From NCBI RefSeq assembly GCF_000473165.1, contig NZ_KI421504.1:1561337-1625336 (forward strand): 64,000 bases of DNA, written 5' to 3'. The position numbers and the translations under genes were made by a program. The notes beneath the pieces were generated by a model, which saw only the letters and a program-made list of their open reading frames with translations, was not told where the DNA came from and did not search any database. Below are positions 1 to 64,000 of this stretch, in pieces (the first letter of the stretch is position 1; each line of letters starts with the position of its first letter). Source of the DNA: Leisingera aquimarina DSM 24565 (lineage in GTDB: Bacteria; Pseudomonadota; Alphaproteobacteria; Rhodobacterales; Rhodobacteraceae).

Positions 1-414
1 GCCGCGTGGACGCTGTCGGACAATCCCGACGGGTTGATCGTGCTTTTAGGGGGCAATGACCTGTTGCGCGGTCTGGCGCCAGAGGAGGCGCGGGCCAACC
101 TGGCCCTCATCCTGCAGGAAGCGAAGGCCCTGGGCATTAAAGCACTTCTGGTCGGCATGAAGGCGCCGGGCAACTACGGGCCGGAGTATAAAGCCGCTTT
201 TGATGCGATCTACCCGGATCTGGCCGCCGAATTCGGCGCGGTTCTGCACCTGGATGCCTTTGCGGGCATTGCAGCAAAGGCGGGTGGCGACCCTGCTGCG
301 GCGCAGGCTTATATGCAGGATGACGGTATCCACCCCAATGCCCGGGGCGTTGCGCTGAATGTGGCTGCGATCGGGCCGGCTGCCCTGCAGCTGGTCGAGA
401 TGATCACCCAGTGA
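1..414 (+). CDS. SGNH/GDSL-family esterase (TesA-like arylesterase), 5' end outside window
   Basis: The reading frame is open from base 1, so the N-terminus with the catalytic GDS serine lies upstream of the window. The visible 137 residues contain the block III motif (LLGGNDLLRGL) that supplies the oxyanion-hole Asn, and the block V motif DDGIHPNARG with the catalytic Asp and His. Family members are periplasmic or cytoplasmic lysophospholipase/arylesterase/thioesterase enzymes; which ester is cut cannot be told here. It ends at TGA 412-414, just before a hairpin shared with the convergent cold-shock gene. Confidence 0.88.
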   Translation, partial: AAWTLSDNPDGLIVLLGGNDLLRGLAPEEARANLALILQEAKALGIKALLVGMKAPGNYGPEYKAAFDAIYPDLAAEFGAVLHLDAFAGIAAKAGGDPAAAQAYMQDDGIHPNARGVALNVAAIGPAALQLVEMITQ

Positions 415-441
415 AAACAGCCCCGGCGGGCAGGGCTGTTT
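415..441. terminator. Bidirectional hairpin between the esterase and cold-shock genes
   Basis: Arms aaacagccc (415-423) and gggctgttt (433-441) are perfectly complementary, with a 9-nt loop. The hairpin starts right after the esterase stop codon and lies 32 bp beyond the stop of the convergent cold-shock gene, so it can serve both. T-runs are short on both sides, so its efficiency is uncertain. Confidence 0.6.
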
Positions 442-472
442 GAAAGCTTTCAAGCGTGATCAGAAGTTCGGA

Positions 473-682
473 TCAGGAGGCCAGTGCAATATCAACCGCG
501 GACTCGCGGCCATCCCGGCCCGCCTGCAGCTCAAAGGTCACTTTCTGATTGTCTGCCAGGCCGGTCAGCCCCGATCGCTCAACTGCGGAAATGTGGACAA
601 AAATATCCTTGCCGCCATCGTCGGGTGCAATAAAGCCATAGCCTTTGGTGGTGTTGAACCATTTGACGGTGCCAGTCGCCAT
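473..682 (-). CDS. Cold-shock domain protein (CspA family)
   Basis: This 69-residue protein is a single cold-shock (OB-fold) domain. RNP1 appears as KGYGFIAP (about 13-20) and RNP2 as DIFVHISAV (about 26-34). Such proteins bind single-stranded RNA/DNA and act as RNA chaperones in the cytoplasm. The start is supported by AGGAGA upstream. About 200 bp upstream hold no gene and could carry the long 5' leader usual for cold-shock mRNAs, but no specific structure was established. Which of several csp paralogues it is cannot be decided. Confidence 0.95.
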
Positions 683-881
683 CGTCGTATTCTCCTAAGT
701 CGTCTCAATTCTCTGCCCGCTTCATGCGGCAGAACGGCAGCGGTACCTAGAGGGTCATGACCGCGCCGGTAAGGCAACAGTGATGATACCCGCGTAACGT
801 TGCGGTGACAGAATTGAGTAGGAATCACCCCTGGCGCAAGAAAAAATCCAAAGTGACGCGGGGTCTCCGGCAGAACCGTGC

Positions 882-1454
882 CTAAAGCACTGTCACAACC
901 GTGCCGAGCGGAACCCGCTGATACAGATCCATAACATGCTCGTTCATCATCCGGATGCAGCCGTTGGATACAGAGTGCCCGATGGTCTGCGGCTGGTTGG
1001 TGCCATGGATGCGGAAGTAGGTGTCGATGCCGTTCTGAAACAGATACAGGGCCCGCGCACCCAACGGATTTTCCGGCCCGCCGGGCTGAATGTACTCATT
1101 GTCGACGAATTTGGCATAGGCCCGCGGATCGCGTTCGATCATCTCGTCGGTCGGGCGCCAGGTGGGCCAGACCTTCTTGCGTTCGATCACCGCGGTGCCG
1201 GTGAACTCCAGACCGGCCTTGCCGACACCAACGCCATAGCGCATCGCCTTGCGCTTGTCGGTGACAAAGTAAAGGTAGTAAGAGCGCGGCAGCACCAGGA
1301 TTTGCCCCGGGGCAAAATCCTTGCGGATCCGGACCTCCTGCGGGGTGGGATCAAAGGGAGCGGGGTCTTTCTTGCGGGCCAGCGCAGGCAGCGGAAGCAG
1401 GGTTGCTGCGGCGGCCGCAGTGCCAGTGCTCAAAATTTTCCGGCGTGAAATCAT
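882..1454 (-). CDS. L,D-transpeptidase (YkuD family) with Tat-type signal peptide
   Basis: The 190-residue protein starts with a twin-arginine-like signal (SRRKILSTG, then an Ala/Leu-rich stretch to about residue 27). The YkuD domain follows, with the catalytic motif SVSNGCIRM at 161-169 (Cys166), His160 before it and FRIHGTN near 148-153. The family forms 3-3 peptidoglycan crosslinks or attaches proteins to peptidoglycan in the periplasm, using a Cys nucleophile. GGAG precedes the ATG. It is probably a single-gene unit; the next gene on this strand starts 445 bp upstream. Confidence 0.93.
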   Translation of the reverse strand: MISRRKILSTGTAAAAATLLPLPALARKKDPAPFDPTPQEVRIRKDFAPGQILVLPRSYYLYFVTDKRKAMRYGVGVGKAGLEFTGTAVIERKKVWPTWRPTDEMIERDPRAYAKFVDNEYIQPGGPENPLGARALYLFQNGIDTYFRIHGTNQPQTIGHSVSNGCIRMMNEHVMDLYQRVPLGTVVTVL

Positions 1455-1515
1455 GGCTAAATCTCCGGATGTCTGTTGTGTCTTCTAATCATCTTCCGGC
1501 GCGGAATGCGCTGGG

Positions 1516-1899
1516 TCAACGGGTTTCCGCAGACGGGCCGGCAAGTGTTGCAAGCGTAGCAGCAGCCAGGGTGCAGACGGCAATCCAGCCAAAGTACCAG
1601 AATTTCCCGGCCAACAGGTTCTCGGCGTAAGACGCGGCGAATTGCGCTTTGCCTGCTGCCGCGATGGCAAAGGCCGCAGCACCGAAGACCGCGAAACCCG
1701 CGGCTGTCAGCCAGCGTGGCAGATGCAGCAGCCGGGCGGCAAGGGCCAGGGCAAGACCGGGCAGGGCGCCCAGCCAGATCACTTTGCCCGCCCACCAGGG
1801 ATGTGCCCCCAGTCCTGCGGTCAGGTTCATAAAATGCGCCAGCTCGGCGGCTGCCAGAACGGCCGCAAGCGGCGGCAGGAGGCGGAGTATCTGTTGCAT
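1516..1899 (-). CDS. Small integral membrane protein, function unknown
   Basis: The 127 residues are almost entirely hydrophobic and form about four transmembrane helices (roughly 8-28, 38-58, 63-83 and 100-120), with a short charged C-terminus. No catalytic motif is seen. AAGGA stands close before the ATG. The gene is divergent from trxC, with about 130 bp between them. Similar small membrane proteins of unknown role are common in roseobacters; no family name can be assigned from sight. Confidence 0.7.
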   Translation of the reverse strand: MQQILRLLPPLAAVLAAAELAHFMNLTAGLGAHPWWAGKVIWLGALPGLALALAARLLHLPRWLTAAGFAVFGAAAFAIAAAGKAQFAASYAENLLAGKFWYFGWIAVCTLAAATLATLAGPSAETR

Positions 1900-2028
1900 G
1901 TCCTTGATATTGAAGCGGCGGCCTGCGGCTTCCAGTGCTGATTACAGGTTTGTGAAGCTCCGGCGGCTTCCCTTGCGGCCCCGCGGCGGTCGTCTATATC
2001 AGGGCAGGATTTATGCGGAGGAGCCATC

Positions 2029-2454
2029 ATGGGCGCCAAGACCCTGACCTGCCTGGCCTGTGCCCAGCTGAACCGGGTGCCGGAGGACAAGCTGGGCAAA
2101 GGCCCCAATTGCGGCAGTTGCGGCGCGGCGCTGATGCCGGGCAAGCCGGTGGATGTGGATCCGGCCATCTTGCAGAAGGCGGCGCAGAATGACGATCTGC
2201 CGCTGGTGGCCGATTTCTGGGCGCCCTGGTGCGGGCCCTGCCGGACGATGGCGCCGGAATTTGCCAAGGCTGCCAAGACATTGGGCAGCAAAGCGCGGTT
2301 GGTCAAGCTGAACACCCAGGATCACCCGTCCACCGGTGCGCGCTACCGGATCCGCGGCATCCCGACCCTGGTCGCCTTTGAGCGCGGCAAGGAGAAAAAG
2401 CGCCAGGCCGGCGCGATGCCGCAGGGCCGGATCGTCAGCTGGCTGCGCGGTTAG
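2029..2454 (+). CDS. trxC: Thioredoxin 2 (zinc-ribbon thioredoxin)
   Basis: An N-terminal zinc ribbon with two CxxC knuckles (Cys8/11 and Cys28/31) precedes a thioredoxin fold whose active site is WCGPC (Cys68 and Cys71). That pairing defines TrxC, a cytoplasmic disulfide reductase linked to oxidative stress. The length of 141 aa matches the E. coli protein. GGAGGA lies 7 bp before the ATG. The stop overlaps by 4 bp the stop end of the convergent membrane-protein gene. Confidence 0.95.
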   Translation: MGAKTLTCLACAQLNRVPEDKLGKGPNCGSCGAALMPGKPVDVDPAILQKAAQNDDLPLVADFWAPWCGPCRTMAPEFAKAAKTLGSKARLVKLNTQDHPSTGARYRIRGIPTLVAFERGKEKKRQAGAMPQGRIVSWLRG

Positions 2455-2663
2455 GCGCGGTTGCCGTAGGCCTGCCCGAGGACCGGCTGCGATTGCAGCC
2501 AGCAGCGCAAGGAAAGAACAGCAATAACCAGCACGGTCGCGCCCAGGCCGGCTGCTGGATACAGCAGCAGGCTCATCCACAGCGGCAGCGCGGCCACGAA
2601 AAACCCAAAGGCCGTTGCGCACATCCCGGTGATCATACCTGCGAACAATCCAGCCCAAACCAT
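2451..2663 (-). CDS. Small two-helix membrane protein, unknown function
   Basis: The 70-residue protein has two hydrophobic segments (about 3-27 and 31-53) and a polar C-terminal tail. It has a good ribosome site (AAGGAG) before its ATG. Its 3' end overlaps the end of trxC tail to tail by 4 bp. No functional motif is visible. Confidence 0.65.
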   Translation of the reverse strand: MVWAGLFAGMITGMCATAFGFFVAALPLWMSLLLYPAAGLGATVLVIAVLSLRCWLQSQPVLGQAYGNRA

Positions 2664-2800
2664 GGCAACTCCTTCTCCGGGAGCAATCTAGCCTGACCGC
2701 CCCAGTGTCTCTCAAGGCTATCTTGCGGGCAATTTTGCTTAAAAAAGGTTTAAAATGTGTCAACAAGCAGAGCGGCACAGCGCGAAAGGAAGGTGCGGGG

Positions 2801-3172
2801 CTATTTTGAGGTCAGCGCCACGCCGTCCTTGGCCTTTGGCATCTTGCCTTTGCCCTGCTCCAGAACATGGGCCAGTTCATGCGCCAGCAGTTCGGAATCC
2901 TTGGCGAATGCAGGCTTCATCACATAGATATTGTTGCCGACGGTGAAGGCTTTGGCCTTCAGTTCCTTGCAGACGTCCTTGGCATTGCCGCCGACATGCA
3001 CCCTGACCTTGCCCAGATTGCCGCCGAAATGCGCCTCCAGCCCTTTGCGCAGATCGCCGGGCAGTTTCTTCTCCGAGGTGCCTTCGGGTTCAGTCTTGAG
3101 CTTCTTGCGCTTGGCCTTCTTGCCCTTGGTTGCCTCGACCTGTGCCTTCACCTCTTCCGGTTTCAAAGCCAT
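2801..3172 (-). CDS. Stand-alone DUF4157-like zincin-type protein
   Basis: This 123-residue protein has a Lys-rich N-terminus (about 10-37) and then a DUF4157-like core. The core is 'LRKGLEAHFGGNLGKVRVHVGG', followed by LLAHELAHVLEQG at 96-108 with the HExxH-type motif HELAH (98-102). DUF4157 domains usually form the N-terminal part of large effectors, many tied to extracellular contractile injection systems. Here the domain is the whole protein and no injection-system gene is in the window. No signal peptide is seen. AAGGAT precedes the ATG. Whether it is a peptidase is unknown. Confidence 0.8.
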   Translation of the reverse strand: MALKPEEVKAQVEATKGKKAKRKKLKTEPEGTSEKKLPGDLRKGLEAHFGGNLGKVRVHVGGNAKDVCKELKAKAFTVGNNIYVMKPAFAKDSELLAHELAHVLEQGKGKMPKAKDGVALTSK

Positions 3173-3189
3173 GCGGGATCCTTTCCAAC

Positions 3190-3682
3190 GCTTTACCCAA
3201 CAGATGGCGCCGGGGCGCCTGCCGCGATGGTAGCGCAGAGCGGCGAAAAGGCGAAATGGAGAAGGGAGCGTAACGTCCTGCCCCTTGGGACGTGGCGCGC
3301 AGCGGCACGGCCCGCGCCTTGGGCTTCGCCCGTTTCGACCTGAAACTGTCCCCCGGACAGTTTCCTGGACGGTCTCAACTCCCCCGGAGTTCGAACCGGT
3401 CCGCGCAGCGGCAAACGCTCCGGGGGAGCGTTTGAGGTTCGGACGGGCGGAGCCCTGCGCAACCAGCGGTCCAAGTCAAAGGGCATCGCCGGCAGGAGTT
3501 CCCTCTGGGACGTGGCGCGCAGCGGCACGGCCCGCGCCTGACCTTCCCCCCGGGAAGGCGCATTCGCACCTCCCCAAGGTCAGGCGCGGGCCTTGTGCTG
3601 CGCTGGAAGAGCAAGAAGGCGAAACTACAAAGAGGTTTGCGCCGATGGTGAAGCTGCTCTGCTCATGCGTTGCTGCATAAGT
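3190..3682. repeat. Gene-free 490-bp stretch packed with palindromes and a 34-bp direct repeat
   Basis: No credible gene lies here. A 34-bp direct repeat occurs at 3286-3319 and 3506-3539 (220 bp apart). Between and after the copies are small hairpins sharing a three-base C (or G) loop: 3342-3364 (10-bp stem), 3377-3391 (6-bp), 3412-3434 (10-bp, loop GGG) and 3542-3558 (7-bp). A perfect 17-bp inverted repeat (3529-3545 with 3576-3592) encloses the last of them. The word gcgcagcggca recurs three times. It looks like a cluster of REP-like elements. A hairpin with the same core lies inside an IS relic at 35685-35711. Confidence 0.8.
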
Positions 3683-4114
3683 TTAAGGCTGGCATTTGTT
3701 CAAACCTCGCATATTCAGCCACAGAAACGTGGCGATAGACACTTGGTTTCCGGTTTCTGACGCCGCCGGCTTAAAAGTGATTTTGACGGCAACAAGAGGA
3801 GCGTTGGTGTTGACCAGCCTGACGCCGGAGTTGATCTGAACCGCCGCCAGTTTCGCCTTGAGAGCGTTGAAATGCCGGGACCAATTTACCCGGCAAAGGG
3901 ATTGAGCATCCTGCTGCAGGAAGTAGCCGGTGTCTGATACCGTAAACGTCAGCTCCAATGCGTTGCCGGCTGCTGCCCCGCCAAATTTTGAAGGGGCAGT
4001 TACCAGCGCTGAACTTGCAAGTTCAGCGCTGACGCCGGACTTTAGGCGCACCTCTTCAGCAGAAAGAGGAAATGCGGCCCCCAAGGCCAAACCCAAGAGC
4101 CACCGCTTCGGCAT
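3683..4114 (-). CDS. Secreted/periplasmic protein of unknown function
   Basis: From the ATG at 4114 the product is 143 aa with a clear signal peptide (MPKRWLLGLALGAAFPLSAEE, cleavage near 19-20) and a soluble remainder with no recognised domain. A longer frame exists but would run back into ettA. The chosen ATG lies 2 bp after the ettA stop and is preceded by a signal-like sequence only from this point, so translation is probably coupled to ettA. It contains one internal Cys and a C-terminal Cys near the end (NKCQP). Function is not predictable. Confidence 0.65.
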   Translation of the reverse strand: MPKRWLLGLALGAAFPLSAEEVRLKSGVSAELASSALVTAPSKFGGAAAGNALELTFTVSDTGYFLQQDAQSLCRVNWSRHFNALKAKLAAVQINSGVRLVNTNAPLVAVKITFKPAASETGNQVSIATFLWLNMRGLNKCQP

Positions 4115-4116
4115 GA

Positions 4117-5784
<1,668 letters not shown>

Positions 5785-6092
5785 GTGACTGCTCCATGAT
5801 GGGGAAATTCTAGCTGGCTGGTGTGATAACGGATGGGCGGCGGCGGGGCAATGAGGGATGCGGGAGGCCGGAACCGGCGTCCGAACCGGGGCGGGACCGG
5901 CTGCCTCTTGCCCGACTCACCCGTCCTGGCCCACACTGATGGGCACCGGAAACTTCGGGGCGCCCCGGCTTGCCGCTGGCTGCGCCCAGACCTGACGATG
6001 CCGCCCTATCAGTGACTGTAGACACACCCGCGGCATCCAAGACCTGAGCCACAGCGGCCGGGGGGCCTTTCCTAACACAGGAGGACCCTTTG
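5785..6092. other. Intergenic, no gene seen
   Basis: These 308 bp separate the divergent ettA and YbaK-type genes and should hold both promoters. Only the ribosome site GGAGG (about 6080-6084) of the right-hand gene can be pointed out. No repeat or RNA structure stood out. Confidence 0.6.
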
Positions 6093-6560
6093 ATGATCGC
6101 CTCACGCCTGAAACATCATCTGGAGGCACAAGGCCTGCCATTCGGCACGGTCCGCCATCCCTATACCGCCACATCCGCCGAATGCGCCGAAAGCGCGCAT
6201 GTGCCGGGGGACCATCTGGCAAAATCGGTGCTCATCCACATGGAGGAAGGCCCGGTGCTGGCCGTGGTGCCCTCCAACCAAACCGTTGATCTGCACGCGC
6301 TGCAATCCATGATGGACCGCCGCCTGGGCCTGGCGCCGGAATATGAGCTGAACCAGGTCTTTGATGATTGCGACCCCGGTGCTGCCCCCTGCGTGGGGCA
6401 GGCTTACCATGTACCGACGGTGATCGACGACAGCTTGACCGGCCTGGACAAAGTCTGGTTCGAAGCCGGCGACCACAAGACATTGGTGGAAATGAAGGGG
6501 AATGATTTCGATGCCCTGATGAAGGATGCGAAACACGGATCCTTCTGCACCATGCACTAA
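6093..6560 (+). CDS. YbaK/EbsC-type aminoacyl-tRNA deacylase
   Basis: The 155-residue protein matches the YbaK/ProX fold. It has the early 'TATSAECAESAHVPGDHLAKSV' region with the conserved Lys (KSVLI), a 'VVPSNQTVDL' strand and the C-terminal 'HKTLVEMKGNDF' segment. Members hydrolyse mischarged tRNAs (Cys-tRNAPro, Ala-tRNAPro) in trans; the exact substrate is not fixed by sequence at this level. The ATG at 6093 is chosen because GGAGG lies about 9 bp upstream; a TTG one codon earlier is less likely. Confidence 0.85.
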   Translation: MIASRLKHHLEAQGLPFGTVRHPYTATSAECAESAHVPGDHLAKSVLIHMEEGPVLAVVPSNQTVDLHALQSMMDRRLGLAPEYELNQVFDDCDPGAAPCVGQAYHVPTVIDDSLTGLDKVWFEAGDHKTLVEMKGNDFDALMKDAKHGSFCTMH

Positions 6561-6617
6561 CAGCCGTGCAGCAAAGGACTGCCGCCCCCGTGTCAACGGG
6601 GCGGCGCCTGATGCGGG

Positions 6618-6881
6618 TCAGAAATCGAACAGATCTTCCAGAAAGTTCTTCTTTTTCTTCTTATAGGGTTTCTTGCCGTAGCGCGGATCATAATCGCCGC
6701 CCCGGTCGTCATGCCGCTGCGGCTGCTGCGGTGCGGCCTGCACTGGCTGGGAGGAGCGCTCGATGATCTTGTCCAGCTCGCCCCTGTCCAGCCACACGCC
6801 GCGGCATTTCGGGCAATAATCAATCTCCACACCGGCGCGGTCGCTCATAACCAGCTGGGTTCCGTCAATCGGGCACTGCAT
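6618..6881 (-). CDS. TFIIB-type zinc-ribbon protein
   Basis: The 87-residue protein begins with a zf-TFIIB zinc ribbon: MQCPIDGTQL (Cys3) and DYCPKCRGVWLDRGELDKII with CPKC. A Gln/Pro/Asp-rich linker follows, then a run of lysines (KKPYKKKKKNF) and an acidic end. The start at 6881 is preceded by GGAGAC; a longer frame lacks any support. Such small 'WLDRGEL' proteins are widespread, and their biochemical role is not established. Confidence 0.85.
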   Translation of the reverse strand: MQCPIDGTQLVMSDRAGVEIDYCPKCRGVWLDRGELDKIIERSSQPVQAAPQQPQRHDDRGGDYDPRYGKKPYKKKKKNFLEDLFDF

Positions 6882-7034
6882 CTGTGTCTCCTTGTGCAAC
6901 TCCAGCGACTCACGTGGGCAGCCCCGCTCGCTTGCGCAAGGCAACAGCCCCGCAAATTCGGGAAAATTGCAGAATTCCGCCCATTCCCAAGGACCTGACC
7001 CATGGTAAGCTGCCTGCAAACCATGGAGGCACAC

Positions 7035-7649
7035 ATGAGCAGCAAAACCATCCAGGCCGGGTTTCTGACCCTGATCCTTGCCAGCACCCCCGCATTCGGC
7101 GGCGAAGGCGGTGGCGGCGGCAGCCGGGACAGCGGTGCAAGCAGCGGCGGCGGCGGCCAGCGCAGCGGGCTAAGCTCCCGGGCGACAAAAACCGTTGTCA
7201 CGACGCTGACACGCGGTTTTGACCGCTGCGGGACATTGCCCAAAGTCTACAGATACGACTGCTACCGCCACACCTACAAGCTGGCGGTTCAGCAACTGGG
7301 CGGCAACCATGCCTATGCCGAAGCAACCAAGGCGCTGGAACTGGTGCAGGACACGCTGACTCAGGCGGTGAAACAGAACCTGGACCCGGCGCAGAAACCC
7401 AAGCGTAAGGGGCTGAACCTCTACCGCGCGGTAAAACCCGCCGCAGTGCCGCAGATTCAGCGGCAGACCGAACGGGCGATGAAACAGGCCGAAACCATCC
7501 TGCTGCGCTCCCCCGCGGACAAGCAGGTGCATTATGCCCGCATCGCCGAAGCGGTGAACTCCAATAAGGTTCTGCTGCGCTCAGCCCTGCTGCCAGGTGG
7601 GGCTATCCGGCTGGTCTGGACGCTGCTCAAGGCGGCGGTTCCTGCCTGA
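7035..7649 (+). CDS. Exported protein with Gly-rich N-terminus, unknown function
   Basis: From the ATG at 7035 (GGAGG 7 bp upstream) the product is 204 aa with a signal peptide ending near TPAFG-GE. A Gly/Ser-rich segment (EGGGGGSRDSGASSGGGG) follows, then a helical basic domain. Two Cys near the start of that domain (FDRCG...YDCYRH) could form a disulfide. No known domain was recognised. It looks secreted or periplasmic and stands alone between convergent neighbours. Confidence 0.7.
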   Translation: MSSKTIQAGFLTLILASTPAFGGEGGGGGSRDSGASSGGGGQRSGLSSRATKTVVTTLTRGFDRCGTLPKVYRYDCYRHTYKLAVQQLGGNHAYAEATKALELVQDTLTQAVKQNLDPAQKPKRKGLNLYRAVKPAAVPQIQRQTERAMKQAETILLRSPADKQVHYARIAEAVNSNKVLLRSALLPGGAIRLVWTLLKAAVPA

Positions 7650-7688
7650 CCCGGGCGGATTGACTGGGGCGGCCTGACCAGTGCGGCC

Positions 7689-8096
7689 TCAGCGCACCAC
7701 ATGCACCGCACAGGCGGCGTGGCGCACCACATGGCCGGAGGTGGACCCCCAAAGCAGGTCCTGCATCGACGGGCGGTGCGAGGCGAGGACGATCAGATCA
7801 GGCTGGTTCTGATCGGCCCAGTCCAGAATAGTGCGGCCGGAATGCCCTTCGACCAGCTCGCCTGTGGCATTGGGCAGCGTCTTTGCCAGCCCGTCCAACT
7901 CGGCCTGCAGCGCGCTGCGGGTGCCATCCATGAAATCTGCGGGGATGTAAGAGATCGCATAGGCCGGAACCTGCTCGATCACATGCAGCAGCGTCACCTT
8001 GGCTCCGGGCGCAGACAGCAGCCGCGCCACTTTCAGCGGCCCGGTCACATCCCGCTCGGGATCAAATGAAATCGGCACCAGGACATTGTGGTACAT
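7689..8096 (-). CDS. Universal stress protein (UspA family)
   Basis: The 135 residues form one Usp domain: N-terminal strand MYHNVLVPISFD, Asp for nucleotide at about 12, and the ATP-loop region 'ASHRPSMQDLLWGSTSGHVVRHA' near the C-terminus, ending in the final strand CAVHVVR. The GxxG part of the loop is replaced (SHRPS), but GSTSGHVV is kept, so nucleotide binding is likely but not certain. GGAGG precedes the ATG. Confidence 0.9.
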   Translation of the reverse strand: MYHNVLVPISFDPERDVTGPLKVARLLSAPGAKVTLLHVIEQVPAYAISYIPADFMDGTRSALQAELDGLAKTLPNATGELVEGHSGRTILDWADQNQPDLIVLASHRPSMQDLLWGSTSGHVVRHAACAVHVVR

Positions 8097-8202
8097 AACA
8101 AACCTCCATCGGTTGATGTTCCTGTCAATGATAGTCCTGCCGGCGGCAGCCTGCCATGACCGGGGTCAAAGCAGGTGCTGCTCCGGGTGGAATTGAAAGA
8201 CG

Positions 8203-8526
8203 CTAGGTGCCGAAGACCTCCGCCACGTCATACATCACCGGCTCAAAACTGCGGCACAGTTCGTTGATCTTGCGGTTGCGCTCGCGCATTTCGGGACTGC
8301 GCAGCATTGCCATGAAATCCTCGCGGCGGCGCCATTGCGAGTAGTTGGCGATACGTGTCTGCGCGTCATTCACATGCAGGCCGGCCGAAACAAAGCCGGG
8401 CTGTTTCGAGATGAAGTCCGCATAGGCGTCCTGCAGCGCCTCCAGCAGGTCCTGGCAGGTCCCGGGGGTCATCTCAAATGTGGTGATAACGGTTTGGATA
8501 TCAGCGGTTTTTGCTATTTTCGGCAT
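8203..8526 (-). CDS. Antibiotic biosynthesis monooxygenase (ABM) domain protein
   Basis: The 107-residue product has the ferredoxin-like ABM fold: 'VITTFEMTPGTCQDLLEALQDAY', 'KQPGFVSAGLHVN' and 'RIANYSQWRRREDFMAML'. ABM proteins are small dimeric oxygenases or dye/haem-like degraders, and many are uncharacterised. The ATG at 8526 is preceded by GGAGG; a longer frame upstream reads as non-coding. No linked partner gene indicates a substrate. Confidence 0.85.
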   Translation of the reverse strand: MPKIAKTADIQTVITTFEMTPGTCQDLLEALQDAYADFISKQPGFVSAGLHVNDAQTRIANYSQWRRREDFMAMLRSPEMRERNRKINELCRSFEPVMYDVAEVFGT

Positions 8527-8679
8527 TGGCCCCTCCGTTGACTTCCCCCAGCCTACGCCTGTTCGCGCATAAAGCGCACGACCTTTTTTGAGGTTGCAAC
8601 CATTTCGGGATAAGCGAAAATTTAATACAACCTTAACTATAAGCCGAAACTCTTGCCGCAATGTTCTGAGGGTTCTGGA

Positions 8680-9339
8680 ATGAAACCTGCCTGTGCCGTA
8701 TGTCTTGCCCTGACGCTGGCCCAGCCGGCGGCTGGCGGTGCATGGCAGGAGAAGCCAGGCAGGGGGTTTGCTTCTGCCAGCGCGACCTACCGGCAAACCG
8801 GTGATGAAGGCGCGCAAGAGCTGAGCTATTACGGGGCATTCGGCGTTACCTCCAAACTCACTCTCGGCATTGATCTGAACCAAAATTCCGCGGGCTCCGG
8901 CCATGCCCTGTTTTTTGCCCGCCTGCCGCTGCGCGCCGGCCCCCGTTACCGGCTGGCTGCTGAGGCAGGGGCCGGCGGCAATCATTTCCGGGGTCTTTGG
9001 CAAATGATGCAAAAGGCAACCCTGTCTTACGGGCGCAGTTTTGATACCGGCCAAACCACCGGCTGGCTGGCGGTCGATGCCGCGTACGAGCTGCGCAACA
9101 GCGGTTTCGATGCGGCCTGGAAACTGGACGCCACCATCGGTCTGAACCGGCCCGGAAAAATCGCGCCGATGCTGCAGATAGAAACGTACAAGCCGGGCGG
9201 CGGCCGGTTTTCCTATGCGCTGACCCCGGCCGTGCGCTATCCGCTGGACGGCAGCCGGGAGTTGATCCTGGGGCTGGAGTACCGCAACACAGGCCGGCGC
9301 AGCCTTGGACTGGAGCTGGGGGTATGGCAAAGGTTCTGA
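8680..9339 (+). CDS. Outer-membrane-like beta-barrel protein, unknown function
   Basis: The 219-residue protein begins with a signal peptide (MKPACAVCLALTLAQPAAGGA) and continues with alternating hydrophobic strands such as 'FASASATYRQTG', 'ELSYYGAFGVTSKLTLGIDLN' and 'LILGLEYRNTG'. It ends in the aromatic residue of ...GVWQRF. The terminal Phe and strand pattern suit a small outer-membrane beta-barrel. GAGGG precedes the chosen ATG. No specific porin or enzyme family was recognised. Confidence 0.7.
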   Translation: MKPACAVCLALTLAQPAAGGAWQEKPGRGFASASATYRQTGDEGAQELSYYGAFGVTSKLTLGIDLNQNSAGSGHALFFARLPLRAGPRYRLAAEAGAGGNHFRGLWQMMQKATLSYGRSFDTGQTTGWLAVDAAYELRNSGFDAAWKLDATIGLNRPGKIAPMLQIETYKPGGGRFSYALTPAVRYPLDGSRELILGLEYRNTGRRSLGLELGVWQRF

Positions 9340-9360
9340 AGCCTTTCACTGAAACCAGAG

Positions 9361-9861
9361 ATGCAGATGCCCGACCCGGTCCGCCCCGCAGATGACGACG
9401 CCCGCGCCTTGGCCCAAAGCCTGATGGCAAGCGCCCGCTTTGCCGCCCTCGGAGTGCTGCTGGACGATGGCAGCCCACTGGTCACACGGGTGGCTTTCGG
9501 ACTGGATCCGCAAGGGGGTCCTGTCAGCCTGATCTCCGGCCTGTCGTTGCACACAGCTGCGCTGGGTCAGCGGCCGGCCTGCTCGCTGCTGGTCGGCGAG
9601 CCGGAAGGCAAAGGCGATCCGCTAGCCCATCCGCGCCTGAGCCTGATGTGCCGGGCACGTTTCATCAGCAGGCAAGGCCCGGAGCATGAGACGCTGGCCG
9701 CGCATTACCTGCGCCGCCAGCCCAAGGCCAAGCTGTATCTGCAATTGGCTGATTTCACCTTTGTGCGGTTTGCTGTGACGGGTGCGCACCTGAACGGCGG
9801 CTTTGGCAAGGCCTTCCGCCTTGCCGCCGCCGATCTTCAGCACTCTGGCGGCACTGGTTAG
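9361..9861 (+). CDS. Pyridoxamine 5'-phosphate oxidase-like, HugZ-type flavin/haem protein
   Basis: The 166 residues match the FMN-binding split barrel of HugZ-like proteins. An N-terminal helix 'ALAQSLMASARFAALGVL' is followed by strands 'PLVTRVAFGLD' and 'VSLISGLSLHTAAL'. The 'ACSLLVGEPEGKGDPLAHPRLSLMCRA' motif is typical of haem-utilisation HugZ/HutZ proteins. It is shorter than full HugZ, which carries an extra C-terminal haem-binding domain, so haem degradation is not implied. ATG 9361 or 9367 can be the start. The gene lies 21 bp after the beta-barrel gene and may be co-transcribed with it. Confidence 0.8.
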   Translation: MQMPDPVRPADDDARALAQSLMASARFAALGVLLDDGSPLVTRVAFGLDPQGGPVSLISGLSLHTAALGQRPACSLLVGEPEGKGDPLAHPRLSLMCRARFISRQGPEHETLAAHYLRRQPKAKLYLQLADFTFVRFAVTGAHLNGGFGKAFRLAAADLQHSGGTG

Positions 9862-12143
9862 CTGTCCATCCGCATGATGACCTGAACTTCGCCCTTGACG
9901 GCTTCGCCCCAGCGCAGCCGGATCTCGTCGTTGTTCGAGCCTTGCTGCGCTTCGGTATACGGCACAATGTAGCGGGTGCTGTTGCCGCCGCTCTTCAGCG
10001 CGCCCAGCGGCACCACGCTATCGACATAGCGGGCAAACCCTTGGAACGGCAGCAGCCCCTCGGCCTGCACCGACCAGGAGGTTGAGGCCGAAGATTGATC
10101 GTGCCGCACCCGCAGCGGGTTGGCGGTTTGCGCCGCGACGTTGTGGTACATGTTGCCGCTGAAATCGACGTTTTTAGACCGGCTGAAATCCAGATCCGAA
10201 AAACTGGTATCCACCCGTTCCGCCCGGTCGATACTGCCCTGAAGCGAGCGGAATTTATTGCCGGTAACAGAAAGCCCGTTCAGGAAATGGCCGCTGCCAT
10301 AGGGTTTAACGACGATATAGCTGAACCACGGCGCGACATCGCCGGACAGGAACACATTGGCGCTCACTGACAAGGCGCTGAACGAGAATCCGCCGGTGAA
10401 GTCAGGTGTTGCGTCCCGCTCGTTGGTCCATTCGATAAAGCAATTGTCGATGTAATTGTCCGAAACGGTTGAGGTGCAGTTGTTTGAGGCCAGAACCAGC
10501 CCCGCCGTGCGCACGCCGTTGGCGATATTGTCGCCCTGAAAAAAGTGATTGCCGGTCACCGTGTTGCTGCCGCCTGCCAGCAGCGCGAAATGGCGGAACC
10601 TGGTGGCCCGGTTGCTGCGCAGCTTTGCATCGTTGGCATTGACGTTGAGGCCGATACTGACCCGGTCCGGCACATCCTCTCCGTCCTCATTCGACAGGAA
10701 CTGGCAATTGTCCACCAGAATCCCCTGACAGCCGGAACCAGCCGACGTGATGCCCCGGTCCTTGGGGCGTGAAAAGAAACAACTGTCAAACGCGTTCACC
10801 GACCCGGCCGGCGCCAGCCGCACTGCGCTGCAGCGGCCATTGCACTGAAACTCGATGCCTTCCATACCGAATTTGCTGAGCGAACTGAAGCCGCTGAAAT
10901 CCACCAGATACTTGAAGTCGTGGAAAGTGAACGTCTGGGTGCCTTCAGCATCATACAATGCCCCGCTGAGGGTCAGCTCTCCGGCGCCGGTGTTTTTGGA
11001 TTTCACATAGATCTCGCGGCCCACCCCGGCGCCTTCGACCAAAGAGCCAACTGCAACATTGGTGATGTTCGCAACATTGGTCAGCTTCTTGGAGTCCGAT
11101 GCACTGTAGGTTGCCTGCGAGATCACAGCATCGGTGTCCCAGGCCGCATTGCTGGCGGCCTCCAATTGGCCGTTCCGGATGACCCGGCGGGTCGCATAGG
11201 AGCTTTTGTTCGGGACTGCCGCTTGCATGTCGATCGGCCCGGTGACGGTGATCTTGCGGCCCTTCAGATCGAGGGATTCATGATCTGCGTTGTTGATCAG
11301 CGCCTGAAACGCCTTTTTGAACCCCAGTTCCTCATTGCCGAATGCCGCCGCATATGCGGGGAAATCGAAATTCTTTGTCAGCAGCAGCATCTGGCTGTCC
11401 GGCATGGAAACGGTGCCTTCGAACACGGCCTGGTGGTTCAGCGAAACGGTGCTGTTCAGGCGGAAATCCCCTGCAGGCACCAGGATGCGCCGCCCGTCGG
11501 CAGCAGCATCGGCCGCTTCAAAAGCCGCCGTGCAATCAAAGCTGCCATTGCCCACCGCGCCATAGTCCGTGACGTCCACCACGCTCAGCATGTCGCGCAC
11601 AAAAGCGCTGGTGATATCGGTGATTTCGATATCGTCGATCCGCACCACGCCGCCGTTGGCGCCGGTCAGGTCGAGGCCGAAGTGGCCGTAGGCCGCACTG
11701 CGCCCCCACGGCATGTCCACCCCGCCGCGTTCGCCGCTGCCGACGATGCCGGTGACTTCGAGTACTTTGCCATAGGTGCTGAGCGCATGCTGCTGCCCGG
11801 CTTCGGACACGCCGCCGATGTGGCTGCCGCCGCTGGCACCAGCCCAGCCTGCAACGCGGACCGCAGGCAGCGCGCCGCTAACAGCCTTGATACGGATCTT
11901 GATCTGCAGGTAGCAGCCCGGTTGCAGCGGCGTCTGGCCCATGAAGCGCAGCTTCTGGGTGTTCTCAGTCTTCTGCATCTCCAGGCAGCCGCCGAAATCA
12001 GCGTCCGCCGCCACAAAAACCGCATTGGCCGCGCCGTCATAGGTGTCCGACCCCGGCGTGCCGTCGCCGCTGGACCAGACGTTCAGACCGTCCGCAAAGG
12101 CGGGGGGCATCAGCTGCAAACCTTCGGTGATTGCCTTGTTCAT
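9858..12143 (-). CDS. Large right-handed beta-helix protein (pectate-lyase-3 type), possible GTA head-spike homologue
   Basis: The protein has 761 residues. Residues 1-180 form a jelly-roll-like ligand/attachment domain (MPPAFADGLNVWSSGDGTPG near the start). At 188-230 is the classic start of a pectate-lyase-3/GH28-related helix (VVDVTDYGAVGNGSFDCTAAF ... RRILVPAGDF). Repeated short coils such as 'NTVTGNHFFQGDN' and 'STVSDNYIDNCF' follow. There is no signal peptide. Such architecture is typical of phage tail spikes. From memory the N-terminal part resembles the GhsB head spike of Rhodobacter gene transfer agents, which binds host capsule; this was not checked by search. No other GTA gene is in the window. 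AAGGAAA precedes the ATG. Confidence 0.75.
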   Translation of the reverse strand: MNKAITEGLQLMPPAFADGLNVWSSGDGTPGSDTYDGAANAVFVAADADFGGCLEMQKTENTQKLRFMGQTPLQPGCYLQIKIRIKAVSGALPAVRVAGWAGASGGSHIGGVSEAGQQHALSTYGKVLEVTGIVGSGERGGVDMPWGRSAAYGHFGLDLTGANGGVVRIDDIEITDITSAFVRDMLSVVDVTDYGAVGNGSFDCTAAFEAADAAADGRRILVPAGDFRLNSTVSLNHQAVFEGTVSMPDSQMLLLTKNFDFPAYAAAFGNEELGFKKAFQALINNADHESLDLKGRKITVTGPIDMQAAVPNKSSYATRRVIRNGQLEAASNAAWDTDAVISQATYSASDSKKLTNVANITNVAVGSLVEGAGVGREIYVKSKNTGAGELTLSGALYDAEGTQTFTFHDFKYLVDFSGFSSLSKFGMEGIEFQCNGRCSAVRLAPAGSVNAFDSCFFSRPKDRGITSAGSGCQGILVDNCQFLSNEDGEDVPDRVSIGLNVNANDAKLRSNRATRFRHFALLAGGSNTVTGNHFFQGDNIANGVRTAGLVLASNNCTSTVSDNYIDNCFIEWTNERDATPDFTGGFSFSALSVSANVFLSGDVAPWFSYIVVKPYGSGHFLNGLSVTGNKFRSLQGSIDRAERVDTSFSDLDFSRSKNVDFSGNMYHNVAAQTANPLRVRHDQSSASTSWSVQAEGLLPFQGFARYVDSVVPLGALKSGGNSTRYIVPYTEAQQGSNNDEIRLRWGEAVKGEVQVIMRMDS

Positions 12144-12240
12144 GAGATTTCCTTTTCCTGCTGCGCATGTCGCGTTCAGGGAAAAGGATTTACAGATGCC
12201 GCGTTAAATTCCGCCCAGCGGTGCGTGCGCAGGCCAGGGC

Positions 12241-12642
12241 TCAGACGCTTTCATCCTGCCCTTTCAGAAGGTGTACGGCGTTGATTTTCCATCCGCTTTC
12301 CAGGTTAATCATTTGGTAATCCAATAGGTGCACGGCGCCCTGCTCGTCGGTGACCATCACCCGCTGCCACAGGCTGCCGGCCACTTCGCGCAATTGCAGG
12401 TAACGCACCTCAACAGGTCGCCAGACCATCGGGTAGCCCTGGCGCACCATCTCGCCAAAGCGGTCCGGGGTGCCGAAAATGCGCCGGATCGCCGGCGAAG
12501 CATAGGAGAAGGCGGTTTCGGTATCATTGTTCAGAAAGGCAGAAATCTGAGAGCCGATCACGGCTGTGACCGGCTCCCTTTGAGCTATTGCCGGGAAGGC
12601 CAGAAGAAAAACACTTACCCCCGCAAACAGAACACTGCGCAT
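12241..12642 (-). CDS. DUF4864-type exported protein
   Basis: From ATG 12642 (GGGAGG upstream) this is a 133-residue protein with a signal peptide (MRSVLFAGVSVFLLAFPAIAQ). A small alpha/beta domain follows: 'VTAVIGSQISAFLNNDTETAFSYASPAIRRIFGTPDRFGEMVRQGYPMVWRP'. This matches the DUF4864 pattern (a SnoaL/NTF2-like fold with a tail on gamma-beta structure). Function is unknown. It lies upstream of the beta-helix gene on the same strand, about 100 bp apart. Confidence 0.8.
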   Translation of the reverse strand: MRSVLFAGVSVFLLAFPAIAQREPVTAVIGSQISAFLNNDTETAFSYASPAIRRIFGTPDRFGEMVRQGYPMVWRPVEVRYLQLREVAGSLWQRVMVTDEQGAVHLLDYQMINLESGWKINAVHLLKGQDESV

Positions 12643-12766
12643 CTGTCCCTCCCGGTCCGTTTGACTCCAGTTAGGGCAAAGTGACGTTGCGTCAAAGAAA
12701 ATTTTGGGGGAGCTGGTGCACAGCGCGGGACAAGGCCGCAGGCCGCCGCGCATGGCTGAAAAAGAA

Positions 12767-12790
12767 AAGGGCGCGAAAACCCGCGCCCTT
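12767..12790 (-). terminator. Rho-independent terminator after lysK
   Basis: Arms aagggcgcg and cgcgccctt form a perfect 9-bp stem with a 6-nt loop. On the minus strand the stem is followed by a T-rich run (revcomp of gaaaaagaaaa). It lies 24 bp beyond the lysK stop. Confidence 0.85.
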
Positions 12791-12813
12791 GCTGATCGCT
12801 ATTCGGTGAAAGC

Positions 12814-14457
12814 TCAGGCCAGCTCGCCCGCCAGCGCCTTTTCGATCAACGCGATGGTGTCCTCGACGCCGTAAAGCGCGATGAAGCCGCCGAAGCGGGG
12901 ACCTTGGGAGGCCCCCAGCAGCACCTCGTAGATCGCCGAGAACCAGGCGCGCAGCGGCTCGAAGCCATGGATCTTGCCGATGGCAAAGACCACGGATTGC
13001 AGGAATTCCTCATCCGCGAAATCGGCCTCGGGCAGCGGGTCGTCGCTGCCGGCCAGCTCGTTCTTCTTGGCGATTGCTGCCAGTGCGGCCTCCGGCGATT
13101 TCAGCGCATCGGCCAGATCCTGCAGCGCTGCACGCTCTTGATCGGTAGGCAGGCGGAATACTTTGGCGGGTTTCACGAAGTCGTTGAAATAGGCCACAGC
13201 AAAACCTGCCGCCTGATCCATCGCCGGATTGGTCTCCGGCGTGGCATCGGGTGCATATTTGTTGATGAAGCCCCACATGGTTTCCTTGTCCTCGGCGCTG
13301 GAGGCCGAAGCGAGGTTGAGCAGCATCGAGAACGGCACCACCATATCGGACTGCGGCACGTCACCGCCGTGGATGTGCCAGACCGGGTTGTTCAGCTGCC
13401 CCTTCAGGTCCTGGGTGTGATAGGCGCGCAGCTGCTGGTGGTATTCGTCCACTGCCTTGGGGATCACATCGAAATGCATCCGCTTGGCGGTCTTGGGCTT
13501 CTGGTACATGAAATACGCCAGCGACTCTGTCGAGGCATAGGTCAGCCATTCGTCGATCGAGATGCCGTTGCCGGAGGTTTTCGAGATCTTTTGGCCGTTG
13601 GCATCCAGGAACAGTTCATAGGTGAAATGCTCCGGCGCGCGGTGGCCCAGAACCCGGCAGATGCCGTCATAGATCGGTGTATTGGTGGAGTGATCCTTGC
13701 CGTACATCTCAAAATCGACTTCCAGCGCCGCCCAGCGGGCGCCGAAATCCGGCTTCCACTGCAGCTTCACATTGCCGCCAGTGACCGGCAGGGTCCATTC
13801 CTTGCCGTTTTCGTCGTCAAAGGTGACGGTGTAAGTTTCAGCGCAGACCTTCTTCATCGGAACATAGAGGACGCGGCCGGTTTCCGGATGGATCGGCAGG
13901 AAGATCGAATAGGTCTGGCGGCGTTCCTCACGCAAGCTCTTCAGCATGATCGCCATGACGTCGTCGTATTTGTCGACAGCGCGTTTCAGCACCTCGTCGA
14001 ACTGGCCGGATTGGTAGAACTCCTGCGCCGAATAAAATTCATACTCGAAGCCGAAGGTATCCAGGAAGCGGCGCAGCATGGCGTTGTTGTGGTGGCCAAA
14101 GCTCTCATGGGTGCCAAACGGATCCGGCACCGAGGTCAGCGGTTTTTGCAGATGCTCCTGCAGGCTGTCGGCATTGGGCACATTGCCCGGCACCTTGCGC
14201 ATCCCGTCCAGATCGTCCGAAAAGCAGATCAGCTTGGTGGGTATGTCCGAGATCACCTCGAACGCGGTTTTGATCATGGTGGTGCGGGCGACCTCGCCGA
14301 AGGTGCCGATATGCGGCAGGCCCGATGGGCCATAGCCGGTCTCAAATAGAACATAGCCCTTGTCCGGCGCGCCCTTGGCATAACGTTTGAGAACCCGGCG
14401 GGCCTCTTCAAACGGCCAGGCTTTGCTCTTCAGAGCTTCTTCGCGCACATCAGACAT
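12814..14457 (-). CDS. lysK: Lysyl-tRNA synthetase, class I
   Basis: The 547-residue enzyme is the archaeal/alphaproteobacterial class I LysRS. It has the HIGH-like motif [13 protein letters not shown] (PHIG at 48-51) and the KMSKS-like motif [10 protein letters not shown] (KISKT at 290-294). It charges tRNALys with lysine. The start at 14457 (MSDVREEAL) follows GGAG; earlier in-frame codons give an unrelated basic stretch. A class I enzyme is typical of Rhodobacteraceae and supports the host assignment. Confidence 0.96.
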
Positions 14458-14707
14458 TCGTATTCTCCATCGGCGGCGTCGTTTCCGGTTTTCCAGGGGC
14501 CGCAAGATCAGTGCGGATGCCCCATGCATCCAGCCCTTTCCTCTATTGTGCTGATGCAGCATGAGTCAATAATCACTGGCCCGCCGAGGCCGTCTTTTGC
14601 TGCAGCAAAAAGGATAAAAACGCCGCGCAGACACAGCCTGTTGTTGAACCTCACCGCTGGCATACCTATCCTGATCGGATCAATATTGGCAAAAAAGGAT
14701 TTCGTCC

Positions 14708-15130
14708 ATGAGTGAGCAAACCCCGCACCCGATGTCCCCGCAGGACTGCCTGGTGGCGCTGATGGTGGCGGTTTCGGCCTCGGACGAGAACATCCGCACT
14801 GCCGAGCTGGTAAAGATCCAGTCTGCGGTCAACATGCTGCCGGTGTTTGCCGACTATGACATCGACCGGGTGACACGGGTTTCGCAGACCGTTCTGGACC
14901 TGTTTGAGCAGGAAGACGGTCTGGCGGCGCTGTTCGGCCTGATCCGCGGCGATCTGCCGGAGCGGTTGTTTGAAACCGCCTATGCGCTGTCCTGCGATGT
15001 GGCGGCTGCGGACGGGATCCTGGGCGAGACCGAGCTCGAGTTTCTGGCAGAGGTCCGCTATGAATTGAACATCGACCGGCTGCATGCCGCGGCCATCGAA
15101 CGCGGCGCACGGGCGCGGCACATGGTCTGA
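14708..15130 (+). CDS. TerB-family tellurite-resistance-like protein
   Basis: The 140 residues form an all-helical TerB-like domain. Two similar halves each start with an Asp/Glu-rich turn: 'LMVAVSASDENIRTAELVKIQ' and 'ALSCDVAAADGILGETELEFL'. The turns may bind metal ions as in TerB. Single-domain TerB proteins are common, and their link to tellurite is nominal. AAGGAT lies upstream of the ATG. Confidence 0.85.
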   Translation: MSEQTPHPMSPQDCLVALMVAVSASDENIRTAELVKIQSAVNMLPVFADYDIDRVTRVSQTVLDLFEQEDGLAALFGLIRGDLPERLFETAYALSCDVAAADGILGETELEFLAEVRYELNIDRLHAAAIERGARARHMV

Positions 15131-15223
15131 AGGGCGAAGGGGGGCGCTGCCCCCGGCCTTGCGGCCTGGTGAAGTTTATGCAGCCAAGCGCGGGCGGGAC
15201 TGGCTGCGCAGGGTCATGTGGTA

Positions 15224-15949
15224 TCAGCCCGTCCGTCTGGCCGCTGCGATCAAAGTGCCGAGGCTTTGCTTCTGCTGCCCTTCCGCACCGAAGTTTGATG
15301 GATCAAGCCACGTCTGATAGGCGGCTTCAAGCATGGGCCATTCGCCATCCGGCACTGAATACCAGGCGGTATCACGGTTGCGGCCTTTATAGACAATGGC
15401 TTGGCGGAACAGACCATCATAGGTAAAACCGAAGCGCTCTGCCGCACGGCAGGAGGGCGCATTCAAGGCGTCGCATTTCCACTCATAGCGGCGGTAGCCC
15501 AAATCATTGAACACCCGCGCCATCATCAGATACATCGCCTCGGTCGCCGCCCGCGTCCGCTGCAATGACGGTGCGAAGGTGATGCCGCCGACCTCGATCA
15601 CACCGTGGGCGGGCTGAATGCGCATGAAGCTTGCGATGCCTTCGGCCTTGCCGCTGACGCCATTGATGACCGCGAAATAGGGCTGTGCATCCACGCCGCT
15701 GGCCGCTTGCACCCAGGCATGCAGGCCTTCCGGCGTCTCAAACGGGCCATAGGGCACATAGGTCCAGATCGCATCGGCCTGGTCCTGCCGGAAGGCCGCG
15801 AACAGATCCGCGGCGTGGCGGTCCGCATTCAGCGGCTCAACCCGGCAGTATTGCCCCGCCATGCCGGTGTGGCCGGGGTGGCGGGCACCGCGCCAGTCCG
15901 GCAGCGGTGCGCCGATGGGCTGGCCATGCTCGTTGAAGTATCTGGTCAT
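15224..15949 (-). CDS. GNAT acetyltransferase (RimJ/RimL-like)
   Basis: The 241-residue protein shows the RimJ/RimL arrangement. It has the N-terminal 'CRVEPLNADRHAADLFAAF' and the central 'GIASFMRIQPAHGVIEVGGITFAPSLQRTRAATEAMYLMMARVF' with the acetyl-CoA-binding R-T-R/A-A-T segment. After it comes 'RYEWKCDALNAPSCRAAERFGFTYDGLFR'. It likely N-acetylates a small molecule or a protein end; the substrate is unknown. AAAAGGA precedes the ATG at 15949. Confidence 0.9.
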   Translation of the reverse strand: MTRYFNEHGQPIGAPLPDWRGARHPGHTGMAGQYCRVEPLNADRHAADLFAAFRQDQADAIWTYVPYGPFETPEGLHAWVQAASGVDAQPYFAVINGVSGKAEGIASFMRIQPAHGVIEVGGITFAPSLQRTRAATEAMYLMMARVFNDLGYRRYEWKCDALNAPSCRAAERFGFTYDGLFRQAIVYKGRNRDTAWYSVPDGEWPMLEAAYQTWLDPSNFGAEGQQKQSLGTLIAAARRTG

Positions 15950-16085
15950 GGCGGCATCCTTTTCACAGCAATATCGCGGCGGCTTGCACCACCGTCCTGC
16001 GCAGGTTTGCCACGCTCCCGGACCGGAAAAAACGTCCAGATTCTGGCAATATGACCAGACCAATCCCGCCTGTTCCGGACCCGGG

Positions 16086-17582
16086 TCAGCTGCCGTAGAC
16101 CGCGCCCCATCGTTCGATCAATTGCTGTTGCAGCTTCTTGGCGCGGCGGTTCCATCCGCGTGCGCCTTTGGGGCGTTCGCGCTGTGCGCGGGGGATGCGG
16201 GCACGCGTTTTCTGGTCAGCGGTGAAAATGGCAAAGGCCAGTTCCGTCCCGTCCGCAGCCGTCATAAAACCGCCCAGGCCCGAGACAAAGTTCAACGTGC
16301 CGGTTTTGGCCGCGACCTTGATCGGGTGTCCTTTGACGATACCGCCCTTGGCATCACGCATCCGGAAAGGTTTTAGAAGCGGTCTGAGCCGGCCCGCCTT
16401 GTAGGCGGCAACCAATGCACCTGTCAGATCCCCCGGTGTCATCCGCGAATCCTCGCCCAGGCCGGAATGATCCACCAACCTGGTGCCGGACATGCCGTAT
16501 TTGGCAGCGGCCCAGCGGTTCATTTCGGCTGCGGACGCCTTCAGCGAGCCAGGCCGGCTGCCGCGCGCGGCGGTGGCCGACATGCCGATCATCTCGGCCA
16601 TCAGGTTGTTGGAGTATTTCAGCATCGCCTTGAGCATCATATCCAGCGGCGGGCTGTGATGCCGGGCCAGCAATTGCGACTTCGGCAAGGATTTGGCGGC
16701 CTTTGCCTTGTCGAGCTTGATCCCGTTTGCCCGTGCCAGGGTGCGGAACACATCGCCGGAATAGGCCGCAGGGTTGCGGACAGGCAGCCAGCGCGATCCG
16801 CCCTTGCCCAGCGCCTTGCTGGCGACGGTCCAGTGATCGACACCCCCTTTTTCGGCGTAGGTATAGACCGGCCCCGAGCGCGAGGCGATTTTCATCCGCG
16901 CATTGACCACTTCGGGGCGGTACTTTTCGGTCCTTGCATCCATGGTGATCGCCCAGCTGCCGCCGGACGCGCGTTTCCATTCAAAATGCACCCGGTTGAA
17001 ATTCAGCGCGATGCCCGCGACCGCCGGGGAATAGCCGACATGGTCGGGCTGGTCCGGGTCGATGGTTTTGACCGCCGGAAGGCTGCCGTCCCAGACCAGG
17101 AACCTGCCCCGCACCTCGCGCACGCCTGCGGTCTTCAATGCCTTGGCCAGCAGCGCCAGATGATCGGTGTTCAGCATAGGGTCGCTGCCGCCGGCCAGGA
17201 TCAGATCACCCTTGACCACGCCGCCCGCAACGCCGCCGGTCGCCAGAATGCGGGTCTCGAACCGGTGATCCGCCCCAAGCACATCCAGCGCATAGAGCGC
17301 GGTCAGCGCTTTGGCGACACTGGCTGGCGGCAGTGCTTCGGCCTGGCCCGAGGCCTCCAGTAGCTTGCCGGATTTCACATCGGCCACCGCACAGACCGCC
17401 TGGCCCGGCAGATCGGCCCGCGCCAATAGCGCCTTGAGCCCGTCCGTTCCGGCCGCAAGAGAGCTGACACGGCGTGCCACGGGCCGCAGTGACACCGCCG
17501 GCGCATTGGCCAGCGCAGAGGAACCCGCCAAAGCGGCAAGCCCGGAAAGGAGGAACGTCCGGCGTGAGGTCATCTTATTCAT
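16086..17582 (-). CDS. dacB: D-alanyl-D-alanine carboxypeptidase/endopeptidase (PBP4, S13 family)
   Basis: The 498-residue enzyme carries the three penicillin-binding motifs: SVAK (88-91), SNN (324-326) and KTG (426-428). A twin-arginine-like signal (MTSRRTFLLSGLAALAGSSALA) sends it to the periplasm, where it trims peptidoglycan stem peptides and cuts crosslinks. The C-terminal 45 residues are strongly basic (KTRARIPRAQRERPKGARGWNRRAKK), which is unusual and might tether it to the envelope. Two ATG codons nine bases apart are possible starts. Confidence 0.95.
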   Translation of the reverse strand: MNKMTSRRTFLLSGLAALAGSSALANAPAVSLRPVARRVSSLAAGTDGLKALLARADLPGQAVCAVADVKSGKLLEASGQAEALPPASVAKALTALYALDVLGADHRFETRILATGGVAGGVVKGDLILAGGSDPMLNTDHLALLAKALKTAGVREVRGRFLVWDGSLPAVKTIDPDQPDHVGYSPAVAGIALNFNRVHFEWKRASGGSWAITMDARTEKYRPEVVNARMKIASRSGPVYTYAEKGGVDHWTVASKALGKGGSRWLPVRNPAAYSGDVFRTLARANGIKLDKAKAAKSLPKSQLLARHHSPPLDMMLKAMLKYSNNLMAEMIGMSATAARGSRPGSLKASAAEMNRWAAAKYGMSGTRLVDHSGLGEDSRMTPGDLTGALVAAYKAGRLRPLLKPFRMRDAKGGIVKGHPIKVAAKTGTLNFVSGLGGFMTAADGTELAFAIFTADQKTRARIPRAQRERPKGARGWNRRAKKLQQQLIERWGAVYGS

Positions 17583-17684
17583 TTTTAGTGTCAGGACCTG
17601 CTCTTCTTCAATCCCGTTTTCCTGTCAATTCGCCGCAAGATCCGGGGTTTTGCCCCGCGGGAAGTCCTGCTACCGCTGGCAGCC

Positions 17685-18512
17685 ATGTTGCAGGCAGTCA
17701 TCCTCATGTTCGTGGCCATGTCAATGATCCCTGCGGGCGATCTGTGCGGGAAACTGCTGACGGGCGGCGGGCTGGCCACACCGGCGTTTGTCGCCTGGTC
17801 GCGATTTGCCATCGGCACCGCGCTGATCCTGCCCTTTGTGCCGCGCCGCGCCTATGCGCTGCTGGGCGATTGGCGGCTGTGGCTGCGGGCCGGGCTGCTG
17901 ACCGGCGGCATCTTTTCGATCCAGCTGGCGCTGACGACCGAGCCGCTGGCCAATGTCTTTGCCGCCTTTTTTGTCGGTCCGATGGTCAGCTATGTGCTGT
18001 CGGTTCTGTTGCTGCGGGAGCAGGCGACACTGCTGCGCAGCCTGCTGATGGCATTGGGGTTCATCGGCGTGCTGATGGTGGTGCGGCCTGGATTAGGCGG
18101 CTCCATCAACCTGCTGTGGGCGGTGCTGGCGGGCTGTTTTTATGGCGGTTTCCTGACCAGTTCGCGCTGGCTGGCGCATGTGGGCACGCCGCTGGAGCTG
18201 AGCCTGACACAGCTGTTGCTCAGCGCCGTCCTGATGCTGCCGCTGGGCCTCAGCAGCCTGCCTGAATTCACGCCGTCAACTGCGGCGCTGACGGTTGGCA
18301 GCGCGGCTTTTTCGATGACCGGCAACCTCTTGCTGCTGTTTGCCTATGGCCGGGTGCAGGCGGTGAAGCTGGCGCCAATGGTCTATTTCCAGCTGGTTGC
18401 CGCTGTCAGCCTCGGCTGGGCGGTGTTCAGCCAGTTGCCTGATGCCTGGACCTGGGCCGGGCTGGCGGTGGTGCTGTCCGCCGGGCTGGCCTCAGCCGTG
18501 CTCCGCCGCTGA
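17685..18512 (+). CDS. EamA-family (DMT superfamily) transporter
   Basis: The 275-residue protein has about ten transmembrane helices in two EamA halves. Each half has the usual Gly/Pro-rich ends, for example '[44 protein letters not shown]'. Members export or import metabolites, and the substrate cannot be read from sequence. Its 3' end overlaps the 3' end of nadD by 21 bp, in tail-to-tail orientation. Confidence 0.9.
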
Positions 18513-19106
18513 CCATTCACCGCGGGCCCGGATTTCGGTTGAACTGACATCCACCATTGGCACGTTGACAAAACACCAGGCGGGGGCTTCGGCCCGCGCC
18601 AGCAGATGGCTTTGACTGCCTTTCAGCATCGCATGGCGGGCAAAGCGCGCAGAGGGTGAAAACCGCGCCGAGATCCGGTCATTCGGCCGGGCCAGCACGC
18701 CGACGGGCACGGTGTCCAGAATCTGCCGCCAATCTTTCCAGCGGTGGAAATGGGTCAGATTGTCGGCCCCCATCAGCCAGACAAAACGCACGCCCGGATG
18801 GCGGCGGCGCAGATGGCGCAGGGTCTGGGCGGTGTAGCGGGTGCCAAGCTCCGCCTCAATGCCGCTGATATGGATGCGCGGATGCTGTATCAGGCCTTGC
18901 GACGCTGCAATCCGCCGCTGCAGGGCGGCCGGCTGGCGTGCTTTCAGCGGGTTGCCCGGAGATACCAGCCAGAACAGGTGATCAAGCCCGAACCGCCTCA
19001 GCGCTGCATGGGAAATCGCTGCATGGCCGCGGTGCGGCGGATCAAAGGATCCTCCCAGCAGCCCGACGCTTTGGCCCGGGCGGATATGCGGCAGCTTGCA
19101 AATCAT
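18492..19106 (-). CDS. nadD: Nicotinate-nucleotide adenylyltransferase
   Basis: The 204-residue protein has the nucleotidyl-transferase start [18 protein letters not shown], with the HxGH-type motif HRGH. It also has '[17 protein letters not shown]' and the C-terminal '[10 protein letters not shown]' typical of NadD. It makes deamido-NAD from nicotinate mononucleotide and ATP in the cytoplasm. The start at 19106 is chosen because AAGG lies just upstream; 19124 is possible. Confidence 0.95.
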
Positions 19107-19463
19107 AACCGCCTTGATGCGCATAATTTTCCGGGGAGATCAATCAGGTGGGCGCGGTGGCCAATGGAGGCTGCAAAGGGCAGATGGTAGTGCTTTCCGG
19201 GTCAGGAAGGGCGGGCCGGCAGGGGGAGTGGGTGCAGCGGGGTTGTCAGTGAAAAGGGAGAGGCGTTGCGAAACTTTATTTTTTAACAGGTGGTTAGTTT
19301 GATCTAGGCGGTTTTGCAGAGCCAAATGCGCGGCGCAGGCAGGCATCACGTCAGATCCGCCCTCGTCTACCATAGGTGCGCCGATCAGGGGTGGCACGTC
19401 TTCGGTGTGACGCGGGTGCGAACACCCACCCTCAGGATCGGGCGCTGGGTGGACTTTTCACCT
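19107..19463. other. Intergenic, nothing recognised
   Basis: About 350 bp lie between nadD and the low-GC fic block. Base composition begins to drop near 19260 (cgaaactttattttttaac). No gene, RNA or repeat could be supported. Confidence 0.5.
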
Positions 19464-19730
19464 TTAACGGTATGCCAAACGTTTTAAGGCACCCTCATAC
19501 ATTTCGATCAGTACTTTCATATCGTCTACGTCTTTGAAGAATGATTGTGAATCCACGCCATTTTCAGGGGTTAACCCTAGTACCTTTCGAACAGGACCAA
19601 TTCTGCCTTTTCCGACCTGATTTTTCCATCCAGGGAAGCCCAATGCGCAAGCGTGGCGAATTTCCTTGGTTTTCTTCTCTTTCCTGAAGAGTGTGCCTTT
19701 TTGCTTAGTCATCCATTCCCAGTGCATCAC
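19464..19730 (-). CDS. Small basic protein downstream of fic, unknown
   Basis: The 88 residues start with a Lys-rich segment (MTKQKGTLFRKEKKTKEIRHACAL), possibly from the internal ATG seven codons in. The rest is neutral, ending MYEGALKRLAYR. Codon use and GC are like fic and unlike the flanks. It starts 29 bp after the fic stop on the same strand, so the two probably share an mRNA. Partners of Fic toxins normally precede the toxin and carry an (S/T)xxxE(G/N) helix; that motif is not evident here. Confidence 0.5.
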   Translation of the reverse strand: MMHWEWMTKQKGTLFRKEKKTKEIRHACALGFPGWKNQVGKGRIGPVRKVLGLTPENGVDSQSFFKDVDDMKVLIEMYEGALKRLAYR

Positions 19731-19759
19731 ATCGATTTGGCCATTGTGTGGGTTTCCAG

Positions 19760-20428
19760 CTAGGCGTCAAACCGCTTTAGAATCAGATCAAGCTCTCGAT
19801 AAGTTACGAAATATTGCTGGTGGTCGATTTTTCGGGTGTTCTTCTTTAACCAATATGCAAGAAATGCCACTTCAGGATCAGCATATTTTTTCTTTAGGTC
19901 TTTGTACCTTCTGAACTTAGATAAGTCCTTGTTAGCAATGCTAACGGTCATGTCCTCAAGTGCCTTTTCAGGCAGCTTAAAAATCAAACCGTTCTGGTAC
20001 AGATAGTGGACTGTACTTAAGTAAGCTGTTCGTTTATTTGCGTCATGGAACGGGTGGTTCTGAATAAGCCCAAACATAAGCGTCGCAGCTTTTTCTGGAA
20101 CCGTATTCCATTTTTTGTCCGCTCCGAATCCCACAAGCTGTCTGCTCAGCGCAGAGATAGGCAAACCTGTATTTTTCGGACCAAACCCTCCAACGCCTTC
20201 ACCTTCACCTTGCCTCAGAAAATAGTCGACAATAGAGAAGTGAGCCTTAAGCACATCTGTAGCCCGCAGATCACCCGCATTTAGGCTGGTTTCAAAGTCT
20301 GACACCTCTTCGATTGATCGATCATAGAGGTAGTGAAGATCGGGTAGAAGTTCAGTCTTAAAGTCCAGCAACTTTTCACCTCTTACTTGTGGGCGTGCAA
20401 ATAAGGAGCCTTCCGCTTTGAATGTCAT
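19760..20428 (-). CDS. Fic/Doc-family protein
   Basis: The 222-residue protein has the Fic active site HPFHDANKRTAYL (125-137), closest to the Doc form HxFxDANKRT, with His125 as catalytic base. Fic enzymes transfer AMP or another phosphate group to protein side chains; Doc phosphorylates EF-Tu. The sequence continues about 85 residues past the motif, longer than Doc itself. GC is visibly lower than the neighbouring nadD and uvrB, so the gene was probably acquired horizontally. No Shine-Dalgarno is evident before the ATG. Confidence 0.9.
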   Translation of the reverse strand: MTFKAEGSLFARPQVRGEKLLDFKTELLPDLHYLYDRSIEEVSDFETSLNAGDLRATDVLKAHFSIVDYFLRQGEGEGVGGFGPKNTGLPISALSRQLVGFGADKKWNTVPEKAATLMFGLIQNHPFHDANKRTAYLSTVHYLYQNGLIFKLPEKALEDMTVSIANKDLSKFRRYKDLKKKYADPEVAFLAYWLKKNTRKIDHQQYFVTYRELDLILKRFDA

Positions 20429-20466
20429 TAGCCGCTAGTGATGCGTGAAAGAGAGTATTCTTTTGG

Positions 20467-22665
<2,199 letters not shown>

Positions 22666-22752
22666 CGGGCGACTCCGTTGGCGGCTGGCGCTGATTTTGG
22701 TCTGTTTTTGTTCCGGTGCAAGAGGGGCTGGCCGGTAATCCGGGGTGTGGTG

Positions 22753-23202
22753 TCAGATTTTGTCAGCAGGGGCAGGGCGCAGGAGCTTTCCCAGCAGTTC
22801 CGCCAGCCGCCGCGCCTCGCCAGCGCTGAAATGCGGGGTGACGGCCTGCTGCATAGTGTCCGAGTAGACCGTCCAGATGCGGACGCGCATGGCGGCGCCT
22901 TCCGGTGTGATCACCAGCACCTGGCCGCGGCCGTCGCCGTTGCACGTCTGGCGTTCCAGCAGGCCTGCCTTGGCTAGCCTGTCCACCAGCCGCGAGACGC
23001 CGTATTGCGGCAAGAGCAGCTTTTCCTGGAGCTCAAAGGGGCGCAGACCGTCACTGCCTGCGCATTCCAGCTCCCACAGCAGGTCATACCAATCCAGCCC
23101 CGGCAGGCCGGCCTGTTTCAGCGCGGCCTCCACCGAGGTCAGGATGGACTTGTGGGAGCGGGCGAGCGGCAGCCAGATTTCGAATGAGTCAGGTGTCTCC
23201 AT
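22753..23202 (-). CDS. MarR-family transcriptional regulator
   Basis: The 149-residue winged-helix protein has the recognition region 'LLLPQYGVSRLVDRLAKAGLLERQTCNGDGRGQVLVITPEG' at about 60-100. It is divergent from a glutathione S-transferase gene, and the 87-bp gap contains several A/TTGCAT-type palindromes. It probably represses the GST and itself in response to an electrophile or phenolic ligand. It contains Cys48, Cys83 and few others; redox sensing is possible but untested. Confidence 0.9.
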   Translation of the reverse strand: METPDSFEIWLPLARSHKSILTSVEAALKQAGLPGLDWYDLLWELECAGSDGLRPFELQEKLLLPQYGVSRLVDRLAKAGLLERQTCNGDGRGQVLVITPEGAAMRVRIWTVYSDTMQQAVTPHFSAGEARRLAELLGKLLRPAPADKI

Positions 23203-23214
23203 GCAGAGAATTTA

Positions 23215-23259
23215 AATGCATATGCATTGACATGCAAGGCGGTGCCCCTATTTGCATGT
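23215..23259. promoter_or_regulatory. Candidate MarR operators
   Basis: A perfect 14-bp palindrome aatgcatatgcatt lies at 23215-23228. A second inverted repeat has arms acatgcaa (23230-23237) and ttgcatgt (23252-23259) with a 14-bp spacer. All sit in the short gap between the marR and GST start codons. Assigning them to this regulator is inference. Confidence 0.6.
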
Positions 23260-23289
23260 TAATGCAGTTGCATCTATATGAGGATTCCC

Positions 23290-23976
23290 ATGCGTGATTT
23301 ACACCTGATCAGCCACCACCTGTGCCCCTATGTGCAGCGCGCAGCGATTGTGCTGAGCGAAAAATCCATCCCGCACCGGCGCACCTATATCGATCTGGCG
23401 GACAAGCCTGATTGGTTCGCCGCCCTGTCGCCGCTGGGCCGGGTTCCGGTGCTGGGAACTGGCGGGCGGGTGCTGTTTGAGAGCCAGGTGATCGCGGAAT
23501 ACCTGGACGAGACCACACCGGGCGCATTGCATCCGGCGGATCCGCTGGAGCGGGCACGGCACCGGGCCTGGATCGCGTTCGGCTCCGAGACGCTGGCCGC
23601 CATCGGCAAGTTGTACAGCGCACCGGATGAGGCGGCATTTACCGCCGCTGCCGGGGTTCTGCGCGAGCGGATTGAGCGGATCACACCTGAGGTGGAGGGG
23701 CCTTTCTTTGCCGGAGAAACCTTCCGCATGGTGGATGGGGTCTGGGGCACCATTTTCCGCTACTTCGAGACCTTTGATACCATCGGGGACTTCGGGCTGA
23801 TGCCGGAGGCCGTGCATATGGCAGCGTGGAGGGGGGCGGTCATGACACGCCCATCGGTGCAAGAGGCGCCGCCGGAGGGGTATCCGGCCCGGCTGATGGA
23901 TTTCCTCTGCGCGCGGCCATCCCATCTGGGCGGGCTGGCGCGGGCCGCCTGTGGCACTGCCGCAAACCCCGTTTAA
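23290..23976 (+). CDS. Glutathione S-transferase family protein
   Basis: From ATG 23290 (GAGG 6 bp upstream) the product is 228 aa. It has a thioredoxin-like N-domain (LISHHLCPYVQRAAIVLSEKSIPH, with CPY as the glutathione-contacting site) and the ESxxIxEYLDE element (FESQVIAEYLDETTPG). An all-helical C-domain follows. The CPYV site suggests an omega/beta-like class able to use a Cys. It probably conjugates or reduces an electrophile sensed by the divergent MarR protein. Confidence 0.93.
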   Translation: MRDLHLISHHLCPYVQRAAIVLSEKSIPHRRTYIDLADKPDWFAALSPLGRVPVLGTGGRVLFESQVIAEYLDETTPGALHPADPLERARHRAWIAFGSETLAAIGKLYSAPDEAAFTAAAGVLRERIERITPEVEGPFFAGETFRMVDGVWGTIFRYFETFDTIGDFGLMPEAVHMAAWRGAVMTRPSVQEAPPEGYPARLMDFLCARPSHLGGLARAACGTAANPV

Positions 23977-24058
23977 TCCTGTGCAAATGGCACCTTGCCG
24001 CAGAGCCGCATCCGGCGCATAAATGCGCTGGATTGAGACTCGAAGCGGGAGACAACCC

Positions 24059-24370
24059 ATGCAAGCACGGATTTACCGGCCGGCACGCAATGCCATGACC
24101 TCAGGCATGGCCAAGACGCGGAAATGGGTGCTGGAATACGCGCCTGCCTCGGCCCGCGAAGTGGATCCGCTGATGGGCTGGACCTCCTCCGGCGACACCC
24201 AGAGCCAGGTCAAATTGCGGTTCGAGAGCAAGGAAACGGCGCTGGAGTACGCCAAGGACCACGGCATCGACGCCGTGGTTGTCGAGCCGAAGGAGCGCAA
24301 GGCCAACATCCGCCCGGGCGGCTATGGCGACAACTTCGCCACTAATCGCCGCGGCCCCTGGACACACTGA
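24059..24370 (+). CDS. NDUFS4-like complex I accessory subunit (ETC complex I subunit, 18-kDa type)
   Basis: The 103-residue protein matches the NDUFS4 family: '[25 protein letters not shown]', '[34 protein letters not shown]' and the end '[12 protein letters not shown]'. In alphaproteobacteria this is an accessory subunit of respiratory NADH dehydrogenase, the ancestor of the mitochondrial one. The start at 24059 follows an AGCGGGAGA stretch. Its presence supports an alphaproteobacterial host. Confidence 0.93.
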
Positions 24371-24375
24371 AAGAT

Positions 24376-24612
24376 TGTAAATCTTCCACGAGTTCCCACC
24401 GTTTCGGCATGAGTTCGCACCAAGATCTACATATAGGGCGCCCGGCGGGCGCCTTTTCTATATCTGGGTTGGTGCATTGTGGCAGAGGCCGAATGCATTG
24501 CGGAAACAGAGAACAGGCTCCTTCGTTTTGCTGTGCATGCATATTCGGGGGCTGGGTAACTTCATGCCCAGCGATGGGGGCAGCAGCCGCTTTCTGCAGC
24601 AGTGAAAAGATA
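24376..24612. repeat. Direct repeat copy A (237 bp, non-coding)
   Basis: This segment aligns without gaps to 24916-25152 at a constant offset of 540 bp; the match begins tgtaaatcttccacgag and fades after the agtgAaAAG/agtgagaag stretch. It holds no gene. The 303 bp between the copies (24613-24915) also hold no gene that can be supported. The repeat starts 5 bp after the NDUFS4-like stop codon. The copies have diverged noticeably but keep a hairpin. Confidence 0.85.
24431..24463 (+). terminator. Terminator-like hairpin inside repeat copy A
   Basis: An inner stem ggcgccc/gggcgcc with loop ggc is followed by tttt and closed by an outer stem atatag/ctatat. It can terminate the NDUFS4-like gene, 60 bp upstream. 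In copy B (24971-25003) the inner stem reads agcgccc/gggcgtt with loop aat. There the outer pair is changed G-C to A-T and the next is a G-T wobble, so pairing is kept. Confidence 0.7.
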
Positions 24613-24915
24613 GAGTTTCACATCAGCCTGCGCCAAGACGGCAGTCAGTCCAAACTTGCCTTTAAGTTGATATGCTTGGCGCCGATCGCTGCATGTGCGA
24701 GCTTTTCCAAGCCTTCCAGCGAAAGCGAACCTTCAGCCGGGCGCGAGCACTTGTTCTGATACCGCTGGGGCAGGGTCAGCAAAGCGCAGGAAGCTGCCGC
24801 TTCACAGTTGCGAACCGTCTTCGCCCTTCGGAACCTGACCGGCCCAAAGCCGCCATCTGCGGTTAGTTGCTTTCCGCAATGCAGCGCGCCTGAAGCGGTC
24901 GTTGGCAATCCGGTG

Positions 24916-25152
24916 TGTAAATCTTCCACGAGTTTCCACCGTTTCTACACGAGTTCTCACCGGGATCTGGATATAGAGCGCCCAATGGGCGTTCTTTCTA
25001 TATCTGGTTTGGAGTATAAGGGCTGAGGCCGCCTGCATTTAGGAAAGCAGAGATCAGGCTCCATTGTTTTGCCGTGCCTGCACATTGACGGGCTGAGTAA
25101 CTTCATGCTTGGCGAGGGGGTGGCGGACGCTTTCTCTAGCAGTGAGAAGTTA
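24916..25152. repeat. Direct repeat copy B (237 bp, non-coding)
   Basis: This is the second copy of the segment at 24376-24612, offset 540 bp. It includes the conserved hairpin at 24971-25003 (atatag outer stem, agcgccc/gggcgtt inner stem). No gene of the copy-A side follows it; the next recognisable sequence is an IS3 remnant from about 25230. It may be a duplicated small-RNA or terminator module. Confidence 0.85.
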
Positions 25153-25229
25153 GCGGTTTCGGCTTTGTGTTCGTATCGATGAGCCGAGAGCCCCCAGGCG
25201 GACCGCACGGACAGCGGTCTCTCACAGTT

Positions 25230-25480
25230 GAGAGGGCAATAAAGGCCGGTTCCTAGATAACATCTTCGTGGAACGGCTATGGCGGTCGCTGAAATACGAA
25301 TGCGTCTACCTGCAGGCTTGGGAAACCGGATCGGAGGCAAGGGCAGGCGTCGGAAAGTGGGTGGAATTCTACAATCGGAAGCGCCCGCATTCCGCCCTAG
25401 GCGGCAGACCGCCAGCCGTGGTCCATTGGCTGAGAAAAGACGAAACCCAACCCGGTCAGCAGGGGCAGAGAGTAGCTTAA
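25230..25480 (+). pseudogene. IS3-family transposase OrfB, C-terminal remnant
   Basis: In-frame sequence from about 25230 reads NKGRFLDNIFVERLWRSLKYE..., then 'WVEFYNRKRPHSALGGRPPAVV', and stops at TAA 25478-25480. This is the end of the DDE integrase core of an IS3-type OrfB, with the final catalytic Glu region. The first 200 or so residues and OrfA are missing, so it is a relic. Confidence 0.85.
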
Positions 25481-25516
25481 TCTACGCCGGAAACTGTCCA
25501 GCGATTGGGGAGTAGC

Positions 25517-25717
25517 TCAGGTCAGGGATCGCGCCCAATGGTGAGCCGTTCCGCAGGCTTCCATCGCGACAATGCAGTGTGATTGTTCTTGCGTGAACGC
25601 GAAGAACTGCTTGCGCGACAACTTCTTGCGGAACTCAACCTCGCCAACGGCCGTCGCACCATGAAGTTGAAAGACTTGTTTGGCCAAGTCGACGCCGATG
25701 ATCGATACTTCCTTCAT
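25517..25717 (-). pseudogene. IS110-family transposase, N-terminal remnant
   Basis: The 66 residues MKEVSIIGVDLAKQVFQLHG... are the start of a DEDD-type IS110 transposase with the first catalytic Asp (GVDLAK). The frame is lost after 'ACGTAHHWARSLT', at the point where the neighbouring IS3 remnant lies. The rest of the gene is absent. Confidence 0.85.
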
Positions 25718-25940
25718 TGCTCATCCTCCTGATCCAATCAGGACCACTTTGGCACAAGTGCCTTCAGGAGGGGCTACCCAACCCATCATCAAAGCCCTTT
25801 TGACCACTAAGTTGACGTTACAATTCGGGCCGCCGCTAAGCAGGCGAACAGCGCAGAGCGCCCTCCGAGTAGCTGCCCTGCGTGTGATCCGGTGACCCAA
25901 AAATTACCTCAAGAATTGCCCTGTAACATCGCACGAGGCA

Positions 25941-26954
25941 CTATGCTCTTAGCAACTCTCGTACATTGGCATCCAGCTGGGCGGTAAAGCCCGCGTCATT
26001 GCCTGGATTGGCGCCGCAATGACCCCAGGGTGAGTTGTAAGGGCGGAAGATGGCATTGGGCATGTGCTGGGCCTCGATCCCGTTGTCCTCGGGTGGGAAG
26101 TAGAGGTCCTGGGTGCAGGGCATCAGGATGGCGCGGGCTTTGATGGCCTTCAGCGCGGCCTTGAAGTCGCCGTTGTAGAGCGGCCCTGCCGAGATGTCAC
26201 CGGCCTGCCAGGTAGCAAGCTTGGCCAGCAGGTCGTTGGCGTCCCAGCATTGCACATGGTCCTGCTCCCAGTCCTGCAGCAGGTCTTCGATGGTCTGAAA
26301 CCCAAGCTGGCGGTAGAGACCCTCGCGGTAGAAGGTTTGCGAGAAGGCCCAGCCTGCGTAAACCCGGCCAAAAGCCTTGAGCCCGGCAACCGGCGGCGAG
26401 GCATAGTCACCGCCATTCCAGGACTGGTCCGCGCAGAGGGCGGATTTGACGCCTTCGAGGAAGACGAAGTTGTGCGGAGAGGTCTTGGCTGAGGCGCAGA
26501 AAGGCAGGATCGCCTGCACCATGTCCGGATATTGCGCTGCCCATTGGTAGGACTGGCAGCCGGCCATGGACCAGCCAGCGACCAGAGCGATTTGCTCGAT
26601 GCCGAGGTGATCGTGGATCAGGCGGTGCTGGGCGGCGATGTTGTCGTACATCTGCACCAGCGGGAAGCGCGGGCCGTCCTGCGGCGCCGGGGTGTTTGAC
26701 GGCGAGGAGGAAAGGCCATTGCCGAACAGGTTCGGGCTGACGATGAAATGGCACGCCGGGTCAATGGCACGGCCAGGGCCGAAGAAACCTTCGTTGCGGG
26801 AGTTGGTGCCAGTGTAGAAGGTGGGCAGGACAATGACGTTGTCGCGTGCGGGCGACAGGGGGCCATAGGTCTGATAAGCGAGTTTGGCACCCCTTAGCAC
26901 GTCGCCTGACAGAAGCGGCAAGTCACCCAGGTCTAAGATCTTGTAATCCGGCAT
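25941..26954 (-). CDS. MetX-like alpha/beta hydrolase (homoserine O-acetyltransferase family)
   Basis: The 337-residue protein has the alpha/beta-hydrolase nucleophile elbow GWSMAG (127-132, Ser129), with acid Asp283 (TQDLYFP) and base His312 (SPWGHCGANPG) likely. It resembles MetX-family acyltransferases, but as the last gene of a catabolic operon it more likely hydrolyses an ester or amide. It might be the enzyme that releases the product of the pathway. It starts 47 bp after the ABC ATPase stop; AAGGA precedes the ATG. MetX versus hydrolase activity cannot be settled by sight. Confidence 0.85.
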   Translation of the reverse strand: MPDYKILDLGDLPLLSGDVLRGAKLAYQTYGPLSPARDNVIVLPTFYTGTNSRNEGFFGPGRAIDPACHFIVSPNLFGNGLSSSPSNTPAPQDGPRFPLVQMYDNIAAQHRLIHDHLGIEQIALVAGWSMAGCQSYQWAAQYPDMVQAILPFCASAKTSPHNFVFLEGVKSALCADQSWNGGDYASPPVAGLKAFGRVYAGWAFSQTFYREGLYRQLGFQTIEDLLQDWEQDHVQCWDANDLLAKLATWQAGDISAGPLYNGDFKAALKAIKARAILMPCTQDLYFPPEDNGIEAQHMPNAIFRPYNSPWGHCGANPGNDAGFTAQLDANVRELLRA

Positions 26955-27001
26955 CTTGTAATCCTTTGAAAATTTGCCGCTTGGGCCGTTGAACCAGTCC
27001 G

Positions 27002-27799
27002 CTAGGCGTCTTCTTCAAGCTTGGCCTCGCCGCGCATCAGCTGCATGATCTCGCGTTCGCATTCAGGATAACCGGCAAGTTCGACCAGATCCTCCTTGCT
27101 GCGGATCTCCTTGCCCTTCTTGAAGTCCAGTTCGAGGATGGTTTTCAGCCGCCCCGGGTGGGCTGACAAAAACACGATGCGGTCGGCGAGAAAGATTGCC
27201 TCCTGAATGTCATGGGTGACCAGCAGGATGGTGGTTTGCGTGGTGCGCAGGATCTCCAGCAGCATCTCCTGCATATGCCAGCGGGTTTCGGCGTCCAGCG
27301 CGCCGTAGGGCTCGTCCATCAGCAGGATTTCCGGCGCGTTGGCCAGGGTGCGGGCGATGGCGACCCGCTGTTTCATGCCGCCGGAGAGGGTCTTGGGGTA
27401 GGCATCGCGGAACTTCGTCAGATGCACCAGGCCGATGTAATGCAGCGCCCGCTCGCGGCGTTCTGCCTTGGGGATGCCGTTCAGCTTCATGCCGTATTCG
27501 ACGTTCTCCAGCACTGTCAGCCAGGGAAAGGAGGTGTAGCTTTGAAACACCATACCGCGCTCGCGCGCCGGGCCGTGGATGGGCCGGCCCTCCAGGCTGA
27601 GGCTGCCGCTGGTGGGTGTATGCAGGCCCGCCACGATGTTCAGCAGCGTGGATTTGCCGCAGCCCGAGGGCCCCAGCAGCACGCAAAGCTCGTTGCGGGC
27701 CACCGAGAAGGACACATCGCGCAAGGCTTCGACCCCGCCGCCGCGAGTGGGGAATGTCTTGCAGACATTCCGGACGGATAGAATTGTGCTGGATTGCAT
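27002..27799 (-). CDS. ABC transporter ATPase (SsuB/TauB type)
   Basis: The 265-residue ATPase has Walker A GPSGCGKST (43-51), signature LSGGMKQRV, Walker B ILLMDEPYGALD and the switch His in LLVTHD. The 'EPYGALDAETRWHMQ' wording is typical of nitrate/sulfonate/taurine importers. The start at 27799 is chosen over a longer frame that runs into the binding-protein gene. It pairs with the next two genes of the operon and supplies energy for uptake of the pathway substrate. Confidence 0.93.
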   Translation of the reverse strand: MQSSTILSVRNVCKTFPTRGGGVEALRDVSFSVARNELCVLLGPSGCGKSTLLNIVAGLHTPTSGSLSLEGRPIHGPARERGMVFQSYTSFPWLTVLENVEYGMKLNGIPKAERRERALHYIGLVHLTKFRDAYPKTLSGGMKQRVAIARTLANAPEILLMDEPYGALDAETRWHMQEMLLEILRTTQTTILLVTHDIQEAIFLADRIVFLSAHPGRLKTILELDFKKGKEIRSKEDLVELAGYPECEREIMQLMRGEAKLEEDA

Positions 27800-27828
27800 G
27801 ATGCGCCCCTCATTGCAGGTCAGGTGGA

Positions 27829-28884
27829 TCAACCGCGGTAGCCGCTGTCGTAAAGCTCCTTGTGCAGGCTGCAGTCGATGCCGGTTTCCGGCGGTGCCGC
27901 GGCCTCGATCAGGTTGAACTTGACCCACCAGCCGCTGACCAGATTCCAGTGATCGTTGATCTGGCCGTTCTTCTGATCAAAGGGCGGGTTGCCGGGCGCG
28001 GAGCCGCAGAATTGCGCCGCTTCCATGAAGTCATAGACATAAAGCCCGCCATCCAGCCCGGTGCCGTTCTTGCCGATCACCAGCTCGACGTCCGCCAGGC
28101 TCATGCTCATGCCGCCGGCGATGATCCGGTTGCCCTCATCCGGGTTCTGTTTCCACCAGGCGATGGCATCATACATCGCCTTCATGGTCAGCAGCGCCAC
28201 GTCGCGGCGGTCGTTGATCAGGGCGTCGCTCATATAGTGGCCGTCAGCGATAACGCCGCTTTGCAGCCAGTAGGGGTCCTTGGACTGGGCCAGAACGCTG
28301 GCGCCTTCCAGCGCTTTCAGGGTGTTGGTGCCATAGGGCTCCCAGAACTCCGAGGCCGCTACGCCGCCGCCGATCATCGCGGCAAAGGCATCGTCGGCGA
28401 TGATGTTGCGGTAGGTGACGGAGTCATAGGCGGCGCCGTTCTGTTCCAGCCACATGGCGACGTAGATCTGCGCCAGGCCGCCCTCCAGCACGGCGACTTC
28501 CTTGCCCGCAAGGTCGGCGGCGGTTTCAATCCCCGGCCCGGCGACGATCTTGTCGGTGCCATAGGAAAGGTTGCCGAAGGCGACCAGCTTGACCGGCAAG
28601 CCGCGCTCGACGCCGACAGGGGTGAATTCGGCAGTGGAGGAGACAACGTCGAGCTGGCCGGCGGCGACCAGGTTGAAGCTTTCATAGGGGTCTTCGATGG
28701 TCTGGTACTGGATGTCCAGGTCCGGGGCGAGGCCCTTTTCCGCCGCAATGTGCCAGAAGCCGTAGCCTGGCCAGGTGAAGCCCGCGATCTTGACGCTTTC
28801 TACGGCCCATGTTGGCCCGGCGGCGCCTGTCAGCGCGAGGGCTGCAATGCAGCGGCTGGCGGATTTCAGCAGTTTCTTGGTCAT
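27829..28884 (-). CDS. ABC transporter substrate-binding protein (NMT1/TauA-like)
   Basis: The 351-residue protein has a signal peptide (MTKKLLKSASRCIAALALTGAAGPTWA) and a NMT1/SsuA-type periplasmic-binding fold. 'IAGFTWPGYGFWHIAAEKGLAPDLDIQ' and 'AAGQLDVVSSTAEFTPVGVERG' are typical of sulfonate/nitrate/thiamine-precursor binders. The ligand-pocket residues cannot be interpreted without alignment. ATG 28884 is favoured over a GTG two codons earlier because GAGAGG then lies about 10 bp away. It is the specificity determinant of the importer. Confidence 0.9.
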   Translation of the reverse strand: MTKKLLKSASRCIAALALTGAAGPTWAVESVKIAGFTWPGYGFWHIAAEKGLAPDLDIQYQTIEDPYESFNLVAAGQLDVVSSTAEFTPVGVERGLPVKLVAFGNLSYGTDKIVAGPGIETAADLAGKEVAVLEGGLAQIYVAMWLEQNGAAYDSVTYRNIIADDAFAAMIGGGVAASEFWEPYGTNTLKALEGASVLAQSKDPYWLQSGVIADGHYMSDALINDRRDVALLTMKAMYDAIAWWKQNPDEGNRIIAGGMSMSLADVELVIGKNGTGLDGGLYVYDFMEAAQFCGSAPGNPPFDQKNGQINDHWNLVSGWWVKFNLIEAAAPPETGIDCSLHKELYDSGYRG

Positions 28885-28954
28885 CGTCACGATACCTCTC
28901 TTGCGACGTCACTTTGTTGTTTGGCCTGTTGTTTTCGGGTTCTGCTCCGGCTCC

Positions 28955-29800
28955 TCAGGAATATTCGTCGAGATATTGGAATGCCTGGGCATGCAGCGCC
29001 CGCAGCAGGTAGTCGCAGATCAGCCCCAGAAGGCCGATCACCAGGATTCCGGCCATGATCTGGTCCACATGCAGGAAGCGTTTGGCGCGCATCATCATGG
29101 CGCCGATACCGGCGTCTGCGGCGGTGATCTCGGCGATCACCAGATAGGTCCAGCTGACCGCCAGCATCTGGCGCATGGCGATCACAATGTTGGGGAGCGC
29201 TGCCGGGACCACAACGGTGCGCAGCACCTGCAAGCGGGAGCCGCCAAGGGTCACCGATGTGTTGATCAGATCCTTTTGCACTGCCTTGGTGTGGTCGGCG
29301 ATCAGGGTGATCAGGAACCAAATCACACCGATGAACAGCAGAGCCAGTTTTTGCGCGTCGCCCGCCCCGAACCACATCAGCAACAGGGGAATGAAGGACG
29401 GGGCGGGCAGGTAGCGCCAGGCGGATACAAAGGGGGAGAAAAACGCTTCGACCGTCTTGAACGCGCCCATCAGGATGCCAAGCGGCACCGCTAGGGCGCA
29501 GGCCAGGACAAAGCTGAGCATCACCCGCCAGACACTGACCAGCACATCACCGAGAAAACCGCTCTCGGCAAAGAGCGTATAGAGCGCTGTCAGGACCTTG
29601 CCGGGCCCTGGCAGCAGGATTGCGGGCATCACGCCGGACCAGGCGGCGAGCTGCCAGATGGCAAAGAAGATGACCCAGACCGCCACGCCGAGGGTGAGGC
29701 GCCAGGATGCGGGGATCTCCGATTTGAACTCGAAGATCCGCAGTTTCGGGCGCGTGTCCTTGGCCCGGGTTGCTGGTATCGTCCGAAGGGCCTGGGTCAT
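28955..29800 (-). CDS. ABC transporter permease (SsuC/TauC type)
   Basis: The 281-residue protein has six transmembrane helices and the permease EAA-like loop 'GGSRLQVLRTVVVPAALPNIVIAMRQML' that docks to the ATPase. A first helix near 35-60 follows a polar N-terminus of about 30 residues. It belongs with the binding protein downstream (70-bp gap) and the ATPase. AAGGAC precedes the ATG. Confidence 0.93.
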   Translation of the reverse strand: MTQALRTIPATRAKDTRPKLRIFEFKSEIPASWRLTLGVAVWVIFFAIWQLAAWSGVMPAILLPGPGKVLTALYTLFAESGFLGDVLVSVWRVMLSFVLACALAVPLGILMGAFKTVEAFFSPFVSAWRYLPAPSFIPLLLMWFGAGDAQKLALLFIGVIWFLITLIADHTKAVQKDLINTSVTLGGSRLQVLRTVVVPAALPNIVIAMRQMLAVSWTYLVIAEITAADAGIGAMMMRAKRFLHVDQIMAGILVIGLLGLICDYLLRALHAQAFQYLDEYS

Positions 29801-29824
29801 GGGTCTGTCCTTTGCTGGGAGCGT

Positions 29825-31264
29825 TTAGTAGAGGCGCATGTATTCCTGCACTTCCCAGTCGGTAACCGACTGGTGATAGCGCTCCCATTCGTCGTTCTTG
29901 TATTCCAGGAACGACTTGCGCATTACCGGCCCCATCACGTGCTCGGCCATCTCGTCCTGGCGCAGCGCCTCGGTCGCGCTGAACAGGGTGCGGGGCAGGC
30001 GGCGGATGCCCAATTCGGTCAGTTCCGCCTCGGTCTTGGAGTAAAGGTCGAAATCTGTGGGCTTGCCCGGGTCGATCTTATTCTTGATTCCCATCACCGC
30101 GCAGCTCAGGTGCATCGCCATTGCCAGATAGACATTCATCGTCATGTCGCAGGCGCGGTTTTCGATGCAGTGGCGGCTTTGCGGCAGCCGGAACTGGGCG
30201 GAGCGGTTGTTGAACCCGTAGGTGATGTTGGTCGGCGCCCAGGTGACGGTGCCGCCCTCGAAACCGCCCACTCGCGGCACCAGCCCGTTGTAGGAGTTCA
30301 CGGTGGGGCAGGTGATCGCGGTGATTGCCTCGGCGTGCTGCATCAGGCCGCCCACGGCCCAGCGGCTTTCGTCGCTCCATTCGCCGTCCGGGGTTTCAAA
30401 GATGTTCTGGCCGGGGCGGCTTTCATGCTGCATCGACATGTTGATATGCGCGCCGGAGCGCCAGTCCCCCACCGTCGGCTTCGGCATGAAGGTCACGAAC
30501 AGCCCGTGTTTCTTGGCGACTTCCTTCAGGGTGATGCGCAAAAACGCCAGCCGGTCGGACATTTCCAGCATGTTGGTGTAGTGGAAATCCAGCTCGAACT
30601 GGGAATAGGCGCCCTCGGCCACCACATCGTGCAGGTTCCAGCCCAGGCCTTCGATGATGTCAATCATGTCTTTCAGGAAGGACATGGAATCGATGGAATA
30701 TTCCACGTCATAGCCAAACGCCTGGCGGCGCGGGCGCAGGCCGTCTGCAGGATCGTCGTCAAAGGCTTTCACCGGCTGGCCGGCCTCATCGTATTTCATC
30801 ACGATGAATTCCGGCTCGACGCCGGCAAAGCCGGTGTAGCCCTCCTGCGCGGCCTCGTGCATGGCGCGCCGCAGGGCCTGGCGCGGGCAGACATTGTAGG
30901 GCGCGTCTTCCCAGTAGAGATCCGATAAGATGATCGCCAGGGTGGTGTCCCAGGGGCAGACATAGACCGCATCGAGATCCGGCACCACCACCTGGTCGCT
31001 GTCGGCGGGGCTGAGTTCCGGCACGAAGGAAATCGAATGCACCGCGAACTGCGGGCCCTTGCCCAGGCAAAGCGGTTCGAAATCGCTCATCGGCACCGGT
31101 TTGGTCTTGGGGATGCCGTGCAGGTCGATCCAGGCGGCCATCACGTATTTGACGCCGGCCGCTTCCAGCCGTTCGCGCACTTCGGGGATGCGGGGGCGGT
31201 TGCGCTCCACCGCGTCCTGGAAATTGTCGTAGTAGATCTTTGCTTCGGGATTGGCTTTCAGCAT
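29825..31264 (-). CDS. Glutamine-synthetase-like ligase (type III/GlnT or gamma-glutamyl-amide synthetase family)
   Basis: The 479-residue protein has the GS fold. An N-terminal beta-grasp region (KYVMAAWIDLHGIPKTKPVP) precedes 'GYTGFAGVEPEFIVMKYD' with the metal-binding Glu pair. 'GAYSQFELDFHY', 'GSGAHINMSMQ'-type SGAHINMSM and 'NRSAQFRLPQ' follow in place of the NRS/R ATP-binding motif of housekeeping GlnA. Paralogues of this kind activate amines by gamma-glutamylation (GmaS, PuuA, IpuC, and AtdA1/TdnQ for aniline). Its place beside a Rieske oxygenase and an importer favours a catabolic role over ammonia assimilation. Start 31264 follows AGGGAGG. Confidence 0.88.
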   Translation of the reverse strand: MLKANPEAKIYYDNFQDAVERNRPRIPEVRERLEAAGVKYVMAAWIDLHGIPKTKPVPMSDFEPLCLGKGPQFAVHSISFVPELSPADSDQVVVPDLDAVYVCPWDTTLAIILSDLYWEDAPYNVCPRQALRRAMHEAAQEGYTGFAGVEPEFIVMKYDEAGQPVKAFDDDPADGLRPRRQAFGYDVEYSIDSMSFLKDMIDIIEGLGWNLHDVVAEGAYSQFELDFHYTNMLEMSDRLAFLRITLKEVAKKHGLFVTFMPKPTVGDWRSGAHINMSMQHESRPGQNIFETPDGEWSDESRWAVGGLMQHAEAITAITCPTVNSYNGLVPRVGGFEGGTVTWAPTNITYGFNNRSAQFRLPQSRHCIENRACDMTMNVYLAMAMHLSCAVMGIKNKIDPGKPTDFDLYSKTEAELTELGIRRLPRTLFSATEALRQDEMAEHVMGPVMRKSFLEYKNDEWERYHQSVTDWEVQEYMRLY

Positions 31265-31436
31265 GTTTTCCTCCCTAAAAAGGCAATCAGTTATCATTCG
31301 CTGCCGGAGGCCGGTCAGCGTGACTGTTGGTTTCGGGTGTTGAGCAGTTGCCTGGCGAAAAGGCGGGCAACCCGCCGTCCATCATGCATAACCTGATGCA
31401 GGGACGAGGGTGCCCAGTCGCCAGGAGCGGCGTGGC

Positions 31437-31835
31437 TTAGCCGGGGACGAAATCCGCGGGGTCGATGCCCGGAACCTCGGTGATCCCGGCCAGCTGTTTC
31501 CAGTTATGCGGATAGGCGGCGTAGAAGATCACGCATTTGCCGTCCGCCTCGTAGGAGATGTGGTTATCCTTGGGCACAAACAGCACGTCGCCGCGGTTGC
31601 AGATGTATTCCTTGCCGTCGCAGACCAGCCGGAAGGTGCCCTCCAGGCAATAGATGATTTCGTCGCAGGTCAGGTCCCACGGCACCTTGATGTTGTTCAG
31701 AACATTGATGCCGCCGCACATGGACTTGCTGAATTCGCTGGTGACCATCGGCTTGATGTAGGTGTCGCTGTCGCCCATGGCGTCATAGCGCTCCTGGACC
31801 AGGTCGAATTTGAATAGCTGCGGTTGATCGCCCAT
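31437..31835 (-). CDS. Cupin-domain protein (EutQ-like)
   Basis: The 132-residue cupin has motif 1 around 'DLTCDEIIYCLEGTFRLVCDG' and motif 2 'RGDVLFVPKDNHISYEADG', close to EutQ of ethanolamine use. Classical His metal ligands are partly replaced (CDE, DNH), so catalysis or metal binding is uncertain. It begins 3 bp after the VOC gene stop, pointing to translational coupling. Its role in the pathway is unknown. Confidence 0.85.
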   Translation of the reverse strand: MGDQPQLFKFDLVQERYDAMGDSDTYIKPMVTSEFSKSMCGGINVLNNIKVPWDLTCDEIIYCLEGTFRLVCDGKEYICNRGDVLFVPKDNHISYEADGKCVIFYAAYPHNWKQLAGITEVPGIDPADFVPG

Positions 31836-31838
31836 GGG

Positions 31839-32276
31839 TTATGCCCCTTCGCTGGCAAGATGTTTCAGGATGCTCTCGTTCAGTTCGACCTTGTAGCCGT
31901 CCGGGTCCTCGCAAAAGGCAATGACGCGGGTGCCGTTCTTCATCGGCCCCGGCGGGCGGGTGATCTTCACGCCCGCGGCGGCCAGCTGCTCGCAGGCGGC
32001 ATAGACATCCGGCGTTTCGATGCAGATATGGCCCCAGCCATTGCCCTTGTCATAGGGCTCTTCCTGGTCCCAGTTTGCGGTGAGCTCCAGCGCCGGCGAC
32101 TCCGCCTCCGGGCCGTAGCCGATGAAGGTGTTGGTGAATTTGCCCTCGGGGTAGTCGGTGCGGCGCAGCACCTCCATGCCCAGAATTCCGCAGTAGAATT
32201 CCAGCGATTTCTCCATGTCCATCACCCGCATCATCGTGTGGGCTAGGCGGAAACCCTTGGAAATGGGGTCACTCAT
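31839..32276 (-). CDS. Glyoxalase-I-like VOC protein
   Basis: The 145-residue VOC protein has the GloA layout: metal ligands likely His in 'RLAHTMMRV', Glu in 'ALELTANW', His in 'GWGHICIE' and Glu in 'GYKVELNE'. GloA removes methylglyoxal using glutathione. In this operon it may instead act on a pathway aldehyde or detoxify a by-product. AAGGAA lies before ATG 32276; the longer frame is not supported. Confidence 0.88.
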   Translation of the reverse strand: MSDPISKGFRLAHTMMRVMDMEKSLEFYCGILGMEVLRRTDYPEGKFTNTFIGYGPEAESPALELTANWDQEEPYDKGNGWGHICIETPDVYAACEQLAAAGVKITRPPGPMKNGTRVIAFCEDPDGYKVELNESILKHLASEGA

Positions 32277-32295
32277 TTGGTTTGTTCCTTTTGAT

Positions 32296-33423
32296 TCAGG
32301 CGTTTGCCGGATCGGTTGCCACAGTGCTGGCCCCGGAACTGGCCAAGTCGCGTTCAATCAGGTCCTGGAAAGCGCGGACGCTGTCTTCCCAGGCGGGCGA
32401 CAGCAGGCCGCCATCGGCCGCAACTGGAGATTTGCGGCCTTCGAACATGCGTTCGACCATCTCGTGGTCTTCCTTGTGGACATCCCACCAAAGTGTTTTC
32501 AGGCATTCGATTTCCTCGGCGCTCAGCTCCTCGCCTTCGGTGGTGTAAAGCGCGCGGTACTGGCGCATCTTGCCGGGGCCGATGGGTACGTTCAGGTAGA
32601 CGCCCAGCTGGTCGGGGAAGTATCGCCCCAGGATGAAGTTGGGATAAAGCGTCAGATAGCGCGAGCTGACTCCGAGGCTGCCGGAGGTGCCGATCTCCTC
32701 CTTCAGATCCACGGCGCTGCCGATGCAGTTGCCGTCGGTGATGGTATAGTGATCCTCCAGCGGCTGGTCGGTGGTCGAGGCATGCACGAACTGGACATGG
32801 TAGGGCTCGATGAAGTTCTCCATGATCAGTTTCCAGTTGGTGTCGATCTCGCCGAAATCGAGGAGGCCGATCGGTTCCACCTTGGCAAAATCCATCCCTT
32901 CAAGACGGTTGATCAGCGGTGCGGCATACTCTTCGAACTCCGGCGCGTTGCCGTCCAGGTTGACGAAGATCCAGTCGTGCCAGACATGGGTGCGCACAGG
33001 CTTCAGGCGGTGCTCCTTCAGATCGAAACCGTCAAACTCCTGCTTGCCGGTGCCGGCAAAATGCGGTGCGGCGCGCAGTCGGCCCTCCAGGTCATAGGCC
33101 CAGGCGTGATAGGGGCAGCGGATCAGCTTGCCGACGTTCTTGGGCTTGTCCACCAACGTCATGCAACGGTGCAGGCAGACGTTGTGGAACACCTGGATGC
33201 TGTCGTCCTGATCGCGTACCGTCAACAACGGCAGACCGGCGCAGCTGACCGGGTTGGCATCGCCGGGATTGGCGATCTGATGGGCAAAACCGATGAACAC
33301 CCAGTTCTTGGACAGGACCGTCTGGCATTCCCGTTGCCAGATGCCCTCGCTGCGGTAGGCGTCCGCGGTCAGGCCATGCTGAGGCCCTCCGGCTACCCGT
33401 GCTTTTTCTTCGGCAATTGTCAT
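32296..33423 (-). CDS. Rieske non-haem iron oxygenase, alpha subunit
   Basis: The 375-residue enzyme starts at ATG 33423 (GGGAGG upstream). Rieske [2Fe-2S] ligands are Cys83/His85 (CLH) and Cys103/His106 (CPYH). The mononuclear iron site shows NWKLIMENFIEPYHVQFVH with His209 and His214. Glu202 stands where many oxygenases have the bridging Asp. Carnitine/choline-type Rieske oxygenases also use Glu there, which hints at a quaternary or secondary amine substrate. No reductase gene is in the operon, so electrons must come from elsewhere. It is the first gene of the minus-strand operon. Confidence 0.92.
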   Translation of the reverse strand: MTIAEEKARVAGGPQHGLTADAYRSEGIWQRECQTVLSKNWVFIGFAHQIANPGDANPVSCAGLPLLTVRDQDDSIQVFHNVCLHRCMTLVDKPKNVGKLIRCPYHAWAYDLEGRLRAAPHFAGTGKQEFDGFDLKEHRLKPVRTHVWHDWIFVNLDGNAPEFEEYAAPLINRLEGMDFAKVEPIGLLDFGEIDTNWKLIMENFIEPYHVQFVHASTTDQPLEDHYTITDGNCIGSAVDLKEEIGTSGSLGVSSRYLTLYPNFILGRYFPDQLGVYLNVPIGPGKMRQYRALYTTEGEELSAEEIECLKTLWWDVHKEDHEMVERMFEGRKSPVAADGGLLSPAWEDSVRAFQDLIERDLASSGASTVATDPANA

Positions 33424-33870
33424 TTGTCCTCCCTTCGACACTGCCACATGCACAGCGGCTTTATGGGCCATGCGCATGGAAACTGTTCTTGCACTGACTG
33501 TCCCGTTTCAGGTTCTGCGCCATTCGCAGGACTTGGATGTCATGTTTGCGAAAATCGCACGATTTGGCAACATTTTTTTACGATATTCGTCGTTTTATGG
33601 AATTTTCAGACAAGAAATAGGAGAAAGCTGTTCAGAAAGCGTCAAGTGAGTGCGAAATTCGCATGTATCAGTCGGGTCAGTGCCGGGAATCGCTTTTTAT
33701 AGCAGGAGATCTGCCGGACACCGTGCCTGCAGCAGGGCATTTGCGGCGTGTCCGGGCGAAGGCGCTGGATTGCAGGCTCCTGGAAACGGGAAATGCCGCG
33801 TGAGTGGTTTGCGAATTCCGCCATGGATGCTTATGGTCGGTTGCGGATACAGTAACCGGGCAGCAGGCAT
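33424..33870. promoter_or_regulatory. Divergent control region with two 13-bp palindromes
   Basis: The gap between the Rieske and Lrp genes has no gene and is AT-richer than its flanks. It holds tgcgaaaatcgca at 33547-33559 and tgcgaaattcgca at 33651-33663. These two nearly identical palindromes have starts 104 bp apart, about ten DNA turns. A weaker relative (tgcgaattccgc) begins at 33810. They fit operators for the adjacent Lrp/AsnC protein; binding is inferred. Confidence 0.7.
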
Positions 33871-34410
33871 ATGGCAGGCAAGCAGCAATCCTCTGCGCGC
33901 AGCAAGCGCGCCAGTCAAAGCATCCGTTCTCCAGGGGACGATCTGAATCAGCAGATCATCCGGCTGCTGCAGCAGGACGGGCGGATGGCATTTTCAGAAA
34001 TTGCCCAGAAACTGGAGGTTTCCGAAGGCACAATCCGCAACCGGGTGAGCGGCCTGCGGGCGAACAACATGCTGCGGATCGTGGCGATGTCGGACCCGGT
34101 GGCCACGGAATACACCACCGACGCGATGATCGGGCTGAACGTCGCAGCCGGGGTAACCCCGCGGCAGGTGGCGGAAAGGCTGGAGAGGGACCCGCGCGTC
34201 GTTTTCATCCTGTGGGTCGCGGGCCGCTATGACCTGATCGTTGAGCTGGTCAGCGATGACGCTGATGCGCTGAAAGGGTTTCTTGAGCACGAGATCCACG
34301 CCAGCGATGATATCGCAAAGGCGGACGTCATGTTTGGCTTGAAGAACTTTAAGAACCAGTTCCTGCTAAAACGGGATGTGAAGGATTGTGAGGAAGCTGC
34401 CAGCGGCTGA
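33871..34410 (+). CDS. Lrp/AsnC-family transcriptional regulator
   Basis: The 179-residue regulator has a basic N-terminal tail (KQQSSARSKRASQS). An AsnC-type HTH follows (DLNQQIIRLLQQDGRMAFSEIAQKLEVSEGTIRNRVSGL, about 25-63). The RAM ligand domain comes next, with 'VVFILWVAGRYDLIVELVS'. It diverges from the catabolic operon and is its most likely regulator, probably sensing the substrate or a product. The N-terminal extension is longer than in typical AsnC. Confidence 0.93.
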   Translation: MAGKQQSSARSKRASQSIRSPGDDLNQQIIRLLQQDGRMAFSEIAQKLEVSEGTIRNRVSGLRANNMLRIVAMSDPVATEYTTDAMIGLNVAAGVTPRQVAERLERDPRVVFILWVAGRYDLIVELVSDDADALKGFLEHEIHASDDIAKADVMFGLKNFKNQFLLKRDVKDCEEAASG

Positions 34411-35459
34411 TGCCCGCAAAATGAAAGCAGCTTCATCAGTACGGTTTCCTTCGGCTGTTTAAGTATTCCCGGATAGAGCCTGCCCCCTTGCGATAGTGGC
34501 CTTTGAAGTCGCAAGCGCCCGGCTGCAGGCAGCCGGATCCGGGCGGGTCCCGTAATCCCGGGTTTCTACCGCATCACATCGCACGCGTGGTGGTGGGGTA
34601 TTGATGCCGGGGTGTCCGTTATGACCAGCACGAGCGGGTGACCTCCTCAATTTCTGCCGAGCACTAACCCTCCGCTGCTGCTGCCCGGGCAGGCCTTCCG
34701 CAGCCGCGCTTATGGCTGGAGGTGGCCGGAACGGACCCTCAGCGACTCGGCCTCAGAAACTGGGCTCTATCCTAACGCTGAAGCATACTGGCATTCGTGG
34801 GGGGACAAAACGGGCTTGGCGGAACTGCGTGCCTTGGGGCGGGGTTGCTTCACAGATCAGGATCCTTTCGCCCGGATCCGGGGCTTTGGCAAGATCTGGA
34901 GACGAAGACGGCCAGCGGGTCACTTGGTCATCGCCCTTTTGGGGAAGGGGGAGAACCATCATGTCCGGAGCGGTGAGGAGTTTGAGCTATGCTTGGCGGC
35001 CGTATGATGCCTTGGACTGTGAGGTGCCACCTTGCGAATGTAACGTCTCGTGTGACGCACAAGGAGGCGATCGTGATTGCTGCCGGAAGGACGGGGCGAA
35101 CCGGCCGCTCAAGGTATTCCCGCAAAGTGCGGGAACGAAGATTTGCGCGCCTGAAATCTCCTGGCAACCGCCGCCGGAGCAGGAGCTGTCTACGATTGTT
35201 TCACCCGCATGGAGTTTGAAATCTATACGTGACGCCGCTTCCGCCGCAGCTTGGATCTGGTGATGCCCCTCTCTGTCGCCTCGTCCAGAAACGGCATGCG
35301 TCGGCCTGGGATACCGGAGATGGCTGCTGCGGGGTGGGCGGCTGATGGAATTCTAGCGGGGGCGTCCGGTCTGTGCCGCGACCGGCCCTGTATCTGCGAT
35401 CACGGAGGTGGTGGTTCACTAGGGTTGCAAGGCTCCGGATACCACGCCGCATGTGCTAC
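34411..35459. other. About 1 kb with no supported gene
   Basis: Several open frames exist here on both strands, but none has a recognisable domain, ribosome site or consistent codon use. The stretch lies between the Lrp gene and an IS relic and looks like decayed sequence. A frame on the minus strand runs from the IS relic into its left end (near 35400-35459). Confidence 0.5.
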
Positions 35460-35684
35460 ACCGGTGCGTATAAGGGTGAATCGATCTGGCTCAGAAGTCC
35501 ATATCTTGCAGATGTATTCGTAGGGCGTGAGACGCGTTCAGCGTCTTGAGGCTGCGGCCGAAGTCGCAGGCTGCCATGCAGTCGGCAATGTGTGTTCGCA
35601 ACGGGTCGTGGTTGCCGTAGTGGAAGCGTTTGAGGGTCGCCTCCTTGATCGTTCGGTTCATGCGTTCGACCTGGCCGCCGCTCG

Positions 35685-35711
35685 GGCAAACAGTCCCCCG
35701 GACTGTTTGCC
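35685..35711. repeat. CCC-loop palindrome inside the transposase relic
   Basis: The palindrome has a perfect 12-bp stem, ggcaaacagtcc/ggactgtttgcc, with loop ccc. It belongs to a stretch of about 42 bp that replaces the expected Thr-Asn between HPW and GQVERMNRT, in frame. The tccccCgga core is the same as in the cluster at 3.34-3.43 kb. Confidence 0.8.
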
Positions 35712-35850
35712 TTTCCTCGCAGCTCCATGGGTGGTTTGGCTTGGTCAACCGATGCTCGATCTCATTGGCCTCGCAGATCATGCCGAAGCGCATCTGCCGA
35801 GAACAAGGGGTTTTGCGATTGCGGGGCTGCGCGGCGAACTGGATGCCGCT

Positions 35851-35875
35851 CGCCATTGGGCTTGAACCAATGGCG
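35851..35875. repeat. Second palindrome inside the transposase relic
   Basis: Arms cgccattgg and ccaatggcg form a perfect 9-bp stem with a 7-nt loop. It lies in an extra segment of about 39 bp between 'HTILTE' and 'GIQFAAQPRN', again in frame. Its core differs from the CCC-loop type. Confidence 0.75.
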
Positions 35876-36115
35876 CCATCAATAGCTCGCTCGGTCAGGA
35901 TCGTATGTATCCGATAAGGAACGGCTTTGAGCAGATGTTCGAGGAACTCCCAGGCTGTCTTGCGATCTGCCTTGTCCACGAGTCGTGGTGACTGCGAACT
36001 TGCCGGTCCGGTCAGTGCCCGCGAAGAGATAAAGCTTGCCCTCCACCGTCTGAACCTCGGCGATGTCGATATGAAAGAAGCCGATAGGGTATCGCTTGAT
36101 GCCGTGATCGAGATG

Positions 36116-36754
36116 GCAGCCGCGCTGCGCGGCTCGCAAGAAGCGCTTCGGGAAAAACCCTATTTCCTGCATTTGGTCACGCCGCTGCCGGTCAATCTCG
36201 CGCGGATCCACTCGGAGCAAATCATCATCGCAGCCCGGGCGGGGATCCCGGTTGGTGTTGGCACCCTGCCAATCGGCGGCGCCTCCTCTCCGATTACCCT
36301 GGCCGGTTGCATCACTCAAGCGCTGATGACGGATTTTGCGACCGTTATACCGGGCCAGCTGGCCGCCGAAGGCAGCTTTTGCGTCGGCTGTTCGGATGTG
36401 AATTTCATGGAGCCGGCCACCGGCGCTATCGGCAGCTTTTCTCAGACGCCGGTTGCGGACATGGCAATGTGCCAGGTGCGCGGCGCGCTGGGGTTTCCGT
36501 CGCTGACCGGCACCGGCAACTTCTTCGCTCACCAGCACATGGTCGGCAACTGCTTGTTTCAGGTCTGAAATTCCCGCTATTTTGGCCCAAATATTCCGCT
36601 TAGCAACGCCTGGCTTGCGGATCAGGACCTGTTCGAGCGCGTTGACGATGACCTGAAGGATATGCCGGCTGAGCTGGAACAGGCCGAACTGCCGCCGGAA
36701 GCCAAGACAGAAGTTTCCGCGATTTTGCGCAAATACCGCAACCTCGTGCTTTGA
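36116..36754 (+). pseudogene. MttB-family (trimethylamine methyltransferase-like) pseudogene
   Basis: The frame reads LREKPYFLHLVTPLPVNLARIHSEQII, then GIPVGVGTLPIGGASSPITLAGC, FMEPATGAIGSFSQT and ADMAMCQV, all typical of MttB/MtgB-like corrinoid-dependent methyltransferases. The 5' part is replaced by the IS481 relic. After GTGNFF about 100 family residues appear to be missing. A TGA at 36566-36568 replaces the expected Trp before NSRYFGPNIPLSN, and the frame continues to a TGA at 36752-36754. Such enzymes demethylate quaternary amines, so the gene may once have worked with the nearby Rieske operon. Confidence 0.82.
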
Positions 36755-36984
36755 TCAGGCACTCAGCTCAGGTTGCTTGTGAAAGGGCTGGTGCTCTGCC
36801 CACAACGCTGGACCATTCTCCTGGGAGGCAGCAAGCTTGTAATTTTCGGTGAGTTTACGGTTTGTTTTCCTGCACGCGCGTATCGCTCATTGCGACGCAA
36901 GCGGCAACCGCCGGCAAGGCAGCCGGCCTCCGGAGAAATTCGGTTGCGCTTCATTCACAGTAAAACTGAAGGCCGAACAAAATT

Positions 36985-39864
36985 ATGCCGATACCAGACT
37001 GGGCCCTTGATCTCGAAGCCTCAAAAACCGGCACGAAAGCCAACGACAAAATGGATGGGACCACTGGCGACGACACGATCGACGCCGGTGCAGGCGAGGA
37101 TACCGTTGCCGGTGAAGAAGGCAGCGACCTGATAGACGCCGGCGAGGGCAATGATACCGTTTATGGCGATATGGGGGAGGGGTTCGACCAGGGGCTGGAT
37201 GCCACGCCGCTGGTGCTGGATATCAACAACATCCAGAGCATTTCCTACGACAGCTGGGCTGGATCTGCAGGCAATAACGCCGTCTTCAGCGACGTGGCCA
37301 CCTTGGAGGACGGAACCAAAGTCTGGGGAAGGCTGGTTCTGGTGGAGAAATCCAATCCGGACATGACAGTGCAATTCGGCTACACAGCCGGTGCAGAAAT
37401 CCTGTTGGGTGGTGACGATCCGGGTGACCAGGCGACCTTCCGGCTTGAGTTCTTTGATCCGGATACCGGTGAGCCGGTATACTTGAATTCCACGGCGACC
37501 TTCAATGACGTGGATGACAACAGCGGTCATGGCGATGCCGAGGCCGTTATAATCGACGGCAATAGTTTCACCTCTTTCGGGGTGTCTTCGGACTCGTCAC
37601 TCGGCACTGCGGTTGACGGCAGCGTGGTCACCGCCACCGGGTCCGACTACAACGATTACACCGATCAGGATGCCTGGTTTTCTGCCGGATTCGAAGATAA
37701 ATCGTCGATTGAGTTCACATTGCAAACCCGTGAAGGCTGGGCGGGATTTACCCTTTCGGGCAGCACGATTGATGACCCGGTCACCACCGCCTTAGAACAG
37801 GGGGCCGATACTGTTATGGCCGGTGACGGCAGCGACGTTGTCTTTGGTCAGGGGGGGGATGACTCCCTGTTCGGCGAGGCTGGCAATGACAGTTTGGATG
37901 GTGGCGATGGCGACGACGTTCTGGATGGCGGCATCGGTGCGGACACACTGATCGGCGGTGCCGGGGGCGACACGCTCTCTGGCGGTGAAGGCGATGATTA
38001 CATCGAAGGGGGCGCAGGCAACGACAGTCTGACCACCGGTCTTGGCAATGACACGCTGATCGGCGGCGAAGGCGATGACACGCTGAGGAACTCCGCCGGT
38101 GATGATAGCTTGGTCGGCGGAGTGGGCAACGACAGCATCGTGGCAACCAACGGCAACGACACCCTTGAAGGGGGGGATGGTGCCGACACCATGTACGGCG
38201 GCAACGATGACGACCTGCTGGTTGGCGGCAGCGGCAACGATCTGATGTACGGCGAGTCAGGCCATGACAGCCTGGAAGGCGGCGACGGCGACGATGTGAT
38301 GGATGGCGGGCTCGGCAACGACACCCTGATCGGGGGTGCCGGCGCCGACACGATCGCCGGGGGCGATGGCGACGACTACATCGAAGGCGGCGACGGCGAC
38401 GACAGCCTGACCACCGGTCTTGGCAATGACACGCTGATCGGCGGCGCGGGCAATGACACGCTGAGGAACTCCGCCGGTGACGACAGCCTGGTTGGCGGCG
38501 CCGGTGACGACAGCATCGTCGCAACCGAGGGCAACGACACCCTAGAAGGAGGCGACGGCGCCGATACCATGTACGGCGGCAACGATGACGATCTGCTGGT
38601 CGGCGGCAGCGGCGACGATCAAATGCACGGCGAGGCTGATGCTGACACGTTCCAGATGTCCGACGGGTTCGGCAATGACACCCTGACCGGCGGCGAGGCG
38701 GGAAATGACCTCGATACGGTCGATGTCTCGGCGGTCACCACCGGGGTTACGGTCACCTACACCGGCGATGAGGCCGGCACGATCACCGACGGCTCCGACA
38801 CGATTACCTTTTCCGAGATCGAGGCGCTTAAGCTGACGGATCAGGGGGATGTTGTGGATGCTTCGGCTGACAGCGCCGGGGTGTCGATCGACGCAGGCGC
38901 GGGCGATGACACGATCACACTTGGTTCGGGTAACGACTCCATTACCACCGGGGCGGGATATGACGAGCTGATCCTGACAGGGGCGGGCGGCATCGACACT
39001 GTCAGCGACTTCAGCATTGCCGATGATGACAGCGACGGTTTTTTCAACGACCAGCTTGATGTTTCCGATCTGACCGGCGGCACCGGACCCGACGGGGCTG
39101 TTCGCACCAGCGATGTCTCCGTAACCGACGATGGATCCGGCAATGCCCTGCTAACGTTTCCAGGAGGTGAAAAGATTGTTCTGGAGGGGGTGGCCCCGTC
39201 GCAGATCACAACCACAGCCCAGCTCATTTCTGCAGGTATCCCTTGTTTCACATCGGATGTTCTTCTCGCCACCAAGCGTGGCGCAGTGCCCGCAGGCCGG
39301 ATCCAGGTGGGCGACATGCTGCAAACCGCCGACAATGGGTTCCAGCCAGTTATCTGGGTCGGCAAACGCACTCTGAGCCAGGCAGACTTGGCGGAGCGCC
39401 CGCATCTGAGGCCGTATTGCGTCCGCCCGGGCGGTTTGCTGACTCCAGAGCGGCCAATGCTGCTGTCCCCCCAGCATCGCCTGTTAGCCGGCCCCAGGGC
39501 CTTTGGGCAAGACACGCAGTTTGGCGAAAGCTTTCTGTCTGCGAAACTGCTGGCAGAAATTGACAAAAACTGCACCCAACAGACCGGGACAGCCGCTCCG
39601 GTCACCTATGTGCATCTCCTGACTGAGCGGCATGAGGTGATTTTCGCAGAAGGCATCGCAACAGAGACATTCTGGCCCGGTCCCGAAGCAGTCCGCGGGT
39701 TGTGCGCTGCAGACAGGCGGGAACTGTTCGGCCTCTTCCCCGAACTGGCTGCCGTTCATGGGTTGGTCGGCGAACACGGCCGCGGGCTGGTCCGCAGGGC
39801 TTACGGCGACCTGGCCCGCCAGGCGCTTAAGCGGCGCAACCTGCAACACCTGCATGCCGCCTGA
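36985..39864 (+). CDS. RTX-repeat protein with C-terminal Hint domain
   Basis: The 959-residue protein has no classical signal. RTX-type repeats (GGxGxDxLxx) occur near 25-60 and densely at about 275-540, and would bind Ca2+ outside the cell. Residues 60-270 form a separate beta-rich domain. A C-terminal Hint domain begins at Cys754 (CFTSDVLLATKRGAVPAGRIQVGDML), with 'LLSPQHRLLAG' near 835. Hint domains self-process proteins; in roseobacters such RTX/Hint proteins are secreted, probably by type I export. A 378-bp DNA repeat underlies the RTX block. Its role (adhesin, enzyme carrier) is unknown. Confidence 0.88.
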   Translation: MPIPDWALDLEASKTGTKANDKMDGTTGDDTIDAGAGEDTVAGEEGSDLIDAGEGNDTVYGDMGEGFDQGLDATPLVLDINNIQSISYDSWAGSAGNNAVFSDVATLEDGTKVWGRLVLVEKSNPDMTVQFGYTAGAEILLGGDDPGDQATFRLEFFDPDTGEPVYLNSTATFNDVDDNSGHGDAEAVIIDGNSFTSFGVSSDSSLGTAVDGSVVTATGSDYNDYTDQDAWFSAGFEDKSSIEFTLQTREGWAGFTLSGSTIDDPVTTALEQGADTVMAGDGSDVVFGQGGDDSLFGEAGNDSLDGGDGDDVLDGGIGADTLIGGAGGDTLSGGEGDDYIEGGAGNDSLTTGLGNDTLIGGEGDDTLRNSAGDDSLVGGVGNDSIVATNGNDTLEGGDGADTMYGGNDDDLLVGGSGNDLMYGESGHDSLEGGDGDDVMDGGLGNDTLIGGAGADTIAGGDGDDYIEGGDGDDSLTTGLGNDTLIGGAGNDTLRNSAGDDSLVGGAGDDSIVATEGNDTLEGGDGADTMYGGNDDDLLVGGSGDDQMHGEADADTFQMSDGFGNDTLTGGEAGNDLDTVDVSAVTTGVTVTYTGDEAGTITDGSDTITFSEIEALKLTDQGDVVDASADSAGVSIDAGAGDDTITLGSGNDSITTGAGYDELILTGAGGIDTVSDFSIADDDSDGFFNDQLDVSDLTGGTGPDGAVRTSDVSVTDDGSGNALLTFPGGEKIVLEGVAPSQITTTAQLISAGIPCFTSDVLLATKRGAVPAGRIQVGDMLQTADNGFQPVIWVGKRTLSQADLAERPHLRPYCVRPGGLLTPERPMLLSPQHRLLAGPRAFGQDTQFGESFLSAKLLAEIDKNCTQQTGTAAPVTYVHLLTERHEVIFAEGIATETFWPGPEAVRGLCAADRRELFGLFPELAAVHGLVGEHGRGLVRRAYGDLARQALKRRNLQHLHAA
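37867..38622 (+). repeat. 378-bp tandem duplication within the RTX gene
   Basis: Copies at 37867-38244 and 38245-38622 encode two 126-residue blocks that are almost the same (for example SLTTGLGNDTLIGG and GNDTLRNSAGDDSLVGG in both). The unit is a whole number of codons, so loss or gain keeps the frame. DNA identity is high, pointing to a fairly recent duplication. Confidence 0.85.
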
Positions 39865-40505
39865 CGGCATCCGGCCCAGGCCGCGAAAGGCCTTGGCGGA
39901 CCTGCGGCAGCCGCGCATCCGGCCAGGCGGTGGGCTGACAATGCAGTTCCGCGTCCAGTTCGAAGACCGGCTCCATCTGGCCGTCAGTGGCCACCGTGTT
40001 GAAATTACAACGCTTATTCATTTCCACCCCATGGGTGCCGACGCCGAACTTCTTAATGACGATTGCATCGCGGACTGCGGTACGCTTCTTTTCCGCCTCC
40101 GGCATGGTTTCTCAATGGGAAGCCGCGCCAGAGGCGGAACTCCTCAAAACCGGTGCCGCCGTTCATGCCAGGGGGGTCAAAGATCGGGCCGCATGCATAT
40201 AGGCCTTCGCCTCGATATCGTGCCCGGATTGCGCAGCACCTCCATCGTGCGCAGTTTGGTGATACGCGCGTGGGGTGTGCTGGCGGGCCATCCGAAACGG
40301 TTGACCGCCATATTCGCGATACCATAGTTCGACAGAAGCGGCGCGGTTGCCGTGGCAGCGGCAAAAATGCGCCCGGGCCGGATGCCCAGCAGGCTCTCCG
40401 TGACCGCACTATGCAGAGCGAGTTCAAGACCCTGTCCGCCAGCATCACCCGTGAGGGCCAGGATGCAGTCTGGCAGCCTTAAGCGGCAGGTTGCAGGCGC
40501 AAACC
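39865..40505. other. About 640 bp, no supported gene
   Basis: Overlapping frames exist on both strands, but none has a recognisable family or ribosome site. A minus-strand frame near 40180-40480 (ESLLGIRPGRIF, MAVNRFGWPASTPHARITK) reads like degraded protein sequence; its parent was not recognised. It lies directly downstream of the hutC-like gene, where hut genes would be expected. Confidence 0.5.
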
Positions 40506-41189
40506 TCACAGATGTGTTGTCATTTTATATCCAGGAGCAAAGAACAGCTTTGCCAGCGTTACGGGCTTGGTGCGCAACCAGGTAATCCTTTCCGCCGTGA
40601 ACAACGGATCCCCCAAAGCAGTGTCCAGAAAGTCGGACACTGTCTGATCGGCCTTGGTCGCCATGAAGCTCAGCTCAAGATTTGTGAAGGGAACCTTCTG
40701 CACCAGCCAGTCATTCGGACCGGATTGGGTGAAATCTGCCTCCAGAATCTCGGGGATGCTGTCTGTCACCACCCAGCGCACTTCGTACTGGAACGGCGCA
40801 TTGCCGGCATAATGCATGCATCTAAGGTGCAGAACCTCCTGCTTTTGGGGGATGTCAAGCCGGGCTGACAGCCATGCCGGGGCGGGCATGGTACGGCGTT
40901 CCACCAGGGAATACCGGTAGGCGGCGCCGGTTTCAGCGATTTCGTCCCGCACCAGGGGGATGGAGAACTGGGCTTTGCGGACCGGCGAATTCAAAACCCG
41001 CGTCCCGGCTTTCCGCTTGCGTTCCAGATAGCCTTCTTCGGCCAGTTCCCGCAGCGCTCGGTTCACAGTGGTGCGCGTGCTCGAGAATTCAACAGCCAGT
41101 TCCGTTTCGCTTGGCAGCAGGCTGTCCGGCGCCCAGATCTTGTTTTGGATCCGGTCCAAAACGACCTGCTTGATATCCCTGTAGCTCAT
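40506..41189 (-). CDS. HutC-type GntR regulator (UTRA domain)
   Basis: The 227-residue protein has a GntR winged helix (SYRDIKQVVLDRIQNKIWAPDSLLPSETELAVEFSSTRTTVNRALRELAEEGYL, 2-55). A UTRA ligand domain follows, ending DPLFTAERITWLRTKPVTLAKLFFAPGYKMTTHL. The whole sequence is close in pattern to histidine-utilisation repressors. No hut gene is in the window, so it may be an orphan or control something else. Starts at 41189 or 41210 are both possible. Confidence 0.85.
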   Translation of the reverse strand: MSYRDIKQVVLDRIQNKIWAPDSLLPSETELAVEFSSTRTTVNRALRELAEEGYLERKRKAGTRVLNSPVRKAQFSIPLVRDEIAETGAAYRYSLVERRTMPAPAWLSARLDIPQKQEVLHLRCMHYAGNAPFQYEVRWVVTDSIPEILEADFTQSGPNDWLVQKVPFTNLELSFMATKADQTVSDFLDTALGDPLFTAERITWLRTKPVTLAKLFFAPGYKMTTHL

Positions 41190-41383
41190 GTTCTCGCGGG
41201 GGGCTGGCATCCGGAATCCCAATTCGATTAAAAAATTTTAATGGTAATATATATACACATAATGTTCGGGCGGGAAAGCGTGATAACCAGCTTTACAGCC
41301 GGTGCGGCCGGATCAGTTGCCTGGCAGCACAAGGCCTGCAGGCACGCGCGCAGAAATACGGCTGGCCTTTTCCGGCAATATAG

Positions 41384-41396
41384 TTGACAATGTCAA
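41384..41396. promoter_or_regulatory. Palindrome overlapping the marR start region
   Basis: ttgacaatgtcaa is a perfect 5+3+5 palindrome immediately before the ATG at 41402. It resembles a MarR-type operator, which would let the protein block its own mRNA start and the downstream dehalogenase. Inference only. Confidence 0.55.
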
Positions 41397-41401
41397 TTAA
41401 T

Positions 41402-41854
41402 ATGACTGACCAGCGCTTCCATCTCCACAACTCCCTAGGCTACCAGGTCACCATGCTGGCGCGGGTGATCGAGCGCCGTTTTGAACAGCGCATTGCTGAA
41501 CACGGGCTGACCCGCGTCACCTGGTGCGTGCTGCTGGCCGCGGGTGAAGAGGGTCTCAGCACTCCGTCGGAGATTGCGGATTTCATCGGCATCGACAGAA
41601 CCGCCACCTCGCGCGCCCTGCGGCAGATGGAGGCGCGCGGCCTGATCACTCGCAGCAGCGGCACCGGCGACGGCCGCTCGATCCGGGTGGGGCTGACTAT
41701 GCCGGGGCAGGCGGCGCTGCAGGCGGTCTTGCCGGTTGCGCAGGAAAACGCCGCCCATTTCGAGGCCAAGCTTACCGCGCAGGAACTGGCAGAGCTGCGT
41801 CAGACCGCGGCCAAACTGCTGCAGGACGAGCCGCGCATCGTCGCCAAGCTGTAA
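41402..41854 (+). CDS. MarR-family regulator linked to the dehalogenase
   Basis: The 150-residue regulator (from ATG 41402; 41390 and TTG 41384 are alternatives) has the MarR winged helix 'LSTPSEIADFIGIDRTATSRALRQMEARGLITRSSGTGDGRSIRVGLT' at about 53-100. It is 17 bp upstream of the reductive-dehalogenase gene and on the same strand. MarR proteins control rdh genes in Dehalococcoides, so ligand control by a halophenol is a fair guess. No clear Shine-Dalgarno is seen. Confidence 0.92.
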   Translation: MTDQRFHLHNSLGYQVTMLARVIERRFEQRIAEHGLTRVTWCVLLAAGEEGLSTPSEIADFIGIDRTATSRALRQMEARGLITRSSGTGDGRSIRVGLTMPGQAALQAVLPVAQENAAHFEAKLTAQELAELRQTAAKLLQDEPRIVAKL

Positions 41855-41871
41855 CTCCTCAGGGGCAAACC

Positions 41872-44800
41872 ATGGGCAAACTGTTTTCATACCGCAACCG
41901 GCCTGTGCATCTGGGCGCCTATCCGATGGAGACGCTGGCGCGCCAGGCGGCACCTGCGGACCTGGACAGGCTGCCGCCGTTGTCCCGGACGTCTTTCCGC
42001 CGCCCTGAAGCTCCCTTGTCGATCGTCAATGCGATGCGCGACTATCAGGCGATGCTGGACGCTACTCGTGAAGGGCTGGTGAAAAAGGAACGCGCGAACA
42101 TCCCCGCAAACCCGCAGGAGCGCACGGATCACCTGAAGGCATTCGGCTATTTCTGCGATGCCTCGCTCGCGGGCGCCTGCACAGTACCATCCGGCGCCTG
42201 GCTGGACACACCGTTAACGAACCCGGACGTGGCGGCGCTGGCCGCGGATCTGCGCACCAAACAAACCAAGACCTTTGCCTCTGGCATCGACGTGGTGATG
42301 GCCAGTTTGCGCGAGTCGATGCAGGCCTCGCCCGCAGACTGCCGCCACCACACGTACGCGCTGGTCTATGTCTATGAATTCTCCCGCGATCCCGAAACGG
42401 GTGAGGAGGGCACCGAATGGCTGGCGGATGCGCAGGAACAGCGCGCCTGCCTGCGGGCGGCAGAAACCGTGGTGACGCTGGCCAATTACATCCGCCTGTT
42501 GGGGTGGGAGGCGCGCGCCCACACCGGTGCCACCAGTGATGTGCATCTGGGCAAGCTGGCGGTGCAGGCAGGTCTTGCCACCTGTGAAAACGGAGTTCTG
42601 ACCAACCCATTCCTCGGCAGCCGCTTTGGCATTGCTGCCGTAACCACTACGTTGGAGCTGGCCTCCGATCAACCGCTGTCGCCGGGCCAGGCGCCGGGCT
42701 TCAATTACCGGATGGGCCTTGGCGCCCACGCCAAAAGCGCCAACACCCGCGATCCTTACGCCAAGCGCCGCTTCATGGATGGTGCGCACCCGTTCGAGAC
42801 CCTGAAACGGGTGGAAGACCCAACAACCTATATCGACGAAGTGAACGTCGCCCGGGTGCCGAAACGCGCCGACATGTTTGCGCGCTCCTTGTTCGGTGAT
42901 CTCGGCAAAGGCCCGCAGGAGGCGGCGAAGAACGGCAACTACGTCCGAAAGTCCTCCTCGGCCTTTGCCTTCCGCACCTCGCTCGCAGCATTTGTGCTGC
43001 TGCAGGACGGCGAAGCCGCGTCGCAGGTGGACCCCAGCGCTGCAGACGCCGCCCGCAATGCCGCGAATATCAAGGCCGCCGCCTATTTCCTCGGCTGCGA
43101 CGCGGTGGGCATCTCGCGCTGCCCGGACTGGGCCTATTACTCCCACGACGCGGCGGGAGAGCCACTGGCCCGCTATCACGAAAACGCCATCAGCATCATC
43201 ATCGACCAGGGTCACGAAACCATGGAGGGGGCCTCCGGCGACGACTGGATCGCCTGCGCCCAGTCGATGCGTGCCTATCTGCGGTTCTCGCTCTTGGGCG
43301 GGGTGATCGCGCAGCAGATCCGCAACCTCGGCTACACCGCCCGGGTGCATTCGGTAATGGACGGCGAAGTGCTGCAGCCGCCCTTGCTGCTGCTTTCAGG
43401 TCTTGGCGAAGTGTCCCGCATCGGCGAGGTGATCCTGAATCCCTTCCTTGGTCCGCGGCTGAAATCCGGCGCCGTTACCACCAACCTGCCGATGACCCAT
43501 GACAGGCCGATCGATTTCGGCCTGCAGCGGTTTTGCGAGGCCTGCAATAAATGCGCCCGCGAATGCCCCTCCGGCGCCATCACCGCCGGGCCGAAGCTGA
43601 TGTTCAACGGCTACGAGATCTGGAAATCCGACAGCCAGAAATGCACCACCTACCGCGTCACCGTCCCCGGCGGCGCCATGTGCGGCCGCTGCATGAAAAC
43701 CTGCCCCTGGAACCTCGAAGGCCTGTTTGCCGAGGCGCCCTTCCGCTGGGCGGCAATGAACCTGCCGGGCAGCGCGCCGCTGCTGGCGAAACTCGACGAT
43801 GCGCTGGGCAATGGCGAGATCAACCGCACCAAGACGTGGTGGTGGGATTTGGAGATGGCGGAGGAGGGCCCTTATGCGCCCTCGCAGCATCCTGTGAACG
43901 TCCGCAAACTGTCCAAGGACCTGGACTTGAAGTTTGAGGACCAGACCCTGGCGGTCTACCCGGCGCCGCTGGCACCGCCGCCCTATGCCTGGCCCGCGCC
44001 GATGGACCGCGAGGCCGGGATTGCCGCCTATCAGGCCATGATCCCGGCGTCCGAGCACAAGCGCCGCCGCGCCGCAGGCCTGCCGCCCGAGCATGTCTAT
44101 ACCGCCGGCCAGGGCGCCGCACCGGTGATGCGGGTGCGGCTCTCCAAGGTGGAGCAGATGACCGATGCCGTCACCAAGTATGAGTTCTCCCTGCCGGACG
44201 GCGCCCTGCTGCCCGCGGCCACTGCGGGCGCCCATATCGACGTGGTTGTGGCACCGGAGTTCTTCCGCCAGTACTCCCTGTCAGGCGACCCGGCGGACCG
44301 CACGAAATACCAGATCGCAGTGTTGCGCGAGGACACGGGCCGCGGTGGTTCCAGGCTCATGCACCGGATCTTCGAGGAAGGCCGGATGGTGTTCATCTCC
44401 AAACCCATCAACCATTTCCCGCTGGTCGAGGGTGCGGCCAAATCCTATTTGATGGGCGGCGGCATCGGGGTGACCCCGATGATCGCCATGGCGCATCGCC
44501 TGCAGGCCTTGGGCAAAGACTTTGAATTCCGCTACTCATGTTCGAACAAGGCAAGCGCAGGGTTTCTTAAGGACCTGAAGGGCGTCCCTTGGGCTGACAA
44601 AGTGCATCTGCATTTCTCGGATCAAGGCTCCCGCGCAGATCTGAAACACGTGCTGCGCTATGCGCCCGGCAGCCATGTCTACACCTGCGGACCGGAAGCC
44701 TACATGCAGGCGGTGCAGGACGCGGCAGAGGCAAGCGGCTTCCCCGAGGAGAGCTGCCACATGGAGTATTTTTCGGTCCCTGAGCAGCCCGAATATGAAA

Positions 44801-45069
44801 ACCACCCCTTCACCCTGAGGCTCGCGAAATCGGGCCGGGAAATTCTGGTGCCAGCCGAAAAAACCGCCATCGAGGCACTGGCCGAAAGCGGTATCCATGT
44901 GGATGTGAAATGCTCCGATGGCATTTGCGGCGTCTGCAAGTGCGGGCTGATCTCAGGCGACGCGGATCACCGCGACTTCGTGCTTTCGAATAAGCAGCGC
45001 GAGGGCGCCATCATCCTCTGCCAATCCCGCGCGGTTGAACCGGACGGCGTGCTGGAAATCGACCTCTAG
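41872..45069 (+). CDS. Self-sufficient reductive dehalogenase (RdhA fused to flavin-ferredoxin reductase, BhbA-like)
   Basis: The protein has 1065 residues. Residues 1 to about 700 form a reductive dehalogenase: a cobalamin-domain region and two [4Fe-4S] sites, Cys555/558/561/565 (CEACNKCARECP) and Cys591/604/607/611 (CGRCMKTCPW). Two similar blocks (NPFLGSRFGIAAVTT at 245-259 and NPFLGPRLKSGAVTT at 523-537) show an internal duplication. From about 750 a reductase follows: flavin site RQYSLSG (799-805), nucleotide site GGGIGVTPM (862-870), and a C-terminal [2Fe-2S] ferredoxin with Cys1014/1019/1022/1050. No Tat signal exists, so it is cytoplasmic. The layout matches the Comamonas BhbA type, which removes bromine from bromo-hydroxybenzoate with NADPH. 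The substrate here is unknown. AGGGGC precedes the ATG. Confidence 0.93.
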   Translation: MGKLFSYRNRPVHLGAYPMETLARQAAPADLDRLPPLSRTSFRRPEAPLSIVNAMRDYQAMLDATREGLVKKERANIPANPQERTDHLKAFGYFCDASLAGACTVPSGAWLDTPLTNPDVAALAADLRTKQTKTFASGIDVVMASLRESMQASPADCRHHTYALVYVYEFSRDPETGEEGTEWLADAQEQRACLRAAETVVTLANYIRLLGWEARAHTGATSDVHLGKLAVQAGLATCENGVLTNPFLGSRFGIAAVTTTLELASDQPLSPGQAPGFNYRMGLGAHAKSANTRDPYAKRRFMDGAHPFETLKRVEDPTTYIDEVNVARVPKRADMFARSLFGDLGKGPQEAAKNGNYVRKSSSAFAFRTSLAAFVLLQDGEAASQVDPSAADAARNAANIKAAAYFLGCDAVGISRCPDWAYYSHDAAGEPLARYHENAISIIIDQGHETMEGASGDDWIACAQSMRAYLRFSLLGGVIAQQIRNLGYTARVHSVMDGEVLQPPLLLLSGLGEVSRIGEVILNPFLGPRLKSGAVTTNLPMTHDRPIDFGLQRFCEACNKCARECPSGAITAGPKLMFNGYEIWKSDSQKCTTYRVTVPGGAMCGRCMKTCPWNLEGLFAEAPFRWAAMNLPGSAPLLAKLDDALGNGEINRTKTWWWDLEMAEEGPYAPSQHPVNVRKLSKDLDLKFEDQTLAVYPAPLAPPPYAWPAPMDREAGIAAYQAMIPASEHKRRRAAGLPPEHVYTAGQGAAPVMRVRLSKVEQMTDAVTKYEFSLPDGALLPAATAGAHIDVVVAPEFFRQYSLSGDPADRTKYQIAVLREDTGRGGSRLMHRIFEEGRMVFISKPINHFPLVEGAAKSYLMGGGIGVTPMIAMAHRLQALGKDFEFRYSCSNKASAGFLKDLKGVPWADKVHLHFSDQGSRADLKHVLRYAPGSHVYTCGPEAYMQAVQDAAEASGFPEESCHMEYFSVPEQPEYENHPFTLRLAKSGREILVPAEKTAIEALAESGIHVDVKCSDGICGVCKCGLISGDADHRDFVLSNKQREGAIILCQSRAVEPDGVLEIDL

Positions 45070-45078
45070 CCGGGCGCT

Positions 45079-45116
45079 GCAATTTTCTTAGGCAGGAAAA
45101 TTGCTAATTTTTTTTA
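45079..45116 (+). terminator. Rho-independent terminator after the dehalogenase
   Basis: A perfect 9-bp stem gcaattttc/gaaaattgc (loop 8 nt) is followed after two bases by a run of T's. It lies 10 bp past the stop codon. Confidence 0.85.
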
Positions 45117-45141
45117 AAAAAACTTTTGCGCGCGGCAGCGG

Positions 45142-45534
45142 TTAGTACGGTTGCCGCTCTCCCAGCAAATACCGCGCCGCATCGACGTAATCAAAGGCCA
45201 GCGAAACTGCGATCACTGTGCAGACAGCCAGGATGATCCGCCGCGGCCATTCTGGCATACCGGGCTGCGCCCGCTGCCGCCACAGCCAAATCAGCAAAGG
45301 TGTCCACAGGACCACATGCGGCAGTCCCAAGAGGCGCACATATCCAAGCTGCCCGTATAGCCAGTAAACTCCGGCCCCCGCCAATACACTGGCCGCCACC
45401 GTGACCAGCCCGGCCACCCGGCTGGCCTTCCAGATCAGCAGCGCCAGCGGCAGGACAAATGCACCCAGGAACAGGATGTTGACCCAGATCTGCACCCAGA
45501 GGGGCTGGCTTGCGATCGCTTCGTTCAGTGTCAT
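45142..45534 (-). CDS. Small four-helix membrane protein, unknown
   Basis: From ATG 45534 (GGGAGG upstream) the product is 130 aa with four hydrophobic helices (about 14-34, 38-58, 64-82 and 100-118) and an aromatic/Trp-rich loop (WTPLLIWLWRQ). It is 52 bp downstream of the sulfatase gene on the same strand and may be its membrane partner. A longer frame upstream of the ATG is not supported. Confidence 0.7.
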   Translation of the reverse strand: MTLNEAIASQPLWVQIWVNILFLGAFVLPLALLIWKASRVAGLVTVAASVLAGAGVYWLYGQLGYVRLLGLPHVVLWTPLLIWLWRQRAQPGMPEWPRRIILAVCTVIAVSLAFDYVDAARYLLGERQPY

Positions 45535-45586
45535 TGCAGACCCTCCCGTTGGCGAGCCTAGGGAAAGGCCGGATCGTCGGCAAGCG

Positions 45587-47062
45587 CTACAGCGGCGAAC
45601 CTTCGCGCATCTGGTCCTGCTCGTCGGGTGTTGGCGTGTGGTTGAACACATAAGCCGTGCGACAGGCTTCTTCGCCGCCCAATTCGGCAATCCGGCGGCG
45701 CTGGTCGGCAAAGGCGCGGGCATTTACTTCTTCCGGATCGCAGATCGCCCGGAGCCGCCGGTCTCCTTCGGCCAGGGCTGCCGTGACCTCCGGATCGTTC
45801 CTTCCGTCCATTGTCCGGTCCGTTTGTTCCTGCGGGTCGGCCTCCAGATCGAAAAGCTGCGGCTGCATTCCGGCGTAATGGACATACTTCCACCGGCCCC
45901 AGCGCACCATAAAGGCACCGGTTTTCGATCCGCCGTCATGATACTCGCTGAAACCGCTGCGGGTCTCGTCATAAGGCGCACTGGCAATCCTGCGCAGCGA
46001 TTCGCCCGGCAGCCCTTCGCTGACAGCATCTTCTGCCAGGCCGCAGACTTCCCGCGCGGTGGCGGCGATGTCGGTCAAACTGGTGCAAGTCGCCAGGCGC
46101 CCGCCTGCCGGAATGCCCGGACCCGCGGCAATCATCGGCACCCCGGCGCTGGCCTCATACATCACCTGTTTGGTCCAGAACCCCTGATCGCCCATCATAT
46201 CGCCGTGATCCGACACATAAAGGATCACGGTATTCTCCAGTTGGCCGCTTGCCTCCAGCGCTTGGATCACCCGGCCCGTACAATGATCCATGAACGACGT
46301 CAGCCCGTAATAGGCCGCCTTGGCCTCGCGCATTTTCTGCTCATCGAAATAGTCGCCGTAATTGAAGAACGCGGCAATATTGCGAAGCTCCTCATGGTCC
46401 GGAAGTCCCGCGCCATAGCCCACTGGCAGATCCATCTCTGCCGGATCATACATGCTGTACCACTTTTCGGGACAGGTCAGCGGATAATGCGGGCTGACCA
46501 GCGACACAAAGGCGGCCCAGGGCTGATCCTGCCGTTTCGGATCCGCCAGCCAGGCCTCTGCTGCGCCCGTGATCGTCAGGTCGTAATCAGTATAGGTGCT
46601 GGATCCCGCGCCCACATCGCCTGCCAGCTCTGCCGCCGCGTCGTAGTCCGGCGGGTTCTCCCGCAACAGGCCGACCGCCCAGCCGACGCCGCCGACCACA
46701 TGCATCGGCAGGATCTCCTCGGAAAACCCGTTGTCATCCTCGCCCGACCTAAAATGCAGCTTGCCGATTGAAACCACCTCGCGGCCTGCCTCCCGCAGCT
46801 GATGCATCCAGCTTTGCGGCTCTCCGGCATAGGGCGTCGCGCTGTCCCAATGCCCACTCTTATGCACCCAGTCGCCGGTGGCCAGCGCCGCCCGCGCCGG
46901 CACGCACATGGGTGAGGGCGTATAGGCCGAGGTGAACATCGTGCCGCGTGCGGCCAGCGCATCCAGGTTCGGGGTTTTCACAATCAGATGACCGGCGCAG
47001 CCCATCGCATCTTTGCGGTGCTCGTCGGAGATGATGACAAGGAAATTCAGTTGCTGGCTCAT
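45587..47062 (-). CDS. Sulfatase (alkaline-phosphatase superfamily, arylsulfatase type)
   Basis: The 491-residue enzyme has the formylglycine site PMCVPARAALATG at 52-64 (Cys53 to be oxidised) and the N-terminal metal Asp of 'VIISDEHRKD'. 'YVSDHGDMMGDQGFW' and other sulfatase motifs follow. The fourth site residue is Ala (C-V-P-A-R) where Ser is most common. No signal peptide is present, so it is probably cytoplasmic. Activation needs a formylglycine-generating enzyme, which is not in the window. Choline-O-sulfate or another sulfate ester are possible substrates. Confidence 0.9.
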   Translation of the reverse strand: MSQQLNFLVIISDEHRKDAMGCAGHLIVKTPNLDALAARGTMFTSAYTPSPMCVPARAALATGDWVHKSGHWDSATPYAGEPQSWMHQLREAGREVVSIGKLHFRSGEDDNGFSEEILPMHVVGGVGWAVGLLRENPPDYDAAAELAGDVGAGSSTYTDYDLTITGAAEAWLADPKRQDQPWAAFVSLVSPHYPLTCPEKWYSMYDPAEMDLPVGYGAGLPDHEELRNIAAFFNYGDYFDEQKMREAKAAYYGLTSFMDHCTGRVIQALEASGQLENTVILYVSDHGDMMGDQGFWTKQVMYEASAGVPMIAAGPGIPAGGRLATCTSLTDIAATAREVCGLAEDAVSEGLPGESLRRIASAPYDETRSGFSEYHDGGSKTGAFMVRWGRWKYVHYAGMQPQLFDLEADPQEQTDRTMDGRNDPEVTAALAEGDRRLRAICDPEEVNARAFADQRRRIAELGGEEACRTAYVFNHTPTPDEQDQMREGSPL

Positions 47063-47224
47063 ATTGTCCCCGCTCTTGACTGCAGGTCCAGACTGCAAGC
47101 GAAACACGGCCGCTGAATGCCGTTTTGCGTCATCCTGAAGGCGGAATACACTTATTAGCCATGGCTCTTCTATTGGTTCCAGGGTTGCGTGTTGTGAAAC
47201 AGGCTGCTAGTCATCTGGAATATT

Positions 47225-47239
47225 TGTTATGATATAACA
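47225..47239. promoter_or_regulatory. Zur-type zinc-regulator box
   Basis: tgttatgatataaca is a perfect palindrome (tgttat-gat-ataaca) and fits the alphaproteobacterial Zur core TGTTATAnTATAACA except for the centre. It sits 14 bp before the start codon of the CobW-type gene. Repression when zinc is plentiful is inferred. Confidence 0.75.
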
Positions 47240-47253
47240 TATGGAGATTCTGC

Positions 47254-48456
47254 ATGACCGACAACAGGCTGCCGGTTACGGTCCTGTCCGGCTTTCTTGG
47301 GGCGGGCAAGACCACGCTCCTGAACCACGTCCTGAATAATCGCGCGGGCCGCAAGGTGGCGGTGATCGTCAATGACATGAGCGAAGTGAACATCGACGCA
47401 GACCTGGTGCGCGGCGGGTCCGAATTGTCGCGGCAGGACGAAAAACTGGTGGAGATGACCAACGGCTGCATCTGCTGCACCCTGCGCGATGACCTGCTGC
47501 AGGAAGTGCGCCGCCTCGCGGGGGAGGGGCGCTTTGACTATCTGTTGATCGAAAGCACCGGAATTGCCGAACCCTTGCCGGTGGCCGCAACTTTCGATTT
47601 CCGGGATGCCGATGGCGCCAGCCTGTCGGACGTAGCCCGGCTGGACACGATGGTGACGGTGGTCGATGCGGTGAACCTGCTGCAGGACTTCAGCAGCCAC
47701 GATTTCCTCAGCGACCGCGGCGAAAGCCTGGGTGAGGAAGATGACCGCACATTGGTCAACCTGCTGACCGACCAGATCGAGTTCGCCAATGTCATTATCC
47801 TGAACAAAGTGTCGGATGCAGGGCCGGATCAGACCGCCGCAGCCATGGCCGTCATCAAGGCGCTGAACCCGGATGCCGCAGTGATCCACGCGGATCATTC
47901 CAAGGTGGACGGCGGCAGGATCTTTGACACCGGCCGGTTCGATTTCGACCGTGCGCATGAGCACCCCCTCTGGGCCAAGGAACTCTACGGTTTTGAACAC
48001 CACGTGCCGGAGACCGAGGAATACGGCATTTCCTCCTTTGTGTACCGGGCCCGGCGGCCCTTTGATCCCGCCCGGATTCACGCAGTGCTGAACGGTGATC
48101 TTCCTGGCGTGATCCGGGCCAAGGGGCATTTCTGGCTGGCGACCCGCCCTGAATGGGCCGCCGAGTTCTCGCTGGCCGGGGCAATTTCCTCGATCCGCCC
48201 GCTGGGCCTGTGGTGGGCTGCAGTGCCAACAGAACGCTGGCCCGCCCACCCTGAGGCCCGGCGCGAGTTCCTGCAAAACTGGGATGAAACCTGGGGCGAC
48301 CGCCGCCAGGAACTGGTGTTTATCGGCGCGGGACTGGATAAGGACGCGATCTCCGCCCGCCTCGACGCCTGTCTGATGCAGGAAGCGCCTGGCGGCTTTG
48401 ACCCTGCCTGGGACGCGCTGGACGATCCCTTCCCGGGCTGGCGCCGCAATGGCTGA
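47254..48456 (+). CDS. COG0523/CobW-family GTPase, probable zinc metallochaperone
   Basis: The 400-residue G3E GTPase has Walker [10 protein letters not shown] (13-21) and the metal site GCICC (71-75). It also has a Walker B region '[14 protein letters not shown]' and '[10 protein letters not shown]'. A CobW C-terminal domain starts near residue 250, with '[22 protein letters not shown]'. The preceding Zur box and the absence of cobalamin genes point to a zinc-allocating role (ZigA/YeiR type) under zinc limitation. GGAG precedes the ATG. Confidence 0.93.
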
Positions 48457-48718
48457 CCGCAGGGCTCGTCGGAATCTGAATTCCCGCCTGAAACGCCGGC
48501 GCAGGGCAGGGAACCCGATGCAGGCCTATGACGCGCTGCCGCCCGGGCTGCGGCACTGGCTGGCCTCCGCCTGCCTGCCTTGGAGCCCGGCATCGGCCCT
48601 CAGGGTCTGGATAAAGGCTGGCGGCAGCCAAAACCCCGTAGCCGCAGCAGCACGGCTTGATGCCGCCGAAACCGCTATGCTGCAGCGGGATGCCAGAGTC
48701 TGGGAGTTCCGGACATAG
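48449..48718 (+). CDS. DUF6525-like small basic protein
   Basis: The 89-residue protein starts [21 protein letters not shown] and continues with a short conserved region ([24 protein letters not shown]). Its ATG overlaps the stop of the CobW gene (ATGGCTGA), so the two are translationally coupled and share the zinc-type control. A DNA- or RNA-binding role is possible from the charge; nothing is proven. Confidence 0.8.
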
Positions 48719-48804
48719 CTTCAGGCCCCGCTTGCAGCAGCCCGCTGCACCTTGAACGGGGCCTGGACTTGAGCCTTGACTGGGGCATTGACGGGGACTG
48801 AGTG

Positions 48805-49185
48805 TCAGGCGGATTTCTTTTCTGCCAGCGCCGCCGCATCGAAATCGGCCCGTGCGGCATCAATCACCGGCAAATGCTCCAGCGCCCAGAGCCCCAGCGC
48901 ACGCAATGGCTCGCGGAACGACTCTCCCAGCGGCGTCAGCGCGTATTCCACCTTGGGCGGGATCGTCGGGTAATAGGTGCGGCTGACCAGCCCGTCGCGT
49001 TCCAGGCTGCGCAGGGTCAGGCTCAGCATCCGTTGGGAAATCCCCAAATTCCGCTTCAGCTCGTTGAACCGCAGCACCCCGTATTGCGCCAGTGAAATCA
49101 CCACCAGCACACTCCAACGGTCCCCGACCCGTGACAACACTTCGTTTATGCGGCTGCAGTCCGGGCATTTGGCGGCGTCTGCCAT
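48805..49185 (-). CDS. HxlR-family transcriptional regulator
   Basis: The 126-residue regulator (from ATG 49185) has the HxlR pattern 'CPDCSRINEVLSRVGDRWSVLVVISLAQYGVLRFNELKRNLGISQRMLSLTLRSLERDGLVSR'. The N-terminal CPDC could sense aldehyde or redox state, as in HxlR/HypR/YodB members. It diverges from a nitroreductase-like gene, a common pairing for quinone/aldehyde stress. Confidence 0.92.
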   Translation of the reverse strand: MADAAKCPDCSRINEVLSRVGDRWSVLVVISLAQYGVLRFNELKRNLGISQRMLSLTLRSLERDGLVSRTYYPTIPPKVEYALTPLGESFREPLRALGLWALEHLPVIDAARADFDAAALAEKKSA

Positions 49186-49309
49186 GGCGGTTCCTTCCGT
49201 GTTACCTGGGCTCAAACCTGTGCCTTCTTGTGCCCCATCCAGTGCCTCTTATATAGCCAGTCACAAATCTATACCACCCCTGGCAACCTGCCGAGAAAGG
49301 ACCCGCGAC

Positions 49310-49951
49310 ATGAGCAAGAGCACCCTGATCGAGAAACTGAACTGGCGCTACGCAACCAAGAAGATGGACCCGGCAAAACCGGTGCCGCAGGAGAAAGTCG
49401 AGCAGATTATCGAGGCGATCCGGATGGCGCCGACCTCCTCCGGCACCCAGCCGTTCGAGGTGTTTGTCATCACCAACCCGGAGATCCGCGCGCAGATCCG
49501 CCCGCACGCCTGGGATCAGGCCCAGATCACCGACGGCTCGCATCTTTTGGTCTTTGCCGCCTGGGACAACTACTCGGAAGACCGCATTGATGCCGTCACC
49601 CGCCAGATGACCGAAGAACGCGGCGAGATCCCGATGCTGAACCAGTACTATGATAACCTCAAGGCGACCTACCTGCCGCGCGAGGAGCGCACCAATCACG
49701 ACCACGCCGCCCGTCAGGCCTATATCGCGCTGGGCTTTGCCCTGGCCGCTGCGGCGGAGCTGGAGGTCGACAGCACCCCGATGGAAGGTTTCACACCGGA
49801 AAAGGTCGACGAAATCCTGAACCTCAAGGAGCGCGGCCTGCGCTCGGTCCTGCTCTTGCCGCTCGGCACCAGGGAAGAACAGGGCGACTGGCTCTTGCCG
49901 ATGAAAAAGGTCCGCAAATCCCGCGACACTATCGTGACCGAGATCGCCTGA
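49310..49951 (+). CDS. Nitroreductase-family FMN oxidoreductase
   Basis: The 213-residue protein resembles NfsB/YdgI: 'LNWRYATKKMDPAKPVPQEKVEQIIEAIRMAPTSSGTQPFEVFVI' with the FMN-phosphate Arg/Ser contacts and 'GFALAAAAELEVDSTPMEGF'. It also has the C-terminal 'LLPLGTREEQGDW'. It reduces quinones or nitro compounds with NAD(P)H. The ATG at 49310 lies just after a weak GAGAAAGGA site. It is divergent from the HxlR regulator. Confidence 0.92.
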   Translation: MSKSTLIEKLNWRYATKKMDPAKPVPQEKVEQIIEAIRMAPTSSGTQPFEVFVITNPEIRAQIRPHAWDQAQITDGSHLLVFAAWDNYSEDRIDAVTRQMTEERGEIPMLNQYYDNLKATYLPREERTNHDHAARQAYIALGFALAAAAELEVDSTPMEGFTPEKVDEILNLKERGLRSVLLLPLGTREEQGDWLLPMKKVRKSRDTIVTEIA

Positions 49952-50024
49952 GGCCTGAACGGTGATAACACGGTGGTAGCCTGAAACTCCCGGCATGCCG
50001 TCTTTACTCTAATCCTGACACTGT

Positions 50025-50058
50025 CAGCCAGCTGTTCTGTTGTATGGACAGCTGGCTG
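50025..50058. terminator. Inverted repeat after the nitroreductase gene
   Basis: Arms cagccagctgt (50025-50035) and acagctggctg (50048-50058) form an 11-bp perfect stem with a 12-nt loop. It could terminate the nitroreductase mRNA or control the next gene, whose possible start lies 48 bp on. No T-run follows. Confidence 0.5.
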
Positions 50059-50105
50059 TCGGCCTCCATATAAATGACTATGGGCATCACAGAAACACAA
50101 GCACC

Positions 50106-51323
50106 GTGAGCTTGCGCACCCCTCAATCCGCACCAATCCTGATTGACGGGAACGGGAACGGGAACGGCGTTGCTTGGAAGCGCGTGCTGCTTGGGTCTCC
50201 TGACAGCGGTGATTTGCGGGAGAGTTTCCTTCAGCAATTGGTGCATGATCATCCTGAAATCATGCCAATGGCAGAAATCGAACCAGCTTTCACGCCTTTG
50301 ATCCCCATTTGCATGGAGCTCCCGACAACCGCCGGTATTCTGGATAATCTTTGGATGACGCCTGCCGGAGGAATAATCATCGGAGAGTGCAAGCTGGCCC
50401 GTAACCCGCAAGCCCGCCGCGAGGTGGTGGCTCAGGCATTGGATTATGCGGCGGCACTTCATGGCCTGCATTACAGTGAGTTCGAAGCCGCAGTATTGCG
50501 TGGCCAGTCCATGGCGGGTGAAACCCTTTGGGAGGCAGTCGCAGAACAGGCCTTCCTGGACGAAGCTCAATTCATTGATGCCGTTGAACGCAGGCTTCGC
50601 TCTGGAAGGTTCATGGTTATGATCATTACTGACGGCATTCGCGAAGGTGTTGAGGAACTGACCGAGTTTTTGCAAATGCATGCCGGTCTTCACACCGGGC
50701 TTGCCTTGTTGGACCTGACCATTTGGAAAGACGGTCCGAACCGGATTCTGGTGGTGCCCAGGGTGCCGATGAAAACAGTGCTTGTGGAGCGGGGTGTTGT
50801 ACGGATCGCGGAAGACGCCAGCATCAGGATCGAAGCTCCTTCAAAATTGCCCGATACGTCTTCGCAAGGCGCACCAGCTCAACCCTATACAATATCTGAG
50901 GTGGAGTTTTTTGAGCAACTTGATCAATCCGTTCCCGGAGGTGACGTATGCCTTAAGGAGTTCCTGCATCTGACAGTGAAGGCGGGCATTGAAGCCGAAT
51001 TCAGAAAGACCCTTGTGCTTCGATTTTCTACAGCGTCCGAAGGAACTGTTTCTGCAGGGTACATTGAAAGCAACGGAAAGGTTATCGCGGGCGATGGCTG
51101 GTGGTATGCGAAGAAGGCAGGGCAGGTTGCAGCAGGACAAAGGTACATGGAGTCGCTGCGCGATTTGATTGGCGGGGAACTGAGGCAATATGAAAGTTCA
51201 AAAGCCCCGTTTCTGTTGGGGCCTGACGGTACCGGCGCAAGGCTAGGGGATTTTGCTGACAAAGCCCGGGGATGGGCTGAGATCACAAACGCGTTCGTGC
51301 ACGCGCTATCCGATGATGTTTAG
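50106..51323 (+). CDS. Possible PD-(D/E)XK nuclease-like protein
   Basis: From GTG 50106 the protein is 405 aa (a TTG at 50040 is also in frame). It shows 'ILDNLWMTPAGGIIIGECKLARNPQARREVVAQALDYAAAL'. This gives Asp80, then Glu94-Cys-Lys96 and Gln110, the D...ExK...Q layout of PD-(D/E)XK nucleases. The C-terminal 200 residues are unassigned. No partner methyltransferase or helicase gene is adjacent. It might be a defence or repair nuclease; both are inference. Confidence 0.65.
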   Translation: MSLRTPQSAPILIDGNGNGNGVAWKRVLLGSPDSGDLRESFLQQLVHDHPEIMPMAEIEPAFTPLIPICMELPTTAGILDNLWMTPAGGIIIGECKLARNPQARREVVAQALDYAAALHGLHYSEFEAAVLRGQSMAGETLWEAVAEQAFLDEAQFIDAVERRLRSGRFMVMIITDGIREGVEELTEFLQMHAGLHTGLALLDLTIWKDGPNRILVVPRVPMKTVLVERGVVRIAEDASIRIEAPSKLPDTSSQGAPAQPYTISEVEFFEQLDQSVPGGDVCLKEFLHLTVKAGIEAEFRKTLVLRFSTASEGTVSAGYIESNGKVIAGDGWWYAKKAGQVAAGQRYMESLRDLIGGELRQYESSKAPFLLGPDGTGARLGDFADKARGWAEITNAFVHALSDDV

Positions 51324-51438
51324 ACAGGCTCCAGCCTGCTTGCCCCGCCGCTGTTCCCCCTTGCACGCAACCGGGAATCCGCCTATACGCGCGCTGTCGG
51401 TACAAGGGCGGTCAATGTCCGGATGACACATCTGAGCA

Positions 51439-51470
51439 GGGCTGAGGCACACCTCGGCCCTTTGTGTTTG
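51439..51470 (+). terminator. Hairpin upstream of rpsA
   Basis: A 9-bp stem with one G-T pair (gggctgagg... ctcggccc type) and a 4-nt loop is followed by tttgtgtttg. It may terminate the upstream nuclease-like gene or form part of the rpsA leader. Confidence 0.5.
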
Positions 51471-51573
51471 TTTGATCAGATGTGATCCGGGCTACGTCCT
51501 TTACGGCTAACCAAGACCGGCGGAGACAACCGCATGGCCAGAAAAACCGTATGAAAAGGAAATCTGAGACCTC

Positions 51574-53256
51574 ATGGCTCAAAACGTATCAATGGAGGAT
51601 TTCGAAGCCCTCCTGAACGAAAGCTTCGAAATGGACACTCCGGACGAGGGTTCGGTTGTCAAAGGCAAAGTACTGGCAATCGAAGCCGGTCAGGCCATCA
51701 TCGACGTCGGCTACAAAATGGAAGGCCGCGTTGATCTGAAAGAATTCGCAAATCCCGGCGAAGCTGCTGATATTGCTGTCGGCGACGAAGTGGAAGTCTT
51801 CCTGCGCTCGGCTGAAAACGCCCGCGGCGAAGCCGTCATCTCGCGTGAGATGGCCCGCCGTGAAGAAGCCTGGGACCGCCTGGAAAAAGCCTACGCAGAC
51901 GATCAGCGCGTCGAAGGCGCGATCTTCGGCCGCGTCAAGGGCGGCTTCACTGTCGACCTGGGCGGCGCAGTTGCGTTCCTGCCCGGTTCGCAGGTTGACG
52001 TGCGCCCTGTGCGCGACGCCGGCCCGCTGATGGGTCTGAAACAGCCGTTCCAGATCCTGAAAATGGACCGCCGCCGCGGCAACATCGTTGTTTCGCGCCG
52101 TGCAATCCTCGAAGAATCGCGTGCCGAGCAGCGTGCCGAAGTCATCGGCAACCTGACCGAAGGCCAAGCGGTCGACGGTGTGGTCAAGAACATCACCGAA
52201 TACGGTGCGTTTGTTGACCTGGGCGGCGTTGACGGCCTGCTGCACGTCACCGACATGGCATGGCGCCGTGTGAACCACCCCTCCGAGATCCTGTCGATCG
52301 GCGAAACCGTCAAGGTTCAGGTCATCAAGATCAACAAAGAGACCCACCGTATCTCCCTCGGCATGAAGCAGCTGCAGGAAGACCCGTGGGATCTGGTTGG
52401 TGCCAAGTACCCGCTGTCCTCGGTGCACAAGGGCCGCGTCACCAACATCACCGATTATGGTGCATTTGTTGAGCTGGAGCCCGGCGTCGAAGGTCTGGTT
52501 CACGTCTCCGAGATGTCCTGGACGAAGAAAAACGTCCACCCCGGCAAGATCGTCTCCACTTCCCAGGAAGTCGACGTCATGGTTCTGGAAATCGACGGTG
52601 CCAAGCGCCGCGTGTCCCTGGGCCTCAAACAGACCATGCGCAACCCGTGGGAAGTCTTCTCCGAAGCCAACCCGGAAGGCACCGAGGTCGAAGGCGAAGT
52701 CAAGAACATCACCGAATTCGGTCTGTTCATCGGCCTCGACGGCGACATCGACGGCATGGTTCACCTGTCCGACCTGTCCTGGGACGAGCGCGGCGAAGAC
52801 GCGATCCAGAACTACCGCAAAGGCGACATGGTTTCGGCCGTTGTTTCCGAAGTGGACGTCGACAAAGAGCGTATCTCGCTGTCGATCAAAGCTCTGGGCG
52901 GCGACAAGTTCGCTGAAGCGGTTGGCGGCGTGAAGCGCGGCTCGATCGTGACCGTGAATGTGACCGCAATCGAAGACGGCGGCATCGAAGTGGAATATGA
53001 AGGCATGAAGTCCTTCATCCGCCGCTCCGACCTGTCCCGCGACCGTGCTGACCAGCGCCCTGAGCGTTTCTCGGTTGGCGACAAGGTCGACGTGCGCGTC
53101 ACCAACGTCGACTCCAAGACACGCCGCTTGGGCCTATCCATCAAGGCGCGCGAGATCGCGGAAGAAAAAGAAGCAGTGGAACAGTATGGCTCCTCGGATT
53201 CCGGCGCATCGCTGGGCGACATCCTGGGCGCCGCACTGAAGTCGGGCGACGAATAA
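51574..53256 (+). CDS. rpsA: 30S ribosomal protein S1
   Basis: The 560-residue protein has six S1 RNA-binding repeats, such as 'GSVVKGKVLAIEAGQAIIDVGYKMEG', 'VDGVVKNITEYGAFVDLGGVDGLLHVTDM' and 'VHKGRVTNITDYGAFVELEPGVEGLVHVSEM'. It binds mRNA on the small subunit and is essential for initiation at many messages. Codon use is very biased, as expected for a highly expressed gene. GGAAA lies 11 bp before the ATG. Confidence 0.98.
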   Translation: MAQNVSMEDFEALLNESFEMDTPDEGSVVKGKVLAIEAGQAIIDVGYKMEGRVDLKEFANPGEAADIAVGDEVEVFLRSAENARGEAVISREMARREEAWDRLEKAYADDQRVEGAIFGRVKGGFTVDLGGAVAFLPGSQVDVRPVRDAGPLMGLKQPFQILKMDRRRGNIVVSRRAILEESRAEQRAEVIGNLTEGQAVDGVVKNITEYGAFVDLGGVDGLLHVTDMAWRRVNHPSEILSIGETVKVQVIKINKETHRISLGMKQLQEDPWDLVGAKYPLSSVHKGRVTNITDYGAFVELEPGVEGLVHVSEMSWTKKNVHPGKIVSTSQEVDVMVLEIDGAKRRVSLGLKQTMRNPWEVFSEANPEGTEVEGEVKNITEFGLFIGLDGDIDGMVHLSDLSWDERGEDAIQNYRKGDMVSAVVSEVDVDKERISLSIKALGGDKFAEAVGGVKRGSIVTVNVTAIEDGGIEVEYEGMKSFIRRSDLSRDRADQRPERFSVGDKVDVRVTNVDSKTRRLGLSIKAREIAEEKEAVEQYGSSDSGASLGDILGAALKSGDE

Positions 53257-53285
53257 TCGCCCCGGCCTCACGGCTGCTGAAAACG

Positions 53286-53317
53286 AAAGCCCCGCAGGTT
53301 TCTGCGGGGCTTTTCGA
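53286..53317 (+). terminator. Rho-independent terminator after rpsA
   Basis: A perfect 12-bp stem, aaagccccgcag/ctgcggggcttt, has loop gttt and is followed by ttttc. It lies 30 bp past the rpsA stop. Confidence 0.9.
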
Positions 53318-53625
53318 TTGGGGCAGGGGCAGGTTTCAACACAGAGCGGACGTTTTCCCCTCATACTCATTCTTGCATTTGCTCACTTAATATACCGCAC
53401 AAGACAGCCTTCCATTCGCGGCAGCAGAATCGCGTTATGTTCATCGGTTCACACCATCAAACCATTGGAGAACAGTGGCCGTTTATCCCGGCGGCAATCC
53501 GTGCATTCCCTTGGGCAGTATAAGTTCGAGAGCAGTCTTTTCGCATGCCCAGCGTTTGCGCCAGAGACCGTCGGAAATTTTATGCTACGCAGCGTTTGAC
53601 GTGCTCCCCGTAGAGACCGCGGTTA
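53318..53625. other. Intergenic, nothing recognised
   Basis: These 308 bp lie between the rpsA terminator and the IS3 relic, with AT content rising (ctcatactcattcttgcatt). No gene, tRNA or repeat was found. Confidence 0.5.
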
Positions 53626-54322
53626 TTAGTTCGCTCTGTTCAGGGTTTGGTCCTCTTTTGACCGTTGGTGATACTCCCACGGGGTGAGCCCGTCGAGGCT
53701 CGTGTGGGGGCGGTGGTGATTGTAGTCGTGGCGCCAGGCCGCGATCAGCTCCCGTGCGTGGCGCAGGTTGGCGAACAGGTGCTCATTCAGGCACTCGTCC
53801 CGCAGGCGGCCATTGAAGCTTTCCACGAAGCCGTTCTGCCTAGGTTTACCGGGTGCGATGTAGTGCCACTCTCTGACCCGACAGCGATGTATCCACGACA
53901 GTGGCCAGGCATTCCCGGCTGAAGTCGTCTATGACGCATAGCACCCGGAATCGGCGGCCATCGGACAGGCTGTCCGAGACGAAGTCCAGCGACCATCTCT
54001 GGTTCGGCCCTTGCGGGATCGCCATGGGCGCACGCGTCCCAATGGCGCGTTTTCGCCCGCCGCGCTTGCGCACGCTCAGCCCCTCTTCGCGGTAGATCCG
54101 GTAGAGCTTCTTCCAGTTCACCTTCCAGCCCTCGCGGCCGAACAGCAGGTGCAGCCGACGATAGCCGAAGCGCCGCCGTTCGCTGGACAGCTCCTTCAGC
54201 CTCTCTCGCAACTCGGCGTCCGCAGGCCTGGTTGATCCACGCCGATAGACGCGCGGATCGATCCCGGCCAGGGCACAGGCCCGCCGCTGGTTGTAGTTCT
54301 TCTCTGTCATAGCCCAGTCCAC
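53626..54322 (-). pseudogene. IS3-family transposase OrfB with internal deletion
   Basis: The minus strand gives the OrfB start (MTEKNYNQRRACALAGIDP, then RWSLDFVSD with the first catalytic Asp). After 'VVDTSLSG' the frame switches to '[22 protein letters not shown]' and continues to '[18 protein letters not shown]'. About 40 family residues containing the second catalytic Asp (usually in SDNG) are absent at the junction. The product cannot transpose. Confidence 0.88.
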
Positions 54323-54345
54323 AGCTCGCCGCCTCGCACCGGGCT

Positions 54346-54480
54346 TCAGAAGTTTTTTCCCAGCATCTCTTTCAGCGTTGCCACATCAAGCATGTGCTCG
54401 GCCAACATCTTCTTGAGCTTGGCGTTCTCTGCCTCCAGGGCCTTCAGCCTCTTGGCCTCGGACACTTCCATGCCCCCAAG
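54346..54480 (-). pseudogene. IS3-family OrfA remnant
   Basis: The 44 residues LGGMEVSEAKRLKALEAENAKLKKMLAEHMLDVATLKEMLGKNF are the leucine-zipper end of an IS3 OrfA. The N-terminal HTH is missing, cut at the junction with the IS91 fragment. It belongs to the OrfB relic just downstream. Confidence 0.85.
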
Positions 54481-54484
54481 CATT

Positions 54485-54670
54485 ACGAAGATCCGCGCGA
54501 TGCTTGAGGTGGAACAGCCAAAGCAAGACGCTGCGACGGACACCGTGGTCATCCCGCCCGCCCTGCGTGAACCCTGTCCCTGCTGTGACGGACCCATGCG
54601 CATCATCGAGATCTTCCGGCGTGGTCGGAAACTGATGTCCCGCGTGCCGCCAAGGGAGCAGGCCGCATGA
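54485..54670 (+). pseudogene. IS91-type transposase C-terminal remnant
   Basis: The plus-strand frame ends with CPCCDGPMRIIEIFRRGRKLM, the CPCCGG-type finger found at the C-terminus of IS91 transposases. Only about 60 residues remain before the stop at 54670. The catalytic Tyr/HUH parts are absent, and an IS3 relic abuts on the left. Confidence 0.7.
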
Positions 54671-55102
54671 CCCAAAGCCCTTTCACCATATTGATAATCC
54701 CCTGGCTGCCCCCGCAGACCCGGTCAGCACGTTTTGTATCCGAGGCCTCAGACTGCAACATGAAAGGAGCAGAGCAACCTCGATCACCGGAAAATCCGCG
54801 GGTCATGCGCATCCCCAGGATTGCACCACAGGCCTGCAACCCTTCCGGCGGCGCGCCAGTTGCGACCCGCCCCAACGGTCAGCGGGCTTTACCTATAGGC
54901 TGATCCCAGCTCCCCGCGGCTTTCACCTTGGGAGGATTTCCAACGCGGCCCGTCGAAACCGCCGTTCGCTGCGATCGCAAAATCCCGGATCAAACGAACT
55001 CACCCAGTGCGGGACGGAGCTGTCGAACGCCCGAGATAGCCGGAGGACTATCCGTCCGAAAAACATCTGCCTGATCAAAAGGCTTGGGTTCGCGACCTCG
55101 AC
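54671..55102. other. No gene supported, 430 bp
   Basis: This is possibly the end of the IS91 element plus unique sequence before the GST gene. No domain-bearing frame, terminator or repeat was recognised. Confidence 0.5.
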
Positions 55103-55711
55103 CTATGTCCGCAGTCCCGATCTCTCCCGTTCCATGACGGCTTTCAACGCCGGACGATCGGCGCAGCGCCTTATCCAGGCTTGGACGGAGGACTGTTCCG
55201 GCACGGCGTCCGGAAGCCAATGGAACGGGCTCGACAGCAGCAGGTCGACCGCCGAATAGTCCTCGCCGAGAAGATACCGCTGGCCGTCCAGCGCTTCGGA
55301 CAGGCGGGCGAAAACGGCATCCAGATCGCGGAACGTCGCGTGGAAGACGGGATGATCGATCTTCGCCCAGTCAAGGACCAGCACGGGCTCCATCACACCC
55401 TGATAATAGAACAGCCAGCTCAGGAATGCCCCGCGCTGCGGATGCCCGACAGGACGGCCGAGCCCCGCCTCGGGGAACTGGTCCGTCAGGAATGCGACCA
55501 TTGCACCGCGCTCGCGAACGGCGTCCGCGCCGCCGGTCAGGTAGGGTACCTTCTTCTCGGGATGCGGATTGCGCGGGTCCGGACCGCCACTGCCATCCTG
55601 CCGGGCGACCGTGACGTCGATGACGTCGATACGGTCGGCGATGCCCATTTCCTCAATCAGGACGAGGATCGAGGTCGAGCGGGAGTTCGGGGCGTGGTAG
55701 AGTGTCGGCAT
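55103..55711 (-). CDS. Glutathione S-transferase family protein
   Basis: The 202-residue GST has a thioredoxin-like half (LYHAPNSRSTSILVLIEEMG, with Ser in the glutathione-activating zone) and an all-helical C-domain (YLLGEDYSAVDLLLSSPFHWL). The 'NPHPEKKVPYLTGG' element supplies the cis-Pro region. It diverges from a WYL-type regulator with only 64 bp between them, so control by that protein is likely. Substrate unknown. Confidence 0.9.
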   Translation of the reverse strand: MPTLYHAPNSRSTSILVLIEEMGIADRIDVIDVTVARQDGSGGPDPRNPHPEKKVPYLTGGADAVRERGAMVAFLTDQFPEAGLGRPVGHPQRGAFLSWLFYYQGVMEPVLVLDWAKIDHPVFHATFRDLDAVFARLSEALDGQRYLLGEDYSAVDLLLSSPFHWLPDAVPEQSSVQAWIRRCADRPALKAVMERERSGLRT

Positions 55712-55775
55712 GGGTGCCTCCTGAAATTGCGTCATGCCTTGACTTAGCCTCAGGCTGCTGACAGATCCCGTCAGC

Positions 55776-56480
55776 ATGGCCCGGACCGACCGTCTCATGC
55801 GCTTGATGGACGCGCTGCGCCGCTTGCCGGCGCCGGTCACAGCCGCGAGGCTGGCGGCGGAGACGGGTGTGTCGCGGCGGCAGCTCTACCGGGACATCGC
55901 CACGCTGCGGGCGGGCGGCGCCCTGATCGACGGCGAGGCCGGGGTGGGCTACCGGCTGACCGAGGATCCGGCGTTGCCGCCGCAAAGCTTCTCCCGGCTG
56001 GAGATTGAGGCGCTGGTTCTCGCCGTGGGAGAATTGCGCCAGACGGGTGACGCGGTACTGGAGACGGCAGGCCGTTCGGCGCTTGCCCGGATCATCGCCA
56101 CGCTTGCCGACGAACAATCACGGCACGCCATGCACACCGTCTTGCGCAGCTTCCGCCCGCCGCCTGCCCGCGTGGATTTCACCGTGGACATGGCGCTTCT
56201 GCGACGCGCCTGCTGGGAGGAGCTGGCGCTCGACGTGCGGTATCGTGACCTTAAGGGCCGGGTCACTCAGCGCGAGGTCTGGCCCTTGGGCATCAGCTAC
56301 TCGGACGGGACACTGAAGGTGCTGGCCTGGTGCTGCCTGCGGCAGGACTGGCGCGTCTTCCACGCCTCGGGGATGGAACGCGCATGCCTCAACGGACGCA
56401 GCTTCAGACCCCGGCGTGTGTCTTTGCTGCGCGACTACGCGGCGCGGCACGCCGCTCCTGGGCCGCCTGTGAAAGAGTAG
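55776..56480 (+). CDS. YafY-type regulator (HTH-11 plus WYL domain)
   Basis: The 234-residue protein begins with an HTH-11/DeoR-like helix-turn-helix (DRLMRLMDALRRLPAPVTAARLAAETGVSRRQLYRDIATLRAGG). A WYL domain follows, with the characteristic 'DVRYRDLKGRVTQREVWPLGISYSDGTLKVLAWC' and 'RTFRPRRVSLL'-like ends. WYL proteins sense ligands or nucleic acids. It is the likely regulator of the divergent GST. Confidence 0.9.
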   Translation: MARTDRLMRLMDALRRLPAPVTAARLAAETGVSRRQLYRDIATLRAGGALIDGEAGVGYRLTEDPALPPQSFSRLEIEALVLAVGELRQTGDAVLETAGRSALARIIATLADEQSRHAMHTVLRSFRPPPARVDFTVDMALLRRACWEELALDVRYRDLKGRVTQREVWPLGISYSDGTLKVLAWCCLRQDWRVFHASGMERACLNGRSFRPRRVSLLRDYAARHAAPGPPVKE

Positions 56481-56795
56481 GCGCGACCGGTCCGCGCAGC
56501 GTTGCCGCATATGATGCCATTCGGCTTAGCCTTCTCAATGATTGACCACCAGCATAACCCGTGAACAGCTGGAAGCTTTGCCGGAGTATGAGCCAAGCTA
56601 AGACGCCCTCTTTGTAGGGGCTGTCAGGCCCCTTTGACTGCCACCCGTTTGCCTTCGGTCTCACCGCTGGTTTCCTGTCTCGTACCGGCAGTTCAGGCAA
56701 ACATCACTGCCAGGCGGCTTCGCAAGGCCGGGTTCCAAAATGGGGTCGGGTTTTTTGGTACTGATGACAGGGCAGGAATGGCTTTCGCTTCAAAG
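56481..56795. other. No gene supported, 315 bp
   Basis: These 315 bp lie between the WYL gene and an IS5 terminal repeat. An open frame continues through this stretch into the IS relic, but it has no family match. No promoter or RNA feature was recognised. Confidence 0.5.
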
Positions 56796-57010
56796 GGCTT
56801 TGTTGCACAAATCGGGTGGCGGGCGGACTTCCCTTTTGCCCTGAAAGACTTACCCGATAGCCTCTGTTGCGGGTATGCCAAGAGCGGTGTAGCGGTTGAG
56901 CACGGCGAAACGGGTTTGGATTTCCGCGACCTGCCTGTCGAAGTCTCGCGCCGAGAGGCGCTGCCCCAGCAGTTTCACGCAATGCATCCTTTCGTCGGGT
57001 GTCCGTCATC
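56796..57010 (-). pseudogene. IS5-family transposase end with terminal repeat
   Basis: The terminal sequence ggctttgttgcacaaat lies at 56796-56812. To its right the minus strand encodes MHCVKLLGQRLSARDFDRQVAEIQTRFAVLNRYTALGIPATEAIG and a stop, the typical C-terminal end of IS5-type transposases. Only this end remains; the element is cut off towards 57010 by the IS3-like copy. The same terminal repeat occurs at 63567-63583. Confidence 0.8.
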
Positions 57011-57071
57011 AAATGAAATGGTCCGATTGAGCTGACGGCGTTTAGGACGGCCTGGCTCATCGATTTTGATC

Positions 57072-58052
57072 TTACGCGGCGCGCCCGAGATTGAGCAAGC
57101 GTCGCTGTTTCAGTGTTCTTTCCTTGATGGTTCTCCTTTCCTTCAGAATGCCGTCGCTGCGACCGAAGTAGACATCGGCCGGTGTCAGATTGCCGAGGCT
57201 CTCGTGATAGCGGCGGTGATTGTAGTGGCCGAGGAAGGCTCTGATCGCTTCCTCGAGTGCGCCCGGTAGGTAATAGTTCTCCAACAGGTTGCGGTTCTTG
57301 AGCGTCTGGTGCCACCGCGCGATCTTTCCCTGGGTCTGCGGGTGATTTGGCGCCCCTCGAACGTGGTCCATACCCTGATCTTGGAGCCAATCCGCCAGGT
57401 CACCAGAGATGTATGATGAGCCGTTGTCGCTGAGCAGCCTCGGTTTGTGCCTGACGGCCGCGGACGAACAGCCTGATGCCTCCAACGCCAGTTCCAGAGT
57501 GCCGGTGACATCGCCGGCCTTCATCGTTGTGCAGAGTTTCCACGCCACGATGTAACGGCTGAAGTCGTCCAGGATCGTCGAGAGATAGAACCAACCCGAG
57601 CCAGTCGCCTTCAGGTAGGTGAAGTCCGTCTGCCAAAGCTGGTTCGTTCTTGTGGTCTTGTCGTGGAACTCGTCCGCAGCCTTGATCACATTGAACGCCG
57701 GGCCAGTAATCAGGTCCTGTTCCTTGAGGATGCGATAGACCTAAGGCTCTGATACAAAGTACTTTTTCGTGTCTGTGACGCGGAATGCCAGCTCACGCGG
57801 CGATAGTTCCGGCTCATCCAGGGCGAGGTCAACGAAAGCCTGCCGGATCTCGTCGGGGATGCGGTTCCAGACCCGGCCGGGGTGTGGACGGCGGTCCTCG
57901 AGCCCCGCTTCACCAAACGCCTCATAGCGGGCACACCAGCGGTAGAACGTGGTTTTCGGGATGCCCAGCCTCGACAGCGTCCTCTTCGCTGGCAAGTGGG
58001 ACTGCTCGACAAGTCGGATGATCTCGAGCTTCTCCGTTGCGGGGTATCTCAT
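57072..58052 (-). pseudogene. IS3-family transposase OrfB with in-frame amber stop
   Basis: The frame begins MRYPATEKLEIIRLVEQSHLPAKRTLSRLG and runs to FVSEP, where TAG (57741-57743) replaces a sense codon. It then continues VYRILKEQDLITGPAF and on through 'NQLWQTDFTYLKATGSGWFYLSTILDDFSRYIVAWKL' with the first Asp, 'LLSDNGSSYIS' with the second and 'KIARWHQTLKNR' near the Glu region. Unless the stop is read through, no full enzyme is made. It overlaps OrfA by 4 bp. Confidence 0.88.
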
Positions 58053-58426
58053 ATGTCGTCGTCCCCATCCCCGAGCATGCTTTTTTTGAGCAAGCGGTTT
58101 TCCAGGGTGAGGTCGGCAACGGCCTCCTTCAGGGCCGACGCCTCAGCCCGCAGCTCCTTCACTTCGGAGCTTGTCGCTTGCCTGGCTGTGTCACCTGCCA
58201 GCCGCTTCTTGCCGGCCTCCAGGAACTCCTTCGACCAGGAATAGTACAGGCTAGTGGCAATCCCTTCGCGACGGCAGAGCGCGGCGATGCTCTCCTCGCC
58301 ACGCAAACCCTCCAGCACAATGCGGATCTTCTCCTCAGCCGAATGATGCTTGCGCGTCTTGCGGCGAATGTCTTTGACGACCCGATCAGCCGCCGGTTTG
58401 CCGTCGGTTCCAGCTTTCCGTCTCAT
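58049..58426 (-). CDS. IS3-family transposase OrfA
   Basis: The 125-residue product starts MRRKAGTDGKPAADRVVKDIRRKTRKHHSAEEKIRIVLEGLRGEESIAALCRREGIATSLYYSWSKEFLEAG, the HTH, and ends in a leucine-zipper-like segment. It appears intact and overlaps the start of OrfB by 4 bp (ATGA), the arrangement from which IS3 elements make OrfAB by frameshifting. Confidence 0.85.
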   Translation of the reverse strand: MRRKAGTDGKPAADRVVKDIRRKTRKHHSAEEKIRIVLEGLRGEESIAALCRREGIATSLYYSWSKEFLEAGKKRLAGDTARQATSSEVKELRAEASALKEAVADLTLENRLLKKSMLGDGDDDI

Positions 58427-58560
58427 CTTCACTCCTTGACGATTCAGATGAGCCAGAAACCTTCCGTTATGCAAACCCCTCAATCAGGCCCACAGGTGCT
58501 GATGTCAGACATGCTATTGGTCATTTTCTTCTCCAGAATACGGGATGAAGGGTTCGGGGG

Positions 58561-59424
58561 TCAGGCGCCGTTTCCAATCCGAGTGACAGCGTCGTCGGTC
58601 CACCAGACGCCGTTAGCCACCATGCGGAAGTTGATGAGTGCGGCAAGGTATCCGTCTCCTTCGGGCACTTTGGCACCCGCAGTTGCGTCGCGCACAACGG
58701 CAACCTCGTAGCCCAATTCAAGCAGGTCATAGAGATGCGCCTGAGTGCAAAGGTTGGCGGACATGCCCGCAAGGATCACCTTGTCGATCCTGCGTTTGCG
58801 CAACTGCAGATTCAGGTCGTTTTGCGCCGGGCTGTAGACCTTGTGGGGGGAGCACACGATGGTCTCGCCGTCTTCGATGTATTTCTTGTATTGCGGCATC
58901 CAATCGGCGCCCGACCCTTCGAAGTTGTCGATGTTCAGCGGTCCGAGGCGGTCAAACATGCCAATTTTGTGCATCGTCGCTTCCAGCGTGCCCTCGAAGT
59001 TCCACTTGTGGTCATGGGGGTAGTAGTAGTGGGGAGAGATAAAGACCGGCATGCCCGCCGCCTTGGCCGCAATGAAGAGGCGTTCGATGTTGTCGACGGT
59101 CCCCTGTTCCGTGACGCTTTCGCCCACAACACCCCATGTCACACCGTCCTCCGACAGAAAATCGATCTGCGGGTCGGTGACTACAAGGGCAGTGCGCCCG
59201 GGTTCGATGGTCATGTCAATCTGTGGCAAACCGGGGTTTTCAGGATCCGCATATGCTGCCTTTGCCGCATCGGTTGCAGCACCCGCTGCGTTGCCTATGA
59301 TGGATGCAGCGCCCGCTGCGCTGGCTGCGGCAACACCCGCCAGCACGCGGCGGCGTGCAAGATCGACGCTTTCGCGCGTGTGTCCGCACCCGCAATTGTG
59401 GTCATGTTCGTGAACGGAATTCAT
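58561..59424 (-). CDS. Isochorismatase-family cysteine hydrolase with Tat-like signal and His/Cys-rich N-terminus
   Basis: The 287-residue protein starts with a metal-binding-looking stretch HEHDHNCGCGH (5-15). An RRRVLAG twin-arginine-like segment and an Ala-rich core to about residue 55 follow. The isochorismatase fold carries the catalytic triad Asp84 (VVTDPQIDF), Lys195 (PHKVYS) and Cys226 (MSANLCTQAH). Such enzymes cleave amides or vinyl ethers; the substrate is unknown. Export would be unusual for the family. AAGGAGA precedes the ATG. Confidence 0.85.
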   Translation of the reverse strand: MNSVHEHDHNCGCGHTRESVDLARRRVLAGVAAASAAGAASIIGNAAGAATDAAKAAYADPENPGLPQIDMTIEPGRTALVVTDPQIDFLSEDGVTWGVVGESVTEQGTVDNIERLFIAAKAAGMPVFISPHYYYPHDHKWNFEGTLEATMHKIGMFDRLGPLNIDNFEGSGADWMPQYKKYIEDGETIVCSPHKVYSPAQNDLNLQLRKRRIDKVILAGMSANLCTQAHLYDLLELGYEVAVVRDATAGAKVPEGDGYLAALINFRMVANGVWWTDDAVTRIGNGA

Positions 59425-59603
59425 GAGTAGTCTCCTTGGTTAAAGTTGGAGCAGGGCATCGTGGCTCTGCATTGAGGACGCAGGCATTCGGACAAAGCTT
59501 CCCTATTCGCAGCCGATGAGGCTGCGTCGCTGGTGTTGAATGTTCTCTTGCTTGCAGGACCGGCGCAGGAAAGAGCGGCAGCCGCGACAGATCTTCAGGT
59601 TGT

Positions 59604-60068
59604 CTAGAGACCCAATTCAGTCAGACCCTGGTGTCCCAGGGGGCGCGTCGCATCTGTCCAGTGGAACAGACGCTGCGCTTCATCGATAGGCAGGTCATTG
59701 ATCGAAGCGATCCTCCACTTCATCAGCCCGTCCTCGGCGAATCCCCAGTTTTCGTTTCCGTAGGATCGAAACCACTGGCCGCTGTCGTTGCGCCATTCAT
59801 AGGCAAACCGCACCGCGATGCGATTGCCGGTAAAGGCCCAGAGTTCCTTGATCAGGCGGTAATCCAGTTCGCGGGTCCATTTGTCGGTCAGGAATTTTAT
59901 GATGGCGGAACGCCCGGTGATGAATGTGGCGCGGTTTCGCCAGACACTGTCGGCCGTATAGGCAAGTGCAACCTTTTCGGGGTCTTTGGAATTCCAGCCA
60001 TCTTCGGCCATGCGGACTTTTTCGATGGCGGTGTCATGGGTGAATGGCGGCAATGGCGGGCGGGTCAT
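59604..60068 (-). CDS. DUF1348 (NTF2-like) protein
   Basis: The 154-residue protein matches DUF1348: '[92 protein letters not shown]'. The NTF2 fold suggests a small ligand or enzyme pocket, but activity is unknown. AAGGAC precedes the ATG. It is 179 bp upstream of the isochorismatase gene on the same strand and may be in one unit with it. Confidence 0.92.
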
Positions 60069-60568
60069 TTCGTTGTCCTTTTGGTGAGTATTGATGGGGC
60101 GGGAGCAGATGGTGCTGCGTACGACAAGGGGCAGAATGCCGTCGCAGTTGCCTCAGCAAGCCTGATGATTTCAGCAATGGTCGCGAGAGCCGACCAGACG
60201 CCACAGATCAGCACCACTGCGAGCGCCCTTTCGTTTGGCAGACCCTTGTACGGCTTCCAGGCATTGCGGGTTGGTGAATGGGGCGAAGCAGGAATGGCCC
60301 GGGATCGGCTGAGTTCGCGATGGCAAGGGAAACAAACCACGTATGGCAATGAATGCCAGTTGAGGCGGACAGTTGTTACGGGACGTCTCATTCCTGCTTC
60401 TCCGGTTGGAGGTCTGCCGTGGCGTCGTCAGGGACTGTTCTGACGCTTGAGTGCTGGCATCCCTCAGGTGGCTGATGAAACCAATTTAGGTGCCAGGGGG
60501 CTCTGGGTATTGGCCGGTTCTGCCAAGGTATTGGCATTGTCTGCCAATCACGGTTGGTGCTTGGCACG
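60069..60568. other. No firmly supported gene, 500 bp
   Basis: A 108-codon minus-strand frame (60065-60391) overlaps the DUF1348 start by 4 bp and includes a hydrophobic stretch. It has no ribosome site or family pattern and is left out. Nothing else was recognised. Confidence 0.5.
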
Positions 60569-61573
60569 TCACAGTGAAAGCTGACGGAATTGCGCGGGAG
60601 CCTCGCCCACCCAGCGTTTGAACGCCCTGCTGAATGTGCTTTGTTCGGAAAACCCGGTCAGAAAAGCGACCTCTGCTATAGAGCAGTTGCTGTCTGCCAA
60701 CAGTTCCTGCGCCAGTGACAGTTGCGCATCCCGTAAGACATCCCTGTAGGACAGGTTTTCATCCGCTAGTCGACGATAAAAGGTGCGCTCACTCATGCCC
60801 ATACGCATCGCCACGTCAGAAGCTTGCGGCACCCCTTCGCTAAGGCGCGAAGCGAGATGATCCAGGACCTCATCTTTCAGGGAGGACGGATCGGGCAGCT
60901 GCCGGATCTCTGTATCAAGGTGTTGGGTGAGGAAGTCAGAGATGCCCTGATCCCCCAATTTGTTTGGTTGATTGAGGAGGTCCGGAGTAATAGCAATCGC
61001 GTTGTCGCTTGCACCAAAGTGGACCTTGCATCCGAAAAAGGCTTCGAAGAGCGCAGGATCTCCGCGGCAGTCATGTCTGAATGAAACGTGGTCGAATTCG
61101 ATATCGTTGCTGCCAAAGGCTTTGATGTTATCTGCAATGGCGGCAAGCGCACATTCATCTCGAAGTTGGAGTGCCGGGCGATCCGGTGTGCGGGCCTCTA
61201 GGGCAAACAGCACTGGATCAGTGTCTTCTTTCAGGCTGTAAACGGCGGTGTCTGTGAGTAACCGGAAATAGCGCTCAAGGCGCAGCAGACTTTCCCTCAG
61301 AGTTGGTGCGGATTTTATAGCCAGACCCAAAGCGCCAAGATCGTTGCCTCGGATTTCGCGTGCATAGCTGAATACAAGTTCGGGATCGTCCTTCGTTCGT
61401 ATCCGAAGCCAGTCGATCAACCCGAAATAGGCGCTTTCGGGGATTTTGTCTGCCGTAGGGCTGTTCAGGCAGTACAGGGTCTCTCCATTTCCCAAAACCT
61501 CCCCGCCCTCATTAAGATCAAGCCCGGCCGCACGGGTTAACGTGGTTGCAAAGATAGATGCCACTGATGCCAT
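60569..61573 (-). CDS. AraC-family regulator (Arabinose_bd/OruR-type)
   Basis: The 334-residue regulator has an N-terminal ligand domain of the Arabinose_bd type ('YFGLIDWLRIRTKDDPELVFSYAREIRGNDLGALGLAIKSAPTLRESLLRLERYFRLLTD'). The C-terminal double HTH contains 'SDVAMRMGMSERTFYRRLADENLSYRDVLRDAQL' and 'SIAEVAFLTGFSEQSTFSRAFKRWVGEAPAQFR'. It lies 46 bp after the phzF-type gene on the same strand, so it may control that gene or the hydrolase downstream. Confidence 0.92.
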   Translation of the reverse strand: MASVASIFATTLTRAAGLDLNEGGEVLGNGETLYCLNSPTADKIPESAYFGLIDWLRIRTKDDPELVFSYAREIRGNDLGALGLAIKSAPTLRESLLRLERYFRLLTDTAVYSLKEDTDPVLFALEARTPDRPALQLRDECALAAIADNIKAFGSNDIEFDHVSFRHDCRGDPALFEAFFGCKVHFGASDNAIAITPDLLNQPNKLGDQGISDFLTQHLDTEIRQLPDPSSLKDEVLDHLASRLSEGVPQASDVAMRMGMSERTFYRRLADENLSYRDVLRDAQLSLAQELLADSNCSIAEVAFLTGFSEQSTFSRAFKRWVGEAPAQFRQLSL

Positions 61574-61619
61574 TTCGATTTCCCCAAGCCATTTTGCACG
61601 TGTGTTTTTCCCTGCGTCC

Positions 61620-62468
61620 TTATTCGATTGTACGGGTTGTCCCCGACACCAGCACCGGCGCGCCGGCTTCGTCCGGAATGGTGTCTCTTGGTTTGGAGGA
61701 CATGCCCATGTCGGCGCCTTGCGTAACCTCGATGCCGGCGGTGTAGGACCAGCCAAGATCGCGCAAATATCCGACGAACGCTGCGGCGGCTTCGATGGCG
61801 GGGTCTTCGGGCACGCCGCTAATGGAAAAGGAGTTTCGGGAATGGATTTGGCGCCGGTCCTCAGCCCAGATCAGATTGATGATGGTCAACCCATGTTGCT
61901 CCATAAGAAGCCGACCGGCTTCCAGATCATACACTATGGCCGCCAGCCGCACGCGATGACGCAAGGCCGGTACAAGGTGATCATTGCCTGCATTTGTAGT
62001 TTCCGGGGGTATCTGAGGGTCGAGATCATCCCCGCGAAGACCAAAGAGCGCAAGGGCCTTTTCAAGCGGTGCGGCATCGACAGGACCGATGTGCGCCGGT
62101 GGCGATGACAGTTCGATCTGTGACTGCCTGGCGTCATCCAACCGCCCGGCAACGCAGATACCGCCTGCGTTGATCTGAAGGGGATAGGTGCCCGGGCCGT
62201 TCAGCTCCGTCATTACCGCACCAACAGTGATGGTAGCGTGACCGCAAAAATCTACTTCGCAATCAGGGGTCAAGTAACGAACGCGCCAGTGAACTCCCTC
62301 GGGGGCTGCAAGAGCGGTATCGGAATATCCGGCAGCGCCTGCGATGGCCTGCAACTTTGCGTCGCTGGGCAGGCTGTCCCCAATAAGGGCGCCTGCGGGG
62401 TTTCCACCGGCGCCACCTTCGGAAAAAGCGGCGGCCTGGCGTAGGTCTGTCATATCCGCCGTGGTCAT
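61620..62468 (-). CDS. PhzF-family isomerase
   Basis: The 282-residue protein has the PhzF two-fold barrel. 'QAAAFSEGGAGGNPAGALIGD' and 'RYLTPDCEVDFCGHATITVGAVMTEL' carry the conserved FCGHAT site, and 'INLIWAEDRRQIHSRNSF' follows. The usual catalytic Glu of PhzF (EV-type, about residue 45) is not obvious: the segment reads 'GYSDTAL', with Asp where Glu is usual. It may be an isomerase/epimerase or a non-catalytic relative. AGAGGA precedes the ATG. Confidence 0.88.
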   Translation of the reverse strand: MTTADMTDLRQAAAFSEGGAGGNPAGALIGDSLPSDAKLQAIAGAAGYSDTALAAPEGVHWRVRYLTPDCEVDFCGHATITVGAVMTELNGPGTYPLQINAGGICVAGRLDDARQSQIELSSPPAHIGPVDAAPLEKALALFGLRGDDLDPQIPPETTNAGNDHLVPALRHRVRLAAIVYDLEAGRLLMEQHGLTIINLIWAEDRRQIHSRNSFSISGVPEDPAIEAAAAFVGYLRDLGWSYTAGIEVTQGADMGMSSKPRDTIPDEAGAPVLVSGTTRTIE

Positions 62469-62640
62469 CGTGCGGTTCCTCTTTTGGACAGCCCCCGCCC
62501 GGGCTGAGCCGGGCATAGGCCATGTTGGTTATCCAATGGTCAGATTGTCCGAGTTGTTCCAAGAATTTCGAGCGGGGCGCGATGGATGCCCTCGCCTCGG
62601 AAATCCACGGCTAAACAGATCGGCAAATGCGCAATCAGGG

Positions 62641-62656
62641 TGAACCGATCGGTCAA
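62641..62656. promoter_or_regulatory. Candidate TetR half-palindrome
   Basis: tgaaccgatcggtcaa contains the 10-bp palindrome accgatcggt and shares the arm ggtcaa with the operator-like site at 62772-62789. It lies between the phzF and tetR start codons. Inference. Confidence 0.5.
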
Positions 62657-62771
62657 CGTGATCAAGTAAAAATTCACGATCCACACCGTCACGGCCCCTG
62701 GTCACGCCGAATTTACTCCAAATAACATCATAATATCAGATGTTTTCTTGACTGGTGCGCCGCTCGATTAT

Positions 62772-62789
62772 ATTGACCGATCAGTCAAT
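62772..62789. promoter_or_regulatory. Candidate TetR operator before the tetR gene
   Basis: attgaccgatcagtcaat is an 18-bp palindrome with one mismatch, centred on gatc. It sits 13 bp before the tetR ATG. Autoregulation by the TetR protein is likely. Confidence 0.65.
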
Positions 62790-62802
62790 GTGAAGGGCCG
62801 AT

Positions 62803-63384
62803 ATGAGCCAAAGCAAACGGGCAGAACTGATTCGAAAAGCGCTCTTGCTGTTTTACCGAAACGGGTTTCATGCGACGGGCATGGATCTTGTCGCCAAAGA
62901 GACAGGGGTGTCGAAAACCTCTATATACAAACACTTTCGCACCAAGGACGAGTTGATACTCGCGGTACTCCGCTTGCGGGACGAGGAATTCCGGAATTGG
63001 TTATTCCGAAGGATGGAAGAACTGGCAGACACGCCGCAAGGGCAGTTGCTGGCAATGTTCGATGCGCTTGAGGAGTGGTTTTTAGAAGACGGTTTCAAGG
63101 GCTGTATGTTCATCAAGGCAAGTGCCGAATTTCAAAATCCGGACGATGCTATCAACGCGCAGGCCTATGCGCACAAACGCATGCTTGTGGACCATTTCGA
63201 GAATCTGGCAACGCATGCCGGGGCAGAGAACCCGCATGCCCTAGCCCGGCAATTCCTGCTGTTGAAGGAAGGGGCGATTGTCATTGCGGCTATGTCACAT
63301 TCGGAATCGGCTGCGCGCGAAGCAAAATCCGTCGCAAGCCTACTGGTTGCAAGCGGACTGGTCGGCACACAAAGGACTGCTTGA
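62803..63384 (+). CDS. TetR-family transcriptional regulator
   Basis: The 193-residue protein begins with a TetR HTH (KRAELIRKALLLFYRNGFHATGMDLVAKETGVSKTSIYKHFRTKDELILAVL, 5-56). An all-helical ligand domain with 'GCMFIKASAEFQNPDD' follows, as in AcrR/YxaF-like regulators. It is divergent from the phzF-type gene and probably controls it. AAGGG precedes the ATG. Confidence 0.92.
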   Translation: MSQSKRAELIRKALLLFYRNGFHATGMDLVAKETGVSKTSIYKHFRTKDELILAVLRLRDEEFRNWLFRRMEELADTPQGQLLAMFDALEEWFLEDGFKGCMFIKASAEFQNPDDAINAQAYAHKRMLVDHFENLATHAGAENPHALARQFLLLKEGAIVIAAMSHSESAAREAKSVASLLVASGLVGTQRTA

Positions 63385-63566
63385 TCCAACGGAGCTTTAT
63401 AAAATGGTACTTGGGATTTGAGTTCTCCCCGAGACTGGAGAGTATGTCTATTGTTTACAAGGTAAATACGATTGAAAACTAAGGCGAAATCAGCGTTTCC
63501 TCAGCAGACTTATCGGACGTTCGCGGAAATCCAGCATCGGTCGGAAAGGGCTTTCAGCCGCCGAAT

Positions 63567-64000
63567 GGCTTTGTTGCACAAATGAACTGAGGGGATTCAT
63601 GTTGTGAATCCAGCGTGATAGCTGGAGCGCATGAGCAGTTGGGCCCCTACGAAGTATAAGACCACGAACTGGCCGTCTTGCAATGACAGCTTGAGGCAGC
63701 GTGGATCGCTGTCGATCTGGTTTGATCCTGAGATGATCTGGACACCTCGACCGGCTGGCAAACGCGGCCGGCACCCGCAATTCAGCGATGCGGCGATCCA
63801 GGCCTGTCTGACCTTGAAGGTGTTGTTCGGGATGCCGCTTCGGCAGACGAACCGGGTTCGTTGAAAGCCTGCTGCGGCTGGTTGGACTGGACTGGGCCGT
63901 GCCGGATTTCAGCACCTTATGCCGGAGGCAAAAGACCCCAAACGTGAGCCTCCCATTTCGTGGCAGCAAAGGCCCGCTGAATCTCCTCATCGATAGCACT
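63567..64000 (+). mobile_element. IS5-family element, left end and frameshifted transposase, running off the window
   Basis: The terminal repeat ggctttgttgcacaaat is at 63567-63583. The transposase starts at 63631 (MSSWAPTKYKTTNWPSCNDSLRQRGSLSIWFDPEM) and runs to LRQT. There an extra A at 63850 shifts the frame; TGFVESLLRLVGLDWAVPDFSTL and RGSKGPLNLLIDST follow in the next frame to the window edge. Unless the frame slip is corrected it is inactive. The rest of the element is outside the window. Confidence 0.85.

Follow-up and report, generated by a model that had tools for sequence, protein, structure and literature searches.

The rdhA gene of Leisingera aquimarina DSM 24565 lies in a stretch of 64,000 nucleotides, here called the window, and raises three questions: which halogenated compounds its product attacks, where the electrons come from, and what controls the gene. 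Judged from the sequence, the locus would be explained as a whole by a self-sufficient catabolic dehalogenase acting on halophenols, together with MarR repression through a palindrome, and we give this explanation a probability of about 0.87. By analogy with characterised relatives, window RdhA is predicted to debrominate or deiodinate phenols at the expense of NADPH. Its cofactors, oxygen tolerance and induction are predictions too. The features of the locus are collected in Table 1.

Table 1. Features of the marR-rdhA locus, in window coordinates.
Feature	Position	Strand	Basis
Predicted MarR operator, palindrome TAGTTGACAATGTCAATTA, core 41384-41396	41381..41399	.	Genome uniqueness; conservation before marR
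MarR-family regulator gene (marR)	41402..41854	+	Pfam MarR_2, E 7.5e-14; adjacency to rdhA
rdhA, self-sufficient catabolic reductive dehalogenase gene, 1065 aa, ATG start	41872..45069	+	ORF; profile and structure matches; BhbA alignment
Vestigial N-terminal dehalogenase-like half, residues 1-390 (end approximate)	41872..43041	+	NpRdhA alignment; weak TIGR02486 match
Functional cobalamin/dehalogenase domain, residues 391-646 (start approximate)	43042..43809	+	TIGR02486 at 436-646; residue mapping from NpRdhA alignment; conservation
First [4Fe-4S] motif, C555-C565	43534..43566	+	Fer4_7 at 555-614; conserved 121/121
Second [4Fe-4S] motif, C591-C611, with R595 inside	43642..43704	+	Double-cluster Pfam match; conservation
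Phthalate-dioxygenase-reductase-like FMN/NAD(P)H module, residues 753-968	44128..44775	+	2pia match; motifs RQYSLSG 799-805 and GGGIGVTPM 862-870
Plant-type [2Fe-2S] domain, residues 986-1054	44827..45033	+	Fer2, E 1e-9
Terminator-like hairpin, 11 pairs, then TAATTTTTTT	45079..45104	+	9 nt past the rdhA stop

An earlier note on this DNA had placed every redox part on one chain, and profile and structure matches recover the dehalogenase domain, two [4Fe-4S] clusters, the reductase module and the [2Fe-2S] domain. The reductive dehalogenase model TIGR02486 gives 205.9 bits (cut-off 160.35) and has a second, weak match of 44.6 bits in the N-terminal half. The NpRdhA chain (4ras_A) matches at E 1.5e-158; the alignment falls into two parts (residues 3-105 and residues 155-734), and the N-terminal starts of both proteins line up. 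Phthalate dioxygenase reductase (2pia) covers residues 753-1062 at E 1.5e-57, and Fer2 and two 4Fe-4S double-cluster families exceed their Pfam cut-offs. The two reductase motifs presumably bind FMN and NAD(P)H. Eight cysteines would hold the [4Fe-4S] clusters (C555, C558, C561, C565; C591, C604, C607, C611) and four the [2Fe-2S] cluster (C1014, C1019, C1022, C1050). All 12 are invariant in 121 aligned sequences, namely window RdhA and 120 homologues among the matches listed, and likewise in all of the 83 locus proteins, which include BhbA. The vestigial N-terminal domain had not been recognised in the earlier note; neither had the operator-like palindrome or the second dehalogenase of the genome, both described below.

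Window RdhA is akin to the respiratory enzyme PceA (4uqu, E 8.4e-33) and weakly matches the QueG model, and could on these grounds be taken for a reductive dehalogenase of the respiratory kind or for an epoxyqueuosine reductase. Both identities were rejected as extremely improbable, since the NAD(P)H reductase is fused, the QueG model TIGR00276 reaches only 29.2 of 200 bits, and a motif search of the first 80 residues found no twin-arginine pattern [ST]RRxF[LK]. The absence of a Tat signal had been claimed before, as had that of a membrane anchor, which agrees with inspection of the sequence.

The self-sufficient catabolic reading is carried further by comparison with known enzymes. BhbA of Comamonas sp. 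7D-2 (plasmid pBHB, NC_021077.1) is a full-length fusion collinear with window RdhA, with 49.9% identity over 1059 columns (49.8% over residues 3-1065) and with all listed catalytic and Fe-S residues shared. This collinearity and the kept active-site residues bear out the proposed assignment to a BhbA-type, catabolic, cytosolic enzyme. Jhaorihella thermophila, the host of another relative, JtRdhA, is an alphaproteobacterium. According to the available text of PMC10463259, JtRdhA resembles window RdhA in its marine host, the lack of a Tat signal, a duplicated cobalamin domain, two [4Fe-4S] clusters and a PDOR fusion, and it keeps Y426, K488, R552, F291, S422 and M423 of NpRdhA. The same text reports debromination and deiodination of bromo- and iodophenols in air with NADPH used 1:1. 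NpRdhA of Nitratireductor pacificus, of solved structure (4ras, 6zxu) and described in the available text of PMC7565698, shares the vestigial and catalytic domains and six active-site residues. At 704 and 725 aa, its chains lack the reductase module of window RdhA, and it is shorter, with about 6 aa opposite about 49 aa of window RdhA (residues 106-154). The self-sufficient BhbA/JtRdhA type is thus already characterised, and window RdhA adds no new kind of enzyme.

The earlier note had singled out the Tyr, Lys and Arg halophenol residues for checking, and all are present on alignment to NpRdhA and BhbA. The six active-site residues of NpRdhA (F291, S422, M423, Y426, K488 and R552) correspond to F336, S465, M466, Y469, K531 and R595 and are invariant in all 121 aligned sequences and all 83 locus proteins, including BhbA. 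F336 falls in the vestigial half, as do residues 106-154; the other five sit in the functional domain. By comparison with solved and characterised relatives, the halogen of the substrate would ligate cobalt, K531, R595 and S465 would hold the phenolate, and Y469 would protonate the leaving carbon.

Among the pocket positions mapped, three differ from NpRdhA (F290 to M335, A419 to C462 and N452 to V495); BhbA has F, S and A where window RdhA has M335, C462 and V495. Because these positions differ, the substrate range of window RdhA may differ from that of NpRdhA. Bromo- and iodophenols appear to be better candidate substrates than halophenols in general, because the characterised marine relative JtRdhA does not dechlorinate. 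An enzyme of the same class could also have another physiological substrate, such as an iodinated phenol, a halogenated tyrosine-like compound or a chlorophenol, with bromophenol turnover as a side activity. The departure of C462, M335 and V495 from both NpRdhA and BhbA would fit such a case, as would the rates given for JtRdhA in the available text of PMC10463259: relative to its best substrate, 72% with 2-iodophenol and 66% with 2,4,6-triiodophenol, and only 7% with 2,6-dibromophenol. That best substrate, however, is 3,5-dibromo-4-hydroxybenzoate, the chlorinated compounds tested were not turned over, and the phenolate-binding and proton-donor residues are identical in window RdhA, so we consider a different physiological substrate unlikely. 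For the preferred bromo- and iodophenol reading, the pocket differences bear on a question left by the available text of PMC10463259, namely why the fused enzyme takes bromine and not chlorine.

Genome context is consistent with a cobalamin enzyme feeding a hydroxybenzoate route. A check for cobalamin functions, also proposed earlier, found a CobN match over the cut-off, CobW over the cut-off (C1:3933345) and five cobalamin riboswitches. One TGA falls within the last piece of the CobN match, and cobN may be interrupted. To the right of rdhA lie a choline-sulfatase-like gene, a ZigA-like metallochaperone gene and a nitroreductase gene, and the next ORF (45142-45723, minus strand), considered as a place for the RdhB membrane-anchor gene of respiratory systems, has no Pfam match. 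Reading the gene at 47254-48456 as cobalamin CobW, after its Pfam CobW hit, was rejected, with 151.1 of 332.1 bits for CobW and 598 of 600 for ZigA, just below the cut-off; reading the nitroreductase as BluB was rejected at 26.1 of 150 bits. The idea that the sulfatase acts on algal bromophenol sulfates was set aside, its relatives flanking rdhA in seven of the nine closest loci and in no other locus. Among the annotated window genes beside rdhA, none is a catabolic gene for the dehalogenated product. The genome carries pobA and pcaH elsewhere on the rdhA contig, and a 4-hydroxybenzoate-like product would pass to PobA and then to protocatechuate 3,4-dioxygenase. A single gene separates the BhbA gene from protocatechuate 4,5-dioxygenase genes, and pobA is less than 4 kb from the Nitratireductor OM-1 relative; both neighbourhoods point to hydroxybenzoate products.

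The second dehalogenase of the genome is short (390 aa) and belongs to the Ros_A3X954 type, with no fused reductase and 31% identity to window RdhA over 278 columns. Ros_A3X954 of Roseobacter sp. MED193 is described in the available text of PMC13101508 as an oxygen-sensitive debrominase; like window RdhA it is a Tat-less marine dehalogenase. The short protein has the same two Fe-S motifs as Ros_A3X954 in that text, at the same residue positions (283-294 and 337-345).

As had been noticed before, a MarR gene adjoins rdhA: it lies directly upstream, with 17 nt between its stop and the rdhA ATG. The ORF listing gives an alternative TTG start at 41384, inside the palindrome; the ATG at 41402 is likelier. 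A profile search placed marR directly upstream of rdhA, in the same orientation, in 43 of 81 loci and not in the other 38, two of which have little or no upstream sequence, so MarR control is not universal across loci. At the BhbA locus, a conjugative plasmid with protocatechuate 4,5-dioxygenase, transporter-binding-protein and IS genes, MarR is not among the 14 features listed, whereas window rdhA stands behind marR on a 4.25-Mb contig. For JtRdhA, the available text of PMC10463259 describes no regulator.

Where marR is adjacent, the palindrome TNRTTGACANTGTCAAYNA usually stands just before it. Among the 41 marR-adjacent loci of a cruder first count (41/80), the core occurs with at most two mismatches in 34, against 0.38 expected from dinucleotide shuffles, and is missing at that threshold from seven; of two further marR-adjacent loci, one has it and the other, whose rdhA does not form a closed ORF, lacks it at that same threshold. 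Allowing one mismatch, 0.05 occurrences of the core are expected in the window. Across the 5.34-Mb genome, RTTGACANTGTCAAY is matched perfectly at a single place, directly before marR. Two one-mismatch sites elsewhere are near chance (the reversed control has one place), so we propose no wider regulon. The idea of MarR control gains support because this conserved palindrome precedes marR.

Six terminator-like sites were found on both strands of 41200-45250, with 3.9 expected, and the hairpin after rdhA has the longest stem; no sigma-70-like promoter was found in the same interval. The perfect single palindrome, the adjacent marR and this hairpin argue that marR and rdhA probably form a self-contained operon with a predicted operator of its own. 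MarR would bind the palindrome immediately ahead of the marR start and so repress the operon until released by a halophenol or similar ligand. The MarR protein could instead be a general aromatic-acid or stress regulator blind to halogenated substrates, with rdhA constitutive or otherwise co-regulated. In favour of this, the MarR protein stays below the cut-off of every MarR equivalog model (at best 49.3 of 200 bits; HpaR 47.9 of 121.2), and 38 of the 81 loci show no adjacent marR. Against it, the sole perfect palindrome of the genome sits directly before marR, and the palindrome-marR-rdhA order recurs across genera and on an Aminobacter plasmid, there with one mismatch; we regard a general regulator as rather unlikely. 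For the operon with its own operator, no description of MarR control of such dehalogenase genes was found in the open-access literature. The upstream marR and the conserved palindrome are what is new here, a modest addition.

Somewhat more speculatively, and only as a tentative proposal, marR-rdhA may be a portable, self-contained bromophenol sensor and detoxification operon of marine Rhodobacterales, comprising a private operator, a halophenol-reading regulator and an enzyme with its whole electron chain. Selectivity for bromine and iodine over chlorine would come from the clade-specific pocket of this enzyme (C462, M335, V495), tuned to natural marine organohalides. The predicted operator could serve as a ready bromophenol biosensor and allow one to test directly when the trait comes into use. 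The self-sufficient type is common in the family: by hand count, a match printed as E = 0 occurs in 149 of 394 sampled genomes (393 genera). According to the available text of PMC13101508, the sea is rich in bromophenols, which in part are produced by marine organisms. On this count of genomes, debromination in oxic seawater looks like an everyday trait of the family and not a pollutant specialty.

The rdhA gene forms a complete open reading frame with an ATG start, and the first residues of its product, P0001, line up with the start of NpRdhA from Nitratireductor pacificus. P0001 scores above the cut-off of the reductive dehalogenase model TIGR02486 (205.9 bits versus 160.35), aligns with NpRdhA (4ras_A, E 1.5e-158) over residues 3-105 and again over 155-734, and with phthalate dioxygenase reductase (2pia, E 1.5e-57) over residues 753-1062. 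These matches confirm the observation of the earlier note, a reductive dehalogenase fused to its own reductase. Residues 106-154 stand opposite only about six NpRdhA residues and may parallel an insert reported as particular to fused enzymes (PMC10463259). The first half of P0001 gives another dehalogenase match, a weak one of 44.6 bits, which is, judged by sequence, the vestigial duplication named in PMC10463259 as a hallmark of catabolic enzymes.

Coordinates of the features (plain numbers, window positions; C1, contig of the same genome; L085, locus of the second dehalogenase)
Feature	Position	Strand	Remarks
rdhA, complete ORF	41872-45069	+	1065 aa, ATG start
marR	41402-41854	+	likely ATG at 41402
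Palindrome, predicted operator	41381-41399		ends 2 nt ahead of the likely marR ATG
RTX-repeat protein with Hint domain	36985-39864	+	
Choline-sulfatase-like sulfatase	45587-47107	-	261.1 bits vs cut-off 433.45; 6fny, E 2.5e-57
Rieske ring-hydroxylating oxygenase, alpha subunit	32296-33477	-	
Second, short reductive dehalogenase	C1:3882640-3883812 (L085:7641-8813)		390 aa; TIGR02486, 168.4 bits vs cut-off 160.35
CobN match, two pieces	C1:3934505-3937750		1059 bits in all vs cut-off 822.05

Residues were mapped in the gap-free part of the 4ras_A alignment, where P0001 numbering is that of NpRdhA plus 43 (plus 45 at F291, after two gaps). The Tyr/Lys/Arg halophenol residues that had been proposed for checking, Y426, K488 and R552 of NpRdhA, are identical in P0001 (Y469, K531, R595), as are S422 and M423 (S465, M466), and F291 corresponds to F336. 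None of the six varies across the 121 aligned sequences (P0001 plus 120 listed homologues of 3075 found) or across the 83 locus proteins, BhbA from plasmid pBHB of Comamonas sp. 7D-2 among them. BhbA is collinear with P0001 (49.9% identity over 1059 columns), which, with the kept active site, supports the BhbA-type interpretation. The kind is already known. According to PMC10463259, JtRdhA purified from E. coli contained 0.4 cobalamin, 0.53 FMN and 9.4 Fe per protein, used NADPH 1:1 in air, and debrominated and deiodinated ortho-halophenols, the chlorinated ones being inhibitors. Putative bhbA homologues are described as widespread across the Roseobacter clade in PMC13101508. P0001 is therefore a further member of an already described subfamily.

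Three additional pocket positions were mapped, all unlike NpRdhA. Among the 121 aligned sequences (120 homologues listed of 3075), C462 of P0001 (A419 in NpRdhA) is Cys in 118, M335 (F290) is Met in 112, and V495 (N452) is Val in 120; the corresponding residues are Ser, Phe and Ala in BhbA and in the Nitratireductor OM-1 enzyme. PMC7565698 names F290 and A419 among the pocket-shaping residues, with A419 picked for altering specificity, and reports that N452 moves upon ligand binding. Chlorinated substrates are reduced by NpRdhA but not by JtRdhA (PMC10463259), which makes these columns a lead on chlorine use, drawn from comparison with the NpRdhA sequence and with JtRdhA by description only.

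The adjacent MarR gene was correctly noticed: it ends 17 nt ahead of the rdhA start. A MarR profile run against all six frames of 81 loci (80 fetched and the window) found a same-strand MarR immediately upstream of rdhA in 43. None was found directly upstream in 38, among them one locus without upstream sequence (L084) and one with only about 450 nt (L040); in L068, MarR lies 1.1 kb upstream. The MarR label is clustered on the tree, with 7 changes versus 26.2 in shuffles (41 + 37 rows, quick method).

The palindrome TTGACANTGTCAA precedes marR in most of the first 41 MarR loci (exact in 19, one mismatch in 8, two in 7, absent in 7), and without the closest ten loci the figures are 10, 7, 7 and 7 (n=31). 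Dinucleotide shuffles gave 0.38 palindrome loci of 41 on average, with a maximum of 3 in 100 rounds. Two further loci were added afterwards: L044 carries a one-mismatch copy and L062 carries none. A one-mismatch copy also stands ahead of marR on Aminobacter plasmid pANY103b, which bears an rdhA of 59.5% identity. In the window's genome the palindrome is matched perfectly once (41383-41397) and with one mismatch at two places, versus one place for the reversed control. Among MarR-less loci, a two-mismatch palindrome lies within 400 nt of rdhA in 4 of 38. No palindrome within two mismatches was found at the BhbA, TM1040, OM-1 and Jannaschia loci. On the Jannaschia plasmid (L091:5458-9201), MarR is divergent from rdhA, so another regulatory arrangement exists. 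A repressor bound at the predicted operator could block transcription, and marR-rdhA may be subject to such repression and to induction. Downstream of the rdhA stop lies a hairpin with a T run; a consensus scan found no promoter-like site.

The nearest relatives come from Leisingera, the nine closest loci being 87-90% identical, and the window sits among these on the tree. In the family survey (394 genomes, 393 genera, the window's own included), 205 match P0001 at E <= 1e-50. The best match is printed as E = 0 in 149 by hand count, not always full-length (residues 3-810 in G102, 325-1064 in G099), and the other 56 range from 2.3e-138 to 5.5e-51, many of which may be limited to the reductase part. 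Plasmids also bear rdhA: 8 of 12 matching records contain 80% or more of the protein at a single site. The same rdhA neighbours recur in 42 of 80 loci, some clipped by contig ends: one gene upstream, which we take to be HAD-type phosphatase-like (named by reading its sequence), together with, in the same locus, a gene for a presumed PleD-like cyclase or for a small conserved protein. A presumed MttB-like gene, named likewise, occurs in 44 of 80, with the same clipping. Neither the window nor any of its nine closest loci (L005-L013) shows the HAD/PleD setting. Relatives of the RTX-repeat gene flank only one of these nine, and the stretch to the left of marR varies between strains; relatives of the sulfatase gene flank seven. 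The Rieske subunit, with no NCBIfam model above cut-off, is possibly an aromatic or betaine-type oxygenase.

Several copies are irregular. In Leisingera sp. JC1, rdhA (L013:10001-13197) occupies two overlapping frames, 10001-12784 and 12730-13197, by frameshift or sequencing error. A relative at G340:C29:202384-205005 aligns only to residues 2-871 within a 2585-aa open frame, which may reflect a larger fusion or an artefact of assembly. Copies from Pimelobacter (L044, adjoining a Maritimibacter copy) and Oceanospirillaceae (L080) MAGs fall among those of Rhodobacterales, for which binning errors are likelier than transfer.

The earlier note invited a check of the genome for cobalamin synthesis. 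The CobN match, CobW and five cobalamin riboswitches above cut-off make synthesis likely; one TGA was noted inside the second (last) piece of cobN, which may be interrupted unless the TGA lies at the edge of the match. The genome also encodes PobA (673.8 bits versus 538.7) and protocatechuate 3,4-dioxygenase beta (359.6 versus 296.4), which would carry 4-hydroxybenzoate further. Both genes are on rdhA's contig but distant from it, whereas two relatives have such genes close by: protocatechuate 4,5-dioxygenase genes lie near BhbA, and in OM-1 pobA is no more than 4 kb from rdhA. Because of these aromatic genes, hydroxybenzoate-type substrates are plausible for P0001.

The 390-aa dehalogenase, beside a presumably LysR-like gene (named from its sequence), contains CDICTKCADACP at 283-294 and CAICMRVCP at 337-345. 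By motif comparison only, these and their positions are those given for Ros_A3X954 of Roseobacter sp. MED193, which converts 2,6-dibromophenol to 2-bromophenol and loses activity upon oxygen exposure (PMC13101508). The additions made here are the operator predicted to be private, the figures on prevalence, the signature of the pocket and this second dehalogenase, whose motifs suggest that the cell probably has two differently built debrominases.
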